A stretch of DNA of 64,000 bases, taken from NCBI GenBank assembly GCA_015059425.1, contig SVAM01000001.1:92027-156026 (forward strand), read 5' to 3'. The notes under the pieces are model-generated. The model saw nothing but the letters and a program-made list of their open reading frames with translations, did no database searches and was not told where the DNA came from. Position 1 is the stretch's first letter. The number at the start of each line of letters is the position of its first letter. Positions 1 to 64,000 of this stretch are shown piece after piece. The DNA is from Bacillota bacterium. Its GTDB lineage: Bacteria > Bacillota_I > Bacilli_A > RF39 > UBA660. A program made the translations under genes and the position numbers.

Positions 1-530
1 ATAGTTGTTCTAATTTCTTTATTTTTACGATAACTTACAATAGAACTTGCAATACTTTTACTGCGAGGTTCTTCTGCATACTTAAAAAATATTTCTGTAA
101 GTTCTTGTTCACTATAATCATTGACTATATGTTTAGCATCAATTTTAGAACTTCTATCCATTCTCATATCAAGCTCTGCATCATTCATGAAACTAAAACC
201 ACGTGTTGCATCATCAATTTCTGGACTAGACAAACCTAAATCAAATAAAAAACCATCTACAAGTTCAACATTTTCATTATTTAGGCATTCTTCCATATTG
301 ATAAAATTAGAATGAATGATTTTAAAGTTGCTACCTATACTCAATAATTTATGATGCGAATAGGAGATTGCCTCACTATCCGCATCAAAGGCGAAAAGCA
401 TCCCATTTTTTATTCTTTTTAAAATTTCACTACTATGACCAGCATACCCTAGTGTGGCATCTACATATACTCCGTCATCTTTGATTTTTAAATTTTCAAT
501 TGCAATATCTCGCATAACACTGTAATGCAT
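1..530 (-). CDS. rsmH: 16S rRNA (cytosine-1402-N4)-methyltransferase RsmH, 5' part (runs off the left edge)
   Basis: RsmH (MraW) methylates N4 of C1402 in 16S rRNA with SAM. About 176 N-terminal residues are visible. The SAM-binding motif VDATLGYAGHS lies at residues 23-33, and a DLGLSSPEID-type segment characteristic of the family follows. The start chosen is the ATG at 530, one base after the mraZ stop, with a GAGGT-like ribosome site inside the end of mraZ. The mraZ-rsmH pair is the usual start of the division/cell-wall cluster in Bacillota, and this gene is translated in its wake. The frame is open to base 1, so the 3' end is outside the window. Confidence 0.93.
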   Translation of the reverse strand, partial: MHYSVMRDIAIENLKIKDDGVYVDATLGYAGHSSEILKRIKNGMLFAFDADSEAISYSHHKLLSIGSNFKIIHSNFINMEECLNNENVELVDGFLFDLGLSSPEIDDATRGFSFMNDAELDMRMDRSSKIDAKHIVNDYSEQELTEIFFKYAEEPRSKSIASSIVSYRKNKEIRTT

Positions 531-531
531 A

Positions 532-963
532 TTACTCTACCTCATTAAATAAGTGTTCTGCTACATCTTCAAGCATTTCACTATACTCTTCGTTAAATTT
601 GTCCCAATTTTCTTTAGACCAAATTTCAATACGGTCATTCGCGCCAATAATAACACATTCTTTAGTTATACCGGCGTGAATAGCCTGTTGGGAAGTAATA
701 TTTATGCGACCTTGACGATCAAGATTGCAATTAGCAGCAGCAGAAAAGAACGATCTAATAAATACACGGGCATCTTTTTTAGTAAATGGTAAAGTTCCAA
801 GTTTTTCAACTATTTTATCCCATTCGCTTTTAGTATAAATATATAGACATTTTTCTAAGCCACGAGTAACAATAAATGTTTCGCCTAGAGTACTTCTATA
901 ATTAGAAGGAATTACAAGTCTACTTTTATCATCAATATTATGATGGTATTCGCCCATGAACAT
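532..963 (-). CDS. mraZ: transcriptional regulator MraZ
   Basis: MraZ is an AbrB-fold DNA-binding protein that controls the division and cell wall (dcw) cluster. The product is 143 residues, the usual length, beginning MFMGEYHHNIDDKSRL, which matches the family N-terminus. Two MraZ repeats are visible, the second containing the DRQGRI segment. A longer frame opens at 996, but the ATG at 963 has a GGGGG ribosome site just upstream and gives the canonical N-terminus, so it is preferred. It is followed at once by rsmH. Repeated sites of the TGGGN type in its own promoter region were not obvious. Confidence 0.95.
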   Translation of the reverse strand: MFMGEYHHNIDDKSRLVIPSNYRSTLGETFIVTRGLEKCLYIYTKSEWDKIVEKLGTLPFTKKDARVFIRSFFSAAANCNLDRQGRINITSQQAIHAGITKECVIIGANDRIEIWSKENWDKFNEEYSEMLEDVAEHLFNEVE

Positions 964-1007
964 TTTAATCCCCCACTTTCTACCACAATGTACCACTGCT
1001 TACCATT

Positions 1008-1036
1008 ATATTATCAATTTTTATATTTCTTGTAAA
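1008..1036 (-). promoter_or_regulatory. candidate sigma-A promoter of mraZ-rsmH
   Basis: On the minus strand a TTTACA box (1036-1031) is followed after 17 bases by TAATAT (1013-1008). The mraZ start lies about 45 bases downstream. Identified by eye from consensus and spacing only. Confidence 0.5.
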
Positions 1037-1092
1037 GAATTAAGTGTTCGCTTTTTATAAATTAATGACTATTTTACAATAAATTTACATAC

Positions 1093-1116
1093 AAAAAAAT
1101 TGCTATTCCTAGCAAC
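1093..1116 (-). terminator. intrinsic terminator after the 312-aa helical protein gene
   Basis: Six-base-pair stem TTGCTA/TAGCAA with a four-base loop, followed on the minus strand by a run of T. It lies immediately after the stop at 1118. Confidence 0.75.
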
Positions 1117-1117
1117 T

Positions 1118-2056
1118 TTATTTATTTCTAACTAACTTACTTTCACTATACATCGGGTCATGTAATATATTATAAAAAGCATCAAAACTTAAATCAGCTT
1201 TTAAATACTTTTCAAAAAGATCAGTTAACTCTTTATTTTTCTCTTCATTTTCGTAAGGATAAAGTGTATTTAAATGATTTAAATAAAGCATTTTATCGTC
1301 TTTATCTTTTAACTCACTAAGTATATATAAATGTTCTTCATCCTTTAAAATTCTATTTCTTCTTAATATTTCTAAAGCTTTATCTAATACTTCAGCGTCA
1401 GCTTCATTTATTATAAATTTCATAATTAATTCATTTTGTCTTATGCCTTTATTTGCTAACAATCTTGACATTAAAGTAGCAAAAATGTATCCCTTTTCAC
1501 TTGCTGCATCTAACAGTAATTTTACATATTTATTTTTAAAATATATATTTTTGTTATCTAATAATGTAAAAGCTAAACTTCTATTTATTAATGGTTTATC
1601 TTTATCGAGCAAAAACTCTGTTGCATAAACATCTTGTTTAAAAAAGTTGTCAATAGTTACTCTTTTTTCTCTCGTAATAAAACTCATAGCGTTAGGGTTA
1701 ATCTTATAGAATTCATTCGGATTATCAATTCCTACTGTATGAATCTTTATTAATAATAAAATTTCCTTAATATCATTACTTGCTATTATTTCTTTAGCTT
1801 TTGGATGCCCAAACTTTTTTAAAAATCTTATAATCTCAAAAAAGTTTAAGGTGATAAAAATTTTATTACAAGAATTATATAGCTCTATTGCTAAATTAGC
1901 TGCTTCTTTATCTTTGTCATAATTAACTAAAAGATCTGATGCTACCTCATAACTTATTAGTTCGTTGTAAAAAGCATCTAGCACCTTTCTTGCAAAATAT
2001 TTATTTATTTTGTAATATTTGACAATTTCCATTAATAGGCCTATTTTATTAATCAT
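1118..2056 (-). CDS. alpha-helical protein of unknown function, paralogue of the next gene
   Basis: I do not recognise this 312-residue protein as a named family. It is rich in Leu, Ile, Lys and Asn and looks all-helical, with no signal peptide or membrane segment. Its C-terminal half (around the segment LLANKGIRQNELIMKF) aligns by eye with the C-terminal part of the adjacent 433-residue protein (LLRNTGIRHSKDSINLI), including the following NEAD/NEPD and R-rich segments, so the two are tandem paralogues. The start at 2056 has a GGAGG ribosome site. It is 12 bases downstream of the larger gene, so they are probably co-transcribed. A HEAT-like or TPR-like scaffold is possible but unproven. Confidence 0.8.
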   Translation of the reverse strand: MINKIGLLMEIVKYYKINKYFARKVLDAFYNELISYEVASDLLVNYDKDKEAANLAIELYNSCNKIFITLNFFEIIRFLKKFGHPKAKEIIASNDIKEILLLIKIHTVGIDNPNEFYKINPNAMSFITREKRVTIDNFFKQDVYATEFLLDKDKPLINRSLAFTLLDNKNIYFKNKYVKLLLDAASEKGYIFATLMSRLLANKGIRQNELIMKFIINEADAEVLDKALEILRRNRILKDEEHLYILSELKDKDDKMLYLNHLNTLYPYENEEKNKELTDLFEKYLKADLSFDAFYNILHDPMYSESKLVRNK

Positions 2057-2068
2057 TTTTATCCTCCA

Positions 2069-3370
2069 TTATATTGTTCTTGTTAAACTTAAATTATAAT
2101 CTTTGTTTTCATCTAAAGCTTGTTCTAATTCATCTAAATTAGCTTCTCCTAATAAATATTGTTCAAATGCTACTTGTAATGATTTTTGAGCTTCATTAAT
2201 TGGAAATGTTATATGTCCTTCGCTATCACTAATATATTTATCATATAAATCATTTAAATAATCTTCTTTTTGAGCAACAGTATCAAGGCTTGCATATTTT
2301 TCGAATATTTCTTTATTTCTTCTTACTCTATTTATTTTTAAAAGAGGTTTTAAGAAAAGAATCAAGCCATCATCCGGTTCATTTGTTATTAAATTGATGC
2401 TATCTTTACTATGTCTGATTCCAGTATTTCGTAATAAGTGAGCAATTTTTATTGCGTGTTTATATCCATAATTATTATAATCATCTATTATTAATTTCAT
2501 AACTTTATCACTCAAAATATATCTACCGTCACCAAAAACTGTTTCAATTATTTCTAAATAATTTTTTCTAATATTCAATGAAATTTGTTCATCAAATAAC
2601 ACTCTTTTTAAATATGCATTAGATTTTAAAAAGTTATATACAATATCACTATCAAGCTTCACTAAATACCTGTATATTTCCTTCCTAATATATTCTTCTC
2701 CATAAGTATTTATATTCTCTTTTATCAAAATATTAGTCATGTTATATATTTCAACTATAAAATAAGTATAAGTCCAGCCATATTTCAAACACATTTCACC
2801 AAATATATAAGATAATTCGCTATTAAATAAGAAAGGCTTTAGTAAATCTACCATTTTTTCTCTTACTTCATAATCAATACTTTCATCATTAAAATATTTT
2901 GCACAAAAATACGTTTCATTAATTAGATTATTATTTCTATATCTATAAAAAAATGTCATTGTTCTAAAATAATAAAATTTTGTTTCTTTAACATTTGATT
3001 TACTATGAGCATTTAATACCATAGTATTTACATTGCTTGGAGCAAAAATTTCATTTAATCTACCTAATTGTTCTAATGTTACTTTTATCTTATCTATATC
3101 TTTATCTTTTTTATAAACATTATTTAATAATTCAAATTGTTGCCAATTCCAAAAAAGATTTTCTATTCTTTCTTCATTTAAATTAGAAGCCATATTAATA
3201 AAATCTTTAAATAATGCGTTATTCTTAGGAATATACCCTCTTAAAAATTCAAACATATTCTGTTGGACTACTAAACTAATATTTAACTTTAAAAATTCTC
3301 TTAATAAAGATTCGTCTATCTTTTCTTCTTTAGCTACTTTAACAATATTTAATAAGTATTGATTATTCAT
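2069..3370 (-). CDS. alpha-helical protein of unknown function (433 aa), first gene of the paralogous pair
   Basis: This protein has no recognised family. It appears helical throughout, with many Lys, Asn, Ile and Leu, and no membrane or export signal. The last ~150 residues resemble the downstream 312-residue protein. The ATG at 3370 has an AGAGGT ribosome site. The length and style recall the other long helical proteins in this window (14.9, 46.4 and 49.7 kb), but I can align it confidently only with its immediate neighbour. The two genes form a short operon ending at the terminator near 1093-1116. Confidence 0.8.
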   Translation of the reverse strand: MNNQYLLNIVKVAKEEKIDESLLREFLKLNISLVVQQNMFEFLRGYIPKNNALFKDFINMASNLNEERIENLFWNWQQFELLNNVYKKDKDIDKIKVTLEQLGRLNEIFAPSNVNTMVLNAHSKSNVKETKFYYFRTMTFFYRYRNNNLINETYFCAKYFNDESIDYEVREKMVDLLKPFLFNSELSYIFGEMCLKYGWTYTYFIVEIYNMTNILIKENINTYGEEYIRKEIYRYLVKLDSDIVYNFLKSNAYLKRVLFDEQISLNIRKNYLEIIETVFGDGRYILSDKVMKLIIDDYNNYGYKHAIKIAHLLRNTGIRHSKDSINLITNEPDDGLILFLKPLLKINRVRRNKEIFEKYASLDTVAQKEDYLNDLYDKYISDSEGHITFPINEAQKSLQVAFEQYLLGEANLDELEQALDENKDYNLSLTRTI

Positions 3371-3427
3371 TTTGATACCTCTTTCATGTAGTAATTATAA
3401 TACATTAACATAAAATAAATGTCAAAT

Positions 3428-3450
3428 AAAAAAGAGGTGTTAGCCTCTTT
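3428..3450 (-). terminator. intrinsic terminator after the YjcZ-like peptide genes
   Basis: Stem AAAGAGG/CCTCTTT followed on the minus strand by at least six T. It overlaps the stop codon of the 43-residue peptide gene. Confidence 0.75.
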
Positions 3451-3580
3451 AATAATATAATACTCCGCCTAAGATTATTGCTAGTAAAATAAATAAGACT
3501 ATTATTAAGAATGCACTATTATGTAGACCAAATCCTCCACAATTATTATTGTTTTGATTTTTGTCTTTACAACATCCCAT
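3449..3580 (-). CDS. YjcZ-like small glycine/hydrophobic peptide (43 aa)
   Basis: The frame begins MGCCKDKNQNNNNCGGFG and continues into one hydrophobic segment rich in Leu and Ile that ends GGVLYY. A polar Cys/Asn/Gly head followed by FLIIVLFILLAIILG is the pattern of the YjcZ family of small sporulation-associated peptides in Bacillota. A very strong ribosome site (GAGGAGGT) sits six bases before the ATG, which makes this a real gene despite its size. It lies next to a second peptide of the same type. Function in the family is not well defined; membrane insertion is inferred from the single hydrophobic stretch. Confidence 0.75.
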   Translation of the reverse strand: MGCCKDKNQNNNNCGGFGLHNSAFLIIVLFILLAIILGGVLYY

Positions 3581-3609
3581 GGGACACCTCCTCAAGTTAA
3601 TTTAAAAGA

Positions 3610-3702
3610 CTAAATGAATGCTCCTACTATGATGATTAATAAAATAAATAGTACTAAAATGATCGCAGCTCCTAAGCCATTTCCACATCCGCAGTTATTC
3701 AT
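3610..3702 (-). CDS. YjcZ-like small peptide (30 aa)
   Basis: Thirty residues: a Cys/Gly/Asn head MNNCGCGNGLGAA followed by a hydrophobic segment ending VGAFI. This is close to the classic YjcZ arrangement (glycine-rich head, one transmembrane helix, terminal Gly-Ala-Phe). The ATG at 3702 is preceded by AAAGGAGG at optimal spacing. It lies 29 bases upstream of the 43-residue homologue, and both probably share one transcript ending at 3428-3450. The divergent neighbour is prsA. Confidence 0.78.
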   Translation of the reverse strand: MNNCGCGNGLGAAIILVLFILLIIIVGAFI

Positions 3703-3802
3703 AAATCATTCCTCCTTTATTTGTCTTTTCACTAATATATTACGTAAAAGTTTTCAAATGGTGCTGGGTAAATGTTTAGAGTGTTAAAAATGTGTAAAAA
3801 TC

Positions 3803-3831
3803 TTGTATTTTTAAATACTAGTTGCTATAAT
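3803..3831 (+). promoter_or_regulatory. sigma-A promoter of prsA
   Basis: TTGTAT, 17-base spacer, TATAAT with an extended TG one base before the -10. The prsA start is 25 bases downstream, with a GGGAGG ribosome site between them. Confidence 0.75.
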
Positions 3832-3855
3832 AAGTTATATTGGGAGGAATTATAA

Positions 3856-4860
3856 ATGAAGAAAAAGATTTTTTTATTAGGTATTAGTGCATTCCTATTA
3901 TGTGGATGCGGTAAAATACCAACACTAACAAACGGTGATGAAGCAGTTGTAACTTTTAAGGATGGAGAAAAAATTAGTGCTAATGATTTCTATAATGAAA
4001 TTAAAGATTCATTTGGACTTGATACTTTAATTAACATGATAGATAAGCATATCTTTGAAACTGAATTTAAAGATAAATTAGCTGATGCTAAAACTTATGC
4101 TGAAGCTGCAGTAAAATCATTTAAATTACAATATGATGATGAGGCTACAGCACTTCAAACATTACAAAGCTATTATGGATATCAAACTTTTGAAGCTTAT
4201 GAAAATACTTTATATTTAAGTTATTTACAAAATCATGCAATAAAAAATTATGTTGAAAATAATATTACAGAAGATGAATTAAAAGAATATTATGAAAATG
4301 ATGTATATCCAGATATGACTATATCTCATATACTTATTACTCCAGAAGTAGATAAAGATGCAACTGAAGATGAAATTAAAAAAGCTGAAGATGTAGCTAA
4401 AAAAGAAATTGAAAGTATTATTAAAGAATTAAATCAAGCTAAGAAAGATGGTAAAGATATAACTGAATCATTTAAAGCTTTAGCTGATGCTAAATCAGAT
4501 GATGATAATGTAGATTTAGGTGAAATTAATATTGGTTCTTTAGGCTCTGAATATGATGAACTTATTATATCTGCTGCAGAATTAAAAGATGGTGAATATT
4601 CTACTAAAGTAATAACAACTGAACTTGGATATCATGTGATTTTAAAAACTAAAACTGGTAAAAAAGCAACTTATGAAGATTCAATAGATTCTATGAAAGA
4701 AAATATTGCAAATGATAAATTATCTAAAGAACAATCTTTAATGATTGATGCTATTAGACATTACCGTGATAAATATGAATTAGATATTATTGATAGTGAA
4801 ATTGATAGTCAATATTCAAAATTTATGAATAATTTAATTAATTATTATAAAAACAACTAA
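3856..4860 (+). CDS. prsA: PrsA-like foldase lipoprotein (parvulin-type peptidyl-prolyl isomerase)
   Basis: PrsA assists folding of exported proteins at the outer face of the membrane. The 334-residue product starts with a lipoprotein signal, MKKKIFLLGISAFLLCGC, with the lipid-modified Cys at residue 18. A helical chaperone region comes next, then a parvulin domain from about residue 150, opening ISHILI and containing the LGEINIGSL and LGYHVILKT segments of that fold. A long helical tail closes the protein. The gene is monocistronic on the plus strand between a consensus promoter and a bidirectional terminator. It could serve the large exported proteins encoded elsewhere in the window. Confidence 0.9.
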   Translation: MKKKIFLLGISAFLLCGCGKIPTLTNGDEAVVTFKDGEKISANDFYNEIKDSFGLDTLINMIDKHIFETEFKDKLADAKTYAEAAVKSFKLQYDDEATALQTLQSYYGYQTFEAYENTLYLSYLQNHAIKNYVENNITEDELKEYYENDVYPDMTISHILITPEVDKDATEDEIKKAEDVAKKEIESIIKELNQAKKDGKDITESFKALADAKSDDDNVDLGEINIGSLGSEYDELIISAAELKDGEYSTKVITTELGYHVILKTKTGKKATYEDSIDSMKENIANDKLSKEQSLMIDAIRHYRDKYELDIIDSEIDSQYSKFMNNLINYYKNN

Positions 4861-4888
4861 AAACTTCCTTTAATTGGAAGTTTTTTCT
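4859..4888. terminator. bidirectional terminator between prsA and recX
   Basis: Nine-base-pair stem AAAACTTCC/GGAAGTTTT with a seven-base loop and T runs on both strands. It overlaps the last codons of recX. Confidence 0.8.
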
Positions 4889-5640
4889 ATGTAAGAATCT
4901 ATATCAATATTTGTATAACCTTTATTATATAAATAAACTTTTATTTTATTTTTAGTAGTATATAAATCATATTTGTTTATATACTTTTTATATAATTTTA
5001 AAACTAATTTTTCTAATACTTGTTCATTTTCTTCAATATTAATATTTTCTAAATAATTCAAAATATCTTCTTTATAAAAACCTTTGTTTAATAATTCGTT
5101 GAGAGTTTTTCTTTTAAATTCATTTATGCTTTTTTTATTTGCCTTAGCTTTTTTATCGATATATCTTTTTATTTTATCTATATATATATTATTATCTACT
5201 TTTTTTAAATGTGTTCTTATTTCACTTTCTTTAAAATCTAATGCTTTTAAATCATTTAATATTTTTTGTTCTCCAATAGTATTAAGTACTAACATATCAT
5301 GAATATATGCTTCTATGTATTTATTACTATTCAAATAATTTTCTTGTTCCAATTTTTCTAAAGTATATTTAATTTCTTCTTTAGTAAAATCTTTCTTCTT
5401 AAGAATACTTTCTAATTCTTTTTTAGAACGCATTTTTATATTTAAGGCTTTTAAAGCAGTATAATATGATTTTAATAAATTATTTTCTTTTAAAATATTT
5501 TCTAATTCTTTTTTAGTTATTTCTTTTTTTAATAGTAATTCATATTTGATAATAATATCATCATATAAATTAAATTCCTCTATATCTGTAATTATTTTAT
5601 ATTCATTAGTTTTTATTTTTTTATATTTTAATATTTTCAT
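4870..5640 (-). CDS. recX: regulatory protein RecX
   Basis: RecX binds RecA filaments and limits recombinase activity. The 256-residue protein has the family's repeated three-helix units; the segment RSKKELESILKKKDF followed by EKLEQENYL and AYIHD matches the RecX core. An N-terminal extension with beta-like character (residues 1-55) is typical of Bacillota RecX. The ATG at 5640 is preceded by GAGGGTAAC. It lies 39 bases downstream of the dGTPase-like gene; no recA is visible in the window. Confidence 0.88.
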   Translation of the reverse strand: MKILKYKKIKTNEYKIITDIEEFNLYDDIIIKYELLLKKEITKKELENILKENNLLKSYYTALKALNIKMRSKKELESILKKKDFTKEEIKYTLEKLEQENYLNSNKYIEAYIHDMLVLNTIGEQKILNDLKALDFKESEIRTHLKKVDNNIYIDKIKRYIDKKAKANKKSINEFKRKTLNELLNKGFYKEDILNYLENINIEENEQVLEKLVLKLYKKYINKYDLYTTKNKIKVYLYNKGYTNIDIDSYIEKTSN

Positions 5641-5679
5641 GTTACCCTCACTAAATTAATTTTAGCACACGAACATTTG

Positions 5680-6825
5680 TTAGTCAAGTTTAGATAATAA
5701 TTCTTCATTATTAAAATATTTTTTATATTCGCTTATAAAGAAATCATCAGTCATTCCTGCGATATAATCTAATACAATTCGTTCATAAGAATTATTATTT
5801 TTGTATTCTAAAGTCATATTTTTTAAATAAGAATTTACTATTAATGAGTCTCTGTTATTAGTTTTTAAATCATTTAAATATTTTATAAATAATTCTTCAA
5901 ACATTATTTTTAATTCACTTTTTCTTTTTGCAGAATACGATTTGTTATAAATATTTTCATAATTAAACTTTTTTAATTTAACAATCGCTTCATAAACTTT
6001 ATCGCTTAATAAAATATAATTCTTATTATAACTATTATTAATTATATCTAGTATACATGTATTTACTATTTCTCTTGTATTACTTCCTAAAACACTTGTT
6101 ATTTCTGTAGGTATATCTAATCTATTTAATATTTTTAGTCTTACTGCATCATCGATATCTCTACCTAAATATGCTATCATATCACTTATTCTTACTACAC
6201 AACCTTCTAATGTCATTGGTTTTAAAGTTTTTAATAATTTTTTATCAGTATAAGATTTTTCATATTCTTCTAAAAATTCTTCTTTTGTTTTCTTTTTTGG
6301 TTCATATTTTCCTAAAGCAAATTCCCCATTATGACACATAATTGCATCTAATACTTGAATAGAAATATTTAACCCCTTACCATAATTTTCTACATACATT
6401 AAATTTCTAACACTTTGAATATTATGATTAAAGAATCCTTGATTATATTTTAAACTTATATCATTTAAGATAAACTCTCCTTCATGGCCAAAAGGTACAT
6501 GGCCTAAATCATGGCCTAAGGCAGAGGCCTCAATTAGATCTTCGTTTAATCCTAAGGCTCTTCCGATAGTTCTAGCTATTTTACTAACAAATTGTACATG
6601 AATCATTCTTCTTGCTACATGATCATGCTCTATTTTAGAAAACACTTGCGTTTTATCTTGATATCTTATAAAACTAAGAGAATATATAATTCTATCTATA
6701 TCTCTAAAATATGGTGTTCTTAAATCTGTATCAATATCACTTAAATATTTTGCTTCATGATCATAGCATGCATATTTACTTAAAATATCGTTATGTTTTA
6801 ACATTTGTATTTCTACATCTTTCAT
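5680..6825 (-). CDS. HD-domain deoxynucleoside triphosphate triphosphohydrolase (dGTPase-like)
   Basis: The protein (381 aa) has the HD metal-site pattern of dGTPase-like enzymes: a first His in the RRMIHVQ segment, then GHDLGHVPFGHEGE, preceded by the RTPYFRDIDRIIYS opening typical of the group. Such enzymes hydrolyse dNTPs to nucleoside and triphosphate. The usual Bacillota HD homologue often sits near recO or dnaG, and here the gene starts 10 bases after the recO stop, suggesting one transcript recO-dgt-recX. Substrate specificity cannot be read from the sequence. Confidence 0.85.
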   Translation of the reverse strand: MKDVEIQMLKHNDILSKYACYDHEAKYLSDIDTDLRTPYFRDIDRIIYSLSFIRYQDKTQVFSKIEHDHVARRMIHVQFVSKIARTIGRALGLNEDLIEASALGHDLGHVPFGHEGEFILNDISLKYNQGFFNHNIQSVRNLMYVENYGKGLNISIQVLDAIMCHNGEFALGKYEPKKKTKEEFLEEYEKSYTDKKLLKTLKPMTLEGCVVRISDMIAYLGRDIDDAVRLKILNRLDIPTEITSVLGSNTREIVNTCILDIINNSYNKNYILLSDKVYEAIVKLKKFNYENIYNKSYSAKRKSELKIMFEELFIKYLNDLKTNNRDSLIVNSYLKNMTLEYKNNNSYERIVLDYIAGMTDDFFISEYKKYFNNEELLSKLD

Positions 6826-6834
6826 ATTTCACCT

Positions 6835-7554
6835 CTATATTATTTTCTTTAAAAAATCTTTACTTTTTAAATACAAACCTGTATATCTATCATAATATGT
6901 ATTTAAAAAATGATTTATTTCATTTTTTACTTTATCACTTATTTTTAATTTAGTAATACTTTTTATTTCTACATAATAATACATTCTAAGTAATTCGATA
7001 GTTTTTTTATCAACTATTATTTCATTTTGGTAACATTTATTACAAATATATCCCCCTCTGTCACCATCAATAGTTAAGATATTTACTTTAGCTCCACATC
7101 CCACACATGAATCTAAATTTAGGCCTACTCCTAAATAATCTAAATATTTAATTTCTAATATATTTGCCATTATTAAAGGATCTAATCCTTCATTTATTTT
7201 TAATACAGTTGTTATATAATCAAAATATATATTTTCATCTGTTTGTTTAATAACTTGTAAAGTTAAATCGGTTATATAATTTAAATATGTTAAAAGAGTT
7301 ATATCGTTCATTATAATTCTAAAATTATTTATTACATCTACGCTAACTAAAGTAGATAGTTTATTTTCTTTATAGTGAATATTAAATTTTCCGTAAGTAA
7401 ATTTTAACGTAGTTGCTCTAAAAGGGCTTTTTAATGACTTAGCACCTTTACATATTATGCTTATGATGCCATCATTTGTATATACCTGTATTATTTTAGA
7501 TGTTTCTCCATAAGAAGTTTCTTTAATAATTATACCTTCAATTTCCTTTAACAT
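6835..7554 (-). CDS. recO: DNA repair protein RecO
   Basis: RecO mediates RecA loading on SSB-coated DNA with RecR. The 239-residue protein has an N-terminal OB fold (ETSYGETSKIIQVYT, residues 12-26; then a CKGAKS segment) and a zinc site formed by C150, C153, C171 and C174, followed by helices. Length is normal. In many Bacilli the order is era-yqzL-recO; here yqzL and recO are split by about 1.4 kb holding an Rpn-type gene. The start at 7554 has a weak ribosome site (GGTGATAAT). Confidence 0.92.
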   Translation of the reverse strand: MLKEIEGIIIKETSYGETSKIIQVYTNDGIISIICKGAKSLKSPFRATTLKFTYGKFNIHYKENKLSTLVSVDVINNFRIIMNDITLLTYLNYITDLTLQVIKQTDENIYFDYITTVLKINEGLDPLIMANILEIKYLDYLGVGLNLDSCVGCGAKVNILTIDGDRGGYICNKCYQNEIIVDKKTIELLRMYYYVEIKSITKLKISDKVKNEINHFLNTYYDRYTGLYLKSKDFLKKII

Positions 7555-7703
7555 ATTATCACCCTGATATTAATATTATAACAATTTTAATATTTAAAAA
7601 AAAGCATTTTACTTGAAATATTTTTTATAAATTATTGAAATTATCATAGAAATAATTATTGAATAAAATATGTATGTATAGCATAAATATTATATGTAAT
7701 TCA

Positions 7704-7732
7704 TTGAAATAATCCATTAATAATGCTATAAT
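7704..7732 (+). promoter_or_regulatory. strong orphan promoter on the plus strand
   Basis: TTGAAA, exactly 17 bases, TATAAT, with an extended TG before the -10. No long plus-strand gene follows; the transcript would run into a terminator about 75 bases on. Confidence 0.75.
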
Positions 7733-7738
7733 TAACTT

Positions 7739-7816
7739 ATAAAGGGAGTGAGAAAGAGATGGCTTTTTAATTTTTTTCTACATAAAATTATGAAATCGCA
7801 ATAATTGCGATTTTTA
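7739..7816 (+). ncRNA. putative ~78-nt small transcript with a 3-residue ORF
   Basis: The promoter at 7704-7732 should start transcription near 7739. The RNA contains a ribosome-site-like GGGAGTG, then ATG GCT TTT TAA (7759-7770), and ends in a nine-base-pair stem AAATCGCAA/TTGCGATTT (7793-7813) followed by TT and an AT-rich tail. It lies between recO and the Rpn-type nuclease gene, antisense to both. It may be a small regulatory RNA or the remnant leader of a lost gene; no known RNA family was recognised. Confidence 0.5.
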
Positions 7817-7825
7817 TTTAATATA

Positions 7826-7845
7826 AAAAGGCTTTTTAGCCTTTT
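7826..7845 (-). terminator. terminator of the Rpn-type nuclease gene
   Basis: Stem AAAAGGC/GCCTTTT overlapping the stop at 7844, with a T run on the minus strand. Confidence 0.65.
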
Positions 7846-8695
7846 AATTATTTTCATCTTTTAATGTATTTATTTCATCAAGTGATAAGCCTGTTGCTTT
7901 AGAAATATCTTTGTCCTTCATATCCATTGCTAATAAATTTTTAGCAATTTCAATATTTCGATTATATGTTCCTTGTTCAATACCATCTTCTTCTGCAGAT
8001 TTTTTAATGAATTCATCACGATTAAAGAAATCATTAACCCATTCATTCTTCGAAAATCGTTTCATTTCATCATAAATTTCTTCCATTATCTTATCACCCT
8101 TTATCGCTTCACACATTTCTTTATCAGTAGTAGCATTAAACATTAGTTGCCATTTTTTTAATCTTATATTTTTATTGTAACTTTCATCATTATTTGTGTC
8201 AAGGTCAAATATATATATTTGAAATAAATCTGGTAATATTTGATCACTAGGTTCTTCTTTATTTATAACTAAATATTCACTTTTCAACTCTTTTGTTTTA
8301 TGTAATTTATTATTTTTAACAATATTTATTTGACTTATTTTCTTTATAGAATCATATTCGTCACCCGCTTTAAGTTCTTTTCTAAAATAATTAGTAATAT
8401 AAACAAAACTTTTAATTTCTGCAATTCTTCCATATTTTGAGTAGAATTCTAAATTAATCATGTCACCATTAATTAATTTAACTAATACATCTAATTCTAA
8501 ACCTTTATCATGAATATTATATTTATCTAAAACTAAACTGTTTAAAATATCTAATTCACTTAATGAACCATTTTCTAAATCAAAAAAATCTTCTAAAAAA
8601 TAAGATAAAAATTTTGCTCTACCTTGATAACCAAAAATATGCTTTGCCATAATATCATTATAAAGTGGATAAAATAAAACTTGTTCTTGTGTCAT
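7844..8695 (-). CDS. Rpn-family PD-(D/E)XK nuclease (recombination-promoting nuclease / transposase-like)
   Basis: The 283-residue protein resembles the PDDEXK_2/Rpn family: an opening DIMAKHIFGYQGRAKFLSYF, then ELDVLVKLINGDMINLEFYS, where the Asp and Glu of the nuclease core are visible, and a C-terminal helical tail with an EDGIEQGTYNRN linker, common in this family. Rpn proteins are DNA endonucleases that promote RecA-independent recombination and are abundant as scattered, lineage-variable genes. The start at 8695 has an AGGAG ribosome site. Its position, splitting recO from yqzL and flanked by hairpin repeats, marks it as an accessory insertion. Confidence 0.82.
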   Translation of the reverse strand: MTQEQVLFYPLYNDIMAKHIFGYQGRAKFLSYFLEDFFDLENGSLSELDILNSLVLDKYNIHDKGLELDVLVKLINGDMINLEFYSKYGRIAEIKSFVYITNYFRKELKAGDEYDSIKKISQINIVKNNKLHKTKELKSEYLVINKEEPSDQILPDLFQIYIFDLDTNNDESYNKNIRLKKWQLMFNATTDKEMCEAIKGDKIMEEIYDEMKRFSKNEWVNDFFNRDEFIKKSAEEDGIEQGTYNRNIEIAKNLLAMDMKDKDISKATGLSLDEINTLKDENN

Positions 8696-8766
8696 TTCTT
8701 CTCCTTTCTAAAAAAGACTTAGTCTTTTCTATGTAAGTATAAATAAATTTATTTAAAAAAGAAAAT

Positions 8767-8860
8767 ACAGATTTTTATAAATCTGTAGCTAGTTTGTTAC
8801 AAAAATCACTAAAATAGTGTTGCATATGTTACAATTTAATACAGATTTATTAAAATCTGT
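8767..8860. repeat. paired hairpins with the same arms (ACAGATTT/AAATCTGT)
   Basis: Two 20-base hairpins, 8767-8786 and 8841-8860, share identical eight-base arms and differ only in the loop. A smaller hairpin (CACTA/TAGTG) lies between them. The unit sits upstream of the Rpn-type gene and may be part of its control region or of an inserted element. Confidence 0.55.
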
Positions 8861-8876
8861 AAAATTTTACTTTTTT

Positions 8877-8905
8877 AAAAACTTTACACATTTTGCGTAA
8901 AGTTT
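8877..8905. terminator. terminator after yqzL
   Basis: Ten-base-pair stem AAAACTTTAC/GTAAAGTTTT with a nine-base loop and T runs on the minus side, just downstream of the yqzL stop. Confidence 0.7.
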
Positions 8906-8925
8906 TACTGTTTTAAACTTATATA

Positions 8926-9018
8926 TTATTTTTCTTCTTTTTCTATTCTTTTATATTCTAAATAATCTTCTATTTTACCTGATTTTTGAAATATCTTCCA
9001 AGCTTCCTTTTTATTCAT
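8926..9018 (-). CDS. yqzL: YqzL family protein (30 aa)
   Basis: A 30-residue reading frame, MNKKEAWKIFQKSGKIEDYL followed by a charged tail. The aromatic-G-x-I-xx-YL pattern (W..F..SGKIEDYLEYK) matches the YqzL family, which in Bacillus lies between era and recO. Here it follows era by 51 bases in the same orientation, with a GGTGA ribosome site before the ATG at 9018. No function is established for the family. The conserved place in the operon is the main support. Confidence 0.82.
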   Translation of the reverse strand: MNKKEAWKIFQKSGKIEDYLEYKRIEKEEK

Positions 9019-9069
9019 ACTTATCACCTTTCTATTTTAATTATGTAATAAGCAGGAAGTTTTTATTCA

Positions 9070-9951
9070 TTAATAATCCAAAAAACCTAATTCTTTTATA
9101 TAACGTTCTTTATCTTTCCAGTTAGCAACTGTTTTTACATATAGTTCTAAATAAACTTTTTTATTATACATACCTTCTAATTCTTTACGAGCTAGAGTAC
9201 CAATTTCTTTTAATCTGTCACCTTTTTTACCAATAACTATTTTCTTTATTGAATCTCTATCTACTATTATATCAACATGTACTTCAATTAAATCTTTTTT
9301 TTCTTCATAAAATACTGTATGACAAGTTAGGCTATGAGGTATTTCATCCACTGTAACATCAAATAATTTTTCTCTTACTATTTCACTAATCATAAAATAC
9401 TTACTATTACTAGTTTTCATATCTTCTGGAAAATATCTTACTTCATCTGTTAAATATTTTTTAATAACTTCAATTAATCTATCAGTATTATCACGTTCTA
9501 AAGCGGATATTGGTACTATTTCAGCGAATGGATATAAATCTTTATATTCATTTATGTTGTACATTATTTCTTCGTTTGTAATTTTATCTATTTTATTTAA
9601 TACTAAAATTACTGGTGATTCAGTCTTCTTTAAAACTTCTAAAATAAACTTATCACCTTTTCCTAATCCAGTTGAAGCATCAACAACAAATATTATTACA
9701 TCAATATCTTTTACTAATGATATAGCTTGTTTATTAGTTACTTTACCTAATTTATTTATCGGTCTTATAATACCTGGAGTGTCCATAAATACTATTTGAT
9801 AATTAGGTTCATTATATATACATTGTATAATATTTCTAGTTGTTCCTGCTACTTTAGAAGTAATAGCAACTTTTTCGTTAATAAGAGCATTTAATAAAGT
9901 GGACTTACCTACATTAGGCCTTCCAATTAAACTAACAAAACCACTTTTCAT
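9070..9951 (-). CDS. era: GTPase Era
   Basis: Era binds the 3' end of 16S rRNA and couples 30S maturation to GTP hydrolysis. The 293-residue protein shows G1 GRPNVGKST (residues 10-18), G3 DTPG (57-60) and G4 NKID (119-122), and then a KH RNA-binding domain with the GKKGDRLKEIG loop near residue 240. Length is normal. It follows dgkA by 13 bases and precedes yqzL, the standard Bacillota order, with an AGGAGG-like ribosome site. Confidence 0.96.
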   Translation of the reverse strand: MKSGFVSLIGRPNVGKSTLLNALINEKVAITSKVAGTTRNIIQCIYNEPNYQIVFMDTPGIIRPINKLGKVTNKQAISLVKDIDVIIFVVDASTGLGKGDKFILEVLKKTESPVILVLNKIDKITNEEIMYNINEYKDLYPFAEIVPISALERDNTDRLIEVIKKYLTDEVRYFPEDMKTSNSKYFMISEIVREKLFDVTVDEIPHSLTCHTVFYEEKKDLIEVHVDIIVDRDSIKKIVIGKKGDRLKEIGTLARKELEGMYNKKVYLELYVKTVANWKDKERYIKELGFLDY

Positions 9952-9964
9952 AAATAAACCCTCC

Positions 9965-10399
9965 TTATATTATACCAAATAAAATTTTTATATATGGTCC
10001 AAATACAAATAAACTTATTATTACTGATACTAATGACATAACAAATGTAGCTGCAGAACCACAATCTTTGGCAATTTTAGCTAAAGGATGAATCTTACTA
10101 GTAGTTAAATCTACTGCCGCTTCTATTGCTGTATTAATTAGTTCTAAAGCTAGTGTTATGCCTAAAGCAATAAAAATTATTGCCCATTCAGATAATTTAA
10201 TTTTTAATGCTATACCCAATATTATTGCAATACCAGTAAAAAATGCATGTATCCAAAAACTTTGTTCATAACGATATGCATATGTTAAACCATTCATTGA
10301 ATATTTAAAACTATTTAATATTCTTTTATAACCATATACTTTTATACCTTCGCGGTTAAATTCTTCACCTTCATCTTTAACGCTTAATATTTTCTTCAT
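9965..10399 (-). CDS. dgkA: undecaprenol/diacylglycerol kinase (DgkA family)
   Basis: Gram-positive DgkA proteins phosphorylate undecaprenol to regenerate the cell-wall lipid carrier. The 144-residue protein has a cytoplasmic lead (residues 1-45), three membrane helices, and the conserved ELINTAIEAAVD motif (near residues 85-96) that carries the catalytic Glu. It overlaps the end of ybeY by 23 bases, with an AGGAG ribosome site inside ybeY, so translation is coupled. Era follows. Confidence 0.9.
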   Translation of the reverse strand: MKKILSVKDEGEEFNREGIKVYGYKRILNSFKYSMNGLTYAYRYEQSFWIHAFFTGIAIILGIALKIKLSEWAIIFIALGITLALELINTAIEAAVDLTTSKIHPLAKIAKDCGSAATFVMSLVSVIISLFVFGPYIKILFGII

Positions 10400-10823
10400 C
10401 TAAAATCATCTCCTGTAAATTAAACATTACTTCTTCATCTTCTTTTTTCATATGATCGTATCCTAGTAAATGAAGTAGACCATGTACAACTAAAAAAGAT
10501 AATTCTCTTTTAACACTATGGCCATAACTTTCTGCTTGTTCAAGCATTCTAGGTATACATATATATATATCACCTAAAACCCTTATATCATTATACACCA
10601 AATCATGATTATCTTCAAATGCAAATGATATAACATCAGTAATTTTATCAATTCCACGATATTCTTTATTTATTCTTTGTATTTCAGCATTATCTACAAA
10701 AATTATAGAAAAATATGAATTCTTAACTTTTTCATGTTTTAAAGTTCTTTTAATAACTTTTTTTAAGTACTTATATTTAAAATTAACGTTATAATTATCA
10801 TTTATTTCATACTTACATTTCAT
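10377..10823 (-). CDS. ybeY: endoribonuclease YbeY
   Basis: YbeY is a zinc-dependent RNase that acts in 16S rRNA maturation and ribosome quality control. The 148-residue protein carries the metal motif HGLLHLLGYDH at residues 114-124 and the preceding TDVISFAFE and LGDIYI segments of the family. Start at 10823 overlaps the upstream VanZ-like gene by four bases (ATGA-type), and the end overlaps dgkA, so the three are translationally linked. Confidence 0.95.
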   Translation of the reverse strand: MKCKYEINDNYNVNFKYKYLKKVIKRTLKHEKVKNSYFSIIFVDNAEIQRINKEYRGIDKITDVISFAFEDNHDLVYNDIRVLGDIYICIPRMLEQAESYGHSVKRELSFLVVHGLLHLLGYDHMKKEDEEVMFNLQEMILDEENIKR

Positions 10824-11455
10824 ATTATATTTACCCCCATTATACTTAATAAATATAAAACTAAAAAACCTAAAATTATAAAACTTATTATATTATAAAT
10901 TAAATCACTCTTAAGTACTCCTGGCAAAAACTTTTTTATAGCATTAAAAGATACATATAATAAAAAACCTATTATAGCCCCAACAGTATTTAATAAAATA
11001 TCATCTATATCAAAACTTCTTCCAATACATAATTGAACAAATTCGATTGTAGCACTAGACACTGCACTAACAAGTAGTATTGGTAATAATCTTTTTGGTT
11101 TAATATAATTAGATATAAAATAACCAAAAGGTATAAATATTGCAATATTACCTACTACATTAAAGTAAAAATTCATGCTTCCAATGTCATATCTAAATAT
11201 TTCTGTAAAGGGAACTAAGTTATATCCACTTATGTTATTAATCTCTGTTCTAGTTAATAATTCATACAATAATAAAATATATATTACAAATAAAAGATTA
11301 GCAAATTCTTTATGAAATATTAACTTTTCATTACTTGATTTTATTGCTGCGATACGTACACAAGCTATAATTACTAAAAATATTGTTAACATTGGCCATA
11401 TATTATTAATTGAGTCTGTTATTATATTTATTACTTTTGATATCACTAGTACCAC
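10820..11455 (-). CDS. VanZ-like membrane protein
   Basis: The protein is very hydrophobic with five or so predicted membrane helices. The central segment YNLVPFTEIFRYDIG and the later FIPFGYFISN, EFVQL and DIDDILLNTVGAIIGFLLY segments are hallmarks of the VanZ-like family. Function of most members is unknown; VanZ itself gives low-level teicoplanin resistance. The start is uncertain: the frame opens at a GTG (11455) overlapping yqfD by 50 bases with a weak ribosome site, while an ATG at 11392 lies after the yqfD stop but truncates the first helix. In this locus many Bacilli have phoH and yqfF instead. Confidence 0.8.
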   Translation of the reverse strand: MVLVISKVINIITDSINNIWPMLTIFLVIIACVRIAAIKSSNEKLIFHKEFANLLFVIYILLLYELLTRTEINNISGYNLVPFTEIFRYDIGSMNFYFNVVGNIAIFIPFGYFISNYIKPKRLLPILLVSAVSSATIEFVQLCIGRSFDIDDILLNTVGAIIGFLLYVSFNAIKKFLPGVLKSDLIYNIISFIILGFLVLYLLSIMGVNII

Positions 11456-12593
11456 TATCCGTTTCTATATCATAATATTTTACAACACCGATTTGTTCTT
11501 TTAGAGCTATAAACATTTCTATATCTAAATTACCATTATTTATATTTTTTTTCAATACTTTTTCATTAATTATATCTTCTTCTTGTATACCTTTTAATAT
11601 TAATTTTTCATGAATAATATTAGTTATTTTTTTTAATGCTTCTACCTCAGTATAGTTCTTAGCTATTTTTTTTACTTCATATTCTTTTTGAATATAAAAA
11701 TTCATTCCAAATATGCTAAATAACTTAATATTTTTAACTTTTTTTTCATTTATTCTACTTTTTAATATTACATACTCATCATTTTTAGTTTTAACCATAA
11801 AATTATATCGCATTTTATTTGTACTTATTTCTTCAGTATATGATAGAGGTATGCTAGCATTTGCTGTATACCAAACTTCTGCATGTACTAATCCTTCAGC
11901 ACATACATTATTTTTAACTTCTTCGTTTAGTTTAATCATACCATTTATTAATATATCATTTTTTTTCACATATTGATTTAATTTTACTTCAGCGACGCCT
12001 CTTTCTGTAAAGATACTTTTTATTATTCCTGATCTTTTTGCAACTATATGACACGTATTATATTTTTTTTCATTTTCTGTTATAATTCTTTCTTCAACTC
12101 TCACATTTATGATCATACCATCTACATCTATTTCTAACCATTCTATTTTATCTTTATTTTTTTCTTTTATATCTTCGATAATCTCTTCATATTTATCATA
12201 ACTTTTTTTGAAAGTCATATTTTCTACACCATGTTCTTTTAATGCGTCATATAATAATTCTCTTATTTCTTTACTTTCATGAATAACATTTACCTTAACT
12301 ATAACATTAGTTAATATTAAAAATACTATAACGCTAAAAATTATACCTATAATAAATAGCATATTTTTTCTTATTTCATTTCTTAATTTATATATTCCTG
12401 TATCATCGATAAACTCTATTTTATAACTTACTAAATATTTTTTTATTCTTTTTATATCAGTATTAATAATTTCAAATACTAAATATTTATCTTCGTATTT
12501 AATATTTTTTATGCTTACATTTATTTTATTTAATTTTAACAACAATTTATTTTTTTTATTGGTTTTTATGCGTACTAATACAAAATGATTCAT
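11406..12593 (-). CDS. yqfD: sporulation protein YqfD
   Basis: YqfD belongs to the stage IV sporulation protein family needed for spore development in Bacillus. The 395-residue protein has an N-terminal soluble region, a membrane segment near residues 80-100 (LFIIGIIFSVIVFLIL), and a large outer domain with the WLEIDVDGMIINVRVEER segment, matching family organisation. It overlaps yqfC by four bases, the conserved yqfC-yqfD arrangement. Its presence with a sigK-like gene supports a sporulating ancestry or lifestyle. Confidence 0.85.
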   Translation of the reverse strand: MNHFVLVRIKTNKKNKLLLKLNKINVSIKNIKYEDKYLVFEIINTDIKRIKKYLVSYKIEFIDDTGIYKLRNEIRKNMLFIIGIIFSVIVFLILTNVIVKVNVIHESKEIRELLYDALKEHGVENMTFKKSYDKYEEIIEDIKEKNKDKIEWLEIDVDGMIINVRVEERIITENEKKYNTCHIVAKRSGIIKSIFTERGVAEVKLNQYVKKNDILINGMIKLNEEVKNNVCAEGLVHAEVWYTANASIPLSYTEEISTNKMRYNFMVKTKNDEYVILKSRINEKKVKNIKLFSIFGMNFYIQKEYEVKKIAKNYTEVEALKKITNIIHEKLILKGIQEEDIINEKVLKKNINNGNLDIEMFIALKEQIGVVKYYDIETDSGTSDIKSNKYNNRLN

Positions 12594-12832
12594 CTTATAA
12601 ACCTCACATTATTTATTATTCCTTTTATTAATATTTCATGATTATCCATGGAAGATACTATTAAATCTTTGCCTTCTATTTCTAAACTAAATTCTTTTAA
12701 TTTTAATTTTATTAATTTATCACTTAAATGTATTAAAGATTCATAATAGTATACATGTAAATTATTATCAAATATATCTATGTAATAATCTTGATCTAAT
12801 AAAAAGTTTTTTAGGTTTTTTACGATACGCAT
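12590..12832 (-). CDS. yqfC: YqfC family sporulation-associated protein
   Basis: Eighty residues, matching the small YqfC family in size, context and pattern: a basic N-terminus, then beta-rich segments such as YIDIFDNNLHVYYYESL and ending with an IKGIINNVRF-like strand. It sits directly upstream of yqfD with a four-base overlap, as in spore-forming Bacillota, where it is expressed in the mother cell. The start ATG at 12832 has a GGTGAT ribosome site. Confidence 0.82.
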   Translation of the reverse strand: MRIVKNLKNFLLDQDYYIDIFDNNLHVYYYESLIHLSDKLIKLKLKEFSLEIEGKDLIVSSMDNHEILIKGIINNVRFIR

Positions 12833-12880
12833 ATAATCACCTGTATAATTTTATGTTTTATATTTCTATAAAATAGCAAA

Positions 12881-12911
12881 AAAACTGAAAATATATTTAA
12901 TTCTCAGTTTT
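12881..12911 (-). terminator. terminator of the phase-variable surface protein gene
   Basis: Eight-base-pair stem AAAACTGA/TCAGTTTT with a 15-base loop and T-rich flanks, about 20 bases downstream of the stop at 12930. Confidence 0.7.
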
Positions 12912-12929
12912 AAGTTTTATTAGTTTTAA

Positions 12930-14696
12930 CTAATTTGATATAACTTCATATGGACTATCAATAGTTCCTAAACCAGTTAATGTTACAGTTGGACTTAAGT
13001 TGATAACTGGACGAACACCTACAATTTCATCTTCTAATGCCCAATTAGTCGACTCACCTAATGTTACAATAAAATCACTCAACACACCATTCAAACTCAC
13101 ATTAAACACATTTGAGGCACCTCCGTGTTCAGAATAGAAAGCAGGCGAAATAGTCCAATAACCATTTCCTGTGTATAAGTAATAGTTTTTATTTATATCA
13201 CTACCATCTGATTTATAAGTTACCCCACCTGCATATGCTACTTCATCTGCTGTTATCAATCCTATTGGATAAGTTAAAGTTTTATTACCAATACTAGAAC
13301 TACTTACTGTATATAAATCTCTACTATCTGGACATCCAAATGTTGGAGTTGGATAATTAGATAAGTTTAATCTTGTTAATGCTCCATAATCATAGTGTTC
13401 ATAACCTTCTATGCAATTACCTTCTTCATCTTCTACATCGCATACACCAAAAGATATTGTATAATTCCTGTCGCTGCAAAAACCAGATTCTGTATCTATG
13501 TTGGCCTCAAATTCTGTATTTAAAATGTTATTTCTATACCATTCTTCTAATTCACTTTTTATATCGCTATTTAAACTATTTCCGTGTATTTCTGCACCAC
13601 TATACATAAAGCCTACATGTTCATATCCACCGCCATTAGCATTAAAAGAACTAGTTCCTATATGAGTATAAGGCTTTTCGTTTACAGAATCATCATACCC
13701 ATTCGCAAGTACACTTTCTTTACCAGCCGCATCTACTTCTGATACTTTTCCACTATATATCATTCTTATTGAGCCATTTTCATTTATTCTTATTATTCGC
13801 CAATAGAATCCTGCAAATTTTACATAGTTATCTTTTGGGGCTCCTCTAAAGTAATATGTTACATTATCATTATTTTCTGATAATAATGTCGCTCTTACTT
13901 TTGGTGTTGTAGAGTTTGTTAATTCTGTTGTTGTTTCTTCCACTACCTCTTTATATATTACTCCTGTTATTTCTTCTGTTGCTACTTCACTAAAATCTGT
14001 TTCTGTTCTTATTTCATTCATATTTGCTAGTATTATATCTTTAGGAGTTATTGCAGTTTCTAATGCTTGTTCTACTGTTACTGTTCCCTCAAATTTTCCA
14101 CCTTCCACTTGCTCTTGTTCTTCTTCTGTATTTGGGAATTCTAATACTACATAATAATAAGTTTCTGTTCCATTACTTGTTGCTGTTATACTTTCTTGAT
14201 TTTTTAATATTATTTTTGATGTTGAATTAGTTTTTGATATTGTTCCACTTGATACTGCTTCACCTAATGCACTTTCATTTGCCATTGTACATTCTTCATA
14301 ATATCTTATTTCTCCTATTAGATAATCTTCTTTTGCTGTACATGTCATACTTACTTCTTTTTCACTATCTACTTTATATACTGTGTAATTTAGTGCACTT
14401 GATAATGTATTTGTTCCATTCCATATTAAATCATAATATATTTCTTTGTCATCCCCTGTTGCTGTTAATTTAATGCTTGATATATTCTTATGTCCTGGTA
14501 ATATATCTGTATCATTAAATTCTAAATTACCAGTAATTTCTACTGTTACATCATTTATTTCTTTAGTTATGGCATTTACACTTGACCCACTTCCTGTAAA
14601 GTTAACTCGCATAACATAGTATGCAAAAGTTACACCAATTGTTAGTAATAAAATTGTTGTTATTATGGCTAATGATATTTTATACTTGTTTTTCAT
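12930..14696 (-). CDS. large exported surface protein (family A), behind a poly-G tract
   Basis: The 588-residue protein starts with a basic segment and one hydrophobic helix, MKNKYKISLAIITTILLLTI then GVTFAYYV, a signal or anchor resembling the TasA/SipW-type leader. A beta-rich region of about 190 residues follows. The C-terminal ~280 residues are shared with two other proteins here (24.7 and 26.8 kb): motifs DNYVKFAGFYWRIIRINENG, LANGYDDS, LITADEVAYAGG, YWTISP, VRPVINLS and a GTIDSPYEV ending. No LPXTG sorting motif. Ribosome site GGAGGTG. Expression probably depends on the upstream leader ORF and its G tract. Adhesin or surface-layer roles are guesses. Confidence 0.85.
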   Translation of the reverse strand: MKNKYKISLAIITTILLLTIGVTFAYYVMRVNFTGSGSSVNAITKEINDVTVEITGNLEFNDTDILPGHKNISSIKLTATGDDKEIYYDLIWNGTNTLSSALNYTVYKVDSEKEVSMTCTAKEDYLIGEIRYYEECTMANESALGEAVSSGTISKTNSTSKIILKNQESITATSNGTETYYYVVLEFPNTEEEQEQVEGGKFEGTVTVEQALETAITPKDIILANMNEIRTETDFSEVATEEITGVIYKEVVEETTTELTNSTTPKVRATLLSENNDNVTYYFRGAPKDNYVKFAGFYWRIIRINENGSIRMIYSGKVSEVDAAGKESVLANGYDDSVNEKPYTHIGTSSFNANGGGYEHVGFMYSGAEIHGNSLNSDIKSELEEWYRNNILNTEFEANIDTESGFCSDRNYTISFGVCDVEDEEGNCIEGYEHYDYGALTRLNLSNYPTPTFGCPDSRDLYTVSSSSIGNKTLTYPIGLITADEVAYAGGVTYKSDGSDINKNYYLYTGNGYWTISPAFYSEHGGASNVFNVSLNGVLSDFIVTLGESTNWALEDEIVGVRPVINLSPTVTLTGLGTIDSPYEVISN

Positions 14697-14762
14697 TTTG
14701 TCACCTCCATTTCTAAAGGTAACTTAAAGCTATTTTGCCTTGATACTACTTGAGTTTTTAAC

Positions 14763-14828
14763 TTAAATAGCCCCCCCCCCAGTAGCATTTTTGGCAACTG
14801 TTGGGAAGTTCTTAAATAATTCTTTCAT
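14763..14828 (-). CDS. short leader ORF containing the G tract
   Basis: ATG at 14828, with an AAGGAAG ribosome site seven bases upstream, opens MKELFKNFPTVAKNATGGG; with ten G the frame ends after Ala-Ile at TAA (14765-14763), 21 codons. Removing one G (or adding two) would let the frame run on 25 codons and stop at a TGA that overlaps the ATG of the surface protein gene as ATGA. Adding one G gives an early stop. Only the coding potential and ribosome site are seen; expression is inferred. Confidence 0.6.
   Translation of the reverse strand: MKELFKNFPTVAKNATGGGAI
14771..14780. repeat. homopolymeric tract, ten C (ten G on the coding strand)
   Basis: Ten consecutive C in an otherwise very AT-rich genome. 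It lies 75-84 bases upstream of the surface protein start and inside the leader ORF. Such tracts are prone to slipped-strand length change. Confidence 0.95.
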
Positions 14829-14856
14829 TTCTCTACTTCCTTCCTATGATATTTAA

Positions 14857-14885
14857 AATATACCATATATTAAACTTTTTGTCTA
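14857..14885 (-). promoter_or_regulatory. promoter of the leader ORF and surface protein gene
   Basis: TAGACA (14885-14880), 17-base spacer, TATATT (14862-14857) with an extended TG. It places the start of transcription near 14850, some 20 bases before the leader ORF. Confidence 0.6.
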
Positions 14886-14898
14886 TGCCAAAACATTT

Positions 14899-14925
14899 AA
14901 AAAACAGATATTTTTACATATCTAT
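14899..14925 (-). terminator. terminator of the 400-aa helical protein gene
   Basis: Stem AGATAT/ATATCT extended by neighbouring A-T pairs, with six T on the minus strand. It overlaps the stop at 14922. Confidence 0.6.
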
Positions 14926-16124
14926 TTAATTTTTAAACTTCTATTCATTTTTTTATCATCATTTAAATATTCTTTTATTTTATTTACTATTTTACTATCA
15001 AATAAATGCTCATGGTGATATCTAAATATGAAATTAATTGTTTCTAATAGATTAATAGAATTTATTAAATATAGTTCTTTCATTAAATTCAAATAATATT
15101 TAGAATCTTTATTTTTAATTAATTTATCTAGTGTATAACTTATAAATCTTCCATTTAATGAAGATAGTAAATACACATTTTTAGTAAAATTATCTTCTTC
15201 TAATATAGAATCTATAGCTTTATAAGTCATTACTGAATCAGTTGTAACTGCTAATGCAAAGATTTTTGTTTTATCATTTTCTTCTATAGCTTGTGTTATT
15301 AATTCATTTTGCTTTTCTTCTTCAATTAAATTCGTTAGTTTAGTTATTACATTAATATCATTTAAATTAATAATGTCATCAATTAAATTAGTGTAGTCTG
15401 GATTAATTTTATAAAGCATTAATAATAATTCACTTTGTACTTTTTTATTTTCTATCTCTTTAGTAATTGATATAATTTCGTTATAATACTCTTTTTTTTC
15501 TTTAAATTTTGAAGCAAGCTCCCATATTGTTTCATAAGTAAAGTCTTTTTTAGTTAAATATTTTTTAATAAATTCTTTAGCTTGTTTTACATCTAAAATA
15601 TTTATGTATTTGATTACATAATAGTTACTATTAAATTCAATTATTTTATTTTCAAATTCTTCATTCCTAAAACTATTCAATTTCATTAAAATTAAATGGT
15701 CTCCATTTAATTTTAATCTCAAAAAATAATTTTTAATTATTTTAATTTTATCTTTGTATTTTTCTGGATTTTTATCTGCAATTTGTGCTAATGTTATTAA
15801 CATATTATCATTTTTTGTTAATAAAGCTATATCAAAAAATTCTTCAAAATATTTTATATAATATTTTGAATATGCTAGACTGGTCCTTCTTTCAATATGA
15901 TGTTTAATAATTACTTTTCTTTGTTCTTTATTTGCTTTATCTAAAAGTAAAAATAAAGTTGTACTATAGTATCCATGCTTCATGTAATCTATCAATGGTC
16001 CTATGTCTTTTTCGCTAATTAATTGCATTACTTCATCATAATTATATTTTAAACCATCAACAATATAATCATATTCTCCCAATAATAAGTATTTTTTTAT
16101 TCTTAATTTATATAATATATCCAT
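14922..16124 (-). CDS. long alpha-helical protein of unknown function (400 aa)
   Basis: I cannot assign a family. The sequence is Leu/Ile/Lys/Asn-rich and looks like a solenoid of helices, without membrane segments. The C-terminal part (LNGRFISYTLDKLIKNKDSK and what follows) resembles the corresponding region of the two proteins that flank parE (LDERYVKYVLEKI and LDKRYVLFIIDKI), so it is a probable distant paralogue of that family. The gene stands alone between a terminator and pgsA. The start at 16124 lies after GAAAGGATATGAACT, a usable ribosome site. Confidence 0.78.
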   Translation of the reverse strand: MDILYKLRIKKYLLLGEYDYIVDGLKYNYDEVMQLISEKDIGPLIDYMKHGYYSTTLFLLLDKANKEQRKVIIKHHIERRTSLAYSKYYIKYFEEFFDIALLTKNDNMLITLAQIADKNPEKYKDKIKIIKNYFLRLKLNGDHLILMKLNSFRNEEFENKIIEFNSNYYVIKYINILDVKQAKEFIKKYLTKKDFTYETIWELASKFKEKKEYYNEIISITKEIENKKVQSELLLMLYKINPDYTNLIDDIINLNDINVITKLTNLIEEEKQNELITQAIEENDKTKIFALAVTTDSVMTYKAIDSILEEDNFTKNVYLLSSLNGRFISYTLDKLIKNKDSKYYLNLMKELYLINSINLLETINFIFRYHHEHLFDSKIVNKIKEYLNDDKKMNRSLKIK

Positions 16125-16181
16125 AGTTCATATCCTTTCATTAAGTATGTTTATTATATAAAAAAAATTGACATACGTCAA

Positions 16182-16784
16182 TTATTTAGTGTTAAAAGCA
16201 TCTTTTGTATTATAGTAATATTCACATGCACTTATTACTGATAAAATTGTAGCTATTAATATTAAAGCATATCCAACATTTATACCAATAAGTTCAAATG
16301 GTAAATTGTAAAACATTGTAAGTGCCATTCCTATCATCATACACATTGTTTTTGCTTTCCCTAAAAATGATGCAGCGACTACTTTACCTTTTTTACCACT
16401 AGCCATTTTAAACGAATCTACAAATATATCTCTAGTAATTATTACAACTGGTATTGCAATACTTATAAAACCATCATAAGCTAAAATAATTAATAAACCA
16501 TTTACTAATACTTTATCTGCGATTGCATCCATTACTTTACCAAAATCTGTAACTATATTTTTACTTCTTGCTATATGTCCATCTAAAAAATCTGTTAATG
16601 CCGCTATTACAAATAAAATACCTGCAATAATATATTTTAAATCAACTATTATTTTTCCAGCAACTGTATATGTAGGAAAATTAATTCCTAAATTGTACCA
16701 TGGTACTATTAACATTATTAATATTATTATTGAAGTTATTATTCTTCCTATAGTAAGTTTATTTGGTAAATTCATATAATTCAC
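16182..16784 (-). CDS. pgsA: CDP-diacylglycerol-glycerol-3-phosphate 3-phosphatidyltransferase PgsA
   Basis: PgsA makes phosphatidylglycerophosphate, the committed step to anionic phospholipids. The 200-residue membrane protein carries the complete CDP-alcohol phosphotransferase signature: D65, D68-G69, A72-R73, G82, D86 and D90. About five hydrophobic helices are evident. It starts six bases after the RodZ-like gene stop, so the two form an operon; the rodZ/ymfM-pgsA order is usual in Bacillota. Confidence 0.94.
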   Translation of the reverse strand: MNYMNLPNKLTIGRIITSIIILIMLIVPWYNLGINFPTYTVAGKIIVDLKYIIAGILFVIAALTDFLDGHIARSKNIVTDFGKVMDAIADKVLVNGLLIILAYDGFISIAIPVVIITRDIFVDSFKMASGKKGKVVAASFLGKAKTMCMMIGMALTMFYNLPFELIGINVGYALILIATILSVISACEYYYNTKDAFNTK

Positions 16785-16790
16785 ATCTTT

Positions 16791-17261
16791 CTAAAAATTA
16801 ACATATGCTATTTCACTTGTAGTATGATTATCAATTGTTATTTGCTTAACACTCCATACTATAGCTAATACAACTAATAAGAAAATTATTAAATATATTG
16901 CAATGTATGAGCTTTTTTTATATTTCATAGGTTTTCTAGTATATGGACTTGATATTTTATTAACTTCTTCTTTAGCTTGTATTTGTGCTTGACGTTCAAT
17001 TTCTTTAACTGGAATTTTAGATGTATATTCAAACATATATTCATTAAATTCATCAATTAAATTATCTCCATCTAATCCTAAATATTTAGCATAATTAGTT
17101 ATATAGCTTTTAAGTTCAAAAATATCTTTAAAACATCCTATTTTACCGTCTTCAATATTTAATAAATAATTCTCTTTAATATCTAAGTCTTGGCTTGCTT
17201 CTTCTATTGTTACCCCTGAAGATTCTCGAGTTTCTTTTAATAAACTCCCTATACTATCCAA
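16791..17261 (-). CDS. RodZ/YmfM-like helix-turn-helix membrane protein
   Basis: The 156-residue protein has an N-terminal XRE-type helix-turn-helix (residues 4-60, opening IGSLLKETRESSGVTIEEAS, with YLLNIEDG), a linker, a basic stretch and one membrane helix (about residues 117-139). This is the RodZ layout: cytoplasmic HTH binding MreB, single transmembrane helix and a short outer tail, here only about 17 residues, so the periplasmic domain of larger homologues is absent. It precedes pgsA by six bases. A role in cell shape is family knowledge. Confidence 0.82.
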   Translation of the reverse strand: MDSIGSLLKETRESSGVTIEEASQDLDIKENYLLNIEDGKIGCFKDIFELKSYITNYAKYLGLDGDNLIDEFNEYMFEYTSKIPVKEIERQAQIQAKEEVNKISSPYTRKPMKYKKSSYIAIYLIIFLLVVLAIVWSVKQITIDNHTTSEIAYVNF

Positions 17262-17296
17262 GTAAATTCAACTCCTCTATTTTTATAAATTAAAAA

Positions 17297-17660
17297 AATA
17301 ATATTCATAAGCCATGTTCTGTTCTCAAATACTTGAGCGACAAATATTTATCTACTATGGAAAACCATAGTCCCTTACGCCATTTGATTCTTTTGTAAGA
17401 GCTCTCCTACCAAAATTTGGATTTCTCACTCGTGGGGTTTACCGCGTTCCATTTCCGTCGTTTCCAACTTGTACGTTACTATGGCACTTTATAGCTACTA
17501 GAATCATGAGCTAAAGCTTTTAGATTCTTTCGCTGCCGTTAGATTTCTCTACCTTAGGTTATTTTTTCCCTAAGCACGAACACTACAACCGTCTCAGGTA
17601 TGTGTGAGCATGGACTTTCCTCTACATAATGTTTATGCAGCATTTGTCCGAATATTATTC
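17297..17660 (-). ncRNA. rnpB: RNase P RNA (class B-like)
   Basis: The minus strand carries the conserved RNase P RNA blocks: GAGGAAAGTCCATGCTC near the 5' end, TAGTGTTCGTGC, ACGGCAG, GTGGAACGCGGTAAACCCC-like (here TGGAACGCGGTAAACCCC), GAGAAATCCAAATTTTGGTA and a 3' end reading GAACATGGCTTAT. The 5' and 3' ends (AATAATATTC / GAATATTATT) pair as helix P1. The overall arrangement follows the Bacillus type. Its 5' end overlaps the last codons of gpsB by about six bases. Ends are estimated from P1 pairing. Confidence 0.95.
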
Positions 17661-17981
17661 AATTCTTCCAAAAACAACTTTCTCTAATTGACTTATTCTT
17701 CTTAATAAATCAACATTGTTAAAAGATGTATCGCTATTAGATTCACTTGTTACTAATTGTTCTCTTAATGAGCGAATTTCTGCTTTTAACTTAGCATTGT
17801 CTTCTCTTAAATCTTTTATTTCTCTTTCATTTTTCTTAATTATATTGATAAATTCAGTATAGTCACGTATAACCATATCTAAATATTTATCAACTTCTTG
17901 TGGACGATACCCTCTCGCATCAATTTTAAATTCTTTATCAAGTATCTCCTGAGGTGTTAAATAAATTTTATCGCTATACAT
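17655..17981 (-). CDS. gpsB: cell division protein GpsB
   Basis: GpsB is a DivIVA-related adaptor that shuttles class A penicillin-binding proteins between septum and sidewall. The 108-residue protein begins with IYLTPQEILDKEFKIDARGY, the lipid-binding/PBP-binding domain, continues RPQEVDKYLD, then a coiled coil (about residues 40-80) and a short C-terminal helix with LLRRISQLEKVVFG. In Bacillus gpsB lies next to rnpB, as here. Expression is driven by a near-consensus promoter at 18008-18037. Confidence 0.95.
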   Translation of the reverse strand: MYSDKIYLTPQEILDKEFKIDARGYRPQEVDKYLDMVIRDYTEFINIIKKNEREIKDLREDNAKLKAEIRSLREQLVTSESNSDTSFNNVDLLRRISQLEKVVFGRIE

Positions 17982-18007
17982 AGCTTCACTTCCTTTAACT
18001 ATTAATA

Positions 18008-18037
18008 ATTATATAATTTTTTAGGGTATTTTGTCAA
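18008..18037 (-). promoter_or_regulatory. promoter of gpsB (and possibly rnpB)
   Basis: Consensus TTGACA (18037-18032), 18-base spacer, consensus TATAAT (18013-18008). The gpsB start is 27 bases downstream of the -10, with an AAAGGAAG ribosome site. Confidence 0.8.
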
Positions 18038-18156
18038 TTCTTTGAAATATATAAATATATGCTTAATTTGAAAATTATAAATAATAAAATTTATATTCCG
18101 TTTTTTATTTACAATGTTTTGACATTTTAATTTTTAATATTTCCATGTTTTACCAC

Positions 18157-18185
18157 TTGATAAATACATTAGTTCGTTTTATAAT
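18157..18185 (+). promoter_or_regulatory. promoter of the Y-family polymerase operon
   Basis: TTGATA, 17-base spacer, TATAAT, followed by a TTAGGAG ribosome site. I saw no clear GAAC-N4-GTTC SOS operator near it, although the gene pair is LexA-controlled in Bacillus. Confidence 0.65.
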
Positions 18186-18208
18186 TAATGTTAGTTAGGA
18201 GTTAATTT

Positions 18209-19468
18209 ATGGAAAATGTTTATTTAAATAGAAATTTTTTATGTATAGACTTAAAAAGTTTTTTTGCTAGCTGTGAATGTATAGATAAAAATTTGGATCC
18301 TTTTAAAACACCTTTAGTTGTTGCTAATCCAAATCAAGGAAGTGGTGCTATAACTTTAGCCGTTACTCCTTATCTAAAAACTTTGGAGGTTAAATCTCGT
18401 GGTAGGTTATTTGAAATACCTAAACACATTAAATATATGATTGCTAAACCTAGAATGAATTTATATATTAAAAAAAGTAAAGAAGTAGTAAGTGTTTATT
18501 TAAAATATGTTTCCATTGAAGATATTCATATATACTCTATCGATGAATGTTTTTTGGACGTTACTGATTATTTAAAAATGTATAAAAAAACAGATTATGA
18601 ACTAGCTTTAGATATTTTAAAAGACGTTAGGGAAACTACTGGATTGTACGCTACATGTGGAATTGGACCTAATATGTTACTCGCTAAAATTTCTATGGAT
18701 ATTGAAGCTAAACATAATAATGATTTTATTGCTAAATGGACTTATGATGATATTCCGACTAAATTATGGAATATATCTCCTTTATCTAAAATGTGGGGAA
18801 TTGGCCCTAGAATGGAAAAAAATTTAAATAAACTAGGAATTTATAGTGTTAAAGATTTAGCATTTTATGATCGTAATAAATTAAAAAATAAATTTGGTGT
18901 TATAGGTACAGAAATTTGGAATCATGCGAACGGTATTGATTTAAGTAGGATTCATGATTATCAAAAAACCACAGATAAATCCTATTCTCATAGTCAAGTA
19001 TTATTTAAAGATTATGATGGCAATAACATCAAAATTATTATTAAAGAAATGATTGATGTTATTGCAGTAAGAATGCGCGATAATAAAAAATTATCTAGTG
19101 TTATAGGTTTTGGTATTGGATATTCTAAAAGTGTTGGTGGTGGTTTTTATCACAGTATTAAACTTGATAATCCTACAGATAATACAGATATTATTTTTGA
19201 TACTTGTTTAATGATATTTGATAAATTCTACGAAGATTTACCAATACGTAAAGTAAGTATTTCTTGTAGTGGTCTTCAAGATAAAATTGGTGTTCAATTA
19301 AATATATTTGAAAGTATAAATGATTTAAAGAAAACTGAAAATATTAATAAAACTGTAGATGAAATTAATAATAAATATGGAAAAAATTCTCTTTTAAAAG
19401 CATCAAGTTTACTTCCTGATTCCACTATTATTGAACGTAATAAAAAGGTTGGTGGTCATAGTGCTTAA
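18209..19468 (+). CDS. Y-family DNA polymerase (UvrX/UmuC-like)
   Basis: Translesion polymerase of the UvrX subgroup. In the 419-residue protein the palm motifs are clear: LCIDLKSFFASCE (residues 11-23, first metal Asp) and YSIDECFLDVTDY (about 110-122, Asp-Glu metal ligands). A helix-hairpin-helix region (MWGIGPRMEKNLNKLGI) and the little-finger domain follow. It is paired with an overlapping YolD-like gene, the standard Bacillota arrangement uvrX-yolD. The divergent neighbour is gpsB. Regulation by DNA damage is inferred from family behaviour, not from a visible operator. Confidence 0.9.
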   Translation: MENVYLNRNFLCIDLKSFFASCECIDKNLDPFKTPLVVANPNQGSGAITLAVTPYLKTLEVKSRGRLFEIPKHIKYMIAKPRMNLYIKKSKEVVSVYLKYVSIEDIHIYSIDECFLDVTDYLKMYKKTDYELALDILKDVRETTGLYATCGIGPNMLLAKISMDIEAKHNNDFIAKWTYDDIPTKLWNISPLSKMWGIGPRMEKNLNKLGIYSVKDLAFYDRNKLKNKFGVIGTEIWNHANGIDLSRIHDYQKTTDKSYSHSQVLFKDYDGNNIKIIIKEMIDVIAVRMRDNKKLSSVIGFGIGYSKSVGGGFYHSIKLDNPTDNTDIIFDTCLMIFDKFYEDLPIRKVSISCSGLQDKIGVQLNIFESINDLKKTENINKTVDEINNKYGKNSLLKASSLLPDSTIIERNKKVGGHSA

Positions 19469-19775
19469 TTTTGATCGTGGTTTTATTAAATGGCAACCTT
19501 TTAATTCTGTTATTTCTAGTAAAGATATTTTAGATAATTTAAATAGTAAAGAAAATATTATTAAACCTACTTTGTTTCAAGAAAAAAAAGATTATTTAAG
19601 TGAATTAATTTTAGAAGCTTATTATTCTAAAAATAAAATAAATATATCTTTTTATGAACAAAATAAAATCAAAAATATTTATACTTCAATTACTAAAATT
19701 TATCCTAATACCAATACATTAGAACTTAATAATCATAAAATTATATCTTTTAATCAAATTATAAATATAAACTAA
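19461..19775 (+). CDS. YolD-like protein
   Basis: YolD-like proteins are encoded with Y-family polymerases in Bacillota. The product begins VLNFDRGFIKWQPFNSVISS, matching the DRG-KW-PF opening of the family, and is about 104 residues. I choose the GTG at 19461, which overlaps the polymerase gene by eight bases and has a ribosome-site-like GGTTGGTGG upstream; an upstream in-frame ATG at 19431 would add ten residues without family resemblance. Its role, probably with the polymerase in damage tolerance, is not settled. Confidence 0.82.
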   Translation: MLNFDRGFIKWQPFNSVISSKDILDNLNSKENIIKPTLFQEKKDYLSELILEAYYSKNKINISFYEQNKIKNIYTSITKIYPNTNTLELNNHKIISFNQIININ

Positions 19776-19801
19776 AGACTTTCTTCCTAGAAAGTCTTTT
19801 A
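19774..19801. terminator. bidirectional terminator between the yolD-like and RNHCP genes
   Basis: Ten-base-pair stem AAAGACTTTC/GAAAGTCTTT, six-base loop, T-rich tails on both sides. Confidence 0.8.
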
Positions 19802-20119
19802 TATTTCTTTTTGATTACGCATAATATCAAGTATTTTATCATAATTGTCATCATTGGCAGCTTTATTTCTTTTTATTTCTCCACATTTAGCACATTTATA
19901 AATGATTTTTAAAGTATCTTTTTTACCTTTATCTATTCCTATAGGTTTTAATATGCCTAGACATGAGCATGCTCTATCTCCGGGATTTATATCTATGTGA
20001 ATACTACAAAGACAATTAGGGCAATGATCTCTTGCTGTATAATTAAGTGGTTTTACTTCACTATGACATACATTACATATAAATTCTTCATCTATCATTT
20101 TAAAACGTTTAGAATCCAT
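19799..20119 (-). CDS. RNHCP domain zinc-ribbon protein
   Basis: The 106-residue protein has eight or more cysteines in pairs: FICNVCHSE, then ARDHCPNCLCSIHID-NPGDRACSC, and a C-terminal YKCAKCGE. The ARDHCPNCL...PGDRAC block is the RNHCP domain signature. Members are small proteins of unknown function, probably zinc binding; a nucleic-acid role is guesswork. It begins three bases after the Nudix gene stop, so both form one transcript. Confidence 0.85.
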   Translation of the reverse strand: MDSKRFKMIDEEFICNVCHSEVKPLNYTARDHCPNCLCSIHIDINPGDRACSCLGILKPIGIDKGKKDTLKIIYKCAKCGEIKRNKAANDDNYDKILDIMRNQKEI

Positions 20120-20122
20120 AAA

Positions 20123-20641
20123 TTAACCTCTTTTACTTATTTTTTTACACTCATTCATAGCTAATAACATTTCTTCTGTAACTACCCTATTTATATCTAA
20201 TAAATCTATATTTTTTATTAAAACTTTTTTAAATTTTTTTAAAGGCACATAATATAATTTAAACTCGCCTTTTCTTTCTTGATCATCTAAATTAATATTA
20301 TTTAAATTATATACTTCATCTGTTGGTATTAAAAAGTAATATATTTCAATGCTTCTATTATTACCAGTGACTGGAAAATCTTTTATAAAATGTTTAATAG
20401 CAAAAAATGGTTCATATACCCCTTTTAACTCTATACCTGTTTCTTCTTTAACTTCTCTTATCAAACCTTCATTTAAAGATTCGCCTTCTTCTAGATGTCC
20501 TCCAGGAAACTGTATAGTTGTAAAAGCTTCCGCTAGTAATATTTCCTTTTTACTGTTTATTAATAAAGCTTTTACTCTTATTACTTTATCATTTATTTCT
20601 TCTTCTTTTATATTATCATTGTTAAAATATTTTATTTTCAT
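20123..20641 (-). CDS. Nudix hydrolase
   Basis: The Nudix box GHLEEGESLNEGLIREVKEE followed by TGIEL is complete (G-x5-E-x7-REUxEExGU) around residues 50-75, so the protein should cleave a nucleoside diphosphate linked to another group. The substrate cannot be deduced. A GTG three codons upstream (20650) is possible, but the ATG at 20641 fits the spacing from a GAGTGA ribosome site. It is followed directly by the RNHCP gene. Confidence 0.88.
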   Translation of the reverse strand: MKIKYFNNDNIKEEEINDKVIRVKALLINSKKEILLAEAFTTIQFPGGHLEEGESLNEGLIREVKEETGIELKGVYEPFFAIKHFIKDFPVTGNNRSIEIYYFLIPTDEVYNLNNINLDDQERKGEFKLYYVPLKKFKKVLIKNIDLLDINRVVTEEMLLAMNECKKISKRG

Positions 20642-20711
20642 AACTATCACTCTATTATAGTTTAACTTATAAATTAATATAAAGCTATAAAAATATTCTT
20701 ACTTTACATTA

Positions 20712-21679
20712 CTACTTACGTTTTAATATTAAGCCATCTTTAACATTTTTAACAGGTTTATTATTAAGAATAGCTTCAAAATTTATTATTTCTTCATCTG
20801 TTAAATCAGTGCTTGAAATACCTGAAGAGAAAATAAGTTCTTTTTTATATGTATCAGATATAGCACTATAAGCTCCAAATAAATATGCTAAGGCTATTAT
20901 TCCATTTTCTTTTAATAAACTATTAAACTTTAATTTTATTTCTTGTAGTTTTTCATATCCCCATGAATATCCAAATCTTTTGCAAAAATAATCTGCTATA
21001 TTAGATAAAAATATAAAATCATATTCATTATTAAATGAATTTGGTAATTCTAAACAATCACAATGCTTAAATGTTATGTTAGCATTGATAATACTATTTC
21101 TTAAAATGTTATAATTTTTTTCATTTATCAAATAACTATTTTTATATGTATTAATTAAAGCATATTTAGTACTTATAAGTAACATTTCAAATAAATTTAA
21201 ACTACTTTTATTATTTTTTTGTAATTTATAATTATAGGCTATTATTTCTTGCCAATAAGTTTTATGTTTTTCTTCCATGTATGGTAATAAACTACTAATT
21301 AGTTCAGTTAGTTCATTTAAGGTTGTTTCTTTGCTTAATATTTTATTAAAAAATTCTAAATAACCTTTAAAATCAAATGCTAATATCATCGCTCTTTTAA
21401 TACCTAAAGCATAATATTCAGTTAAAACATTACTGTCAAATGTATCAATTTCATAAATACCATTAAGGATTAAATTATATGAATGATCACCACTAGCCAT
21501 AACACTTAAAGCATTACTTTTACCATTAAATTGAGCAAATTCATATATCCATTTATATTTTCGTTTGTTGCAGCATAAACTTTTTGATATTTACTAAAAG
21601 AAATACCAAAGTTATAACATTTACCCATATTTACTTGATTATCTATAATACTTTTTGTTGCTAATATTGATTCTTTCAT
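20712..21679 (-). pseudogene. DUF3419/BtaA-like gene split by a frameshift
   Basis: Two adjoining frames together make one homologue of the intact gene at 21894-22808. The first (from the ATG at 21679) encodes VYAATNENINGYMN and then leaves frame; the second carries FNGKSNALSVMASGDHSYNL and on to a C-terminal LKRK. The corresponding intact paralogue reads VYAFTNENISGYLN then SICSSGDHLYNL. The break lies near 21530-21545 and needs a one-base change. DUF3419 proteins include BtaA-type enzymes that move the 3-amino-3-carboxypropyl group of SAM. It may be a pseudogene, a sequencing error, or a programmed shift. Confidence 0.7.
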
Positions 21680-21744
21680 TTTAAAACCCCTCAAAACTTG
21701 CTGTATATATTAGCACATTTATAGAAAAATTGCAAATTTTAGAA

Positions 21745-21773
21745 TTGCAATTATATTAAAATAAAGTTATAAT
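21745..21773 (+). promoter_or_regulatory. promoter of the tRNA-Glu gene
   Basis: TTGCAA, 17-base spacer, TATAAT. Transcription would start only a base or two before the mature tRNA 5' end. Confidence 0.75.
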
Positions 21774-21781
21774 TAGTTTAT

Positions 21782-21857
21782 GGCTCGTTGGTGAAATGGT
21801 TAACACATTGCCCTCTCAAGGCAACATCCATGGGTTCAAATCCCATACGAGTCACCA
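21782..21857 (+). tRNA. tRNA-Glu with anticodon CTC
   Basis: A 76-base cloverleaf: acceptor GGCTCGT/ACGAGTC with discriminator A and encoded CCA, anticodon stem TTGCC/GGCAA with loop CTCTCAA (anticodon CTC at 21815-21817), and T stem ATGGG/CCCAT. The body closely follows the Bacillus tRNA-Glu, whose loop carries TTC. This isoacceptor should read GAG. It is a single-gene unit with its own promoter and terminator, close to gltX, which charges it. Confidence 0.93.
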
Positions 21858-21866
21858 ATATAAAAT

Positions 21867-21898
21867 AAAAGTTCAACAAAAAATTGAACTTTTTTATT
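21867..21898. terminator. terminator after tRNA-Glu, shared with the DUF3419-like gene
   Basis: Ten-base-pair stem AAAAGTTCAA/TTGAACTTTT with a seven-base loop and T runs; overlaps the stop of the minus-strand gene at 21894. Confidence 0.85.
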
Positions 21899-22808
21899 TT
21901 CTTAAAACAAGTAAAGCATCTTTTTCTCCCATCTTATAACTATCTACTTCTAATATTTCCTCTTTAATTAAATCTCGATATGTTATATCTGTTCCACCAA
22001 TAGGATAACTACTATAACTATTTACATTTTTAAAACCGTAAATATAGGTTGCTAATAATATACTATCTTCTTTTAATATATCTTTTAATCCTTTATATAA
22101 CCTATTTAATCCATCAATTGTTAAATTAGGATAGTAACAATGTTCTAATGCATTAGAACATAATATTAAATCATAAGATTGACTTGTATTAAAATTAAAA
22201 ATATTTGCTGTTTCAAAATATATTTTTTTATTTTGTAAATTATTTTGTAATTTTTGATAATTATCATTATTTTTTAAATAGTTATTATTAAATACTAATT
22301 CATCCCATTTAAAATAATAATCTTGGCATAGAATTTGTAATAATTTTATATCTACTTTATATTTATCTTGCAACTCAAAATAATAATTAAATATTTCTAA
22401 CCAAAATTCTTTATACTCAGTATCCATATAATTTAATAAACTATATAATAATTCTTTTTCCTTAATTATATTTAAGTTTTTATCTTTGTATAAAAAATTT
22501 AATATATATTTTATTTCTTTGTAGTTATAAGCTTTTAATAAAGCTTTTTTAAGTCCTAAAGTATAATATTCTGTTAATGGATTTATATCTATTAAATCTA
22601 TATTATTGATACCTAAAGACAATAAATTATATAAATGATCACCACTACTACATATACTTAAAACTTTATCTTCTTTTTTTAATTTACATTTATTTAAATA
22701 CCCACTAATGTTTTCATTAGTAAATGCATATACTTGTAAATTATTTCTAAGTGTATTATCTCTAATAGCTTGTAATATATATGCTTTTAATTCTATGATT
22801 AAATTCAT
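21894..22808 (-). CDS. DUF3419/BtaA-like SAM-dependent protein
   Basis: The 304-residue protein has a methyltransferase-like SAM site: DKVLSICSSGDHLYNLLSLG followed by IDLIDINPLTEYYTLG, and a later YDLILCSNALEH segment. This pattern, with a Ser-Gly-Asp in motif I and Asp-x-Asn-Pro after strand two, is that of DUF3419 proteins, which include BtaA (3-amino-3-carboxypropyl transfer in betaine-lipid synthesis). No btaB-like N-methyltransferase is nearby, so the reaction remains open. It is a close paralogue of the frameshifted gene on the other side of the tRNA. The ATG at 22808 has a GGGGG-type ribosome site. Confidence 0.65.
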   Translation of the reverse strand: MNLIIELKAYILQAIRDNTLRNNLQVYAFTNENISGYLNKCKLKKEDKVLSICSSGDHLYNLLSLGINNIDLIDINPLTEYYTLGLKKALLKAYNYKEIKYILNFLYKDKNLNIIKEKELLYSLLNYMDTEYKEFWLEIFNYYFELQDKYKVDIKLLQILCQDYYFKWDELVFNNNYLKNNDNYQKLQNNLQNKKIYFETANIFNFNTSQSYDLILCSNALEHCYYPNLTIDGLNRLYKGLKDILKEDSILLATYIYGFKNVNSYSSYPIGGTDITYRDLIKEEILEVDSYKMGEKDALLVLRK

Positions 22809-22831
22809 TATATCCCCCTTTCTGAATTAAA

Positions 22832-22857
22832 AGAACAAATCTTTTTTGATTTGCTCT
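22832..22857 (-). terminator. possible terminator after gltX
   Basis: Stem AGAACAAATC/GATTTGCTCT with two mismatches and a T-rich loop, overlapping the gltX stop. The trailing T run on the minus strand is short. Confidence 0.5.
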
Positions 22858-24511
22858 AATTATTTTTTAAAATTTCTAATCTTTTTAACATTCTATCTTT
22901 CCCTAATATTCCCATTATATCATATAAATTAGGAGTCATAGAACTTGTTGTTAAAACTACACGTATTGCAGTTGTAAAATCTGCGACATTGCCTTTGTAA
23001 TTATCTGGATTTTCTTTATATGCTTTCATATCAGAAGCATAGCCTAATTTTTCACATAATTCTTTAATTTTATTAAACCATTCTTCTTGTGAATCGTTAT
23101 TATCATAGTAATTATTTAAATACTCTTCAGTAATTTTAATTATTTCATCTTTATCATTAATTTTACCAAATTCATAATTTAAAACTCTTTCCCATTCTTC
23201 ATCAAACATATACCATATCTTATCAAATATTGATGAATAATTTTCATAGTCTTTTCTTGGCTTCTTAGATTCTCTTTCAATGTTTAAGAAAGAAATAGTA
23301 TCATCTTTGTATTTACTAATTAAATTATATACATGTTCATTATATTTTTTAGCCCATTTTAAATATTCTTCATATAATTCACTAGCTTTCATTTTAGATA
23401 TATAATTCTTAGAAATATTATCAAGTTTATCTAAATCAAATAATGCGCCACTTGAACTCATTTTCTTTGGACTAAATGGAAATTCATAAAATGGTTTATC
23501 TGGATTATTTGTTCTCCACTCTTCAAAGTTTGAATTTGCAATAGTTAAAACAGAATCTATAACTGCTAAATATGGATAACCTTTTTCTTCATAATAGAAC
23601 ATTAATGCTTCTGGATCTTTTCTCTTGCTTATTTTCCTAATTGTATCTCCATCTTTTTTTAGTATTAATGAAGTATGAATATATTTAGGCATTTTATAAC
23701 CAAATGATTTAAATAACTCATAATGAAGTGGTACACTACTCATCCATTCTTCACCACGTACTACATGGGTTGTACGCATTAAATGATCATCTACTAAGTG
23801 AGCAAAATGATATGTTGGTAGTAAATCTCCACTTTTCATAATTGGTACATCTAAGTCATTTTCTGGTAATTCAATTTTACCTTTAGTTAAATCTTCAAAA
23901 ATAAACTTTTTATTAAAGTCTCCTTCAGATTTAAAACGTATTACAAACTTTTCACCTGATTTAATTCTTTGGGCAGCTTCATCGGGTGTTAAATCACGAC
24001 ATTTAGCATATTTACCATAAATACCTATTCTTTTTTTACTCTTAGTTTGATATTCTCTTATTTCTGTTAATTCATCAGCGGTTAAAAAACATGGATATGC
24101 TCTACCTATACTAATTAATCTTTTAACAAAAGAATGATATATTTCAATTCTCTCACTTTGAATATAAGGTCCATAATTACCTACTATTTCTCCATTAAAC
24201 TCATATTCATCTGGTGAAATATGATAAGTATTTAAAACATGATGAATAAATTCTACAGCACCTTCTACACTTCTAGCTTGGTCTGTATCCTCATTTCTTA
24301 AGAAAAATACTCCATTACTACTTTTTGCTAAAACATAATTTATTGTAGCACTCATCATATTTCCAATATGCATAAACCCTGTTGGACTTGGTGCAAAACG
24401 TACTACTTTAGCACCTTCAGCTAATTCTCTTTCTGGATATAACTTTTCATAATCTTCCGGAGTTTTTGTAATATTTGGAAATATAAGGTCCGCTAAATCT
24501 TTATAAGTCAT
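22856..24511 (-). CDS. gltX: glutamyl-tRNA synthetase
   Basis: Class I aminoacyl-tRNA synthetase charging tRNA-Glu. From the ATG at 24511 the product is 551 residues: FAPSPTGFMHIGN (signature 1, HIGN at 48-51), NEDTDQAR, and KISKRKDP near residue 290 as the KMSKR-like loop. It is longer than the typical ~490-residue bacterial enzyme, with extra C-terminal helices, as in a subgroup of gut Bacillota. A longer frame opens at 24574, but the added residues are not family-like. It stands alone, upstream of the DUF3419-like genes and close to its cognate tRNA gene. Confidence 0.93.
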   Translation of the reverse strand: MTYKDLADLIFPNITKTPEDYEKLYPERELAEGAKVVRFAPSPTGFMHIGNMMSATINYVLAKSSNGVFFLRNEDTDQARSVEGAVEFIHHVLNTYHISPDEYEFNGEIVGNYGPYIQSERIEIYHSFVKRLISIGRAYPCFLTADELTEIREYQTKSKKRIGIYGKYAKCRDLTPDEAAQRIKSGEKFVIRFKSEGDFNKKFIFEDLTKGKIELPENDLDVPIMKSGDLLPTYHFAHLVDDHLMRTTHVVRGEEWMSSVPLHYELFKSFGYKMPKYIHTSLILKKDGDTIRKISKRKDPEALMFYYEEKGYPYLAVIDSVLTIANSNFEEWRTNNPDKPFYEFPFSPKKMSSSGALFDLDKLDNISKNYISKMKASELYEEYLKWAKKYNEHVYNLISKYKDDTISFLNIERESKKPRKDYENYSSIFDKIWYMFDEEWERVLNYEFGKINDKDEIIKITEEYLNNYYDNNDSQEEWFNKIKELCEKLGYASDMKAYKENPDNYKGNVADFTTAIRVVLTTSSMTPNLYDIMGILGKDRMLKRLEILKNN

Positions 24512-24570
24512 TAAAATCACTCTTTCTTTCAATGTATAATCATTATAACAAAATATGATATAATAGACAA

Positions 24571-24598
24571 GCAAAAGGAAGCAATATTTTGCTTCCTT
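24571..24598. terminator. terminator between the surface protein pair and gltX
   Basis: Ten-base-pair stem AAGGAAGCAA/TTGCTTCCTT with a four-base loop and a T-rich tail on the minus strand. Confidence 0.7.
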
Positions 24599-24693
24599 AG
24601 TTTAAATTTTGCGAGAACTGTTTTTTACTCCCCACTAGAATTTGAAGAGCCAAATTTTCCCTTTATTTTTCTAACTTTTTTCAAAACTGTCAG

Positions 24694-26823
24694 CTATTCA
24701 GCTATTTCATAAGGAGTACTTATTGTACCATTTCCTTTTAATTTAATGCCAGAAGTAGACAGATTTATAACAGGACGAATTCCAGATGGGTCTACTGTAT
24801 TAGTAAATTTTCCATCCATTTTTGTATAACCCCAATAAAATATATGATTCTCATGATGACTTACATAGCCAAAATTACTCCATGGCGATATTGTCCAATA
24901 TTGATTTCCTGTATATAAATAAAATTTATCATTTGATACAGCGGCACTTCCGCCAGCAAATGCTATTTCGTCTGCTGTTATTAATCCTATTGGATATGTT
25001 AAATCTCCATTACCTTTATTAGATTCGTTTTCAACAGTATATAAATCTCCCCAAGAACATTCAAAACTTGGAGTTTTTCTAGCAACATTTCTTGAATATG
25101 CCAAATAATAACCCATGCTAGGGAAATCTGCATGATCTAGATTTTCTGATAAATTGTGATTTATGGTTTTTTCTGAGCAAAAACCGGATTCTTTATCTAT
25201 ATAATTAGCATAGTTTGTTAAATTTGAAATATACCAATTATCTAGTCTTTCTTTTATTATACTATCTCCATCATAAATAGCATTATCATTAATTAAATAA
25301 TCTACTCTTTCATATTCAGAAAACATACTAGCGCCTATTTGCGTGTAATTTCCTGAAGAATCATTATATCCATTTGCTAACACTGTTTCTTTTCCAGCAC
25401 TTTCAACATCATAAACCTTTCCATTGTATATTAATCTTAATGATCCATTTTCGTTTATTCTAATAATTCTCCAATAATGATTTGCAAATTTAAAATAGTT
25501 ATCATTAACATCTCCGCGATAAAAATAAGTTATATTTCTACTATTTTCAGTACAAACTTGTTTTGTTTCAACATCCCAACAATATAAGCCCACATTTTTA
25601 TCACATTGGTAATTATTTTCTATATCGCAACTACTATAGCTTACTTTATTATAATTAGGTTTATCTACACCTTTTTTACTATTTGACAATACTATAATAG
25701 ATGATGCAATAGATAAGTCCATTGGATAGCTTATACCTATGTTACCAAACGAATCTTTTATATGTATATAATATAAATCACTAGAAGTTATTACTGATGT
25801 TTTTGTTACTGTATTTTTTATTATATTCCCATTTTCTATACAATCATTCATATTATTCACATCTGAATTTTTATTTATACAGTAAGTTCCATCTTTGCTA
25901 GATTGAAACATAATTTTTGGATTAATTTTTTTATTATCAATTACCATCGCTGTTATTATTGGAGTACTGACTTTAAACTTTAAATTACACCTCGTTCCGT
26001 TAGTACTTAAATTTTTTAACACTAAAGCCCACTCTGTATCGTCCCATATAGGTGTTACATTATTAGTACAACTACTATTCTCGTCATCTAAATAATAAGC
26101 ATCTTTTTCTGGAAATTCGTCACTAGATGTTTCATTACCATCCAAATCTACTAATGTAATACTTGCTATAGTAACATCAGGTTCTACCTCACTTGATGAT
26201 ATAGTTAATGTGCCACTAAATCCTTCACCTATATCATCATTTTGAACTTCTTCTTTATTAGGGTATTCTATTACTACATAATAATATGTAGTCCCAGCTT
26301 CAGTAGATGCATTAATAAATCCTGGATCTAATATTACAATTCCTACATTGTTTTCACTAATAGGAATTGTTCCTGTAGATACTAACTCACCTAAATCTTT
26401 ATTTATTGTACAATTATCTGTTAAGTGTTGTTTACCATCCACTACTTCTGTAACAACTTCACAAGTAGTTTGTACTCCAGTTATTTTAGTATCACTTTTA
26501 TAGACAGAAAAATTCAATTCAGAGTTAAAAGTATTAGTTCCATACCAAATTAATTGATAAGCTACTAAAGAACCATCACCTTCAGCACTTAGACTTACAG
26601 CTGATACACTTTTATGTCCCGGGTATATTTCATCATCATTAAATGTTAATTCACCATTTAAGATTAATTTTGATGAGTCATTTTCATAATATGCTACTTT
26701 GCCTCTAGTATTACTTCCACTTCCGGTTAATGAATTAATTACAAAGAAATATGCAGTTGATAAACCACCTATTACTAGTAGAATAGAAACTAATATTAAT
26801 AATTTTTTATTCATTTTTTTCAT
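24694..26823 (-). CDS. large exported surface protein (family B)
   Basis: A 709-residue relative of the protein at 12930. It has a basic N-terminus and one hydrophobic helix (about residues 7-30), then the same early block, LTFNDDEIYPGHKSVSAVSL, as the 12.9-kb protein (LEFNDTDILPGHKNISSI). A Cys-containing middle region not present in the others follows. The shared C-terminal domain has NYFKFANHYWRIIRINENG, LANGYNDSS, LITADEIAFAGG, YWTISPW, IRPVINLS and GTISTPYEI. No sorting motif is seen. It follows the 424-residue homologue by three bases, so both are one operon. Confidence 0.85.
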   Translation of the reverse strand: MKKMNKKLLILVSILLVIGGLSTAYFFVINSLTGSGSNTRGKVAYYENDSSKLILNGELTFNDDEIYPGHKSVSAVSLSAEGDGSLVAYQLIWYGTNTFNSELNFSVYKSDTKITGVQTTCEVVTEVVDGKQHLTDNCTINKDLGELVSTGTIPISENNVGIVILDPGFINASTEAGTTYYYVVIEYPNKEEVQNDDIGEGFSGTLTISSSEVEPDVTIASITLVDLDGNETSSDEFPEKDAYYLDDENSSCTNNVTPIWDDTEWALVLKNLSTNGTRCNLKFKVSTPIITAMVIDNKKINPKIMFQSSKDGTYCINKNSDVNNMNDCIENGNIIKNTVTKTSVITSSDLYYIHIKDSFGNIGISYPMDLSIASSIIVLSNSKKGVDKPNYNKVSYSSCDIENNYQCDKNVGLYCWDVETKQVCTENSRNITYFYRGDVNDNYFKFANHYWRIIRINENGSLRLIYNGKVYDVESAGKETVLANGYNDSSGNYTQIGASMFSEYERVDYLINDNAIYDGDSIIKERLDNWYISNLTNYANYIDKESGFCSEKTINHNLSENLDHADFPSMGYYLAYSRNVARKTPSFECSWGDLYTVENESNKGNGDLTYPIGLITADEIAFAGGSAAVSNDKFYLYTGNQYWTISPWSNFGYVSHHENHIFYWGYTKMDGKFTNTVDPSGIRPVINLSTSGIKLKGNGTISTPYEIAE

Positions 26824-26826
26824 TTT

Positions 26827-28101
26827 CTATTCCCCCGCTTCTATAACTTCATATGGTGTATCAATTGTCCCATCACCTGATAATTCTAAACCAGCTTTTA
26901 AATTAATTACAGGTCGTACCCCTTCACCAGGATCATAAGCATTACCATATCCCATACTACCGTTTTCATTTATATCAACTAATCTTGCATGTTTTCCTTC
27001 GTCAACACCATCTTCGTTTGTATAATCATCATAAAAGCTTGGTGACATTGTCCAGTATCTATAACCAGTATATAAATAATAACTAGTATTTGCACTATAA
27101 AATACCCCACCTGCATATGCTACTTCTTCGGCAGTTATTAACCCTACTTTTGTTTTATATAAATCATCACTATTTGGGCAACTAAATAACGGAGTTTTAT
27201 TTGTGTTATTTCTTATATATGCTCCATAATATGTTTTTGTAGTACTTGTATCTGTTTCAATTTCTGTTCCTGTATCATCGGTATATGCTGTTCTATCTCC
27301 ACAGAATCCTGCACTATCATCTATATACTTATCATAACCTTTATTTTCTATATATATTTCATACCAATTAAGTAATACATCAAGTATTTTTGAATTATAT
27401 TTTGTACCATTACTTTCATATTGAAAACCTACATATTTACTGTCATTTGAAGCATAACTAAACGCACTATTACCATATTTAAGATATCCAGTTGTAGAAT
27501 CATTATAGCCATTTGCTAAAACAGTTTCTTTATTTGATCCTATTGTACCTACATTACCACTATATATCATTCTGATTGAACCATTTTCATTTATTCTTAT
27601 TATTCTCCAATAATGATTTGCAAATTTTACATAGTTATCTGTTGGAGCTCCAGTATAATAATATGTTGTTCCTTCATCTGTATTTTCTTTATAAATTTTT
27701 CCGGTAGTTGATGAACCATTGGTACCAGCAAAACTTGTTCTTGTTGTTGTCTCTTTTATTGTTGCTAAAATAGTTGAACTTGCATTAGCAGGATCAAAAT
27801 ATAAAAAACATTGTGTATTTTTACTTTTTAAATTAGTTAATACAACTTCTCCTTCTCTATATATAGGTACTGCCCCGTTACTACATACACTTTTTTCTGT
27901 ATTTAAAATATAATTTTCTGGTATAGTTTCTTCTTCTTGATATAATCCATCAGTATTTTGAATAAAAAATGCCATATCTTTTACATTTGTTATATTTTCT
28001 TCTTGAATTTCATTTTTATATTCTTTTTTTGGTATAACTATTATTACCGTCATAATTAATATTATTAAAGCAATTACTATTGTCATTTTCTTTTTTTTCA
28101 T
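26827..28101 (-). CDS. exported surface protein (family C), first gene of the pair
   Basis: The 424-residue protein starts MKKKKMTIVIALIILIMTVI, a basic cap and one membrane helix, then a short spacer and the same ~260-residue C-terminal domain as the proteins at 12930 and 24694: NYVKFANHYWRIIRINENG, LANGYNDSTTG, LITAEEVAYAGG, YWTMSPS, VRPVINLK, GTIDTPYEV. It lacks the LTFNDDEI...PGHK block of the other two. A consensus promoter lies just upstream and the ribosome site is AAAGGTGAG. No G or C tract is present, so its control differs from that of the 12.9-kb gene. Confidence 0.85.
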   Translation of the reverse strand: MKKKKMTIVIALIILIMTVIIVIPKKEYKNEIQEENITNVKDMAFFIQNTDGLYQEEETIPENYILNTEKSVCSNGAVPIYREGEVVLTNLKSKNTQCFLYFDPANASSTILATIKETTTRTSFAGTNGSSTTGKIYKENTDEGTTYYYTGAPTDNYVKFANHYWRIIRINENGSIRMIYSGNVGTIGSNKETVLANGYNDSTTGYLKYGNSAFSYASNDSKYVGFQYESNGTKYNSKILDVLLNWYEIYIENKGYDKYIDDSAGFCGDRTAYTDDTGTEIETDTSTTKTYYGAYIRNNTNKTPLFSCPNSDDLYKTKVGLITAEEVAYAGGVFYSANTSYYLYTGYRYWTMSPSFYDDYTNEDGVDEGKHARLVDINENGSMGYGNAYDPGEGVRPVINLKAGLELSGDGTIDTPYEVIEAGE

Positions 28102-28137
28102 CTATACTCACCTTTATCTAATTCCCTACTATTTATA

Positions 28138-28166
28138 ATTATAAAATATTATTTATAAATTATCAA
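28138..28166 (-). promoter_or_regulatory. promoter of the two-gene surface protein operon
   Basis: TTGATA (28166-28161), 17-base spacer, TATAAT (28143-28138); the gene starts about 37 bases beyond the -10. Confidence 0.75.
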
Positions 28167-28201
28167 TAAAAATTATTGTGATTTATTTTTATTTTTGCAA
28201 A

Positions 28202-28224
28202 TAAAAAGTAAATCAACGATTTAC
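28202..28224 (-). terminator. terminator of the 97-aa hypothetical gene
   Basis: Stem GTAAATC/GATTTAC with a short loop and five T on the minus strand. Confidence 0.65.
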
Positions 28225-28514
28225 CTTATAATACATGCTTCTTCATGCTCATGTAAGTTTTGTAAATATCTTGAATATTCATATGCTTTTTCAATACAGA
28301 AACTTGCAGTTAACACATCTAGTATTTCATTATTTGTAGGATTAATACCTTTGCTAATTATTTTTTCTAAAGCACTTTTCATTATAAAAGAACAAATATC
28401 ATCATTATGTACTTTATAATCTAATAACTTAATAACTTCACTATATTTAGTTTCTTCTACTTCTTCATTTTTATTAATCATTTGATACATTATATAACTT
28501 TTTAAACTATCCAT
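28221..28514 (-). CDS. small conserved-looking hypothetical protein (97 aa)
   Basis: A soluble, helical, acidic protein with no recognised domain. The middle, DVLTASFCIEKAYEYSRYLQ, and the His/Glu-rich C-terminus (NLHEHEEACIIR) stand out. A clear ribosome site (GGAGGTTAAGGTA) precedes the ATG at 28514, and a terminator follows. It is downstream of the sigK-like gene by 51 bases in the same direction, so it may share the transcript; a sporulation link is conjecture. Confidence 0.7.
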   Translation of the reverse strand: MDSLKSYIMYQMINKNEEVEETKYSEVIKLLDYKVHNDDICSFIMKSALEKIISKGINPTNNEILDVLTASFCIEKAYEYSRYLQNLHEHEEACIIR

Positions 28515-28565
28515 TACCTTAACCTCCTAAATTCATTTTAACTTAAATAATTAAATATGTAAATA

Positions 28566-29261
28566 CTAAAGTACTTTATTATTTTTAATAAATTCTCTTA
28601 ATATTTTAGTTAAGGCTCTTTTTTCAATTCTTGATACATAACTTCTTGATATATGTAATTTCTTAGCTATTTCTTTTTGAGTTTCTTCTTCTTCGTTTAA
28701 TAAACCATATCTTTTAATTAATATTTCTTTTTCTCTTTTAGTTAAAACACTTAAATATTTATTCAATAATGAAACATTTTCTTTTATATGAAGTAATTCT
28801 GCAATATCCATAGAATCATCTTTTATTACTTCCATTAAACTTACTTCATTACCATCTTTATCAAAGCCTATAGCGTCATTTAAACTAATCGTATTACCAT
28901 TTTTTTTATTACTTCGAAAATGCATTAATATCTCATTTTCAATACATCTAGCTGCATATGTAGTAATCTTTGTAGCTTTACTTTTATTATAAGAATCTAT
29001 TCCTTTTATAAGTCCAATAGTTCCAATACTAATTAAGTCATCAGAATCGTATCCAGTATTATCAAATTTTTTAACTATATGTGCCACTAACCTTAAGTTA
29101 TGTTCTATAAGTTTATTTCTTGCATCAATACTTCCCTTTAACATTTCTTCTATAGTATGTTCTTCTTCCTCATTACTTAAAGGGTCCGGGAATACCTGAT
29201 TAGAATAACTACCTGTAAAAAATAACATATCTTTGATTATATTTAATAAATTTAAAAACAT
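28566..29261 (-). CDS. SigK-like sporulation sigma factor
   Basis: The 231-residue sigma-70 family protein matches SigK through the core: ARNKLIEHNLRLVAHIVKKF, TGYDSDDLISIGTIGLIKGI, TYAARCIENEILMHFRS (region 2) and SRSYVSRIEKRALTKIL (region 4.2). An N-terminal hydrophobic segment, IIKDMLFFTGSYSN, resembles the membrane-anchoring pro-sequence of pro-SigK. The gene is uninterrupted, so no skin-type excision is needed. SigK drives late mother-cell genes in spore formers. SigE is a close relative, but the FPDPLS junction and overall similarity favour SigK. Neither spoIVFB nor other sigma factors are in view. Confidence 0.88.
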   Translation of the reverse strand: MFLNLLNIIKDMLFFTGSYSNQVFPDPLSNEEEEHTIEEMLKGSIDARNKLIEHNLRLVAHIVKKFDNTGYDSDDLISIGTIGLIKGIDSYNKSKATKITTYAARCIENEILMHFRSNKKNGNTISLNDAIGFDKDGNEVSLMEVIKDDSMDIAELLHIKENVSLLNKYLSVLTKREKEILIKRYGLLNEEEETQKEIAKKLHISRSYVSRIEKRALTKILREFIKNNKVL

Positions 29262-29305
29262 ATAACACTTCCTAATAAAGTATATTAAATATTGTTTTTA
29301 ATAAA

Positions 29306-29334
29306 ACAAAAAATTAGAGAATAATTCTCTAATT
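29306..29334 (-). terminator. terminator of the yqeG-yqeH-mutL operon
   Basis: Ten-base-pair stem AATTAGAGAA/TTCTCTAATT with a three-base loop, followed by TTTT G TTTT on the minus strand; overlaps the mutL stop. Confidence 0.8.
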
Positions 29335-31092
29335 CATAACTCTTTTAAACATTCTTTCTAAATCATATATACTAAACTTAATAATTGTTGGTCTACCATG
29401 AGGACAGTTATACGGATTATCACACAATACTAATTCACTTAACAATTCTTCTTGAGCAACATGTGATATCCTCATATTGGCTTTAATACTCATTTTACAC
29501 GCTAAAGTTATAGCAATATTTTCATTAAATTTAACTGGATCAAATTTATCTTTATTAATTATTACTAAATCTATTATTTTTCTTACACTTTCCTCTTCAT
29601 AGCTTTCAAGTATCCATGTAGGATGACCAGTAACTTTATATGTGTTTACACCAAATTCTTCTAAAATAAATCCTATATCAGTTAATACGTTTAAATTATC
29701 TTTTAAAATAGTGTAATCACTAGCAGATAATTCAATAGTGATTGGAATTAATAAATTTGCAGTACTAACTTTTCTTTCTTTTAAAGCTTTCATATATTTT
29801 TCATAATTTACTCTTTCTTGAGCAGCATGTTGATCTATTAAATAAATTCCTTCATCATTTTCAGCGATGATATAAGTACCTAATGCTAAACCTACTGGGT
29901 ATAATACTAGTGACTTTAACTCTTTATTAACTAATATGTCTTCACTTGCTGTTAATTTTTTATTATCTTCTTTTTCTTCTATTTTAAAATCTAATTCTGT
30001 TTGAATATTAACTTTTTCTTCGTTACTAGTCATAGACTCAACTATATCTGATATAACACTAGCTTTAATAATATTTACACTTTCATTTTTTAAAGCATCT
30101 GGAATAAGTAAATTATTATATAAAGTATTTTTTATAGTTTTATAAATTAAATCGTATAAATCAGTCATTTTTGATAATTTAATATCTTGTTTAGTTGGAT
30201 GAATATTAACATCCACTAAAGTTGGATCTGTATTAATATTTAATACTACTATAGGATATTTACCTTCTGGTTTGTATGTATAATAAGCATCATTTATTGC
30301 TTTATTTATATCCATGTTTCTAACTATACGATTATTTACAAACGTATTAATATCATTTCTGTTTGATTTTAATATTTCTGGTTTACATATAAATCCATAT
30401 ATATCAAAATCATTAGAACTAGCTTTAAATTCTAACATTTTATTAGATACATTTAAGCCATATATTTCGTGAATAGTTTTAAGTAAATTACCACTTCCGC
30501 TAGTTTTAACAATTACTCTTTCATTATTTGTTAAAGTGAATTTAATCTCAGGATGGGATAATGCAAGTTTTTCAATTAAATTAATTGAATTATAGCTTTC
30601 AGTATTTTCACTTTTCAAATATTTTAAACGAGCTGGAGTATTATAAAAAAGGTTAGTAACTGTTATATCTGTCCCAGTTCTTAAATCTCCACTAGATTCT
30701 TCTAATAATTCTCCACCTTTAATATGAATATATGATGATGTTTCACCATTACTAGTTTTTAATTTAACCTCTGATACACTTGCAATAGATGGTAAGGCTT
30801 CACCCCGAAAGCCCATAGTATTAATAAAAAACAAATCATCATCTTTAATTAATTTACTAGTAGCGTGTCTCCCAAAGGCTTTTTTAGCATCTTCCCTATC
30901 CATGCCTTCGCCATCATCTATAACTTGTATGGATTCTAAACCACCTTTAATTAAATTAACAATAATATTAGTAGCATTAGCATCAATACTATTTTCTACT
31001 AATTCTTTAACAATACTAGAAGTTTTTTCTACTACTTCTCCTGCAGCAATTTTATTGGCAAGATTTTCACTCATTATATGAATTTTACTCAT
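29329..31092 (-). CDS. mutL: DNA mismatch repair protein MutL
   Basis: MutL links mismatch recognition by MutS to strand excision. The 587-residue protein has the GHKL ATPase motifs (VKELVENSIDANA, IDDGEGM, RHATSK, GFRGEAL) in the first 100 residues. In the C-terminal half it has the endonuclease motif DQHAAQERVNYE and the CPHGRPT metal-binding segment, so it is a nicking MutL. The ATG at 31092 overlaps the yqeH stop by eight bases; the frame opens nine bases earlier. mutS is not in the window. Slippage control at the G tract would depend on this pathway. Confidence 0.95.
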   Translation of the reverse strand: MSKIHIMSENLANKIAAGEVVEKTSSIVKELVENSIDANATNIIVNLIKGGLESIQVIDDGEGMDREDAKKAFGRHATSKLIKDDDLFFINTMGFRGEALPSIASVSEVKLKTSNGETSSYIHIKGGELLEESSGDLRTGTDITVTNLFYNTPARLKYLKSENTESYNSINLIEKLALSHPEIKFTLTNNERVIVKTSGSGNLLKTIHEIYGLNVSNKMLEFKASSNDFDIYGFICKPEILKSNRNDINTFVNNRIVRNMDINKAINDAYYTYKPEGKYPIVVLNINTDPTLVDVNIHPTKQDIKLSKMTDLYDLIYKTIKNTLYNNLLIPDALKNESVNIIKASVISDIVESMTSNEEKVNIQTELDFKIEEKEDNKKLTASEDILVNKELKSLVLYPVGLALGTYIIAENDEGIYLIDQHAAQERVNYEKYMKALKERKVSTANLLIPITIELSASDYTILKDNLNVLTDIGFILEEFGVNTYKVTGHPTWILESYEEESVRKIIDLVIINKDKFDPVKFNENIAITLACKMSIKANMRISHVAQEELLSELVLCDNPYNCPHGRPTIIKFSIYDLERMFKRVMN

Positions 31093-32017
31093 AAGCTTCA
31101 CCTGTAATAGAATTCCTTATTTCAATATTATCTATTTTATTTATTATTACTTCGCCACTATTTTTTATATTAATATATCCTACTCCTGGTATAACAATAT
31201 CTTGATTATCTTTTAAGATTAATTTATCTCCAGTTATACTTTTAAAAGTTTTAGTAATGTTATTATCATTTAAATATAATGTCACGCTTGTTGGATTTTT
31301 AAAATTAATACTATAATCTTTTATATTAATAGTAGTTTCTTTAGTTATGTTATAAGTAATAGGTTTAATTTCTTTATTAATAATACTTTTTTCCATACTA
31401 GGATATGTAAAACCTGGAGTATCATATATTACATAATTATCTATATTTAATTTAATAAAATCTAAAGTAGTATTTGGTTTATTACTAATGATTATTTCTT
31501 TATTAATATTATAATCTTTTAATATTTTATTTATTAATGTACTTTTACCAGCGTTAGTAATACCTAATATATATCCCGTTTTAAAATTATTTTTTTCCAT
31601 ATAATTTAAAATACTATTAACACCATAATTTTTATTTGTACTTAAATAAAGTATATCATCTGAAATATTATATTCATTCTTTAACCATTTACTTATTTTA
31701 ACAAATTTCATGTCATGTCTTAATACATCTATCTTACTTATTACTAAAACTTTTTTTATTTTAATTCTTTTAAATATATTTAATGTATAATTATTAATGT
31801 TTAAATAATCTATAAGGAAGAAAGCTACACCTACACCTTTATTAACTTTAGTTATAATATTTTCTTCATTTATAGTTTCATCTAGTTTCTTCTCACCATA
31901 ATTTTTTAATCTAAAACAACGCATACAATATGTGTTATTTAAATTTGGTGTATAACCTAATGTTTCTTTATTTGAATCTTGTAAAGTTAAGCCGCACCCT
32001 ATACATTTCTTAATCAT
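31085..32017 (-). CDS. yqeH: ribosome biogenesis GTPase YqeH
   Basis: YqeH is a circularly permuted GTPase needed for 30S assembly. The 310-residue protein has an N-terminal zinc finger (C5, C8, C31, C34), then the permuted motif order: G4 SKID (94-97) before G1 GITNAGKST (152-160) and G3 DTPG (199-202). The ATG at 32017 has an AAAGGTGAG ribosome site and overlaps yqeG by eight bases. yqeG-yqeH is the Bacillus order. Confidence 0.94.
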   Translation of the reverse strand: MIKKCIGCGLTLQDSNKETLGYTPNLNNTYCMRCFRLKNYGEKKLDETINEENIITKVNKGVGVAFFLIDYLNINNYTLNIFKRIKIKKVLVISKIDVLRHDMKFVKISKWLKNEYNISDDILYLSTNKNYGVNSILNYMEKNNFKTGYILGITNAGKSTLINKILKDYNINKEIIISNKPNTTLDFIKLNIDNYVIYDTPGFTYPSMEKSIINKEIKPITYNITKETTINIKDYSINFKNPTSVTLYLNDNNITKTFKSITGDKLILKDNQDIVIPGVGYINIKNSGEVIINKIDNIEIRNSITGEAYE

Positions 32018-32528
32018 AATACTCACCTTTAACTAATATATTTTTTCTTTTTAATTTTCTTTTAATAAATCCTTCAATAAATCTATTAATCTTAGTTCCA
32101 AACTTTTCATATTCGCCAATAGGATTAACGAGTATTGAAGTTATCCCCATATTATTAGCACCCCCAATATCTGTTAGAAGTTGATCTCCTATAGCTGCAA
32201 TTTGATGTTCTTTAAATTTGTACATTTCCATTATTTTTACATATTTAGTTTTAAATGGTTTTTTTGCAGATGCCGCAACATCTACATTTAACCCTTCTTT
32301 GAATGGTATTAATCTTTTTTTGTTACTATTAGAAATTATTATTACTTTAAAATCTCTTTCTAAATAATTAAATAACTCTTTTATTTTTTTTGTAGGTATA
32401 TCAACATTAACTGGTACTAAGGTATTATCTAAATCAAATAATAAACATTTAATACCTTTCTTTTTTAACTTTTGATAATCTATGTCATATATATTTTTTT
32501 GATACATATCTGGTACAAATTTTTCCAT
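32010..32528 (-). CDS. yqeG: YqeG family HAD phosphatase
   Basis: The 172-residue protein contains the HAD motif FDLDNTLVPV with nucleophile and acid/base Asp at residues 32 and 34, then IIISNSNKKR (motif II), AKKPFKTK (motif III) and IGDQLLTDIGGAN (motif IV). This is the YqeG (HAD IIIA) family, encoded beside yqeH in Bacillota. Substrate unknown. The ATG at 32528 has an AAGGAG ribosome site. Confidence 0.92.
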   Translation of the reverse strand: MEKFVPDMYQKNIYDIDYQKLKKKGIKCLLFDLDNTLVPVNVDIPTKKIKELFNYLERDFKVIIISNSNKKRLIPFKEGLNVDVAASAKKPFKTKYVKIMEMYKFKEHQIAAIGDQLLTDIGGANNMGITSILVNPIGEYEKFGTKINRFIEGFIKRKLKRKNILVKGEYYD

Positions 32529-32562
32529 ATTACTAACTCCTTATAAAAATTATAACAAACAA

Positions 32563-32584
32563 AAGAAAAAGAGGCTATCCTCTT
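32563..32584 (-). terminator. terminator of the ylbD-ylbE-like group
   Basis: Stem AAGAGG/CCTCTT, four-base loop, T-rich tail on the minus strand; overlaps the stop at 32575. Confidence 0.7.
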
Positions 32585-32943
32585 CCTAATGATTTTTTAA
32601 ATTTTTCGATATTTTGATAAAAATATAAATCCGCGACTTCTATTTTAGTTATATCTCCACTTCTTAATGGTTCTTCATACAAAACTATTAATTTATTATA
32701 ATCATAATCATCTAAATCTAAATTCATGAAATACCACATACTAAATATTTCGTTAATTTCACTCTCACATAGGCCGTTCAATTCTTTAATTAAAGGTGCA
32801 ATACCATTTGTAAAATTAATATTTATTATTTCATCAATTATAACTTTTCTCAATGCTTGTTTTTCTGCCATATCAAATATTGTGTTTTTAAAATTTGGCA
32901 TATAGTGAGGAACATTACTACTAACTACTACTTTTTCATTCAT
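32575..32943 (-). CDS. hypothetical protein (122 aa) downstream of ylbE-like gene
   Basis: A soluble, mixed acidic protein with no recognised domain. The start MNEKVVVSSNVPHYMPNF is preceded by AAGGAGTGAG. It is the third gene of a short minus-strand group after ylbD-like and ylbE-like genes, 37 bases after the latter, and ends in a terminator. The context suggests a spore- or envelope-associated function at most by association. Confidence 0.7.
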   Translation of the reverse strand: MNEKVVVSSNVPHYMPNFKNTIFDMAEKQALRKVIIDEIININFTNGIAPLIKELNGLCESEINEIFSMWYFMNLDLDDYDYNKLIVLYEEPLRSGDITKIEVADLYFYQNIEKFKKSLGRG

Positions 32944-32980
32944 TTAACTCACTCCTTGGTGTAGTATTATAACATAATAT

Positions 32981-33202
32981 TTATTTTAATGCACCTAAAA
33001 CATTACTAATTAAATCTATATTATCTATAGTATCAATTATTTTGTCGGTTGTTCTAAGGCGATATTTAACTTTCATATCTTCTTTATATTTTTTTAAATT
33101 ATTGTAATCCCTATTCAATTCTTTTATCCAGTAAGAGTTTAATTTTAATAATTCAAACATTTTAGTATCCTTTTTTAATTCAATTAAAGTATTATACTGC
33201 AT
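32981..33202 (-). CDS. YlbE-like protein (73 aa)
   Basis: The segment LLKLNSYWIKELNRDYNNLKKY resembles the YlbE pattern of a Trp-Tyr pair followed by RN/RD-P/Y-x-x-L. Length fits the family (about 70-80 residues). It starts two bases after the stop of the YlbD-like gene, the same order as ylbD-ylbE in Bacillus, which strengthens the call. Function of YlbE is unknown. Confidence 0.62.
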   Translation of the reverse strand: MQYNTLIELKKDTKMFELLKLNSYWIKELNRDYNNLKKYKEDMKVKYRLRTTDKIIDTIDNIDLISNVLGALK

Positions 33203-33204
33203 AC

Positions 33205-33558
33205 TTAATCCTCAAAGAATTTATTAATAGGTCTAGGTGTTGTAGGCCCTTTTATAGTTGACGTGACACCAGTTCCTTTTCCCGTTAGCTCTTGAACTAA
33301 TCCTAAAGCTTTTTGGGCTGTATTTATATGTTTTTGAACAGATTCCATATCAATATTTTTTACAATATCAGTAAAATTATTAAACGTATTAGTACTATTT
33401 GTGTTTTTATTAAAATATGTATTCCACGCTCTATCATCTTCACCATATATATCATATATTTCATATAGTTTTTGCCATGAAGCATCACCACTTTTTATGC
33501 TACTAATTAACTCTGGATGACTTTTAGCAAAGTTTTTAAAAGATTCTTTTTTATCCAT
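33205..33558 (-). CDS. YlbD-like (putative spore coat) protein
   Basis: From the ATG at 33558 the product is 117 residues. The N-terminus, MDKKESFKNFAKSHPELISS then KSGDASWQKLYEIYDIYGED, matches YlbD (F-x-x-F-x-x-x-HP-x-L, then W-Q-x-L-Y-E), and the helix NIDMESVQKHINTAQKALG is also shared. YlbD is annotated as a putative coat protein in Bacillus. The frame opens 12 codons earlier with non-homologous residues. The gene leads a short operon with a YlbE-like gene. Confidence 0.75.
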   Translation of the reverse strand: MDKKESFKNFAKSHPELISSIKSGDASWQKLYEIYDIYGEDDRAWNTYFNKNTNSTNTFNNFTDIVKNIDMESVQKHINTAQKALGLVQELTGKGTGVTSTIKGPTTPRPINKFFED

Positions 33559-33600
33559 AATTATCACCAATAAATTATATGAAAAAAAAATCACTATATG

Positions 33601-33624
33601 AAAAAAGCAAGTTTAAATCTTGCA
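33601..33624 (-). terminator. terminator at the end of the trpS operon
   Basis: GCAAG/CTTGC stem with a seven-base loop followed by six T on the minus strand, just after the radical SAM gene. It separates the operon from the ylbD-like group. Confidence 0.75.
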
Positions 33625-33638
33625 ATTATCTAAAAAAT

Positions 33639-34967
33639 TTATAATTTTAATTTTTTTTTAAACCCTTGTATATTATCTAAATATTCTGTACTATAATCGC
33701 CATTTTCAATTTTGTTTATTATAACTGATATTTCTTTTAAAGTTAAATTATTTGGCAATACTGGGTATGCGTGTATTTTTTTGCCATATTCATCTATAAT
33801 TATATTGGGTAGATAATCATAATCTATATTGTTTATTATATCTCCAAACCCAAACATAAAATTAGCTTTTACTTTATGGATTTGATTCCTATGTTCTTCC
33901 AGAAATAATAATGTTTCTTTTATAGTTTCTATATTATCTCGATAATCAATTAATAGATTTAAACTAGGTTTTATGCCTTGTTCATTTAATCTGTTCAATA
34001 ATTCTTTTAGCCTAATTAAATAATTTTCTGGATTTTTAGTTTTATTCATTAATCTTAAAGTTGTTAATGAGCCAGATTCAAAACCTATGCTTACTTTTAC
34101 AATTCCAGCCGCCCTTAAGTCATTTATATAATACTCCCAGTTATTATCTACATGAAGTTCGATATTCCATTTTATTTTTTTAGTTTTTAGATACTCTAAT
34201 TTTTTTTGGGTTTCAATTGAATTTACTCCGAAATTTGCTGCTAAAAGATTTGCTTTTGCGTCGGGACCATATATTTTTTCTAATAATTCTACATTTTGTA
34301 CAAAAATTTCAAATGGTACTATTTGATATTTGTCCACTACACATGAATTTAAACAAAATTCACACGAGTAAGGGCAATTTCTACTTTCCTCTACATAAGG
34401 TATATATTTATCATAGTTTGGAAATAATCTAAAATCTATTACCTCAAACTCAATTTTAGGACTTTTATAAAAATTATTTTTATTAGCATTATTTTTTTCA
34501 ATAACAGAGCATATTTGTTCATTTGAATTATTTATAATTTTTTTATACAGATTTTCTATTGTATATTCAGCATCACCTAAAATTATGTAATCTATATTTT
34601 CTGAATCTAAAAATACTTTTTCTTTTATACTTTTAACTTGCCAACCTGATAGCGCAATTTTGATTTTTGGATATTTATTTTTTATTATTTCTGCAATTTT
34701 TAGCGCTTCTAAATATTCCCATGAACAAGTACAACTTATACCTACAAATATAGTATCAAAATCTATCGATTGAATAACTTCATTCTTATTGGACGGATTT
34801 GTAATTTTAATTATTTTATTACTAATATTATTTTTAGTTAATATTGATGTTGAAATTAACAATCCTGGATTCATATAATCACAACCTTTAGTTAATGCTA
34901 TTGGCATTTCATAATTTGGATATGATAATTTCATGTATGGAGGACTAATCAAAACGACTTTACTCAT
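33639..34967 (-). CDS. B12-binding-domain radical SAM protein
   Basis: The 442-residue protein has an N-terminal Rossmann-like domain (SKVVLISPPYMKL, then FVGISCTCSWEYLEAL and IILGDAEYTIENL) of the kind found in B12-binding radical SAM enzymes, although no DxHxxG lower-ligand motif is seen. The iron-sulfur motif CPYSCEFC is at residues 198-205, and the barrel continues with VSIGFESGSLTTLRLMNK, typical of this class. Substrate unknown. It overlaps the divergent trpS by four bases (ATGA type) and is the last gene of the operon. Confidence 0.85.
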   Translation of the reverse strand: MSKVVLISPPYMKLSYPNYEMPIALTKGCDYMNPGLLISTSILTKNNISNKIIKITNPSNKNEVIQSIDFDTIFVGISCTCSWEYLEALKIAEIIKNKYPKIKIALSGWQVKSIKEKVFLDSENIDYIILGDAEYTIENLYKKIINNSNEQICSVIEKNNANKNNFYKSPKIEFEVIDFRLFPNYDKYIPYVEESRNCPYSCEFCLNSCVVDKYQIVPFEIFVQNVELLEKIYGPDAKANLLAANFGVNSIETQKKLEYLKTKKIKWNIELHVDNNWEYYINDLRAAGIVKVSIGFESGSLTTLRLMNKTKNPENYLIRLKELLNRLNEQGIKPSLNLLIDYRDNIETIKETLLFLEEHRNQIHKVKANFMFGFGDIINNIDYDYLPNIIIDEYGKKIHAYPVLPNNLTLKEISVIINKIENGDYSTEYLDNIQGFKKKLKL

Positions 34968-35974
34968 TTTACTTTCCTAGTATATTGTAATTGTTTTTCA
35001 TTCAAATCTACTAAGCCAATGGCTTTTCTTAACTCTAGCATAGATTCATCTGCTATTTCTTTTACTCTAGCAGTACCTTTAACAAGTAAATCAAATGTTA
35101 AATTTTTATCTTCTAGATAAGGCTTCATTCTTTGTCTCATTGGTTTTAATATATTATTAAGTACTACTATTAATATCATTTTAGCTTTTTCTTCTGGTAA
35201 TTTTTTTCTTAAATAGGCCGGATAAATAATAGTTTCGTATAATTCAGGATCAAATATTTTAATATATTCTAAAACAACATTTATTCCTTCTTCGCCTTTA
35301 TTTACCCATTTCATTGACATTACTTTTCTTTCAACTTCTTCGCGAGAATCTCTAACATAAATAGCATTATCTAAACTCTTACTCATTTTATTAGAACCAT
35401 CTGTTCCAACAATGTGATTGTTTTCAGTAGTTAAATAATCTGGAACTTTAAAATTAGAGCAAAACTCACTATTTAAAGTGCTAATAATTTCTTGAGTTAT
35501 TTTAATATGATCTATATTATCTTTTCCAACAGGAACTACATCTGCTTTTAAAGAAAACACATCTGCAGCCTCTAAAACTGGATATGCTACCAAACCTAAA
35601 GATACTTCGGATTGATTAGTATGTTTACTCATTTCTAACAAACTTGGAGTATTATTAACTCTATTAATTTTTACATAATTTTGAAAAATTCCATATATGT
35701 GCGATAAACTAGGTATTTGTGATTGAAGATAAAAAGTAGTCTTTTCAGGATCAATTCCCATACCTATAGCATCTATAATCATATTTAATGAATTTTCCAA
35801 AATCGTATCAATCTCTTTTTTAGTAGATTTAGTAGTTAACATATGAATATCAGAAATAATAAAATAATTATTATAATTTTCTTGTAAATCTGCAAATGTT
35901 TTAAATGCCCCAACATAATGTCCTAAATGCAGTTTCCCAGTTGGTCTTCCCCCAGACAACATAATTTTTTTCAT
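34964..35974 (-). CDS. tryptophanyl-tRNA synthetase, divergent copy
   Basis: A 336-residue class I synthetase with HLGH at 16-19 (SGGRPTGKLHLGHYVG) and KMSKS at 196-200, so it should activate an amino acid. It is clearly different in sequence from the two copies further along the operon, which are about 40 residues longer. It lies between the radical SAM and SAM-adenosyltransferase-like genes, almost without spacing. Second TrpRS copies are known as self-resistance to TrpRS inhibitors (indolmycin, chuangxinmycin). Synthetase-like proteins can also supply activated amino acids for biosynthesis. Which applies here is open. Confidence 0.88.
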   Translation of the reverse strand: MKKIMLSGGRPTGKLHLGHYVGAFKTFADLQENYNNYFIISDIHMLTTKSTKKEIDTILENSLNMIIDAIGMGIDPEKTTFYLQSQIPSLSHIYGIFQNYVKINRVNNTPSLLEMSKHTNQSEVSLGLVAYPVLEAADVFSLKADVVPVGKDNIDHIKITQEIISTLNSEFCSNFKVPDYLTTENNHIVGTDGSNKMSKSLDNAIYVRDSREEVERKVMSMKWVNKGEEGINVVLEYIKIFDPELYETIIYPAYLRKKLPEEKAKMILIVVLNNILKPMRQRMKPYLEDKNLTFDLLVKGTARVKEIADESMLELRKAIGLVDLNEKQLQYTRKVK

Positions 35975-36727
35975 TTAATTCACCTTCTTTATTTCTACTA
36001 TATCCCCATTTTTTATATTATATTTCGATGAAAAATGGTCCCTAACAATTCCTACTTCCGTGTATCCAAAAGAGCTTCCTGGATAAATTATTATTTCACC
36101 ATTTTCTTTTTCCATCATTCTTTTATTATAAACTAGTTCTAATTCTTGCCCGTTGAATTTAATAATATACCTATCTCCATTTTGAGGTTCTTCTTCAAAC
36201 TTATGGAATAATTTCAAATTACCAAAATTGTCAATGTGCATTACTGTTCCTGTTTGCATTTTAATATGTCTTATTTTATCAACTTCAAACGGATGACCTA
36301 ATTCTTTTAATTCAATACCACTTGCAACTTTACCTACAGCTGGAGCATGAACATATTTCCCCCCAAAAGGAACGAAACCTGGATCATGAAGTTCATATAA
36401 TTCTTCACACCCAAAATCTTCAATTAACCAACTAAAAGCTCCAGTATTAGTACCTTCAAAAATTATATTTTTTTTCTTAGTGCGTCCAACTATACGTTCT
36501 GTTCTAAGCTTTAAAGGATTTACAATTACACAAATTATAGTTCCTTCAGGATATATTTCTGCTATTAACTTTACTAAAAAATTAACATTTATTATACTAT
36601 ATGAATCTACTGGAACTACCGGTTCTATTTGTACATCGTAATCATTACAATTACTATAAATTGATCCTCTTATTTCTTGCCAAGCTACATCAACGCAGTC
36701 CGTTAAAACAACAACTTTTCTTTTCAT
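35975..36727 (-). CDS. SAM hydroxide adenosyltransferase-like (DUF62) protein with altered active site
   Basis: The fold of the chlorinase/fluorinase/SAM-hydrolase superfamily is suggested by VVVLTDCVDVAWQEIRGSIY at the start, GTIICVIVNPLKLRTERIV in the middle, and HIDNFGNLKL (DNFGN at 166-170) opening the C-terminal domain. Known SAM hydrolases use an Asp-Arg-His triad in VDPGVG...R and FHGRD. Here those positions read VNPLKLR (Asn70) and FGGKY (Gly122), so the usual hydroxide reaction may be lost or changed. Length (250) is normal. Its stop abuts the trpS start. Confidence 0.72.
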   Translation of the reverse strand: MKRKVVVLTDCVDVAWQEIRGSIYSNCNDYDVQIEPVVPVDSYSIINVNFLVKLIAEIYPEGTIICVIVNPLKLRTERIVGRTKKKNIIFEGTNTGAFSWLIEDFGCEELYELHDPGFVPFGGKYVHAPAVGKVASGIELKELGHPFEVDKIRHIKMQTGTVMHIDNFGNLKLFHKFEEEPQNGDRYIIKFNGQELELVYNKRMMEKENGEIIIYPGSSFGYTEVGIVRDHFSSKYNIKNGDIVEIKKVN

Positions 36728-36736
36728 AATTTTCTC

Positions 36737-38488
36737 CTATTTTTTAAATTTACAATCTTCAAGAGTTAAATTTAATTTTTCAAAAATTTGTTTTCCACCC
36801 CAACCAGTAATTAAACACTTTTCAATATCTAACTCTTTATTTATTTCAGTTAATCTTTCTAATGATTTAGCCTCTATTCCTAAATAAGATTTACATGATG
36901 GCCATTTAATAATATTTACATATACATCATTGAGTTCATATCTAATAATTTTTCTTTCTTGATATCCAGTTTCTTGCATTGCATATTCTGACATAAACTC
37001 TTTAGCATTTTTTAAACAATCAAAGTTAATTATAATACCTTTTTCGATTCTGTAATTTTCATGTTCAGTATCTAAAACTTTAAACTGTATATTTATTTTT
37101 TTGTCAGAACTTTGAATTCGAAAAATAGCATTCCCTTCAATTAATGATCTATCTTTAAAATCATAAGTATAAATATTTTGTTTAATAATTTTTTTCTTAA
37201 AACCTAATTCTTTTAATAATGCTGTTACTTTTTCTTCATCAATATCAAAGACCACTTCTTCAAATTTATCATCATTATTAATACTTAAAATTCCATTATG
37301 TTTTTCAAAAGAGTCCGAAAGAATAGATTTCATATAATTAAAATTATCTAACATGATTTTTATTTTTTCTGGTGTGCTCATTTCATCAAAGTCAATTATA
37401 TTTCCGTTAAAAGCATCCATAGCATATAAGTGATTTTCTTTAAATTCAAATTCATTTATATAAATACAAGGTTTGGCTAACTCTCTTAATATATTTGCAA
37501 AATGTGATAATTTTGCATTTTCTTTTAAAATTACTCCTTTACAAGATAACAATAATTTCAAATCATTAAAATCATATTTTTCATTTTGATATAATATACA
37601 ACCCTTTTCATTATCAGTAATATTCTTAATTTTACCTATAGAAAAACCTTTTGATATTGTCTCTCCTTTATTATAAATCTGATTTTCATCATATTTTATT
37701 TTAAAAGAAAAGTCTTTATGAATAATAGGACGGGTTTGGAAAATATATACTTTTCCTTCACTATCAATCCCCCATTCAATATCTACATCATAATTATATC
37801 TTTCTCTTATTTTATCTATAACTTCTATAAGCATTTTCACTTCAATATCTTGCTTGTCTTTATCATCATAATTTATTTCTAAATGACATATATTACCAAT
37901 ACCTTCGACTACAGTAGTTCCTAATCCTTTAGTTGATTCTATTATGTATTTTTTTTCTAAATTAATAGGATTACAACTAAACATAACACCAGCTTTTACA
38001 ACTGGAGCTACTTCTTGTATCAAAATAGCCATACTTTCTTTCTTTAAATTTATTCCATAAATCTTACTATACAATTTAGAATTTTTATTAAATAAAGAAG
38101 CATATACTTTTTTTATTGCGGCTAAAATCAATTCATCTTTATCAATATTTAAAAACGAATCATATTGACCTGCTCCACTAAAAAATATCGAATCCTCGCA
38201 AGTGGCAGAACTTCTTATAACCAATTTATTATTTCCAAATTTTTTGTGAATAGCCTCTAAAATTGTTTTCTCTAATTGAGGATTAATATGGATGTTTTCA
38301 TAATTAGAAAAATCTACTTTACCATTCTCTGTAATTACTTTATTATAAAGTGATTTTGTTAAAATAATGGTTTCAGGAACAATTACTTTTTCTTCATTCT
38401 TAAATAATTCTGATAATATTTTTAAGTTATTTCCTTTTTTACCGTAATCTTCCTTTTTGCTTTTAAAATTTTCTATAATCCCTGTCAT
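36737..38488 (-). CDS. PPDK/PEP-synthase-like dikinase fused to a CYTH-like domain
   Basis: The 583-residue protein opens with an ATP-grasp domain of the pyruvate phosphate dikinase family (VIRSSATCEDS at 90-100; DIEWGIDSEGKVYIFQTRPI at 236-255). A swivelling phosphohistidine domain follows, with H329 in AKLSHFANILRELAKPCI. The PEP/pyruvate-binding barrel is absent. Instead, residues ~409-583 resemble a CYTH/class IV cyclase fold (FEEVVFDIDEEKVTALLKEL, AIFRIQS, VNIIKWPS, LGIEAKSLE), though the ExExK start is degenerate. By analogy with rifampin phosphotransferase it may move phosphate from ATP through His to a small molecule bound by the CYTH-like part. Start ATG at 38488. Confidence 0.75.
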   Translation of the reverse strand: MTGIIENFKSKKEDYGKKGNNLKILSELFKNEEKVIVPETIILTKSLYNKVITENGKVDFSNYENIHINPQLEKTILEAIHKKFGNNKLVIRSSATCEDSIFFSGAGQYDSFLNIDKDELILAAIKKVYASLFNKNSKLYSKIYGINLKKESMAILIQEVAPVVKAGVMFSCNPINLEKKYIIESTKGLGTTVVEGIGNICHLEINYDDKDKQDIEVKMLIEVIDKIRERYNYDVDIEWGIDSEGKVYIFQTRPIIHKDFSFKIKYDENQIYNKGETISKGFSIGKIKNITDNEKGCILYQNEKYDFNDLKLLLSCKGVILKENAKLSHFANILRELAKPCIYINEFEFKENHLYAMDAFNGNIIDFDEMSTPEKIKIMLDNFNYMKSILSDSFEKHNGILSINNDDKFEEVVFDIDEEKVTALLKELGFKKKIIKQNIYTYDFKDRSLIEGNAIFRIQSSDKKINIQFKVLDTEHENYRIEKGIIINFDCLKNAKEFMSEYAMQETGYQERKIIRYELNDVYVNIIKWPSCKSYLGIEAKSLERLTEINKELDIEKCLITGWGGKQIFEKLNLTLEDCKFKK

Positions 38489-38515
38489 AAAACACCACAC
38501 TTTATCAATTTTTTA

Positions 38516-39649
38516 TTATCTAGATCTTCCACCCATATTTTCTTGCAAATCGTCATCAATATTAGTATAAACGCTATGTCTTAATTCCATATCTTCAAAA
38601 TATTCTACACCTATTGCCCTTCTTACTCTTTTTAATACTTCTGCTGCTTTTTGTCTTGCTATTTTACTACCTTCTTCTAACATGTCATATACATAATCTA
38701 TGTGTTGCTCGTAATAATGTCTTCTTTCTCTTATTGGCGCTAATGTTTCTTGCAATACATTATTTAAGAATCGTTTGATTTTTACGTCCCCTAATCCGCC
38801 TCTTCTATAATGCGCTTTTAATTCATCCAAATTTTTATACTCAGGTAAATATTTTTGGAAATGTTCGTCTGTACAAAATGCATCTAAATACTTAAATACT
38901 GCATTATCTTCTACATTTCCTGGATCTTCAATTCTTAAATGGTTTGGATCTGTAAACATCCCCATTACTTTCTTTTGAATTACCTCTGGTTCATCTGATA
39001 AATATATACAATTTTCTAAAGATTTACTCATCTTATTTTTACCATCTGTTCCTGGAAGTCTTTTACATATATCTTTATCTGGTGTTATTAAATATGGTTC
39101 TACTAATGTTTCTCCATAAATTGCATTAAATGTTCTTACTATTTCTCTATCTTGTTCAAGGATTGGTTCTTGATCTTCTCCCCCTGGCACTAGTTCTGCA
39201 TCAAATGCTGTTATATCTGCCGCCTGACTTATCGGATATGTTAAAAATCCTACTGGTACACTTTTTTCAAATCCTCTTTCTTTTATTTCTGTTTTTATAG
39301 TCGGATTCCTTTGTAATCTAGATAATGTTACTAAGTTCATATAATACATTGTAAGTTCTGATAATTCTGGTATTTGTGATTGTACAAATATAATACTTTT
39401 GTTTGGATCTATTCCTACTGCCAAATAATCAAGAGCTACCTCTATTAAATTTCTTCTTATTTTTTCTGGATCTCTTGCATTATCTGTTAATGCCTGTAAA
39501 TCTGATATAAATATATAAGGTATATATTTCCCAGAATTTTGCATCGCTACTCTATTCCTTAATGATCCTACATAATGTCCTAAATGTAATTTACCTGTTG
39601 GCCTATCTCCTGTTAATAATATTTTCTTTCTTTCATTTTGATTTTCCAT
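38516..39649 (-). CDS. trpS: tryptophanyl-tRNA synthetase, repeat copy A
   Basis: A 377-residue class I enzyme with HLGH (22-25, GDRPTGKLHLGHYVGSLRNR) and KMSKS (206-210). Its first ~364 residues are identical to copy B at 41252-42373; it ends with a Gly/Arg tail (QENMGGRSR). The ribosome site AAAGGAGAG differs from that of copy B because the repeat stops eight bases before the ATG. It lies 14 bases after the Rossmann-fold gene stop. Charging tRNA-Trp is the expected role; having two identical copies is unusual. Confidence 0.92.
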   Translation of the reverse strand: MENQNERKKILLTGDRPTGKLHLGHYVGSLRNRVAMQNSGKYIPYIFISDLQALTDNARDPEKIRRNLIEVALDYLAVGIDPNKSIIFVQSQIPELSELTMYYMNLVTLSRLQRNPTIKTEIKERGFEKSVPVGFLTYPISQAADITAFDAELVPGGEDQEPILEQDREIVRTFNAIYGETLVEPYLITPDKDICKRLPGTDGKNKMSKSLENCIYLSDEPEVIQKKVMGMFTDPNHLRIEDPGNVEDNAVFKYLDAFCTDEHFQKYLPEYKNLDELKAHYRRGGLGDVKIKRFLNNVLQETLAPIRERRHYYEQHIDYVYDMLEEGSKIARQKAAEVLKRVRRAIGVEYFEDMELRHSVYTNIDDDLQENMGGRSR

Positions 39650-39657
39650 TTTTTATC
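38556..39657. repeat. 1.1-kb direct repeat, copy 1 (trpS-A)
   Basis: Matches 41280-42381 base for base as far as I could compare by eye, at a constant offset of 2724. It covers all of trpS except the last 13 codons and stop, plus eight bases upstream of the start. Confidence 0.9.
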
Positions 39658-39663
39658 TCTCCT

Positions 39664-41262
39664 TTATTTTTTTCTACCTTTATTTTTTAAATTATTATAA
39701 TAAGCTAAATATTCAGCGATATTATAATTATTTGTTATTTTTTTGTAATCATAATAAATATCTATATTATCCTTGTTTTTCTTTAAATTAGCATCTTCAT
39801 ATATTTCAAATAATATTTTTATCCAATATTCAATATTTTCTTTTCTTAAATCTACCCAGCCAATTTTTGTCCAGTATTCAATATTTTCTTCATTAATCGT
39901 TTTATCTTCTTTTTCGTTTGGAACTAAACTATAATCTCCAATATAAAAATTGTTATTACAAGTTAAAATCGGAATTCCTAACGTTATTATTTCTTCAATT
40001 AATTCTTGATTTAACGAATTATTAACTTTTTCTACAATTTTATCAATATTTTCGTTTTTCAAATCTAATAGATAAGGATATGAAATCTTTATAAGATATA
40101 ATTCATATAATTGTTTAGATAAATTTACTCCTAAATTACCAGTTGCTATACCATTTATGAATTCAGACTCATTAAACTTATCATAAATATCATATATCAT
40201 TTCTCGACCTAAATAAGTTGGCTTTAACATAGCATTATCCATTGCAACTAAAGCATCGTTGCTAGAATTACCATATAAACACTCCATAACTTTATTAGCC
40301 ACTTCCTCTTTAGTTATACCTTCCATTTGTCCTATAGAAGTTAAAACTTCTAATTCCATCTTGGAATACACATGATTCTCACCAGCTCTAACCACTGGAA
40401 AATGTAGATATTCACTTGTTATATTATTATTATATTTAATCTTATCCCCTGATACTAGTTCATATGGTTTAGGTGATTTTCTCTTATATAAAAGACCCTT
40501 ATCAGTTTCAATCGGTTCATCTAATACTGAATCATAACCAACGAATGTTCCAGGAATAATCAAAGATATATTCATACCTTTAGTATGTTGTAAATTCCAT
40601 AATAATTGATGTAAAACACCTGACGCCGCAATTTTCCCCATCAACGCACTGGATAAATTTATTTTGGGATTATCGCCATGAGTATAAGGCATATTAACTC
40701 CCATTCCTCCAAGTCCTGTAGTTGAGACTTTAACATACTTCTTTACATCATATGTCTCTATTCCATATTTCAAACTATATACAAAATTAATTATTTTAGT
40801 TGAATAATCATCAACCATTAATTTTGTTGCACATTCTATAGGGTTATTAGATAACCTTTTTAAATTATCTTCTGGATTATACGAATTACCTAAAACAGTC
40901 GCTGTATTTATAGCATCTATAATCAATTCTGGTTTGTATTTTTTTATTAAAGTAGCTATTGTTGATTTTTCTAAAGTTTTGTTAGTAGTTTCTTTGTAAA
41001 AATATTCTATTATTTCATCGCAACTTTCGAAAAGTTCTTTATTATTTATATCTTTTAATTTATATGGCATAAAAACATTTCCATAGCTACTTATAAACTT
41101 TATTTCTGGATATAATGCCGAATAACTTTTACATACCTCAATACTTTCTTTTTCGGTTAAATTATGTATAATTACTTTTTTTGGTTGCTTATGTAATATT
41201 TGATTTAATATAGCTTTACCTATTTGCCCAGTACCAAGTATTAAAATATTGTTATAGTTCAT
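39664..41262 (-). CDS. Rossmann-fold NAD(P)-binding protein between the trpS copies
   Basis: The 532-residue protein starts with a dinucleotide-binding motif, ILILGTGQIGKAI (GxGxxG at 10-15). A dehydrogenase/epimerase-like core follows, with STTGLGGMGVNMPYTHGD near residues 165-185 and LIIPGTFVGYDSV further on. No YxxxK of classical short-chain dehydrogenases was found. A long helical C-terminal half is unassigned. I do not know its substrate. The ATG at 41262 lies inside the end of trpS copy B, with a GGGGGTGG ribosome site. An upstream in-frame start (41283) is less likely. Confidence 0.72.
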   Translation of the reverse strand: MNYNNILILGTGQIGKAILNQILHKQPKKVIIHNLTEKESIEVCKSYSALYPEIKFISSYGNVFMPYKLKDINNKELFESCDEIIEYFYKETTNKTLEKSTIATLIKKYKPELIIDAINTATVLGNSYNPEDNLKRLSNNPIECATKLMVDDYSTKIINFVYSLKYGIETYDVKKYVKVSTTGLGGMGVNMPYTHGDNPKINLSSALMGKIAASGVLHQLLWNLQHTKGMNISLIIPGTFVGYDSVLDEPIETDKGLLYKRKSPKPYELVSGDKIKYNNNITSEYLHFPVVRAGENHVYSKMELEVLTSIGQMEGITKEEVANKVMECLYGNSSNDALVAMDNAMLKPTYLGREMIYDIYDKFNESEFINGIATGNLGVNLSKQLYELYLIKISYPYLLDLKNENIDKIVEKVNNSLNQELIEEIITLGIPILTCNNNFYIGDYSLVPNEKEDKTINEENIEYWTKIGWVDLRKENIEYWIKILFEIYEDANLKKNKDNIDIYYDYKKITNNYNIAEYLAYYNNLKNKGRKK

Positions 41263-42373
41263 TATTATTTCCACCCCCTTCAATATTAGTATAAACGCTA
41301 TGTCTTAATTCCATATCTTCAAAATATTCTACACCTATTGCCCTTCTTACTCTTTTTAATACTTCTGCTGCTTTTTGTCTTGCTATTTTACTACCTTCTT
41401 CTAACATGTCATATACATAATCTATGTGTTGCTCGTAATAATGTCTTCTTTCTCTTATTGGCGCTAATGTTTCTTGCAATACATTATTTAAGAATCGTTT
41501 GATTTTTACGTCCCCTAATCCGCCTCTTCTATAATGCGCTTTTAATTCATCCAAATTTTTATACTCAGGTAAATATTTTTGGAAATGTTCGTCTGTACAA
41601 AATGCATCTAAATACTTAAATACTGCATTATCTTCTACATTTCCTGGATCTTCAATTCTTAAATGGTTTGGATCTGTAAACATCCCCATTACTTTCTTTT
41701 GAATTACCTCTGGTTCATCTGATAAATATATACAATTTTCTAAAGATTTACTCATCTTATTTTTACCATCTGTTCCTGGAAGTCTTTTACATATATCTTT
41801 ATCTGGTGTTATTAAATATGGTTCTACTAATGTTTCTCCATAAATTGCATTAAATGTTCTTACTATTTCTCTATCTTGTTCAAGGATTGGTTCTTGATCT
41901 TCTCCCCCTGGCACTAGTTCTGCATCAAATGCTGTTATATCTGCCGCCTGACTTATCGGATATGTTAAAAATCCTACTGGTACACTTTTTTCAAATCCTC
42001 TTTCTTTTATTTCTGTTTTTATAGTCGGATTCCTTTGTAATCTAGATAATGTTACTAAGTTCATATAATACATTGTAAGTTCTGATAATTCTGGTATTTG
42101 TGATTGTACAAATATAATACTTTTGTTTGGATCTATTCCTACTGCCAAATAATCAAGAGCTACCTCTATTAAATTTCTTCTTATTTTTTCTGGATCTCTT
42201 GCATTATCTGTTAATGCCTGTAAATCTGATATAAATATATAAGGTATATATTTCCCAGAATTTTGCATCGCTACTCTATTCCTTAATGATCCTACATAAT
42301 GTCCTAAATGTAATTTACCTGTTGGCCTATCTCCTGTTAATAATATTTTCTTTCTTTCATTTTGATTTTCCAT
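41252..42373 (-). CDS. trpS: tryptophanyl-tRNA synthetase, repeat copy B
   Basis: Identical to copy A up to YTNI near residue 364, then ending with a different nine-residue tail (EGGGNNNEL) created where the repeat joins the next gene's ribosome site. HLGH and KMSKS motifs are intact, so the enzyme should be active. It is the first gene of the operon, 36 bases after the leader terminator. Its end overlaps the Rossmann-fold gene start by 11 bases. Confidence 0.92.
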   Translation of the reverse strand: MENQNERKKILLTGDRPTGKLHLGHYVGSLRNRVAMQNSGKYIPYIFISDLQALTDNARDPEKIRRNLIEVALDYLAVGIDPNKSIIFVQSQIPELSELTMYYMNLVTLSRLQRNPTIKTEIKERGFEKSVPVGFLTYPISQAADITAFDAELVPGGEDQEPILEQDREIVRTFNAIYGETLVEPYLITPDKDICKRLPGTDGKNKMSKSLENCIYLSDEPEVIQKKVMGMFTDPNHLRIEDPGNVEDNAVFKYLDAFCTDEHFQKYLPEYKNLDELKAHYRRGGLGDVKIKRFLNNVLQETLAPIRERRHYYEQHIDYVYDMLEEGSKIARQKAAEVLKRVRRAIGVEYFEDMELRHSVYTNIEGGGNNNEL

Positions 42374-42381
42374 TTTTTATC
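41280..42381. repeat. 1.1-kb direct repeat, copy 2 (trpS-B)
   Basis: Partner of 38556-39657, same orientation. Recombination between the two would remove a 2724-bp unit (one trpS plus the Rossmann-fold gene) and leave a complete trpS. Confidence 0.9.
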
Positions 42382-42408
42382 ACCATCTTTAATTATATAT
42401 TTAAAATT

Positions 42409-42450
42409 AAAAAATAGCGCATAAAGCCACAAAATGTTTTATAACGCTAT
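42409..42450 (-). terminator. leader terminator (attenuator) upstream of trpS-B
   Basis: On the minus strand ATAGCG...CGCTAT, extended by a second A-T stem above one bulge (ATAAA/TTTAT), followed by six T. It lies between the promoter and trpS-B, so full-length transcripts must read through it. The last codons and stop of the leader ORF form its 5' arm. Confidence 0.72.
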
Positions 42451-42546
42451 CTTTACACATGACATAAAGAATAAAATATTTTTTATTGCTAATTTTATAT
42501 TCATAAATGTTTTATAAATAATATGGTTTTTGCATAATTTAAACAT
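42439..42546 (-). CDS. 35-residue leader ORF upstream of trpS-B
   Basis: ATG at 42546 with a GAGGGG ribosome site; product MFKLCKNHIIYKTFMNIKLA then a hydrophobic end closing VKIAL. It contains no Trp codon, so it is not a classical tryptophan-sensing leader peptide. Its stop codon lies within the 5' arm of the attenuator, so translation to the end would block the hairpin. Also readable as a small membrane peptide. Confidence 0.5.
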   Translation of the reverse strand: MFKLCKNHIIYKTFMNIKLAIKNILFFMSCVKIAL

Positions 42547-42577
42547 TTTATCCCCTCTTTTTTAATAAATTTATAAT

Positions 42578-42606
42578 AATATACTATTATTAAATAAAAA
42601 TGTCAA
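42578..42606 (-). promoter_or_regulatory. promoter of the trpS operon
   Basis: Consensus TTGACA (42606-42601), 17-base spacer, TATATT (42583-42578). The 5' leader is roughly 200 bases. No T-box consensus (AGGGTGG-ACCGCG) is present in it. Confidence 0.75.
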
Positions 42607-42623
42607 CACTTTTTTATGATTTT

Positions 42624-45128
42624 TTACAATTTAAAATCATCTAAAAAATCTGCCATAGATAATGCTTTCGGTTCATTATCTTTTTTTGATTCTTCTATTA
42701 CTTCTTCTTTTGTTTCTTTAGTCTCTTTATTATCTATCTTTTCTTTTAAAGCTACTTTAGCAACAGTATCAAATTTATATTTACTTATACTTGAACCAGT
42801 AGATGCTAAATCCATAATTGATATATCGCTATTTTTAATAATGTTTATTTCACTATCTGCTTTAGTTAATAACAAATCTCTGGAATTAGTATTAAAAGCA
42901 TTTAATACTTTATATGTTACAGTTTTTGTTTTCTTTAATATTGCACTTCCTTTTTTAGCTCTACTATGAGTTTCTAAATCGCTTATCTTAACTCTTTTAG
43001 CGGTTTTATTATCAGTAAATATTGTAATATATTCATCTTTATCACAAATACTTATCATGCTTACTAAATAATCATCTTTTAAAGCTATACCTTTTACACC
43101 GCTTGCCTTTGCTCCAACTATCGGTAGTTCTTCATTAGTGTAATTTAAATAATAACCGTTTTCTGTAATCATAATAATTCTATCGTTATCTAAAACAACA
43201 CTAACCATTTCATCAGATTCATCTTTTAATTTTAATGCTGTCATAGGCTTAGTACACCTTTGAACTTCAAAATCACTCATTAAAGTACGTTTTGCCATAC
43301 CATTACGAGATGCTAAAACTAAAGTATTATTTTTATTATATATAAAAGATGCTATAACTTTCTCATCTGTATTAAGCATAATAACATTATTAATATGTTT
43401 ACCTAATTCTTTCCATTTCATCTCTGGTATTTTATAAACTGGTATATATAAATAATTTCCTAAATTTGTAAATACTAATAGTGTATCTAATGTCGTACAT
43501 TCATATAAACCAATAACAAAGTCTCCTGGTTTTAATGTAGTATCTTCAGTACTTGCCGCATAACTTTTACTACTTACTCTTTTTACATAGCCTTCATTAG
43601 TTACTACCACAACAACATTTTCTTTAGGTATCATTTCTTTAATATCTAATTTAATTTCTTGGATTTCACTCTCTATTTGTGTTCTTCTTGGAATAGCATA
43701 TTCTTTTCTTACTATCTTAAGTTCTTTTTTCATAACATATTTTAAAACTTCTTCATCACTTAATATAGCTTTTAATCCTTCAATTAATTTAGCAAGGCGC
43801 TCCATTTCTTCTTGCAATTCTACTACATCAGTATTAGTTAATTTATATAATTGTAATGTTACAATTGCTTCTGCCTGTTCTATCGTAAATCCAAATTTTT
43901 CAACTAAATTATTTTTAGCGTCTGCTTTATTCTTACTTGCTCTAATTGTTTTTATTACTTCATCAAGTATTGATATACATTTAATTAAACCTTCAACTAT
44001 ATGCATTCTTTTTTCATAAGCTGCTAAATCAAATTTTGTTCTTAAAGTAATAACTTCTCTTTGATGCTCTATGTATGCATCTAATATTTCTAATATTCCT
44101 AAAGTTCTTGGTACACGATTTACGATTGCTACCATATTGTAATTATATGATATTTGTAAATCTGTATTTTTAAATAAATAATTAAGTATTAAATCTGCAT
44201 TAGCCCCTGCTTTTAAATCTATAGCAATACGAAGTCCTTCTCTATCTGATTCATCACGTACTTCTGCCATACCATCTATCTTTTTATTTATTCTAATGTC
44301 ATCAATTTTATTAACTAGCATTGCTTTATTTACATCGTAAGGGATCTCTGTAATAACTATTTTTTCTTTACCTTTTTCTTTTACTATTTCATATTTACTA
44401 CGTACTATTACTTTTCCTTTGCCTGTTTTAAATGCATCTCTTATGCCATCAGCACCACAAGCAATGCCACCAGTTGGAAAATCTGGGCCTTTTACTATTT
44501 CTAAAATAGTATCTAATTTGCAATTTGGCGATTCTATTCTTTTAATCGTAGCATCAATTATTTCACCTAAATTGTGAGGTGGTATATTCGTTGCATAACC
44601 TGCACTAATACCCATTGTTCCATTTACAAGTAAATTTGGAAATCTAGCTGGTAAAACAGTAGGTTCTAATAATCTATCATCAAAGTTTGGTGCAAATTTA
44701 ACAGTTTGTTTATCTAAATCTCCTAAAAGTTCATTACTAATTTTTGCAAGACGAGCTTCAGTATAACGATAAGCTGCAGCTCCATCGCCATCCATTGAAC
44801 CATTATTACCTTTCATATCAACTAAAATAGTATTTTGTTTCCACCATTGTGACATACGAACCATCGCATCATATACAGATGAATCTCCATGTGGATGGTA
44901 TTTACCTAAAACATCTCCAACAGTTGCTGCACATTTAACATACTTTTTATCATAAGTATATCCTGCTTTATACATAGCAAACAATATTCTTCTTTGAACA
45001 GGTTTTAATCCATCTCTAACATCTGGAATTGCTCTATCTTGAATAATTTCTTTGGCGTATGAACCAAATCTTTCACCCATAATTTCTTCTAAAGCATAAT
45101 CTTCGATTCTTTTTAATATATCTTGCAT
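42624..45128 (-). CDS. parC: DNA topoisomerase IV subunit A
   Basis: ParC cuts and rejoins DNA to unlink daughter chromosomes. The 834-residue protein has RAIPDVRDGLKPVQRRIL, HPHGDSSVYDAMVRMSQ (quinolone-determining region, with Ser and Asp at the usual positions), and AAAYRYTEARL with the catalytic Tyr. GNNGSMDGDG favours ParC over GyrA, as does the presence of a parE-type partner 4.5 kb upstream. The C-terminal beta-pinwheel carries irregular repeats. I choose the ATG at 45128 (GGTGAG ribosome site); the frame opens 27 bases earlier within a terminator T run. Confidence 0.93.
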   Translation of the reverse strand: MQDILKRIEDYALEEIMGERFGSYAKEIIQDRAIPDVRDGLKPVQRRILFAMYKAGYTYDKKYVKCAATVGDVLGKYHPHGDSSVYDAMVRMSQWWKQNTILVDMKGNNGSMDGDGAAAYRYTEARLAKISNELLGDLDKQTVKFAPNFDDRLLEPTVLPARFPNLLVNGTMGISAGYATNIPPHNLGEIIDATIKRIESPNCKLDTILEIVKGPDFPTGGIACGADGIRDAFKTGKGKVIVRSKYEIVKEKGKEKIVITEIPYDVNKAMLVNKIDDIRINKKIDGMAEVRDESDREGLRIAIDLKAGANADLILNYLFKNTDLQISYNYNMVAIVNRVPRTLGILEILDAYIEHQREVITLRTKFDLAAYEKRMHIVEGLIKCISILDEVIKTIRASKNKADAKNNLVEKFGFTIEQAEAIVTLQLYKLTNTDVVELQEEMERLAKLIEGLKAILSDEEVLKYVMKKELKIVRKEYAIPRRTQIESEIQEIKLDIKEMIPKENVVVVVTNEGYVKRVSSKSYAASTEDTTLKPGDFVIGLYECTTLDTLLVFTNLGNYLYIPVYKIPEMKWKELGKHINNVIMLNTDEKVIASFIYNKNNTLVLASRNGMAKRTLMSDFEVQRCTKPMTALKLKDESDEMVSVVLDNDRIIMITENGYYLNYTNEELPIVGAKASGVKGIALKDDYLVSMISICDKDEYITIFTDNKTAKRVKISDLETHSRAKKGSAILKKTKTVTYKVLNAFNTNSRDLLLTKADSEINIIKNSDISIMDLASTGSSISKYKFDTVAKVALKEKIDNKETKETKEEVIEESKKDNEPKALSMADFLDDFKL

Positions 45129-45152
45129 TTTACTCACCATAATATATTTTAT

Positions 45153-45191
45153 CATAAAAAAAAGTGTAAATAAACTGTACTTTACACTTTT
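45153..45191 (-). terminator. terminator between the RhuM gene and parC
   Basis: Eleven-base-pair stem AAAAGTGTAAA/TTTACACTTTT with a ten-base loop and about seven T on the minus strand. Confidence 0.75.
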
Positions 45192-45235
45192 AAGTCTAAT
45201 TTTACTAAAATTTCTCAGCCTTTTTTAAATATAAA

Positions 45236-46213
45236 TTATCTATCTATTTCTTCAATTTTTTTATTCAAAATATCAATATAATCTTGTTCAGCAGTTGTTA
45301 AATGCGTTTGCATATATTTATCAAATTCTTCATGTGCTTTTTTCAATGCTTGTTCATGAGATATTTTACCACTATTTTTTAAAATGTCTTTTCTTGTCAT
45401 TTTTAAGAAAGAATCTAATTCATCTATCCAATCTTGCATTGTCATTGGATGTCTATCTAAAGCATTAATTTCTGCAATATCCAAATATGCAGATACCATT
45501 CTATTTAAAACATTTAATTCTTCTTCCGTTAAATAGTTTTTAGCTATTTCAGTTTCACTTTTAGTAGGATAGTCTCCCTTAAAATTGGTAAGTCCTAAAT
45601 AATCTTTTTTTGAATCAACTCTATTGAAAATTACTTCGGCAGCGGTATTACCATGTGTTGCATAATGCATTTTATTTTGAACTGTCTTAAAGAAATCTAT
45701 TGATAATTTATCTTTAGGGTTATAATCTATACTTGTTGCATATATATCTAAAACTTTTCTCCAAAATACTTTCTCACTAGATCTAATATCACGAATTCTA
45801 GCAAGTAATTCTTCAAAATATGGGCTTGTACCATCATTCTTTAATCTTTCATCATTTAATACAAATCCTTTTATCATATATTCTTTTAAAACTTTAGTTG
45901 CCCATATTCTAAAATCAGTTGCTTTCTTAGAATTAATTCTATATCCAACCGCAATTATAGCATCTAAATTATAGTGTAAAACATTATAGTTTTTACCATC
46001 ACTGGCAGTTGTTAAGAATTTCTTAACAACTGAATTTTTCTGTAATTCTCCTTCATCAAATATATTTTTTAAATGTATAGAAATATTATTTTTAGTCGTA
46101 TCGTAAAGATTAGCCATTACATCTTGGTTCATCCATATATCTTCATTTTGGATATTAACATCTACTTTTATATTACCATCTTTTGATACATATATAATCA
46201 TGTTATTTTTCAT
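45236..46213 (-). CDS. RhuM family protein
   Basis: The 325-residue protein matches the RhuM ('virulence protein') family: IWMNQDVMANLYDTTKNNIS then HLKNIFDEGEL, NYNVLHYNLDAIIAVGYRIN and FRIWATKVLKEYMIKGF in the first 125 residues, and a helical C-terminal region. The family occurs in accessory DNA, often with restriction or toxin-antitoxin genes, and its function is unknown. It splits the parE-parC pair. It has its own promoter with an embedded palindrome, suggesting a dedicated repressor. Confidence 0.87.
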   Translation of the reverse strand: MKNNMIIYVSKDGNIKVDVNIQNEDIWMNQDVMANLYDTTKNNISIHLKNIFDEGELQKNSVVKKFLTTASDGKNYNVLHYNLDAIIAVGYRINSKKATDFRIWATKVLKEYMIKGFVLNDERLKNDGTSPYFEELLARIRDIRSSEKVFWRKVLDIYATSIDYNPKDKLSIDFFKTVQNKMHYATHGNTAAEVIFNRVDSKKDYLGLTNFKGDYPTKSETEIAKNYLTEEELNVLNRMVSAYLDIAEINALDRHPMTMQDWIDELDSFLKMTRKDILKNSGKISHEQALKKAHEEFDKYMQTHLTTAEQDYIDILNKKIEEIDR

Positions 46214-46307
46214 TATATCACCATCTTTCTATTTTTTGATTTTAATAAATCTGTTTTCATTTTCATTATTTAAAAATTTATCTATTTTTTCTTTAGTTTA
46301 CTATTAT

Positions 46308-46336
46308 ATTTTAACATACGTGTGTACGCATGTCAA
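46308..46336 (-). promoter_or_regulatory. RhuM promoter with palindromic operator in the spacer
   Basis: Consensus TTGACA (46336-46331), 17-base spacer, TAAAAT (46313-46308). The spacer is filled by an imperfect palindrome, ACATnCGTnnnnACGnATGT (46314-46333), 14 of 20 positions symmetric. A repressor bound there would block RNA polymerase. Confidence 0.6.
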
Positions 46337-46372
46337 TAAACCTATATATTTTTTTATGTAATTTATTATAAG

Positions 46373-46397
46373 AAAAAATGGTAATGTAAATTACCAA
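46373..46397 (-). terminator. terminator of the 423-aa helical protein gene
   Basis: Stem TGGTAAT/ATTACCA with a short loop and six T on the minus strand. Confidence 0.7.
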
Positions 46398-46399
46398 AT

Positions 46400-47671
46400 T
46401 TAGTTATTATTATTTTTTCTAACTCTTTCTAGTGGTTCATTAAATTTTCTTATTTGCTCATCTTCAACTAATTTTGCTTTGTCACCACTTATTAAATAAC
46501 TACCATAAATTGTAAGTAAATCAGTTCTATTGGATTTATTTAAACTATCTAATATATTCTTTCTTTCTAATTCGTCAAAATTGCTATTACCAATTATTTC
46601 TCTGCTAAATCTTGAATTTAACGAAATTAATAAAACACTATTTTCTTTTGAAAAATCACTATCTAAATCGTATGATCTAAAACATGAAATTAGATAATCA
46701 ATTCTTTCAATATTTTCTGAATTTGCATTACTACAAATAATATTAATTAAATTATCTATATTATAAATTTCAGGGTTTTCTTTAATCTTATCTATAATAA
46801 ATAATACATATCTCTTATCTAAATTCATTAACATCCTAATTAAATATGTTTTATCAGCCATTAATTTTTCAATTATATCCTCTTTTAAACTTCCTTTAGT
46901 ATTAGTAATCCAAGCATACATTAACTCTTTATCATTAGTATCTATAATAGCTTGTTCAAATTCTTCGGGTATCTCAATAAAGTCTGTAAATATATATGCA
47001 AATTCCCAGTAAACTTGTTCATCTTCTGGATGTATTTTTTTATATTTAAATAATAAATCTAAAATATCATCATATTTATCTTGGAAATATAAATCTTCCA
47101 TTATATCATCCATTAAAAACATATAATCAAAATTTAATGCTATTTTTTTATATTCTTCAACAGAAAAATTTTTAGTTAATTTATCAGATATATCTCTAGG
47201 GGTTATTATATTTTCTTTTATTAGTGATATTATTAAATCCATGTCTTTAAACTCGATTAATTTATTACATATTGCTTCATTATTTTCCGCAATAATAAGA
47301 CTGGGAATCTTTTTTATTCTATCTTTATCTTCTACTCTAATTCTTTTAATTAATCCATTAATAAAATTTTGATAAAATCCACTAATAATTTGAATTTCTT
47401 TTAATGCATCAATTACTAATTCATTTGGCATAGTTTTAAAATATATTGAATTTGTAAGAATTTCATCATCTATTATAGGTCTAGATTTTATATATCTATA
47501 AATTTCAAAATATTGTTTTTTAGAACAATCAAAAGGAGTATTTAAATATGATATAAAAAACTTTTTTAGTTTTTCTGCATTTAGGCCATATAAATAATCA
47601 TAATTATTGTTTAAAAAAGCATCTACACCTTTTGTACCTTCAATTTTTAATAATAATTTTAATATAAACAT
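46400..47671 (-). CDS. helical protein of unknown function, paralogue of the gene upstream of parE
   Basis: A 423-residue all-helical-looking protein. It aligns along its length with the 439-residue protein on the other side of parE: a TMPNELVIDALKE segment (against TMPSEYVIEAIRL), LDKRYVLFIIDKIKE (against LDERYVKYVLEKICE), and a closing LLTIYGSYLISGDKAKLV (against LLAIYGSYYLTGDKNCIA). No known domain, export signal or catalytic motif. The N-terminal start MFILKLLLKIEGTKGVDAFL has a GAGGGTGACGTT ribosome site. Function unknown. Confidence 0.8.
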   Translation of the reverse strand: MFILKLLLKIEGTKGVDAFLNNNYDYLYGLNAEKLKKFFISYLNTPFDCSKKQYFEIYRYIKSRPIIDDEILTNSIYFKTMPNELVIDALKEIQIISGFYQNFINGLIKRIRVEDKDRIKKIPSLIIAENNEAICNKLIEFKDMDLIISLIKENIITPRDISDKLTKNFSVEEYKKIALNFDYMFLMDDIMEDLYFQDKYDDILDLLFKYKKIHPEDEQVYWEFAYIFTDFIEIPEEFEQAIIDTNDKELMYAWITNTKGSLKEDIIEKLMADKTYLIRMLMNLDKRYVLFIIDKIKENPEIYNIDNLINIICSNANSENIERIDYLISCFRSYDLDSDFSKENSVLLISLNSRFSREIIGNSNFDELERKNILDSLNKSNRTDLLTIYGSYLISGDKAKLVEDEQIRKFNEPLERVRKNNNN

Positions 47672-47718
47672 AACGTCACCCTCTTGGTTAAATATTTTAT
47701 CATATAATTTTATTATAT

Positions 47719-47751
47719 AAAAGAAAAATTGGTGTTCTTATTACCAATTTT
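47719..47751 (-). terminator. terminator of parE
   Basis: Nine-base-pair stem AAAATTGGT/ACCAATTTT with T run on the minus strand; it overlaps the parE stop. Confidence 0.75.
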
Positions 47752-49654
47752 ATGCTCTATAATCATCTTCCATTGTAAATATAATGTTTTCTTCAATCCA
47801 TTCTTTTCTAGGTTCTACTTTATCGCCCATTAAAACATTAACACGTTTTTCAGCTAAAGCTGCATCATATATATTTACTCTTATTAAACTACGAGTATCA
47901 GGATTCATTGTAGTTTCCCATAATTCTTCTGCATTCATTTCACCAAGACCTTTATTACGAGATATATCTGGTTTTCCAGAATTTTCTGCAACAATTTTAA
48001 ATCTTTCTTCATCAGAATAGGCATAGAAGAATTTTTTACCATAATCAATTTTATATAAAGGTGGTTTTGCTATATATAGCTTACCTGCTTCAATTAACGG
48101 TCTCATAAATCTATAGAAGAAAGTTAATAAAAGTATTTGAATATGTGAACCATCGACATCGGCATCGGTCATAATTATTACTTTATCATAATTTGATTCA
48201 GATACATCAAAATCTTGTCCAAGACCAGCACCAATAGTATGAATAATTGTATTAATCTCTTCATTTTTTAATATATCTGAAACATTTGCTTTCTCGGCAT
48301 TTATAACTTTACCACGTAGCGGAAGTATAGCTTGGAATTTTCTATTTCTACCTCCCTTAGCAGATCCACCCGCTGAATCACCTTCGACCAAGAATAATTC
48401 ATTAATCTTTGGATTTTTACTTGTAGCAGGAGCAAGTTTCCCTGATAAATTCTTTTCAATTTTATTTTTGCCTTTACCATTACGCGCTTCTTCTCTAGCT
48501 TTTCTAGCTGCTTCACGAGCCATTTTACTTTTACTAGCTTTATCAATAATAGTTAAAGCAATTTCTTTATTTTCTTCTAAGAAGAATTTTAAGTTTTCAT
48601 AAGTTATTGCTTCTGTTACACTTCTAGCCTCAGGTGTTCCTAATTTACCTTTTGTTTGACCTTCAAATTGTAATAATGATTCTGGTATTTTTAAGTTAAT
48701 AACAGCACTTAAACCTTCTCTAACATCAGACCCGTCAAATGTAGCATCTTTACCTTTTAAAATATTATTGCTTTTTACATAATCATTAAATGCCTTTGTA
48801 ATACCAGTTTTAAATCCTACTTCATGAGAACCGCCATCAACTGTTTTTACATTATTAACAAAAGATAATATATTTTCATTATAAGTATCTGTATATTGCA
48901 TTGCTACATTTACTTCTATACCACTTTTTGAACTACTAAAATTAATAACATTATGTAAAGTGTTTTTATCTTCATTTATATATTCAACAAAATTAACTAA
49001 TCCATTTTCATAATGAAACTTAGATTCTCTTTTATTATCTTCATCAATAACTTCAATAGTTACATTAGGGATTAAAAACGCACTTTCTTGCATTCTTTCT
49101 ACAATTGTAGTATATGAAAAAGCACAATTTTTAAATATTTCATAATCTGGTAGGAATGTTACCATAGTTCCAGTTTTATTAGTTGTACCAATTTTCTTTA
49201 ATGGTTCTTCTACATGTCCACCATCACAGAATCTAATGTTATTAATTTCTCCATCACGATAAATAACAACATCCATTTTCTTTGATAAAGCATTAACTAC
49301 TGATGCCCCTACTCCATGTAGTCCACCACTTACCTTATAGTTTCCTTCTTCAAATTTACCACCAGCATGAAGTATTGTATAAATTACTTCTGGAGTAGAT
49401 TTACCAGATTCATGTATGCCAATTGGTACACCACGACCATTATCTGCAATAGTAATACTTCCATCTTTATGTATTACTATTTTTATATGATTACCATGTC
49501 CATTTATTATTTCATCTATAGAATTATCTACGATTTCCCAAATTAAATGATGTAAGCCTCTTTTATCGGTACTACCTATATACATTCCAGGACGTTTTCT
49601 AACCGCTTCTAATCCTTCAAGTATTTTTATTGATGATGCATCATACTTTGTCAT
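47750..49654 (-). CDS. parE: DNA topoisomerase IV subunit B
   Basis: The ATPase subunit of topoisomerase IV. In 634 residues the GHKL motifs are clear (EIVDNSIDEI, DNGRGVPIGIH, VSGGLHGVGASVVNALS). The TOPRIM core follows (EGDSAGGSAKGGRNR, MTDADVDGSHI), then PPLYKI. The C-terminus VEPRKEWIEENIIF matches ParE rather than GyrB. It starts about 83 bases after the 439-residue gene, with a terminator between, so it has its own promoter. In most Bacilli parE directly precedes parC; here two genes separate them. Confidence 0.92.
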   Translation of the reverse strand: MTKYDASSIKILEGLEAVRKRPGMYIGSTDKRGLHHLIWEIVDNSIDEIINGHGNHIKIVIHKDGSITIADNGRGVPIGIHESGKSTPEVIYTILHAGGKFEEGNYKVSGGLHGVGASVVNALSKKMDVVIYRDGEINNIRFCDGGHVEEPLKKIGTTNKTGTMVTFLPDYEIFKNCAFSYTTIVERMQESAFLIPNVTIEVIDEDNKRESKFHYENGLVNFVEYINEDKNTLHNVINFSSSKSGIEVNVAMQYTDTYNENILSFVNNVKTVDGGSHEVGFKTGITKAFNDYVKSNNILKGKDATFDGSDVREGLSAVINLKIPESLLQFEGQTKGKLGTPEARSVTEAITYENLKFFLEENKEIALTIIDKASKSKMAREAARKAREEARNGKGKNKIEKNLSGKLAPATSKNPKINELFLVEGDSAGGSAKGGRNRKFQAILPLRGKVINAEKANVSDILKNEEINTIIHTIGAGLGQDFDVSESNYDKVIIMTDADVDGSHIQILLLTFFYRFMRPLIEAGKLYIAKPPLYKIDYGKKFFYAYSDEERFKIVAENSGKPDISRNKGLGEMNAEELWETTMNPDTRSLIRVNIYDAALAEKRVNVLMGDKVEPRKEWIEENIIFTMEDDYRA

Positions 49655-49689
49655 TATTACTTCACCCTATCACCAATTATAACAAAGAA

Positions 49690-49727
49690 TAAAAAAAATG
49701 TAAAATACCTTTACTGATATTTTACAT
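49690..49727 (-). terminator. terminator of the 439-aa helical protein gene
   Basis: Ten-base-pair stem ATGTAAAATA/TATTTTACAT with a ten-base loop followed by eight T on the minus strand. Confidence 0.8.
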
Positions 49728-49737
49728 CTTTAGAATA

Positions 49738-51057
49738 CTATAAATTAGTAGATCTTAATCTTTTTAAAACATTACTATTTTCTTTGATAATACTTTCATC
49801 AGCAATACAGTTTTTATCACCTGTTAAATAATAAGAACCATAAATAGCTAAAAGACTGTAATTCCCATTTAAATTAATATTTTCAAGTATTTCATTTCTT
49901 TCTTCAACTGTATATTCATAATTATTAATTAGGTAATTATAATGTTTTGTATTATACCCTAATAACGTTATACAAGCACATTTTGATAATTTGTAAGATG
50001 GTCTTATGATAAATAATATAGATAATATTGTGTCAATTTGGTAAATTGTATTGTTATTAATAAATGAGAATATCTCTTTAAACATATTATTTAATTTATT
50101 ATTACTTTCTTGTTCACAAATTTTTTCTAATACATATTTTACATACCTTTCATCTAAAGACAAAACCAATTTTCCTAAATTTAAATCTTCATGTACTAAC
50201 ATCTTATCTAATAACTCATATTTTTTAGGTCCATTATTAGTTATTACCCAATAATACATTAAATCATAATTATCAGATTTAATAATTTTATCTTCAATAC
50301 TTTCTAAATTGATAAAATTATCCTTAGCATATTCTGCAAAAATTAGATAGATATCCCTTTTAAATAATCTGTTCATAAAAGGAAAACCTGATTCATCTTT
50401 TTCATTTTTTCGCATATCATTTATTATATCAAATGCTAAATCAATTTTACCATTATATATTAATGTATGTATTATTTCTTTAATTTCTGCAAAGCTATTA
50501 TGCAATAAAGCAAATGCTTTTATTTCTTCATTAGTATAGCTTTCAAATAATAAATTTAAAAAATCTTTTTTCATTGATTTAAAGTGCCAATAAAATATAT
50601 ATAAATTATTTATATTATGATATTTTTTTAATTTAGATAATAATGCTGGTAATCTATATTCTTTAATTTCAGAATAACCGCCCAAAATTATTAATCCTGT
50701 GATACGTTCTAAATTTTCTTTATCTAATTTAGAAATTAGATAATTAACAAAACCTTCATCACTACTTGATAAACGTATTGCTTCTATAACATATTCGCTT
50801 GGCATCGTATGAAAATAATTTGTATGTTTCAAATCAGATAATTTTAAATAATTACTTATCTTAATATACTTAAATATAGAAAAAGGTTTATTGTTAGTAA
50901 TATCAAATCTAAAACTTAAATAATAATTTAAAAATTGTTCTAATTCTCCATTTTTTAATTTAGTTAATGACTCTATGTTTTTATCCAAATATATATCTAT
51001 AGTTTTAATCCCCTTTTTATCCAACATTTTAATTAAATTTAATAATCTAAAACTCAT
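49738..51057 (-). CDS. helical protein of unknown function, paralogue of the gene downstream of parE
   Basis: A 439-residue solenoid-like helical protein with no recognised domain. Motifs shared with the 423-residue paralogue include FHTMPSEYVIEAIRL (near residue 80), SLDERYVKYVLEKI and LLAIYGSYYLTGDKNCIADE at the end. The first segment, a short helix followed by KGIKTIDIYLDKN, also aligns with KGVDAFLNN. The ATG at 51057 follows a CAGGGTG ribosome site. The gene is monocistronic, ending at a strong terminator before parE. It may belong to a lineage-specific expanded family that includes the 14.9-kb gene. Confidence 0.8.
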   Translation of the reverse strand: MSFRLLNLIKMLDKKGIKTIDIYLDKNIESLTKLKNGELEQFLNYYLSFRFDITNNKPFSIFKYIKISNYLKLSDLKHTNYFHTMPSEYVIEAIRLSSSDEGFVNYLISKLDKENLERITGLIILGGYSEIKEYRLPALLSKLKKYHNINNLYIFYWHFKSMKKDFLNLLFESYTNEEIKAFALLHNSFAEIKEIIHTLIYNGKIDLAFDIINDMRKNEKDESGFPFMNRLFKRDIYLIFAEYAKDNFINLESIEDKIIKSDNYDLMYYWVITNNGPKKYELLDKMLVHEDLNLGKLVLSLDERYVKYVLEKICEQESNNKLNNMFKEIFSFINNNTIYQIDTILSILFIIRPSYKLSKCACITLLGYNTKHYNYLINNYEYTVEERNEILENINLNGNYSLLAIYGSYYLTGDKNCIADESIIKENSNVLKRLRSTNL

Positions 51058-51108
51058 AGTTCTAACACCCTGTAAAAATTATAACACAAAATATTTATCT
51101 TTTAAATA

Positions 51109-51137
51109 TTGAATTAAATTATAATAGTTATTATAAT
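51109..51137 (+). promoter_or_regulatory. promoter of the thioredoxin-like gene
   Basis: TTGAAT, 17-base spacer, TATAAT. Transcription should begin near 51144, after the first in-frame ATG (51142), which supports the ATG at 51154 as the start. Confidence 0.7.
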
Positions 51138-51153
51138 TATTATGAGGTGTATT

Positions 51154-51726
51154 ATGAAAATAACAATTAAAACTATTATTACGGGGGCACTAATAACATT
51201 ACTTATTTTAGGTATAACTATTTTTATTATTTATAAAAATTATGAATATAAAAATAACCCTGATTTCATTCCAACAATAAATGAAAATAACAACAATGAT
51301 GCTAAAACAGAAACTAGTGCTAATGACGAAATACAAAATACAATTAACAATGAATCTGATAATATAAAAAATGATGAGAATAAAACTAATAAAGTAAAAT
51401 TATATTTATTTCATGGATCCACTTGTCCAGCTTGTTTAAATGCTAAAGAAAAAATGAAAAAAGATTTGTTAAATATTGATAATTTAGAAATAGTTACTTA
51501 TGAAGTTTGGGAAAATGAAGATAATGCATTATTAATGGATAAAGTTGCTGAAAAACTAAATATAGAAGTTAATTATATTCCATTCTTAGTTATTAATTCA
51601 TACAATAAAGTTGGTTACAATAAAGAGGATATTTTAAATGAAATCAATAATCCAAGCCAAGATATAATTAAAGAAGTATTAGATGAAAATCCTGATTTAA
51701 AACCAATTTCTGACACTTTAAAATAG
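51154..51726 (+). CDS. membrane-anchored thioredoxin-like protein
   Basis: The 190-residue protein has one N-terminal membrane helix (about residues 8-28), a long Asn/Glu/Asp-rich linker (30-80), and a thioredoxin-type domain opening KLYLFHGSTCPACLNAKEKM with the redox pair C91/C94 (CPAC) and a YIPFLVI segment giving the cis-proline. It should act at the outer membrane face in thiol-disulfide exchange, partner unknown. The ATG at 51154 has a GAGGTG ribosome site. Confidence 0.82.
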   Translation: MKITIKTIITGALITLLILGITIFIIYKNYEYKNNPDFIPTINENNNNDAKTETSANDEIQNTINNESDNIKNDENKTNKVKLYLFHGSTCPACLNAKEKMKKDLLNIDNLEIVTYEVWENEDNALLMDKVAEKLNIEVNYIPFLVINSYNKVGYNKEDILNEINNPSQDIIKEVLDENPDLKPISDTLK

Positions 51727-51750
51727 CAAGATTACTTGCTATTTTCTTTT
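51721..51750. terminator. bidirectional terminator between the thioredoxin-like gene and dnaI
   Basis: Ten-base-pair stem AAATAGCAAG/CTTGCTATTT with a four-base loop and a T-rich tail. Confidence 0.85.
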
Positions 51751-52629
51751 GTTATCGGTTATTAGTTCTAAATCTATAGTTAATTGTTTGATTCTTTCAA
51801 TTATTCTTCTCGCTTTAACTTTATCTATTGAAGATTTAGTTAAAGATAAATGATATTCTAACTCATCAATTGTTAAATTCGAAGTAAAAAATGTTGTTAA
51901 ATGGTTATTCATTCTATTTTGAAGAATTGTTCCTAAAACTTCATCTCTACCCCACTCACTTACTTGTTCTGCGCCTATATCATCTAATAACAATATTGGC
52001 ACATTTGAATATCTTTCTATTTTACTATTATAAGTATCCCAATCTTCTTTTAATTTTTTTAATACTTCAGGATAATATATTGCTTCAAAATCAACCTTTT
52101 TATTAATCTTTAATTCATTTAATAAAGCATATACTAAATATGTTTTCCCACTTCCAAATACTCCATGTAAATATAAGCCTTTCATATCTTTAATACCATC
52201 ATAATTATCATAAAACTCTTTTAACCATTTAATAAGTTTAACTCTATTTTTATCAGTTATATCAATATCTTTAAATCGAGCATTTAATAATTCTTTACTT
52301 GCAGTATTCCTAAGTTCTAATAATTTATCATTTTCTTTTTTATATTTACATGCTACATATCCTATATCTATAATATTTCCATCTTTTTTAGGATATAAAT
52401 AGTGCCCTGTAACTTTATTAGCGCATTCATATAAACCTTTACATTTACTACAATTTTTAAGTTCACAAACACTATCCATTAAAGTTGAAGTATTTAAACT
52501 ACCAATATTTTCATCTATCTTTAAAGTATTAACTAAGTTTTTAAATATTTCATCTTTTAAGTTTTCTTTATATTCTTTAATTAATTCTTTATTTAAAGAT
52601 TCTTTACTAAAACTTTTAATACTATCCAT
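51739..52629 (-). CDS. dnaI: primosomal helicase loader DnaI
   Basis: DnaI loads the replicative helicase during initiation and restart in Bacillota. In the 296-residue protein an N-terminal helical region carries a cysteine cluster (C55, C60, C63, C69) expected to bind zinc and helicase. The AAA+ domain has Walker A GVFGSGKT (156-163) and Walker B LLLDDIGAE (about 212-221), then an RMNNHLTTFFTSNLT sensor region. It starts four bases after dnaB, the conserved dnaB-dnaI operon. Confidence 0.93.
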   Translation of the reverse strand: MDSIKSFSKESLNKELIKEYKENLKDEIFKNLVNTLKIDENIGSLNTSTLMDSVCELKNCSKCKGLYECANKVTGHYLYPKKDGNIIDIGYVACKYKKENDKLLELRNTASKELLNARFKDIDITDKNRVKLIKWLKEFYDNYDGIKDMKGLYLHGVFGSGKTYLVYALLNELKINKKVDFEAIYYPEVLKKLKEDWDTYNSKIERYSNVPILLLDDIGAEQVSEWGRDEVLGTILQNRMNNHLTTFFTSNLTIDELEYHLSLTKSSIDKVKARRIIERIKQLTIDLELITDNKRK

Positions 52630-52633
52630 TTTA

Positions 52634-53911
52634 TCACCTAAATTCTTTTAATAATTCTTCTAATTCTTTTTCTTCTTCTTCACTAACTTCTTGTTTTTTT
52701 ATATTTTGATCAAACCATACGGGAACTGGCACTTCTTTAAACTTACTATTTTCTGTTTTTGGCGTTTTCTTTACTAATTTTTTATGCTCTTTTTCAGCAA
52801 AATCCATTGCTTCTCTGGCTGTTTTAACACCCGCTCTTTTCCACTGACCTGCAATAGTTTCTACATAACTTAATGTTAATTTATTATTATTTTTCTTTAA
52901 TACATAATCTATTAAAACATTTACTACTGCTGGATTTAATTCTAAATCAATTAATAACATCTCTAGTAATTTTAAATCTCTTGCTGTAGGTGTAGCGCCC
53001 TTATATTTACTTTTTAAAAAGTCATATGGGCTTGTATTTTCAAATACACCAATAATTCTTCCTTTTTTAGAATTATCTCCCATAGGTGTCTTTAAATATT
53101 CAGGTTGAGTTCTATATATTAATGTAGGTAAAGTACCATTATTAAATTGATAATATTTTCTTGCGTTTTTTCTTAAAGTTTCTTTATCTATAGAACCTTT
53201 TTCATTGATACTTGCTCTAATTAATTCTGTTATTTTTAAATTGTCTAAATCGTATATAAAAGATAAATTAATAATTAATTCTTTCATCTTTTTGTTAAAT
53301 GTTTTTTCATTTATAATACCTCTTGGCATAGAAGATATAATCATATCAAAATCAATATTTGATTCAATATTTAATGGTAATGTTTCTCTATCTCTTGCTT
53401 CTATTGTAGGTACATTTGTAGATTCAAAAGTTTCATTAAGTGTTTTAGTTATATCTACATAATCTTTTAGTTCTATATTAACTTTTTTATAAATATTTTT
53501 TAAATTACTATATTCTTCTTCACCAACATTATTATAAAGTACAATATTTAATATTGGATTATTAAAAAATTCCTGAGCACTTAAAGGTGAATAAAGTTCA
53601 TAAACATAAGAATTAATATCACCTTCCTTATAATAAGTTTTCATTAAACCTACAGCCTCTAAAGATTCTCTCGCATGTTTAATACTATCTAAATCACTTT
53701 TTAATATACTCATTAAATGATGATGAGTGAAATCTTTACTCATTAATTCTAATCTATCTAAATCACTCCATAAAGTTAAATATAAACTGGTAGATGCAAA
53801 ACCAATAATTGGTTCATATAAATTAATTAAGTTTTTTTTATCTACTTCAGTTAATATAGTTTTGTTAATTACTACATATTTATCTGCCGGTAGTAATGTA
53901 ATTAATTTCAT
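52634..53911 (-). CDS. dnaB: replication initiation and membrane attachment protein DnaB
   Basis: This is the Bacillus-type DnaB (not the helicase), which with DnaD and DnaI recruits helicase to the origin. The 425-residue protein has the expected N-terminal winged-helix-like half (LINLYEPIIGFASTSLYLTL) and a C-terminal DnaB/DnaD domain around residues 290-365 (SPYDFLKSKYKGATPTARDL, VNVLIDYVL, YVETIAGQWKRAGVKT). A charged tail ends EKELEELLKEF. Start at 53911 with a GGAGGTG ribosome site. Confidence 0.9.
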   Translation of the reverse strand: MKLITLLPADKYVVINKTILTEVDKKNLINLYEPIIGFASTSLYLTLWSDLDRLELMSKDFTHHHLMSILKSDLDSIKHARESLEAVGLMKTYYKEGDINSYVYELYSPLSAQEFFNNPILNIVLYNNVGEEEYSNLKNIYKKVNIELKDYVDITKTLNETFESTNVPTIEARDRETLPLNIESNIDFDMIISSMPRGIINEKTFNKKMKELIINLSFIYDLDNLKITELIRASINEKGSIDKETLRKNARKYYQFNNGTLPTLIYRTQPEYLKTPMGDNSKKGRIIGVFENTSPYDFLKSKYKGATPTARDLKLLEMLLIDLELNPAVVNVLIDYVLKKNNNKLTLSYVETIAGQWKRAGVKTAREAMDFAEKEHKKLVKKTPKTENSKFKEVPVPVWFDQNIKKQEVSEEEEKELEELLKEFR

Positions 53912-53983
53912 ATTGCACCTCCATTTTTATACCCAAGTTTATTCCATATGTATATTATAAAATATTATTTAAGTTTAAACAAC

Positions 53984-54020
53984 AAAAAAACTAAATAAAT
54001 TTTTTAGTACTTTATTTAGT
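53984..54020 (-). terminator. terminator of the BRO-type gene
   Basis: Ten-base-pair stem ACTAAATAAA/TTTATTTAGT followed by seven T on the minus strand; overlaps the stop at 54016. Confidence 0.75.
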
Positions 54021-54873
54021 TCTTATTATTTAATTGCTTATTCGTATCAACATATCTTCCACCAATAGTATTCTCACTAGTTATAGCACTTCTTCCTGTT
54101 TCCTTCTCATAAGATTCTCTTGCTATTTTAGATACTTTCCCACCTCTTTTGGCAACTTTTAAATTATCTTTTAAACCTTGAGGTCGTTCTTGTTTTGCTA
54201 TATCTCTTGCAGTTACTTCTCCTAAATCAGTAAGTATTACTTCGATATCTGTCATATTATCTCTTAAAGATTCTTTTCTAATGCCTTTAAAATCTTTATA
54301 TTCATTTGCCTTCATACCTGACCAAGCCTTATAAATCTCATTAGTTAATAATCCATATTCATAATTTTCAGTAATACCATTTTCTTTCCAAACATCAGTT
54401 AATTTTTTGCGATTAAGAATTCCTTTTAATCTTACTTCAATCCAACTATCCGAATAACCTTTCTTACGATAATAATCAATTGCTCTGTCAATAGCTTTTT
54501 CTGGATCAAATACTTCATCAATTCTCTCTTTCCCTAAAGACGCTAACCACATTTTAAATGGTTCTGCTTTAGGACTTGGAACAGATTCAATAAGTCTAAA
54601 TATACCTTCAGTATCTAATGCATCTCTTAATCTTATCTTGCCATCTGATGCAACCATTTTCAACTGACTACATTTTGTAGTCAGTTCACTTCCCTCTTTT
54701 TTTAATCTTGCTTTTAGTACACTCCAATATTTCCTAGGCTCTTTACTATCTGTTAATGCACTAATAACATCAACTACACTAAAATAATAATCTTCTTTTT
54801 CTTTATCCCAAATACTTCTTATTTCGCTGCCTTCAAATAAATTTGTAATAGTATCTAATTTATTTTCTTTCAA
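54016..54873 (-). CDS. BRO family phage antirepressor-like protein
   Basis: The 285-residue protein has an N-terminal BRO-N domain (residues ~12-115: IRSIWDKEKEDYYFSVVDVI, then KYWSVLKARLKKEG, TEGIFRLIESVPSPKAEPFK and MWLASLGKERIDE), the pattern of phage antirepressors and DinD-like proteins. A helical region with YRKKGYSDSWIEVRLKGI and a basic C-terminus follow. There are no phage genes around it, so it is probably a domesticated or solitary accessory gene. It sits behind an unusually long, structured leader. Confidence 0.85.
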   Translation of the reverse strand: MKENKLDTITNLFEGSEIRSIWDKEKEDYYFSVVDVISALTDSKEPRKYWSVLKARLKKEGSELTTKCSQLKMVASDGKIRLRDALDTEGIFRLIESVPSPKAEPFKMWLASLGKERIDEVFDPEKAIDRAIDYYRKKGYSDSWIEVRLKGILNRKKLTDVWKENGITENYEYGLLTNEIYKAWSGMKANEYKDFKGIRKESLRDNMTDIEVILTDLGEVTARDIAKQERPQGLKDNLKVAKRGGKVSKIARESYEKETGRSAITSENTIGGRYVDTNKQLNNKN

Positions 54874-54904
54874 AATTTTACCTCTTTCTAGTTATTTTTT
54901 AATA

Positions 54905-54931
54905 CTAAGGCGTTATGTTTTGTTACCTTAG
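54905..54931 (-). other. hairpin in the BRO gene leader
   Basis: Stem CTAAGG/CCTTAG with a 15-base loop, about 35 bases before the BRO-type start. No T run follows, so it is not a clear terminator. Confidence 0.45.
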
Positions 54932-55008
54932 TTTACTCGTATTGCTACAAGTCTTCTCCTTTCAAATTTATTTTGCCCGACACTTAAATTATAATCAAAA
55001 ATTAACAT
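54928..55008 (-). CDS. possible 26-residue leader peptide before the BRO-type gene
   Basis: ATG at 55008 encodes MLIFDYNLSVGQNKFERRRL then VAIRVN and stops at 54928. The ribosome site is poor (a GGGG two bases from the start). One base downstream of frame the code continues open to a stop just before the BRO-type gene (KVTKHNALVLKNN), which may mean a longer ancestral ORF. Treat as tentative. Confidence 0.3.
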   Translation of the reverse strand: MLIFDYNLSVGQNKFERRRLVAIRVN

Positions 55009-55047
55009 ACCCCGTACTATGCGAGGTTAGGCTCTAATATAGTTTAT

Positions 55048-55076
55048 ATTATATCATACATTTGTTCTTAACACAA
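55048..55076 (-). promoter_or_regulatory. promoter of the BRO-type gene leader
   Basis: TTGTGT (55076-55071), 17-base spacer, TATAAT (55053-55048), with an extended TG. The transcript would have a leader of about 165 bases. Confidence 0.55.
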
Positions 55077-55131
55077 TCGAAAATAAATGTTTTTTTCATA
55101 AATTAGTTACTATTATTTTAAATTTATTTTA

Positions 55132-56208
55132 TTAAATGTTAATTATATTTTCCCAAGATAAATTATCTTTACCAAAATGGGAATACATAGTGGTTTCTTT
55201 ATATTTAATATTTTTTAAATCTAATTCTTTAATAATATTTCTAGGACTAAAATCAAAGTTTTTACTAATTATATTTAATATTTTTTCTTCTGATACTTTA
55301 TTAGTTCCAAAAGTATCAATTGATACTGATATCGGATGTGATATTCCAATAGCATAACTAACACTAACTTCACATTTATCACATAAATTATTTGCTACTA
55401 AGTTTTTAGCTACGTATCTTGCATAGTAAGCAGCACTTCTATCTACTTTAGTATAATCTTTACCGCTAAATGCCCCTCCACCATGTTTTGCTATACCACC
55501 ATATGAATCAACCATTATTTTTCTTCCAGTAAGTCCACTGTCTCCTAAAGGCCCACCTATAACAAATCTACCAGTAGGATTAATTAAAATATTAGTTCTA
55601 TTGTCAATTAAATCATTATCTATAACTTTATTTATTACTTCATTTATTATTTCATCTTTTAATAAATCTAAATCTTTATTTTCTTCATGTTGTATAGAAA
55701 CAACTACAGTATGTACTCTTACTTTATCGTTATCATATTGTAAAGTAACTTGAGCTTTACCATCTGGTCTTAATCCTTCTATAATATTATTTTTTCTTAC
55801 AAAATCTAATCTTTTTGTTAAGTTACAAGCTATATTATGAACTAAAGGCATATAATTATCTGTTTCATTTGTAGCATATCCATACATTATACCTTGATCA
55901 CCAGCGCCAATATCATCTTTATTAACACCCATTGCTATATCACTTGATTGTTTACTTATATCTATATTTATTTTACAAGTATTTCCATTAAAACCTAAAC
56001 CATCGTTATCATAACCAATATCAATAACTGTTTTTCTAACAATACTTTCAATATCAACTTTAGCATTACTAGTAATTTCTCCCATTACTAAAATATTATT
56101 TTTGCTTACTGTAACTTCACAAGCTACACGAGATTCTTTATCAATGTTTAAATAAGCATCAAGTATATTATCTGCTATTTGATCACACACTTTATCAGGA
56201 TGTCCCAT
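55132..56208 (-). CDS. metK: S-adenosylmethionine synthetase, N-terminally altered
   Basis: MetK makes SAM from methionine and ATP. From the ATG at 56208 the protein has 358 residues, beginning MGHPDKVCDQIADNILDAYL. It keeps GAGDQGIMYGYA and GGGAFSGKDYTKVDRSAAYY, so the body is intact. What is abnormal is the start: the usual N-terminus (KKLFTTESVTEGHPDK) is encoded from an ATG at 56241 with a strong AGAAGGAGG ribosome site, but codon 8 is TAA where Glu is expected. The second Glu codon is replaced by ATG, which has no ribosome site of its own. Restart after the short ORF is the simplest explanation. A SAM-I riboswitch controls the transcript. Confidence 0.88.
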   Translation of the reverse strand: MGHPDKVCDQIADNILDAYLNIDKESRVACEVTVSKNNILVMGEITSNAKVDIESIVRKTVIDIGYDNDGLGFNGNTCKINIDISKQSSDIAMGVNKDDIGAGDQGIMYGYATNETDNYMPLVHNIACNLTKRLDFVRKNNIIEGLRPDGKAQVTLQYDNDKVRVHTVVVSIQHEENKDLDLLKDEIINEVINKVIDNDLIDNRTNILINPTGRFVIGGPLGDSGLTGRKIMVDSYGGIAKHGGGAFSGKDYTKVDRSAAYYARYVAKNLVANNLCDKCEVSVSYAIGISHPISVSIDTFGTNKVSEEKILNIISKNFDFSPRNIIKELDLKNIKYKETTMYSHFGKDNLSWENIINI

Positions 56209-56217
56209 CGTTACAGA

Positions 56218-56241
56218 TTATGTTGTAAATAATTTTTTCAT
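56218..56241 (-). other. seven-codon mini-ORF with in-frame TAA at the original metK start
   Basis: ATG AAA AAA TTA TTT ACA ACA TAA, in the same frame as metK and with the strong ribosome site. It encodes MKKLFTT, the normal MetK N-terminus, then stops. The next ATG lies nine bases past the stop. Confidence 0.85.
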
Positions 56242-56267
56242 ATAATCCTCCTTCTAATTTACCTTAA

Positions 56268-56301
56268 AAGAAAAAGTGTTTAGATAATCTTTCTAAACAC
56301 T
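56268..56301 (-). terminator. expression-platform terminator of the SAM-I riboswitch
   Basis: Long stem AAAGTGTTTAGA/TCTAAACACTTT followed by a T-rich run on the minus strand, placed between aptamer and metK. Confidence 0.85.
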
Positions 56302-56407
56302 TTGATTATCCTCATCTTTCGGTATTACCGTAGGATTTAGCACCTAACTAAATAGGTTGCTGGACTTCATAGGGCCTATTCCCTCCATCACTCTTAATAA
56401 GGTAAAT
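56302..56407 (-). promoter_or_regulatory. SAM-I (S-box) riboswitch upstream of metK
   Basis: On the minus strand the aptamer core reads CTTATTAAGAGTGATGGAGG, then GGCCCTATGAAGTCCAGCAA and CC, closely matching the S-box consensus (CUUAUC-AAGAG-GGAGGGA, GGCCC-AUGAA-CC-GGCAACC). A later CGGTAATACCGAAAGATGAG block completes the junction. Binding of SAM should favour the downstream terminator and switch metK off. Aptamer limits are approximate. Confidence 0.93.
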
Positions 56408-56458
56408 ATTAAAAATTATTTATAAATTAATTATATCTTAAAATATTATTAATGTAAA

Positions 56459-56632
56459 TCATCTAGATAAATTTTGCTGTTTTTGTTTTAATAATTCTAA
56501 TAATATTTTTTTACGTTCCAATAAATTTCTATATTCTGTTACTTTTGCTTCTTTTTCTAATTCCTTCATTCTTCGTTCTATATTTATTAGTTCTATTTTT
56601 CTTCTGAATGAAATTCTTTTTGGTATTAGCAT
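56459..56632 (-). CDS. small basic coiled-coil protein (57 aa)
   Basis: The frame MLIPKRISFRRKIELINIER continues as a Lys/Glu/Leu-rich helix (ERRMKELEKEAKV) ending QQNLSR with a TGA stop. It is highly charged and probably forms a single coiled coil. A strong AAAGGTGG ribosome site precedes the ATG at 56632. It lies 18 bases after the 214-residue gene, so both may share a transcript. No family recognised. Confidence 0.65.
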   Translation of the reverse strand: MLIPKRISFRRKIELINIERRMKELEKEAKVTEYRNLLERKKILLELLKQKQQNLSR

Positions 56633-56650
56633 AAAAACGCCACCTTTATA

Positions 56651-57295
56651 TTAAAATGAACTTTTCCAGTTGTTAAAATTTTCTGGCAATCCCAATCTTC
56701 TAATTCTACTTAAATTACGTTCATCGCATAGTTTTCTAGTACTCAAAATATAAAGACATGCACTCAAATATTTTTCAGCTTCTCTATCAGTTATTGTTGG
56801 ATTATTTCTCATTATTCCTCTATAAACTGTCATCGCTAAATCTTTGTCACAAATAAAACCAGTATATCTATCTTTTTTTGTTTCTCCAATTTTTGATAGT
56901 ACATTATCAAGTGTAACATCAAACCTATTAACTATAATACCACATTTTACACAACAATATTGATCAGTTCTTGAATCAAGACCTGGATCAAAAATTACGT
57001 ATAAATGATTACAATTACATTTATCTACTGTAGTAAGTAAGGGATTAAATAGTTCATTTTCTATTTGATTAATCATTTCGATATATTTGATATATTTTTT
57101 CACATCGCTGTTAAATGATAATTTATGAGCTTCTTCTAAACAATGTTTTTTACATTCATTTAATTTTGACTTTGTTTGTTCTAATTGTATTTTTCTTTTT
57201 TCAGCATTAATTATTTCCTTAGCTTTTTCAATCAATGATGGTTCGCCATTTTCTAAAAATTCTCTATAATTTGCTAATTCTTCATTTATATTCAT
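56651..57295 (-). CDS. hypothetical protein with a zinc-ribbon-like centre (214 aa)
   Basis: The N-terminal ~75 residues look like a coiled coil. The centre has paired cysteines (KCNCNHLYVIFDPG, then YCCVKCGII) that could bind zinc, and the C-terminal region is helical with several Cys and Arg (CDERNLSRIRRLGLP). No known family. It begins 25 bases downstream of glyS with an AGGGAGGTT ribosome site, so it may be part of the T-box-controlled transcript. Confidence 0.72.
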   Translation of the reverse strand: MNINEELANYREFLENGEPSLIEKAKEIINAEKRKIQLEQTKSKLNECKKHCLEEAHKLSFNSDVKKYIKYIEMINQIENELFNPLLTTVDKCNCNHLYVIFDPGLDSRTDQYCCVKCGIIVNRFDVTLDNVLSKIGETKKDRYTGFICDKDLAMTVYRGIMRNNPTITDREAEKYLSACLYILSTRKLCDERNLSRIRRLGLPENFNNWKSSF

Positions 57296-57320
57296 TATAA
57301 AAACCTCCCTTTTTTAGTTA

Positions 57321-58700
57321 TTAGAATTTAATAACTTCTTCTATATAATTTTTTATATTCTCTACAGGCATAGTAATTTGTTCCATAGTATCTCTAAGTC
57401 TTACTGTAACTGTGTTATTATTTATTGTTTCATCGTCTACAGTAATACAAAGTGGAGTACCTATAGCATCACTTCTTCTATATCTTTTACCTATAGATCC
57501 TGCTGTATCTATACTACACATAAATTTTTTACTTAATTCACTATATATTTCTGTTGCTTTATCACTATGTACTTTTTTGATTAATGGTAAGATAGTTACT
57601 TTAATTGGCGCTAGTGCTGGATGTATTTTTAATACTTGTCTTTCTTCACCATTTTCTAAAGTTTCTACTTTATAAGCATCTGTAAGTACTGCATATAATA
57701 ACCTATCTAAACCTACACTAGGTTCAACTACATATGGTAAATATTTTTCATTAGTGTCTGGATCTAAATATCTCATATCAGTTTTAGAATGTTCCATATG
57801 AACTCCTAAATCATAATCAGTACGATCAGCGATACCCCATAATTCTCCCCATCCCATTGGGAATTTATATTCAATATCAGTTGTAGCTTTACTATAGAAA
57901 GATAATTCTTCTGGAGAATGATCTCTATATTTTAAGTTGTCTTCTTCTATTCCTAAAGACTTTAAGAAATCTAAACAGTAGTTTTTCCAGTATGCAAACC
58001 ATTCTAAATCACTTCCTGGTTTACAGAAGAATTCTAATTCCATTTGTTCAAATTCTCTTGTTCTAAAAATAAAGTTTCCTGGAGTTATTTCATTTCTAAA
58101 ACTCTTACCAGTTTGACAAATACCAAATGGTACTTTAAGTCTCATACTTCTTTGAACGTTTAAGAAGTTAACAAATATACCTTGAGCAGTTTCTCCTCTT
58201 AAATATACTTTAGATTTAGTATCTTCTGTTACACCCATATGTGTTTCAAATAATAAGTTAAACTTACGAATCGGAGTAAAATCTTGTTTACCACATTTAG
58301 GGCAAGTAATTTTATTTTCACTTATAAACTTTTCTAATTCTTCATTACTCCATCCATCACCAGTTTCTTTACCTTCTGTAAATTCTTCAATCAATTTATC
58401 AGCACGATGTCTTGCTTTACATGCTTTACAATCTACTAGAGGATCATTAAAGTTTGTAACATGACCACTTGCTACCCATGTTTCAGGATTCATTAAAATT
58501 GCACTATCAAGTCCATAGTTATATGGATTTTCTTGGACAAATTTCTTCCACCATGCTCTTCTTAAATTTTCTTTTAATTCTCTTCCTAATGGTCCATAAT
58601 CCCAAGTGTTAGCAAGACCACCGTATATCTCACTCCCTTGGAATATATATCCATATTGCTTACAATAATTAACTAATTCTTCTTGTGTAACTTTACTCAT
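57321..58700 (-). CDS. glyS: glycyl-tRNA synthetase (dimeric type)
   Basis: Class II synthetase of the alpha2 type. The 459-residue protein has QGSEIYGGLANTWDYGPLG near the start, a zinc-like Cys set (CKACKARHRAD and CPKCGKQDF), motif 2 FRNEITPGNFIFRTREFEQM, and motif 3 with EPSVGLDRLLYAVL. An anticodon-binding domain (HPALAPIKVTILPL) follows. It is downstream of a small gene by one base and of a glycine-type T-box, so expression should rise when tRNA-Gly is uncharged. Confidence 0.95.
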   Translation of the reverse strand: MSKVTQEELVNYCKQYGYIFQGSEIYGGLANTWDYGPLGRELKENLRRAWWKKFVQENPYNYGLDSAILMNPETWVASGHVTNFNDPLVDCKACKARHRADKLIEEFTEGKETGDGWSNEELEKFISENKITCPKCGKQDFTPIRKFNLLFETHMGVTEDTKSKVYLRGETAQGIFVNFLNVQRSMRLKVPFGICQTGKSFRNEITPGNFIFRTREFEQMELEFFCKPGSDLEWFAYWKNYCLDFLKSLGIEEDNLKYRDHSPEELSFYSKATTDIEYKFPMGWGELWGIADRTDYDLGVHMEHSKTDMRYLDPDTNEKYLPYVVEPSVGLDRLLYAVLTDAYKVETLENGEERQVLKIHPALAPIKVTILPLIKKVHSDKATEIYSELSKKFMCSIDTAGSIGKRYRRSDAIGTPLCITVDDETINNNTVTVRLRDTMEQITMPVENIKNYIEEVIKF

Positions 58701-58701
58701 T

Positions 58702-59049
58702 TTATCTCACCATTTCCTTTTCTTTCTTATCTTTAATTAATTCATTTATATATTCTATATAACTATCTTTATTTTCATCTTCACTTTTATATATTTCTTT
58801 GGATATTTCATATAGAAATTCTACATCTAATGTTTCTAAAAATAGTTGTAACATATTCTTGTCTTCTACTAAAACATGTAATTTATTATATAATCTTCTT
58901 AATATATGAGCTTCGGCTGTTACTATACCATTTACATAATATAAACTATTTTTACTTTCAATTTCTTGTATTTTGTCTATTATTTCTTTAATCTCTTTAT
59001 CCATTAAAACATACCTTTTTATATTACTTATTGTTACATCGCTTAACAT
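58702..59049 (-). CDS. hypothetical protein, first gene of the glyS operon (115 aa)
   Basis: A soluble helical protein (YVLMDKEIKEIIDKIQEIES, later LFLETLDVEFLYEISKEIYK and a Lys-rich tail) with no recognised domain. The ATG at 59049 has a GGGGAGGTG ribosome site directly after the T-box terminator, and glyS starts one base after its stop, so translation is coupled. Being under T-box control it may take part in glycine or translation metabolism, but that is only association. Confidence 0.75.
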   Translation of the reverse strand: MLSDVTISNIKRYVLMDKEIKEIIDKIQEIESKNSLYYVNGIVTAEAHILRRLYNKLHVLVEDKNMLQLFLETLDVEFLYEISKEIYKSEDENKDSYIEYINELIKDKKEKEMVR

Positions 59050-59068
59050 TACTACACCTCCCCTAAAT

Positions 59069-59195
59069 TAAAAAACTCTAAAAGAAACTATAGGGACGAA
59101 ATATATTCGCGGTTCCACCCTACTTATTTCTTCTAGAGAAATCACCTTAATTCTTATATAGCTCCAGATTTGCCAAGTCCTTCATCGCTTGTATG
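59069..59195 (-). promoter_or_regulatory. short glycine T-box leader
   Basis: The T-box consensus AGGGTGGAACCGCG is on the minus strand near 59122-59109. The terminator pairs CTCTAGAAGAAA...AGTAGGG with CCCTATAGTTTCTTTTAGAG and ends in T5-6; the antiterminator would use the T-box bulge and CGTCCCT. The promoter places the start near 59195, leaving only about 75 bases for stem I and stem III. A GGC (59174-59172) in CTTGGCAAATC is a candidate glycine specifier. The downstream glyS supports the amino acid assignment. Confidence 0.88.
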
Positions 59196-59201
59196 TGTAT
59201 T

Positions 59202-59230
59202 ATTATAAACTATAATTTAGGTTTATGCAA
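59202..59230 (-). promoter_or_regulatory. promoter of the glyS operon
   Basis: TTGCAT (59230-59225), 17-base spacer, TATAAT (59207-59202), immediately before the T-box leader. Confidence 0.7.
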
Positions 59231-59318
59231 GTTTAATGTTAACTATTACTAAACTACAAAATAATTATATAATATAATTTATATGTATTTTGTTATATCT
59301 TAGTATTCAATGATAGTT

Positions 59319-60068
59319 TTATCTTTTTTTAGAATTGTCATCAAGACTTGCATTATAACCAGTAATAAGAGCTGAGGCACTATCTAAGTTTTTAATTTGA
59401 CCACTTGATACTTTTTTATCTGCTTTTGATACAATTACACCTTCAGGGTATATACTACGACTTATTGATACTGGACCCATTTTGTTTCTATTTGAACTTC
59501 CAATTAGAATACTTTTAGATTGTTCTGATAAATTTTCAACTAGCTGAAAATTTTTAAGTTCCATTTCATTATCTGGCGTATCATTAAACGTTCTTACTGG
59601 TAAAGGGAACATATGATGAACTATTCCATCTATTATTATTTTAGAATCATTTAAAGTTTCAAAAATTTCAGGATACCATTTATTAGCATTTATTACTGCT
59701 TCTATTGGATGCCTAAAACCATGTTTATTGAAAAAACTATTAACTTTTGCCGCTTCATTATTTTGCCATGGTAAAGTATACAAGTCATGCAACATAGCTA
59801 TTTTGATAGCTAAATACATATCAAAATTACCATTGTTATGTTTATATTTTTTAGATAATAAAAATGTTACAACAGCATCTTCCAAAATGTGTTCTCCAAG
59901 AGTAATTTCACCATGATGTTGAAACTCATTAGTCATTCTCTTTTGAAATTCATCGTGTTTAAATATGTTAAGTATAATATTAAGTAATTCCTCTTTTTCA
60001 TCTGTAGATAGCTTATATTTATTTAATATAGTATGAAGTTTTTTTATATTTTCTTTTTCAATAGACAT
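59319..60068 (-). CDS. HD domain protein
   Basis: The 249-residue protein has an HD-type metal-site pattern (H in LGEHILEDAVV, HD in AMLHDLYTLPW, later KHGFRHPIEAV and IVHHMFPLP). HD proteins are usually phosphohydrolases; the substrate is not evident. The second half, with SSNRNKMGPVSISRSIYPEG, resembles bacterial phosphohydrolases of the YedJ/HD superfamily only in general terms. The ATG at 60068 has an AGAAAGGAAAAT ribosome site. The gene stands alone. Confidence 0.8.
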   Translation of the reverse strand: MSIEKENIKKLHTILNKYKLSTDEKEELLNIILNIFKHDEFQKRMTNEFQHHGEITLGEHILEDAVVTFLLSKKYKHNNGNFDMYLAIKIAMLHDLYTLPWQNNEAAKVNSFFNKHGFRHPIEAVINANKWYPEIFETLNDSKIIIDGIVHHMFPLPVRTFNDTPDNEMELKNFQLVENLSEQSKSILIGSSNRNKMGPVSISRSIYPEGVIVSKADKKVSSGQIKNLDSASALITGYNASLDDNSKKR

Positions 60069-60176
60069 AAAATTTTCCTTTCTAGTGTTTACAGTAATAT
60101 TATAACATATTTTTATAAAAAATCTTAGTTTTAATATTAATTTTTTACTCGGCCGTTTTTTAAAAAACAGTTATTG

Positions 60177-60617
60177 TTACAATAAATACCCTAATTTATT
60201 AAGTTCAAGTAGAGTAATAATAGATAAATCTTTTTGTTTTAATTTTGAAATTTCGTAAAAATCTGCACCTAAAGAATCATCGTTTTTATTATCTATTTTT
60301 ATATCCAATTTTATATTTTCAGAATAATCAATTACTTTAAAAAATATTCCTGTATGATGCACTTTGATTATATCATCATTAAATTGCCAATCAAATGCAA
60401 CTGAATCAGCATCAAATAATTCATATTCTTTTGCTTCAATTCCAACTTCTTCTTTAAGTTCTCTTTTTAATGCTTCAACTGGTGTTTCGCCAAATTCAAT
60501 TGTTCCTCCAGGCAAATCTAATGTGCCATCATATGGGCCACCATGTTTTTTTATTAATAATATTTTCTCATCTTTAATTATTAAAGCATACGCTCCTAAA
60601 TGTTTAAATTCTTTCAT
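60177..60617 (-). CDS. Nudix hydrolase
   Basis: Complete Nudix box, GGTIEFGETPVEALKRELKE followed by EVGIEA, at about residues 37-62 of 146; preceded by KILLIKKHGGPYDGTLDLPG. The product should hydrolyse a nucleoside diphosphate derivative; LDLPGGTIEFGETP is common to MutT-like members that clean oxidised or damaged nucleotides, but specificity is not visible. Same direction as the neighbouring GNAT gene, 38 bases downstream of it. Confidence 0.88.
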   Translation of the reverse strand: MKEFKHLGAYALIIKDEKILLIKKHGGPYDGTLDLPGGTIEFGETPVEALKRELKEEVGIEAKEYELFDADSVAFDWQFNDDIIKVHHTGIFFKVIDYSENIKLDIKIDNKNDDSLGADFYEISKLKQKDLSIITLLELNKLGYLL

Positions 60618-60655
60618 ATTGTAAATATCCTTTTTATAGCTGTTTGATTTTAATA

Positions 60656-61210
60656 TTACTTTATATATTCACCTTTTAAAATTGAGTAAACTATCAAATC
60701 ATTTCTTTTATTATTTTTATCAAATATACGACTTCTTAATTTTCCTTCGTATTTCATTCCTGATTTTTCCATTACCTTGCCAGAAGCTGGATTATTTTCT
60801 AAATATTCTGCCCAAATTGTATCTGCTTCGCATTCTTCAAATAAATATCTTATAACTTCTCTTGTTGCTTCAGTCATTATTCCTTGGTTCCAATATTTAT
60901 CTGATAGACAATATCCTATCTCGCATGTGCCAAAACTTAGAAATTTTTTGGAAACATCAATGGTACCAATAACTTCATGGTTTACTTTTAATTCTATAAT
61001 CCATCTAAATGTTTTTTCATCATATTCTTCCATCCACTTAGAATAAAGTAATTTTGTTTCTTCTTCACTATTATGTTTAGTCCATGTTACATATTTATCT
61101 ATAGCATCAGAATTGCACCAGTTTTTAAAAGCTTGTTTATAATCATCCTCATTTATTTTTCTTAAAATTAGTCTTTTTGTTTCTAAAGTTTTTGTACCTA
61201 AAAATTTCAT
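60656..61210 (-). CDS. GNAT family N-acetyltransferase (RimJ/RimL-like)
   Basis: The 184-residue protein opens LGTKTLETKRLILRKINEDD, the standard RimJ/RimL start, and carries the acetyl-CoA region FGTCEIGYCLSDKYWNQGIM-TEATREVIRYLFEE and the VMEKSGMKYEGKLR segment. It should acetylate an amino group on a protein or small molecule. The ATG at 61210 has an AAGGAG ribosome site, 15 bases after the upstream gene. Confidence 0.9.
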   Translation of the reverse strand: MKFLGTKTLETKRLILRKINEDDYKQAFKNWCNSDAIDKYVTWTKHNSEEETKLLYSKWMEEYDEKTFRWIIELKVNHEVIGTIDVSKKFLSFGTCEIGYCLSDKYWNQGIMTEATREVIRYLFEECEADTIWAEYLENNPASGKVMEKSGMKYEGKLRSRIFDKNNKRNDLIVYSILKGEYIK

Positions 61211-61225
61211 ATATATTACTCCTTT

Positions 61226-62071
61226 TTATCTAGCCCATGCTATGTTATTTTTAACACTATCTAATATTATTAACATTTCTTTAACTAAATCTTTTATCGA
61301 TTCATACACATTATCATCTTCTAATAAATATGTTAAATCATCATAAATTAAAGATAAAGTATCCTCTTCACAAAGCATTAATCTAGAAAGTACATTCATT
61401 ACAGAGATAACCATTAAAGCATATTCATTGTTATTTTCTTTAAAGCGTTCTGTAGCAGAAGATATAAAATTAAAATTATCAGTAGATTCTAATACTAATA
61501 TAGTTTTATCTACATACTTGTATGCTGGAAGTTCACTGGTACGATAATTATTTGCTTCTAAACTTACATTAGTAGTGGCATTTTCAAGTAGAAAATCATA
61601 TTCATTTGTAGAATTTAAAAATATTAAATTGTATTTGTAAAATATTAAATCTTTTCTTATATCACTATAATATTCATTATTAATCATTCGACTTAAAAAT
61701 GAAAATATTATTTTGTTTATATCAGATTTTAAAGTTTCAGCATAACTAATTAAATCATCACCAAGCATTAACTCTAGTAAGTTTACTAGTCTAAAATAGT
61801 ATGCATTATTTATAAAACCTAATGCGATAGCTTTCCCATTTAGTTTATTGAAGTTATCTTTTTTTACTTGTTGTAATAATTTATATATTTCTTTACTATC
61901 TAAAGTTTTTAGTAAATTCATCTCATCTTTTGTTAAGCTATTTATTATTTGTTTATAATAATTATATTCTTCACAATCAAACTGATTATTTATTTCTAAT
62001 TCTGCTAATTTTATATAATATGTTTCTATTTTTTCTTCTACTTTGTATAAACACTCTAATACTTTCATCAT
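61226..62071 (-). CDS. helical protein of unknown function downstream of rpoC
   Basis: This 281-residue protein has no recognised family. It is mostly helical and acidic in the C-terminal half (CEEDTLSLIYDDLTYLLEDD), with an N-terminal long helix (VEEKIETYYIKLAELEINNQ). No signal peptide or membrane helix. It begins about 50 bases after the rpoC stop with a GGTGGGTT ribosome site; a terminator lies between, so it may be partly independent. No functional call. Confidence 0.75.
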   Translation of the reverse strand: MMKVLECLYKVEEKIETYYIKLAELEINNQFDCEEYNYYKQIINSLTKDEMNLLKTLDSKEIYKLLQQVKKDNFNKLNGKAIALGFINNAYYFRLVNLLELMLGDDLISYAETLKSDINKIIFSFLSRMINNEYYSDIRKDLIFYKYNLIFLNSTNEYDFLLENATTNVSLEANNYRTSELPAYKYVDKTILVLESTDNFNFISSATERFKENNNEYALMVISVMNVLSRLMLCEEDTLSLIYDDLTYLLEDDNVYESIKDLVKEMLIILDSVKNNIAWAR

Positions 62072-62103
62072 AACCCACCTAAACTAAATTTATATTAACA
62101 CAT

Positions 62104-62142
62104 AAAAAAGAAGAAAGCTACTATTCTTGTTCACTTTCTTCT
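62104..62142 (-). terminator. terminator of rpoC
   Basis: Nine-base-pair stem AGAAGAAAG/CTTTCTTCT with a 16-base loop and five to six T on the minus strand; the rpoC stop is inside the loop. Confidence 0.75.
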
Positions 62143-64000
62143 AACATATCATCTAAAGTTATTGGTGTTTCTTCTGTTTCTTCAATAGATTCTAGTTCTG
62201 GAGTTTCAGCTTTTTCAACTTCTTCTCCTTCTTCTAGTAATTTATCTTCTAAGAATTCAGATGCATCATCTTCCATAAATTCTTTTTCAAGATATAAATC
62301 AATGTCACTATATTCTTTAGCACCTGTTCCAGCTGGAATAAGTTTACCAATAATAACATTTTCTTTTAATCCTCGTAAGTAATCTACTTTACCTTTAATA
62401 GCTGCATCTGTTAAAACTCTTGTAGTTTCTTGGAATGATGCTGCTGATAAGTAACTATCAGTTTCAAGTGATGATTTAGTAATACCTAGCATGATAGGAC
62501 GACCTGTAGCTGGTATACCGCCTCTTAAAATAACTGGTTTATTACCTTCAGTAAAGTCATGAAGTGATACACTTAAACCTTCAACAAATTCTGTGTCTCC
62601 AGCATCAACGATACGAACTTTATTAATCATACGTTTAACAATTATTTCAACGTGTTTATCATTAATATCAACACCTTGAAGTTTATATACAGCTTGAATT
62701 TCTTTTAAGATGTATTCTTGCGCTGTAAGTGGGTCTGTAACTGCAAGTAATTCTTTAGGAGCAATTGATCCTTCAGTTAATTTTTGACCTGCTACTACAG
62801 TATCTCCAACTTCTACACGAAGTTTAGTATTGTAATTTGTTATATGTTCACGAACACCAGCTTCATTTTCTACAACAACTTTGTGTTTTCCACCTTGGTC
62901 TTCGATATGAATTACTTTACCATTAATTTCTGCTACAGTAGATTTGTATTTTGGAGTACGTGCTTCAAATAATTCTTCAACACGAGGAAGACCTTGAGTG
63001 ATATCGTCTCCACCTGCTACACCACCTGTATGGAATGTACGCATTGTAAGTTGTGTTCCTGGTTCACCGATTGATTGAGCAGCCATAATACCTACAGCTT
63101 CGCCTGTTTCAACTAAGTTACCAGTAGCTAAGTTTCTACCATAACATTTTTGACAAACACCATTTTGTGTTTTACATGTAAGTACACTTCTAATTTCAAC
63201 TTTCTTAATTCCTGCTTTAACAATTTTAGCAACAATATTTTCAGTAATCATTTCATCTTTTTCAACTATTACTTCTTTAGTTTCCGGATGAATTACTTTC
63301 TTAGAAGTATATCTTCCTAAAATACGTTCAGAAAGAGATTCAATTACTGCGCCATCTTTGTCATTTACTAAATCGTAAACTTCAACACCAGCGATAGAAC
63401 CACAATCAAATTCTTTAACAATGATATCTTGAGCAACGTCAACTAAACGACGAGTTAAGTATCCTGAATCTGCTGTACGTAACGCAGTATCTGCTGAACC
63501 TTTTCTTGAACCATGTGTTGATAAGAAGAATTCAGATACATCTAGACCTTCAATGAAGCATGATGTAATTGGAATTTCTACTGTAGATCCATCTGGTTTA
63601 GCCATTAATCCACGCATACCTGCAAGTTGTGTAAAGTTTGAAATAGATCCACGTGCATTTGAGTTCATCATCATGAATATTGGGTTATCAAAATCATTTG
63701 CTGATATAGCTTGTAATTCTTTTTTTACCTCATCATTTGCTTGTGACCAAATTTCAATAACACTATTATAACGTTCTTCATCAGTAATTAAACCACGTTT
63801 GAATTGTTTATTAACTTTTTCAACTTTTTCTTTAGCTGCGGCAATAATTTCGCCTTTGTTTTTACTACGAACGATATCAGATACTGATACTGTTATACCT
63901 GCTACTGTAGAATATTTAAATCCTAGGTCTTTTAATTTATCAAGCATAACTGATGTTTCAGTAGTTTTATATCTTTTAAATACTTGAGCAATTAACCATT
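62121..64000 (-). CDS. rpoC: DNA-directed RNA polymerase subunit beta', 3' part (runs off the right edge)
   Basis: About 625 C-terminal residues of beta' are present. They include [23 protein letters not shown]-type sequence (bridge-helix region), the second zinc site (CGS..., [11 protein letters not shown]) and [20 protein letters not shown] (trigger-loop region), which are invariant in bacteria. The frame is open through base 64000 ([11 protein letters not shown] upstream of the internal Met at 63947), so the start lies outside the window. The Glu/Asp-rich tail ([20 protein letters not shown]) is typical of Bacilli. Confidence 0.96.

Follow-up and report, generated by a model that had tools for sequence, protein, structure and literature searches.

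A G-tract leader ORF as a candidate phase-variable switch for translation of a surface protein in an uncultured gut Bacillota bacterium

The closest known system to the locus described here is the leader-peptide phase variation of Streptococcus gallolyticus pil1/pil3, in which ribosomes translating a leader ORF disturb a terminator hairpin or not depending on its GCAGA repeats (PMC3894217). We analyzed a 64,000-nucleotide stretch of DNA from a Bacillota bacterium (hereafter the window) that carries a similar layout: upstream of a surface gene lies a short leader ORF that has a ribosome site of its own and contains a slippage-prone repeat, the repeat number places the leader stop before or in a hairpin, and multiple copies exist per genome. 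The parts differ, however; pil1/pil3 uses a GCAGA pentamer and an intrinsic terminator, whereas the window leader has a G tract, a hairpin over a ribosome site without a U-run, and an overlap of the leader stop with the gene start (ATGA). Compared with the pil type, the window leader matched in having a repeat that sets the stop relative to a hairpin, and failed on the intrinsic terminator.

Translational coupling with a masked downstream ribosome site is a general bacterial mechanism, and is normally constitutive. Clusters of translational coupling have been predicted (PMC3711429). The window leader exhibited both hallmarks, a stop/start overlap and a masking hairpin (the mask by prediction only) of the kind opened by upstream translation, with the difference that a hypermutable tract breaks or restores the upstream frame. 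Neisseria porA varies in phase through a poly-G promoter spacer (PMC3639595); this type, common in the window's genus and family, likewise has G tracts of ~8–11 governing surface proteins, but the window tract lies inside a leader ORF, 3′ of an intact promoter. In the Bifidobacterium breve pilus switch, slippage between G9 and G12 in the first pilus gene fuses two protein halves (PMC9187656). The likeness there is that of a gut commensal's surface genes, a G tract, and a frame that decides expression, whereas the tract is in-gene in B. breve and the window surface protein is unaltered.

We then mapped the window locus, for which the first-pass annotation had claimed ten consecutive G in a leader ORF between a promoter and a gene for a large exported protein. 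All of these elements were confirmed, and all lie on the minus strand. The promoter (TAGACA-17 nt-TATATT with an extended −10 TGG, 14885–14857) drives the leader ORF, and an equivalent promoter was seen by eye upstream of the remaining leader copies. As had also been claimed, the leader has its own ribosome-binding site (GGAAGGAAG, 14844–14836), which can pair with AACTTCCC (14803–14810) inside the leader; its ATG is at 14828–14826. The G10 tract (C10 on the plus strand) occupies 14771–14780 and is the proposed slippage site, for which there are no read data. The controlled gene (12930–14696) encodes a 588-aa exported protein and has the ribosome-binding site GGAGGTGA at 14701–14708. A promoter-spacer switch was considered at this locus and rejected, as the whole promoter (14885–14857) is located 5′ of the tract (14780–14771), which is not between −35 and −10. 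An Rfam search gave no match up to E = 1.

In its present 10-G form, the leader (14763–14828) encodes 21 codons, MKELFKNFPTVAKNATGGGAI, and ends at TAA 14765–14763, as the first-pass annotation had stated; this is the OFF form. With 9 or 12 G, the ORF extends to 14693–14828 and its TGA (14695–14693) overlaps the surface-gene ATG (14696–14694) as ATGA. The predicted overlap was therefore correct, but the predicted extension of 25 codons was not, since the ON form is only 23 codons longer (44 codons at 9 G). An early leader stop at 11 G was borne out as well.

The organism's own genome (G000; 1.15 Mb, with ~25% GC in the stretches read) carries seven copies of this leader, each before a related exported protein. 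The surface-protein family comprises ~20 paralogous loci in the genome, most of them without a leader; a tandem pair of such leaderless paralogs is located on the minus strand at window ~24700–27650 (G000:C12:116726–119674). Tract lengths in the seven copies were 10, 10, 10, 9, 6, 6 and GGGGAGGGG, the last being an interrupted 9-nt tract (4+A+4), whereas the 48 nt before the tract and the 78 nt after it were constant in all seven, so that three copies are OFF and four are ON. G10 runs are expected at ~0.002 per genome of such composition (an arithmetic estimate), and the genome contains four G runs of at least 9, every one of them in a copy of the window leader; a chance tract was rejected on this ground. 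The contigs end at leader copies C11 and C15, the repeat having probably broken the assembly there, and both continuations of these contig-end copies seem to be represented by C10 and the start of C14.

We compared the locus with 36 genomes of the genus and 386 genomes of the family. A homologous leader was found with 9 G, in the ON frame, in G162 (rabbit-gut MAG contig CANQDN010000020.1) and with 10 G, in the OFF frame, in G163 (CANQHE010000044.1). As far as the contigs extend, the products of the genes downstream of both are exported, and no similarity to the window protein was detectable in them. A third relative, G172, has an unrelated leader, MEQTYVWGGVVNRINILTKGVVNI, with tracts of 9–11 G and both ON and OFF members among six analysable copies; its leader-preceded genes are homologous to the window surface family. 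Leader and gene pairings thus differ between species, indicating that leaders and genes have recombined, and the leader design apparently had more than one origin. The ATGA overlap was present in 7/7 own copies, in G162 and G163, and in all six G172 copies. Both rabbit-gut relatives were recovered by a DNA pattern search; a leader profile search of the 386 family genomes (E cut-off 0.001) found the own genome only, and degenerate peptide patterns run against GTDB genome contigs, own genome excluded, found zero leader relatives.

These comparisons bear on two proposals of the first-pass annotation: that related genomes be searched for a leader with varying tract length, which was found (9 G in G162, 10 G in G163), and that one tract length everywhere would refute the idea, which is not the case (6, 9, 10 G and the interrupted 9-nt tract in the own genome; 9 to 11 in relatives). 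Length differences in a homopolymer were present between copies (own 10, 10, 10, 9; G172 9–11) and between relatives (G162/G163 9/10). The proposed frame logic held as well and was seen again at all seven paralogous loci, in both sister species and, with an unrelated leader, in a third species. Tract lengths were taken from assembled metagenomes, in which homopolymers are error-prone, and there is no read-level evidence of a mixture. The coupling reading is supported, while slippage within one population and tract-dependent protein output remain unproven.

We interpret the leader as a phase-variable translational ON/OFF switch of the surface protein acting via translational coupling, and assign this reading a probability of roughly 0.77. 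The sequence anatomy, recurrence, frame conservation, coding-type substitutions and predicted hairpins were obtained directly, whereas slippage in cells, hairpin melting, re-initiation and biological role are inferred. In the proposed mechanism, one promoter would transcribe leader and surface gene as a unit, and the strong ribosome site of the surface gene would be folded in a hairpin, out of direct reach. At tract lengths divisible by three (6, 9, 12), leader ribosomes would traverse and melt the hairpin, end at the TGA within ATGA, and then pass to the surface gene. At other lengths, they would stop no more than ~13 nt past the tract, ~50 nt before the buried site, so that expression of the surface gene would remain low and basal. 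Each paralogous switch would be flipped independently of the others by slipped-strand mispairing at its G tract as the DNA replicates, and the biological role may be variation of the gut commensal's surface coat.

The hairpin was missing from the first-pass annotation and, as a prediction, supplies a physical basis for the coupling idea. In the window copy it is predicted at 14700–14723 as GUUACCUUUA-GAAA-UGGAGGUGAC with 10 pairs, burying the downstream ribosome site, and it falls within the leader ORF in the ON state only. Across the seven copies the main ribosome site sits within the 3′ arm of the 10-pair hairpin GUUACCUUUA-loop-UAGAGGUGAC, and differences are confined to the 4-nt loop and one pairing-preserving A-to-G change in the stem of the window copy, which improves the ribosome site. 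The predicted cost of opening the ribosome site was 8.4–10.8 kcal/mol in the seven copies vs a median of 1.75 for 36 window genes, among which the window surface gene (~10 kcal/mol) ranked highest; nine leaderless paralogs gave 0.2–3.2 kcal/mol. For the −16..+4 region, the own copies cost 11.2–12.4 vs a median of 5.0, and the relatives G162, G163 and G172 cost 8.0–13.6 by different hairpins and sequences: a CCUCU/AGAGG pairing together with a start-codon hairpin in G162/G163, and a 10–12-pair hairpin that includes the AUG in G172 (all predicted). The G162 ribosome site alone costs just 1.6 kcal/mol, against 8.8 for its −16..+4 region. Rank-test P values for this occlusion overstate the evidence, as paralogs are not independent and the effective number is about three designs, and are indicative only. 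When the tract of the window copy was varied from 5 to 13 G in silico, the main site stayed buried (11.5–12.6). As this burial does not depend on tract length, the tract can affect the main gene only via leader translation, and opening of the hairpin should require a ribosome that reads the ON frame.

The alternative that survives best, although we consider it improbable, is transcription attenuation or polarity as in S. gallolyticus pil1, whereby ribosomes reading through the hairpin prevent premature termination. Its layout is that of the proven pil1 system, where a leader repeat sets the stop before or in a hairpin upstream of the surface gene (PMC3894217). The window hairpin, however, holds the ribosome site itself and is not followed by a T run, a scan of 14600–14960 found no terminator-like site, and attenuation does not require an ATGA stop/start overlap. 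Furthermore, Rho was unmatched in four genomes of the genus (G000, G162, G163, G172) by a search whose control detected it in B. subtilis and L. lactis; the lack of a terminator-like site and of a Rho match argues against attenuation and polarity.

What the copies conserve is the leader frame. The copies unlikely to slip (tracts of 6, 6 and 4+A+4) were in the ON frame in 3/3 cases, and with their tracts short or interrupted they appear to be fixed in the ON state. In both C14 leaders, −1 and +1 changes cancel, turning KNFPTV into RTSQQF with the ON frame restored and the DNA nearly unchanged. Upstream of the hairpin, the ON frame had a pN/pS of 0.41 and zero stops in any copy, whereas the other two frames had a pN/pS of 1.5–1.6 and 2–4 stops per copy; the substitution pattern 5′ of the hairpin thus looks coding-type in the ON frame only. 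Dinucleotide shuffling of the window locus gave P ~0.07 for an open ON frame, so that one locus alone is weak evidence. The corresponding chance was 2–7% for any one own copy, 1–3% for G162/G163 and 11–17% for G172; these probabilities were not multiplied, as the own copies are related. Taken together, the seven copies, two sister species and independent G172 version constitute strong evidence, and it is unlikely that the leader designs arose by chance.

The same pN/pS of 0.41 could be read as a sign that the 44-residue leader peptide is a functional product whose phase variation is the point, with the gene overlap incidental, and the peptides are indeed similar across three species. We regard this as very unlikely, because residues 6–11 are swapped by frameshift in two copies while the DNA and the overall frame are kept, and the RNA hairpin accounts for the last codons: its stem has a single pairing-preserving A-to-G change and all other differences are in the loop. 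Moreover, the leader has no apparent signal peptide and is invariably upstream of an exported protein.

Equally improbable in our estimate is a role of the G run purely as an RNA element, either a small-RNA target or one strand of a competing helix, whose length tunes output gradually and whose frame is irrelevant. The precedent is Helicobacter pylori tlpB, in which a variable G repeat in the mRNA leader acts through binding of the small RNA RepG, with no leader ORF frame involved (PMC8295292). In the window-type leaders, AACTTCCC is identical in 7/7 copies, including where the reading frame is shifted, and its predicted partner is either the G tract or the leader ribosome site. Within window 14803–14844, AACUUCCC, identical in all own copies whatever the frame, is the predicted shared partner for which leader ribosome site and G tract compete. 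The leader start is predicted to be structured too, although long tracts weaken this, and the leader may therefore be translated only to a limited extent; in the window leader, the predicted cost of opening its ribosome site dropped from 6.6 kcal/mol with 5 G to 1.4 with 13 G. Tract length might therefore also tune leader translation gradually. Against a purely graded role stand the 6-G and interrupted-tract copies, which hold the frame exactly, the main ribosome site, which is buried at all lengths, and the G172 leaders, in which the pyrimidine pairing trend is absent. According to the folding predictions, AACUUCCC competition could superimpose a gradual effect on the frame effect in the window-type leader but cannot stand in for it; an RNA-element effect may thus act in addition to the frame switch, not instead of it.

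Homopolymer runs are known sites of RNA polymerase slippage and ribosomal frameshifting, but the proposal that either yields a constant ON fraction per cell without any DNA slippage is the least probable alternative, as tracts differ across paralogs and species, including 9 vs 10 in near-identical copies, although such events can coexist with the frame switch as basal leakage.

If the coupled switch is real, it would give an uncultured gut commensal (1.15 Mb genome) a means of varying its surface while its proteins stay the same: seven switches, with independent flipping apparently open to the four that have long tracts. The only proven leader-peptide phase-variation principle acts through transcription attenuation, and the switch would extend it to translation initiation. 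With so short a leader, and with the main gene intact whether ON or OFF, gene callers are likely to overlook switches of this kind; a G tract in a leader ORF together with a ribosome-site hairpin and ATGA provides a signature to search for elsewhere. In the literature searched, limited to open-licence papers, no report described coupling between a G-tract leader ORF and a masked ribosome site. We tentatively suggest, at somewhat less than even odds, a type not found in that literature: a modular G-tract leader ORF with conditional melting of a ribosome-site hairpin, unchanged proteins, at least two origins in one genus, different surface families, and a tract that is perhaps also a rheostat for the leader ribosome site.

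We also characterized the controlled protein, which comprises an N-terminal membrane helix, a beta-sandwich (~37–215) and a C-terminal domain (~277–588). Pfam and NCBIfam gave no useful match for it, and a full-length fold search returned generic beta-sandwich matches only; the beta-sandwich itself had generic structural matches at Z 6–8.5. The top VIA-align match of the C-terminal domain was 9qa6 (Z 11.1, 193 residues, 18% identity), in which the matched region is the part of the Thomasclavelia ramosa IgA peptidase holding its N-terminal CTLD, a domain described as C-type-lectin-like (PMC12237041). Other C-type lectins and CTLDs matched at Z 3–4.6. Foldseek and a sequence profile search gave nothing significant for this domain, so the C-type-lectin-like assignment is tentative; a surface ligand-binding role is likely. 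No reverse transcriptase of the diversity-generating retroelement type was found in the own genome, which is 96% complete, so that such an element is not excluded. The sole RVT_1 reverse transcriptase (G000:C9:52770–53312, L062) lies among ordinary genes and is retron-like by eye. Just 5′ of the G162 leader (L021 ~1130–1260, G162:C20), an AAC-rich stretch reads LSPNNFNGSNANVFNVNNDGNLNNNNVNNDNAFRPISF and resembles the template repeat of a diversity-generating retroelement.

Finally, we surveyed G tracts across the lineage. The genus contains 139 tracts of at least 8 G, in 25/36 genomes, and the 126 distinct tracts read fell into 55 promoter spacers, 21 gene N-termini, 8 coupled leaders and 42 without an assigned class. 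These counts indicate that G-tract switching is widespread in the lineage and that the coupled leader is an elaborated, less frequent form of it. A pattern search for a G tract before an ATGA start with a GAGGT ribosome site detected loci in 18/386 family genomes, from 18 genera; those read were mostly of the promoter type, before exported or pilin-like proteins. Many G tracts of 8–14 between −35 and −10 were seen in G097, G159, G163, G165, G172 and other genus genomes, and promoter-spacer tracts also occur at several of the 18 family loci (L172–L188 in other genera of the family); the genes downstream of spacer tracts encode exported or pilin-like proteins. Judged from sequence, promoter-spacer phase variation appears to be lineage-wide in these uncultured gut Bacilli. 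Within the window's genus, G tracts were also located in the first codons of exported-protein genes (L034, L058, L077, L081 and L103–L104, in G147, G163 and G166), the arrangement of classic in-gene frame switching.

Follow-up and report, generated by a model that had tools for sequence, protein, structure and literature searches.

A PPDK-type dikinase half joined to a CYTH domain in a mobile six-gene cluster encoding two tryptophanyl-tRNA synthetases

The locus and its fusion protein

A stretch of 64,000 nucleotides from the genome of a Bacillota bacterium (the window) carries a gene encoding a PPDK-type ATP-grasp domain, a phosphohistidine domain, and a CYTH domain in one polypeptide. The gene lies in a cluster on the minus strand, the features of which are as follows.

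42439..42546, minus strand: possible 35-codon leader ORF with no Trp codon, downstream of a sigma-70-like promoter
42411..42452, minus strand: terminator-like hairpin and T run, between the leader ORF and trpS copy A
41252..42373, minus strand: TrpRS1 copy A, a window-specific second copy duplicating copy B
39664..41262, minus strand: SDR-like NAD(P)-binding oxidoreductase (NAD539), 532 aa, first protein gene of the conserved core
38516..39649, minus strand: TrpRS1 copy B, core gene, with VPVG changed to VPGG in the Trp pocket
36737..38488, minus strand: PPDK_N-phosphohistidine-CYTH fusion protein, 583 aa, ATG at 38488
37676..38443, minus strand: ATP-grasp (PPDK_N) domain of the fusion, residues about 20-275
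37385..37654, minus strand: swivelling His (PEP-utilizers) domain of the fusion, residues about 283-372
36776..37273, minus strand: CYTH domain of the fusion, residues about 410-575, tunnel motifs altered
35975..36727, minus strand: protein of the SAM hydroxide adenosyltransferase/halogenase fold, retaining the SAM-binding motif but not the D-R-H hydrolase triad
34964..35974, minus strand: TrpRS2, HIGH and KMSKS kept, anticodon- and G73-reading residues lost
33639..34967, minus strand: B12-binding radical SAM protein, last cluster gene

The longest open reading frame of the fusion gene starts with a GTG at 38500 and comprises 587 codons, and the in-frame ATG at 38488 agrees with the starts of the homologues. 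The original prediction, made from the sequence of this one protein, held that the ATP-binding half and the swivelling domain of the dikinase family are kept and that the PEP/pyruvate barrel is missing, and profile searches bear this out. The PPDK_N domain is matched with an E-value of 3.9e-43, and K21/K22, R96, E242, Q255, and R257 are invariant in all four homologues; the roles of K22, R96, E242, Q255, and R257 are presumed to be those of the corresponding residues in Clostridium symbiosum PPDK. The catalytic histidine, predicted as H329, is His333 in the numbering of the 587-aa frame (codon at 37502-37504) and is likewise invariant (4/4). The swivelling domain of the window protein scores 18.2 bits, below the 23.1-bit cut-off for PEP-utilizers, and that of the orthologue L155 scores 29.4 bits, above it. 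The fusion thus combines PPDK_N with its catalytic residues and a swivelling domain with its catalytic His, as in dikinases of the PPDK/PEP-synthase type; no PEP/pyruvate TIM barrel family was matched in these searches, so that the protein is not a PEP synthase or PPDK proper, and the CYTH domain occupies the place of the barrel.

The N-terminus resembles PEP synthase, as would be expected of a decayed fragment of an ordinary PEP synthase joined by chance to a CYTH gene. However, full-length orthologues of the fusion, 42-47% identical to the window protein, are encoded in three other genomes, which excludes chance as the source of the architecture. These orthologues belong to unrelated bacteria and retain both the catalytic residues and the neighboring genes, which refutes decay to the point that we give it almost no weight. 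The PPDK_N-phosphohistidine-CYTH architecture is confirmed. No report of a fusion between a dikinase and a CYTH domain was found in the literature searched, nor any description of this acceptor fold joined to such a phosphotransfer engine. Scans of genome and viral collections with peptide patterns of the window fusion returned no match, and plasmid matches to the fusion turned out to be ordinary PEP synthases.

The CYTH domain and related dikinases

The Pfam CYTH profile does not match the window protein directly, and indirect profile evidence was therefore needed. The CYTH region matches stand-alone proteins of the same bacterial family with E-values of 3e-9 to 6e-6 (best 2.8e-9 and 4.5e-9) and a Rhodococcus protein annotated as CYTH with an E-value of 0.01; three of the same-family proteins (L030, L031, and L033) and the Rhodococcus protein themselves exceed the Pfam CYTH cut-off. 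Alignment by hhalign of the region with CYTH proteins passing the Pfam cut-off gave a probability of 98.8% and an E-value of 4.7e-17 over 167 columns. Two further weak CYTH matches (L034 and L035) proved to be unrelated ORFs. An AlphaFold model of the fusion, built from a two-sequence input only, is poor (pLDDT 42.9) and does not reveal the mutual orientation of the domains; ranks 1-21 of a Foldseek search with this model are nevertheless all CYTH or triphosphate-tunnel structures, which is weak evidence taken alone, and a non-CYTH fold did not emerge. Profile and structural evidence together place the domain in the CYTH superfamily, and the assignment, first proposed from weak sequence cues, stands.

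The C-terminal fold is accordingly that of CYTH proteins and triphosphate tunnel metalloenzymes, such as class IV adenylate cyclase and thiamine triphosphatase, although in the fusion the domain sits behind a dikinase and its tunnel motifs are altered. Relative to ordinary CYTH proteins, ExExK is changed to KxExV, RxR to RxQ, and ExE near the WP motif to GxE. These changes are identical across the three aligned cluster fusions, which implies that the tunnel is remodelled and not decaying. Since CYTH proteins are often class IV cyclases or triphosphatases, and the structural matches include both, the CYTH domain might itself be catalytic, with the PPDK half regulatory or ATP-regenerating. However, the ExExK motif and the acidic and basic tunnel residues required of a catalytic CYTH domain are absent, replaced in the same way in the aligned homologues, and we consider this possibility improbable. 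The altered tunnel looks like a new ligand site rather than the product of decay, a cyclase, or a triphosphatase. Of the original interpretation, the architecture and the retention of catalytic residues hold, as does the comparison with rifampin phosphotransferase (RPH); binding of triphosphate or of a phosphorylated acceptor by the domain, as in CYTH proteins, cannot be assumed because the tunnel motifs have changed.

The analogy to RPH now extends to other small-molecule dikinases. RPH and HpeHI are small-molecule dikinases built from ATP-grasp and swivelling domains (PMC4844700, PMC12167813). As in RPH, the fusion comprises a PPDK-type ATP-grasp domain, a swivelling phosphohistidine domain, and a separate acceptor domain, without a PEP barrel; unlike RPH, which has about 865 residues and a rifampin-binding domain, its acceptor domain is a C-terminal CYTH domain, and the NCBIfam RPH model scores only 82 bits against a cut-off of 999, so that it is not a rifampin phosphotransferase by that model. 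HpeHI, CreHI, and PpsAB have recruited the same two phosphotransfer domains for small molecules and are AMP-forming, whereas, in contrast to the fusion, they are composed of two proteins, carry an RPH-like acceptor domain, and have a catabolic role (PMC12167813). The prodigiosin ligases PigC and RedH similarly use the PPDK-type ATP-binding half in biosynthesis, although they are condensing enzymes without a CYTH domain; their models score 110 and 96 bits on the fusion, far under the respective cut-offs of 1300 and 1350 bits. By these likenesses, the fusion may be an AMP-forming small-molecule dikinase, in which the ATP-grasp domain would transfer phosphate from ATP to His333 and the swivelling domain would deliver it to an acceptor held in the C-terminal CYTH-derived barrel.

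Content, hosts, and mobility of the cluster

The original prediction considered the protein alone; the fusion is in fact part of a conserved mobile cluster of six genes, which provides the best clue to its role. A motif scan based on the 532-aa oxidoreductase revealed six genes whose content and order are common to the window, L166, L167, and L168: SDR-like oxidoreductase, TrpRS1, dikinase-CYTH, SAM-hydrolase/halogenase-fold protein, TrpRS2, and B12-radical-SAM protein. The hosts are the Bacilli metagenome-assembled genome (MAG) of the window, Lachnospiraceae bacterium 10-1 (L166), and two goat-colon MAGs labelled Alphaproteobacteria (L167 and L168), i.e., three lineages, in a thin sample of four genomes of which three are MAGs. 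In addition to the fusion, identity to the window across the clusters is 72-73% for the SAM-hydrolase-like protein, 52-59% for the radical SAM protein, and 53-71% for TrpRS2.

Profile searches assigned NAD539 to no specific family, and its relatives were found by the motif scan; its model (pLDDT 87.2) weakly resembles extended short-chain dehydrogenases and thioester reductase domains. In the SAM-hydrolase-like protein IDxxFGN is retained, and by sequence comparison D and H of the D68-R75-H127 triad are replaced by N and G, respectively.

In the window, two trpS segments of 1102 bp (41280-42381 and 38556-39657) are 100% identical and flank the oxidoreductase gene, and the encoded copies differ only in their C-terminal tails. 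The repeat could be a recent duplication, a gene conversion, or an assembly artefact, and the argument for the core cluster is independent of copy A. Upstream of copy A, the interval 42411-42606 holds the promoter-like sequence, the leader ORF, and the terminator-like hairpin (MFE -14.1 and z -2.27 for the 71-nt region), possibly an attenuation control. A search of the cluster starts returned neither a T-box nor any other Rfam regulator.

The mobility of the cluster follows from four observations. The two alphaproteobacterial genomes share it as a 7.9-kb segment of 99.1% identity, on either side of which their sequences are unrelated; phage genes adjoin it in L166 (visible in the overlapping L175) and in L168; its GC content in L166 is 32.6% versus 51.4% for the flank; and it is missing from nearly all relatives searched. 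The cluster is thus a rare mobile package common to unrelated gut bacteria, sometimes located in prophages, and as a whole it may be new. The adjoining phage genes, together with a tRNA-Trp carried along in some hosts, also accord with a phage- or host-conflict module, in which TrpRS1 and tRNA-Trp would shield Trp decoding from an attack on tRNA-Trp or TrpRS and the other genes would modify tRNA or nucleotides, with no diffusible compound. However, no known defence or toxin family was recognized, as PADLOC returned only a weak match to a radical-SAM entry and PHROGs assigned no defence function; neither IMG/VR, to which the cluster was also aligned, nor phage records gave a match; and the window cluster is surrounded by housekeeping genes. 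The defence reading is a rival that we consider unlikely. RhuM-family and Bro-N-domain proteins are encoded among the housekeeping genes of the window at 45236-46213 and 54016-54873.

Two tryptophanyl-tRNA synthetases and a candidate role

The two synthetases of the cluster have diverged in different ways. TrpRS1 keeps normal tRNA-reading features, and its VPVG motif is changed to VPGG in all three cluster types, whereas each of the seven non-cluster enzymes of its class used for comparison has VPVG; the oxidoreductase-linked TrpRS of L047 and L169 has VPAG. The valine of this motif is taken to correspond to Escherichia coli V146, which lines the Trp pocket and the replacement of which presumably admits substituted tryptophans; a V146G-type change could also reflect a wider substrate range instead of resistance. 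TrpRS1 of the window is 76% identical to the Lachnospiraceae cluster copy versus 69-71% to enzymes of genus-mates, which disfavors vertical inheritance and favors, although it does not prove, origin with the cluster. TrpRS2 keeps HIGH and KMSKS, whereas in all three clusters aligned the T225-S227 loop is deleted and the G271/K274 region and E155 are lost. In E. coli TrpRS these elements read the anticodon and G73 (PMC12135181). Judged from this alignment, TrpRS2 is probably a tRNA-independent adenylating enzyme.

The L166-L168 hosts retain their own trpS besides the cluster. All three TrpRS hits in the window genome belong to the cluster, in an assembly that is 95.7% complete and may thus lack a host gene, and the host may therefore depend on TrpRS1. 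From these two observations, TrpRS1 probably supplies charged tRNA to ordinary translation. The first gene of the cluster in L167 and L168 is a tRNA-Trp, which has its own promoter-like sequence upstream and is separated from the first protein gene by about 20 bases; it is 94% identical to a Lachnospiraceae tRNA-Trp versus 89% to the host's own; no tRNA-Trp is present in the window and L166 clusters. The joint movement of a synthetase and a tRNA, both of Firmicute type, into Proteobacteria is consistent with TrpRS1 charging tRNA for use in translation. Genus-mates of the window genome (L008-L017) each carry one of two very different kinds of TrpRS, with identities of about 70% or about 33%, which suggests that this essential enzyme has been repeatedly replaced in the genus. 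TrpRS genes on staphylococcal and other plasmids lie in ordinary contexts, not in the six-gene cluster.

The presence of two TrpRS, and in some hosts a tRNA-Trp, in one package implies that its product is probably a compound aimed at tryptophan charging. At about an even chance, the fusion is a dikinase that phosphorylates a small molecule held by its CYTH-derived acceptor domain, and serves a mobile pathway to a tryptophan-related antimetabolite, against which TrpRS1 confers immunity. The five biosynthetic enzymes would be dikinase-CYTH, NAD539, the protein of SAM-cleaving fold, TrpRS2 (blind to tRNA), and the B12-radical-SAM protein; the product would most likely inhibit tryptophanyl-tRNA synthetase; TrpRS1, the Trp pocket of which is altered, would be the resistant replacement enzyme; and in the alphaproteobacterial hosts the cassette would supply the matching Firmicute-type tRNA-Trp. 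The analysis establishes the domain architecture, the conserved catalytic residues, the conservation of the cluster, its movement among hosts, and the altered residues of the two synthetases, whereas the acceptor, the product, and the immunity role are inferred. Counting against the scheme are the lack of Trp codons in the possible leader peptide, the failure to recognize a transporter or regulator among the six core genes, the alternative meaning of the TrpRS1 pocket change, the thin sampling, and the poor model of the fusion.

Charged tRNA might instead serve as a building block, with TrpRS1 and tRNA-Trp feeding a biosynthetic transferase and dikinase-CYTH phosphorylating an intermediate. 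Natural product pathways dependent on aminoacyl-tRNA are known (PMC12945691), and tRNA-Trp heads the cluster in L167 and L168; however, no aminoacyl-tRNA transferase family (GNAT/FemX, PEARL, or cyclodipeptide synthase) was recognized in the cluster, the window and L166 clusters have no tRNA, and in the window genome, where no TrpRS was found outside the cluster, translation probably relies on TrpRS1. This alternative appears doubtful. Still less credence is given to the idea that the cassette makes a modified tryptophan, charged by its own TrpRS1 and tRNA-Trp after dikinase-CYTH has supplied a phosphorylated intermediate; the enlarged TrpRS1 pocket would then accept the analogue, and the cluster would bring everything needed for a non-standard amino acid in one mobile unit.

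The antimetabolite reading resembles the self-resistance of indolmycin type, in which an extra TrpRS variant lies near biosynthetic-looking genes, whereas here the other gene content is unrelated, two TrpRS types occur, and tRNA-Trp is present. The indolmycin and chuangxinmycin clusters for TrpRS inhibitors presumably share only general enzyme types with the cassette. The enzyme described here belongs to a mobile gut cassette that encodes two tryptophanyl-tRNA synthetases and, in part of its hosts, a tRNA-Trp acquired by transfer. If a TrpRS inhibitor is made, the cassette would represent an unknown class of natural antibiotic from gut bacteria with immunity built in, and a case of a resistance synthetase crossing phyla along with its own tRNA.

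Other loci of the NAD539 family also adjoin TrpRS genes, two of different types in L169 and one in L053. In Clostridia (L169:2663-10536), the NAD539-family gene is accompanied by a sodium symporter, a Mem_trans transporter, a PLP decarboxylase, and the two TrpRS; one of these has a signal-like N-terminus and seems to be of eukaryotic type. In Streptomyces sp. NRRL F-5135 (L053:92-7993), a NAD539 homologue lies with a methyltransferase, an adenylate-forming enzyme, an aminotransferase, and a divergent TrpRS, likely a natural product cluster in which that TrpRS is a possible self-resistance enzyme. In L146 (251-7907), a NAD539 homologue precedes genes for alanine-racemase-like, adenylate-forming, and radical SAM proteins, probably another biosynthetic cluster. 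The company of adenylate-forming enzymes in L053 and L146, or of two TrpRS in L169, suggests that the substrate of NAD539 may be an activated carboxylate.
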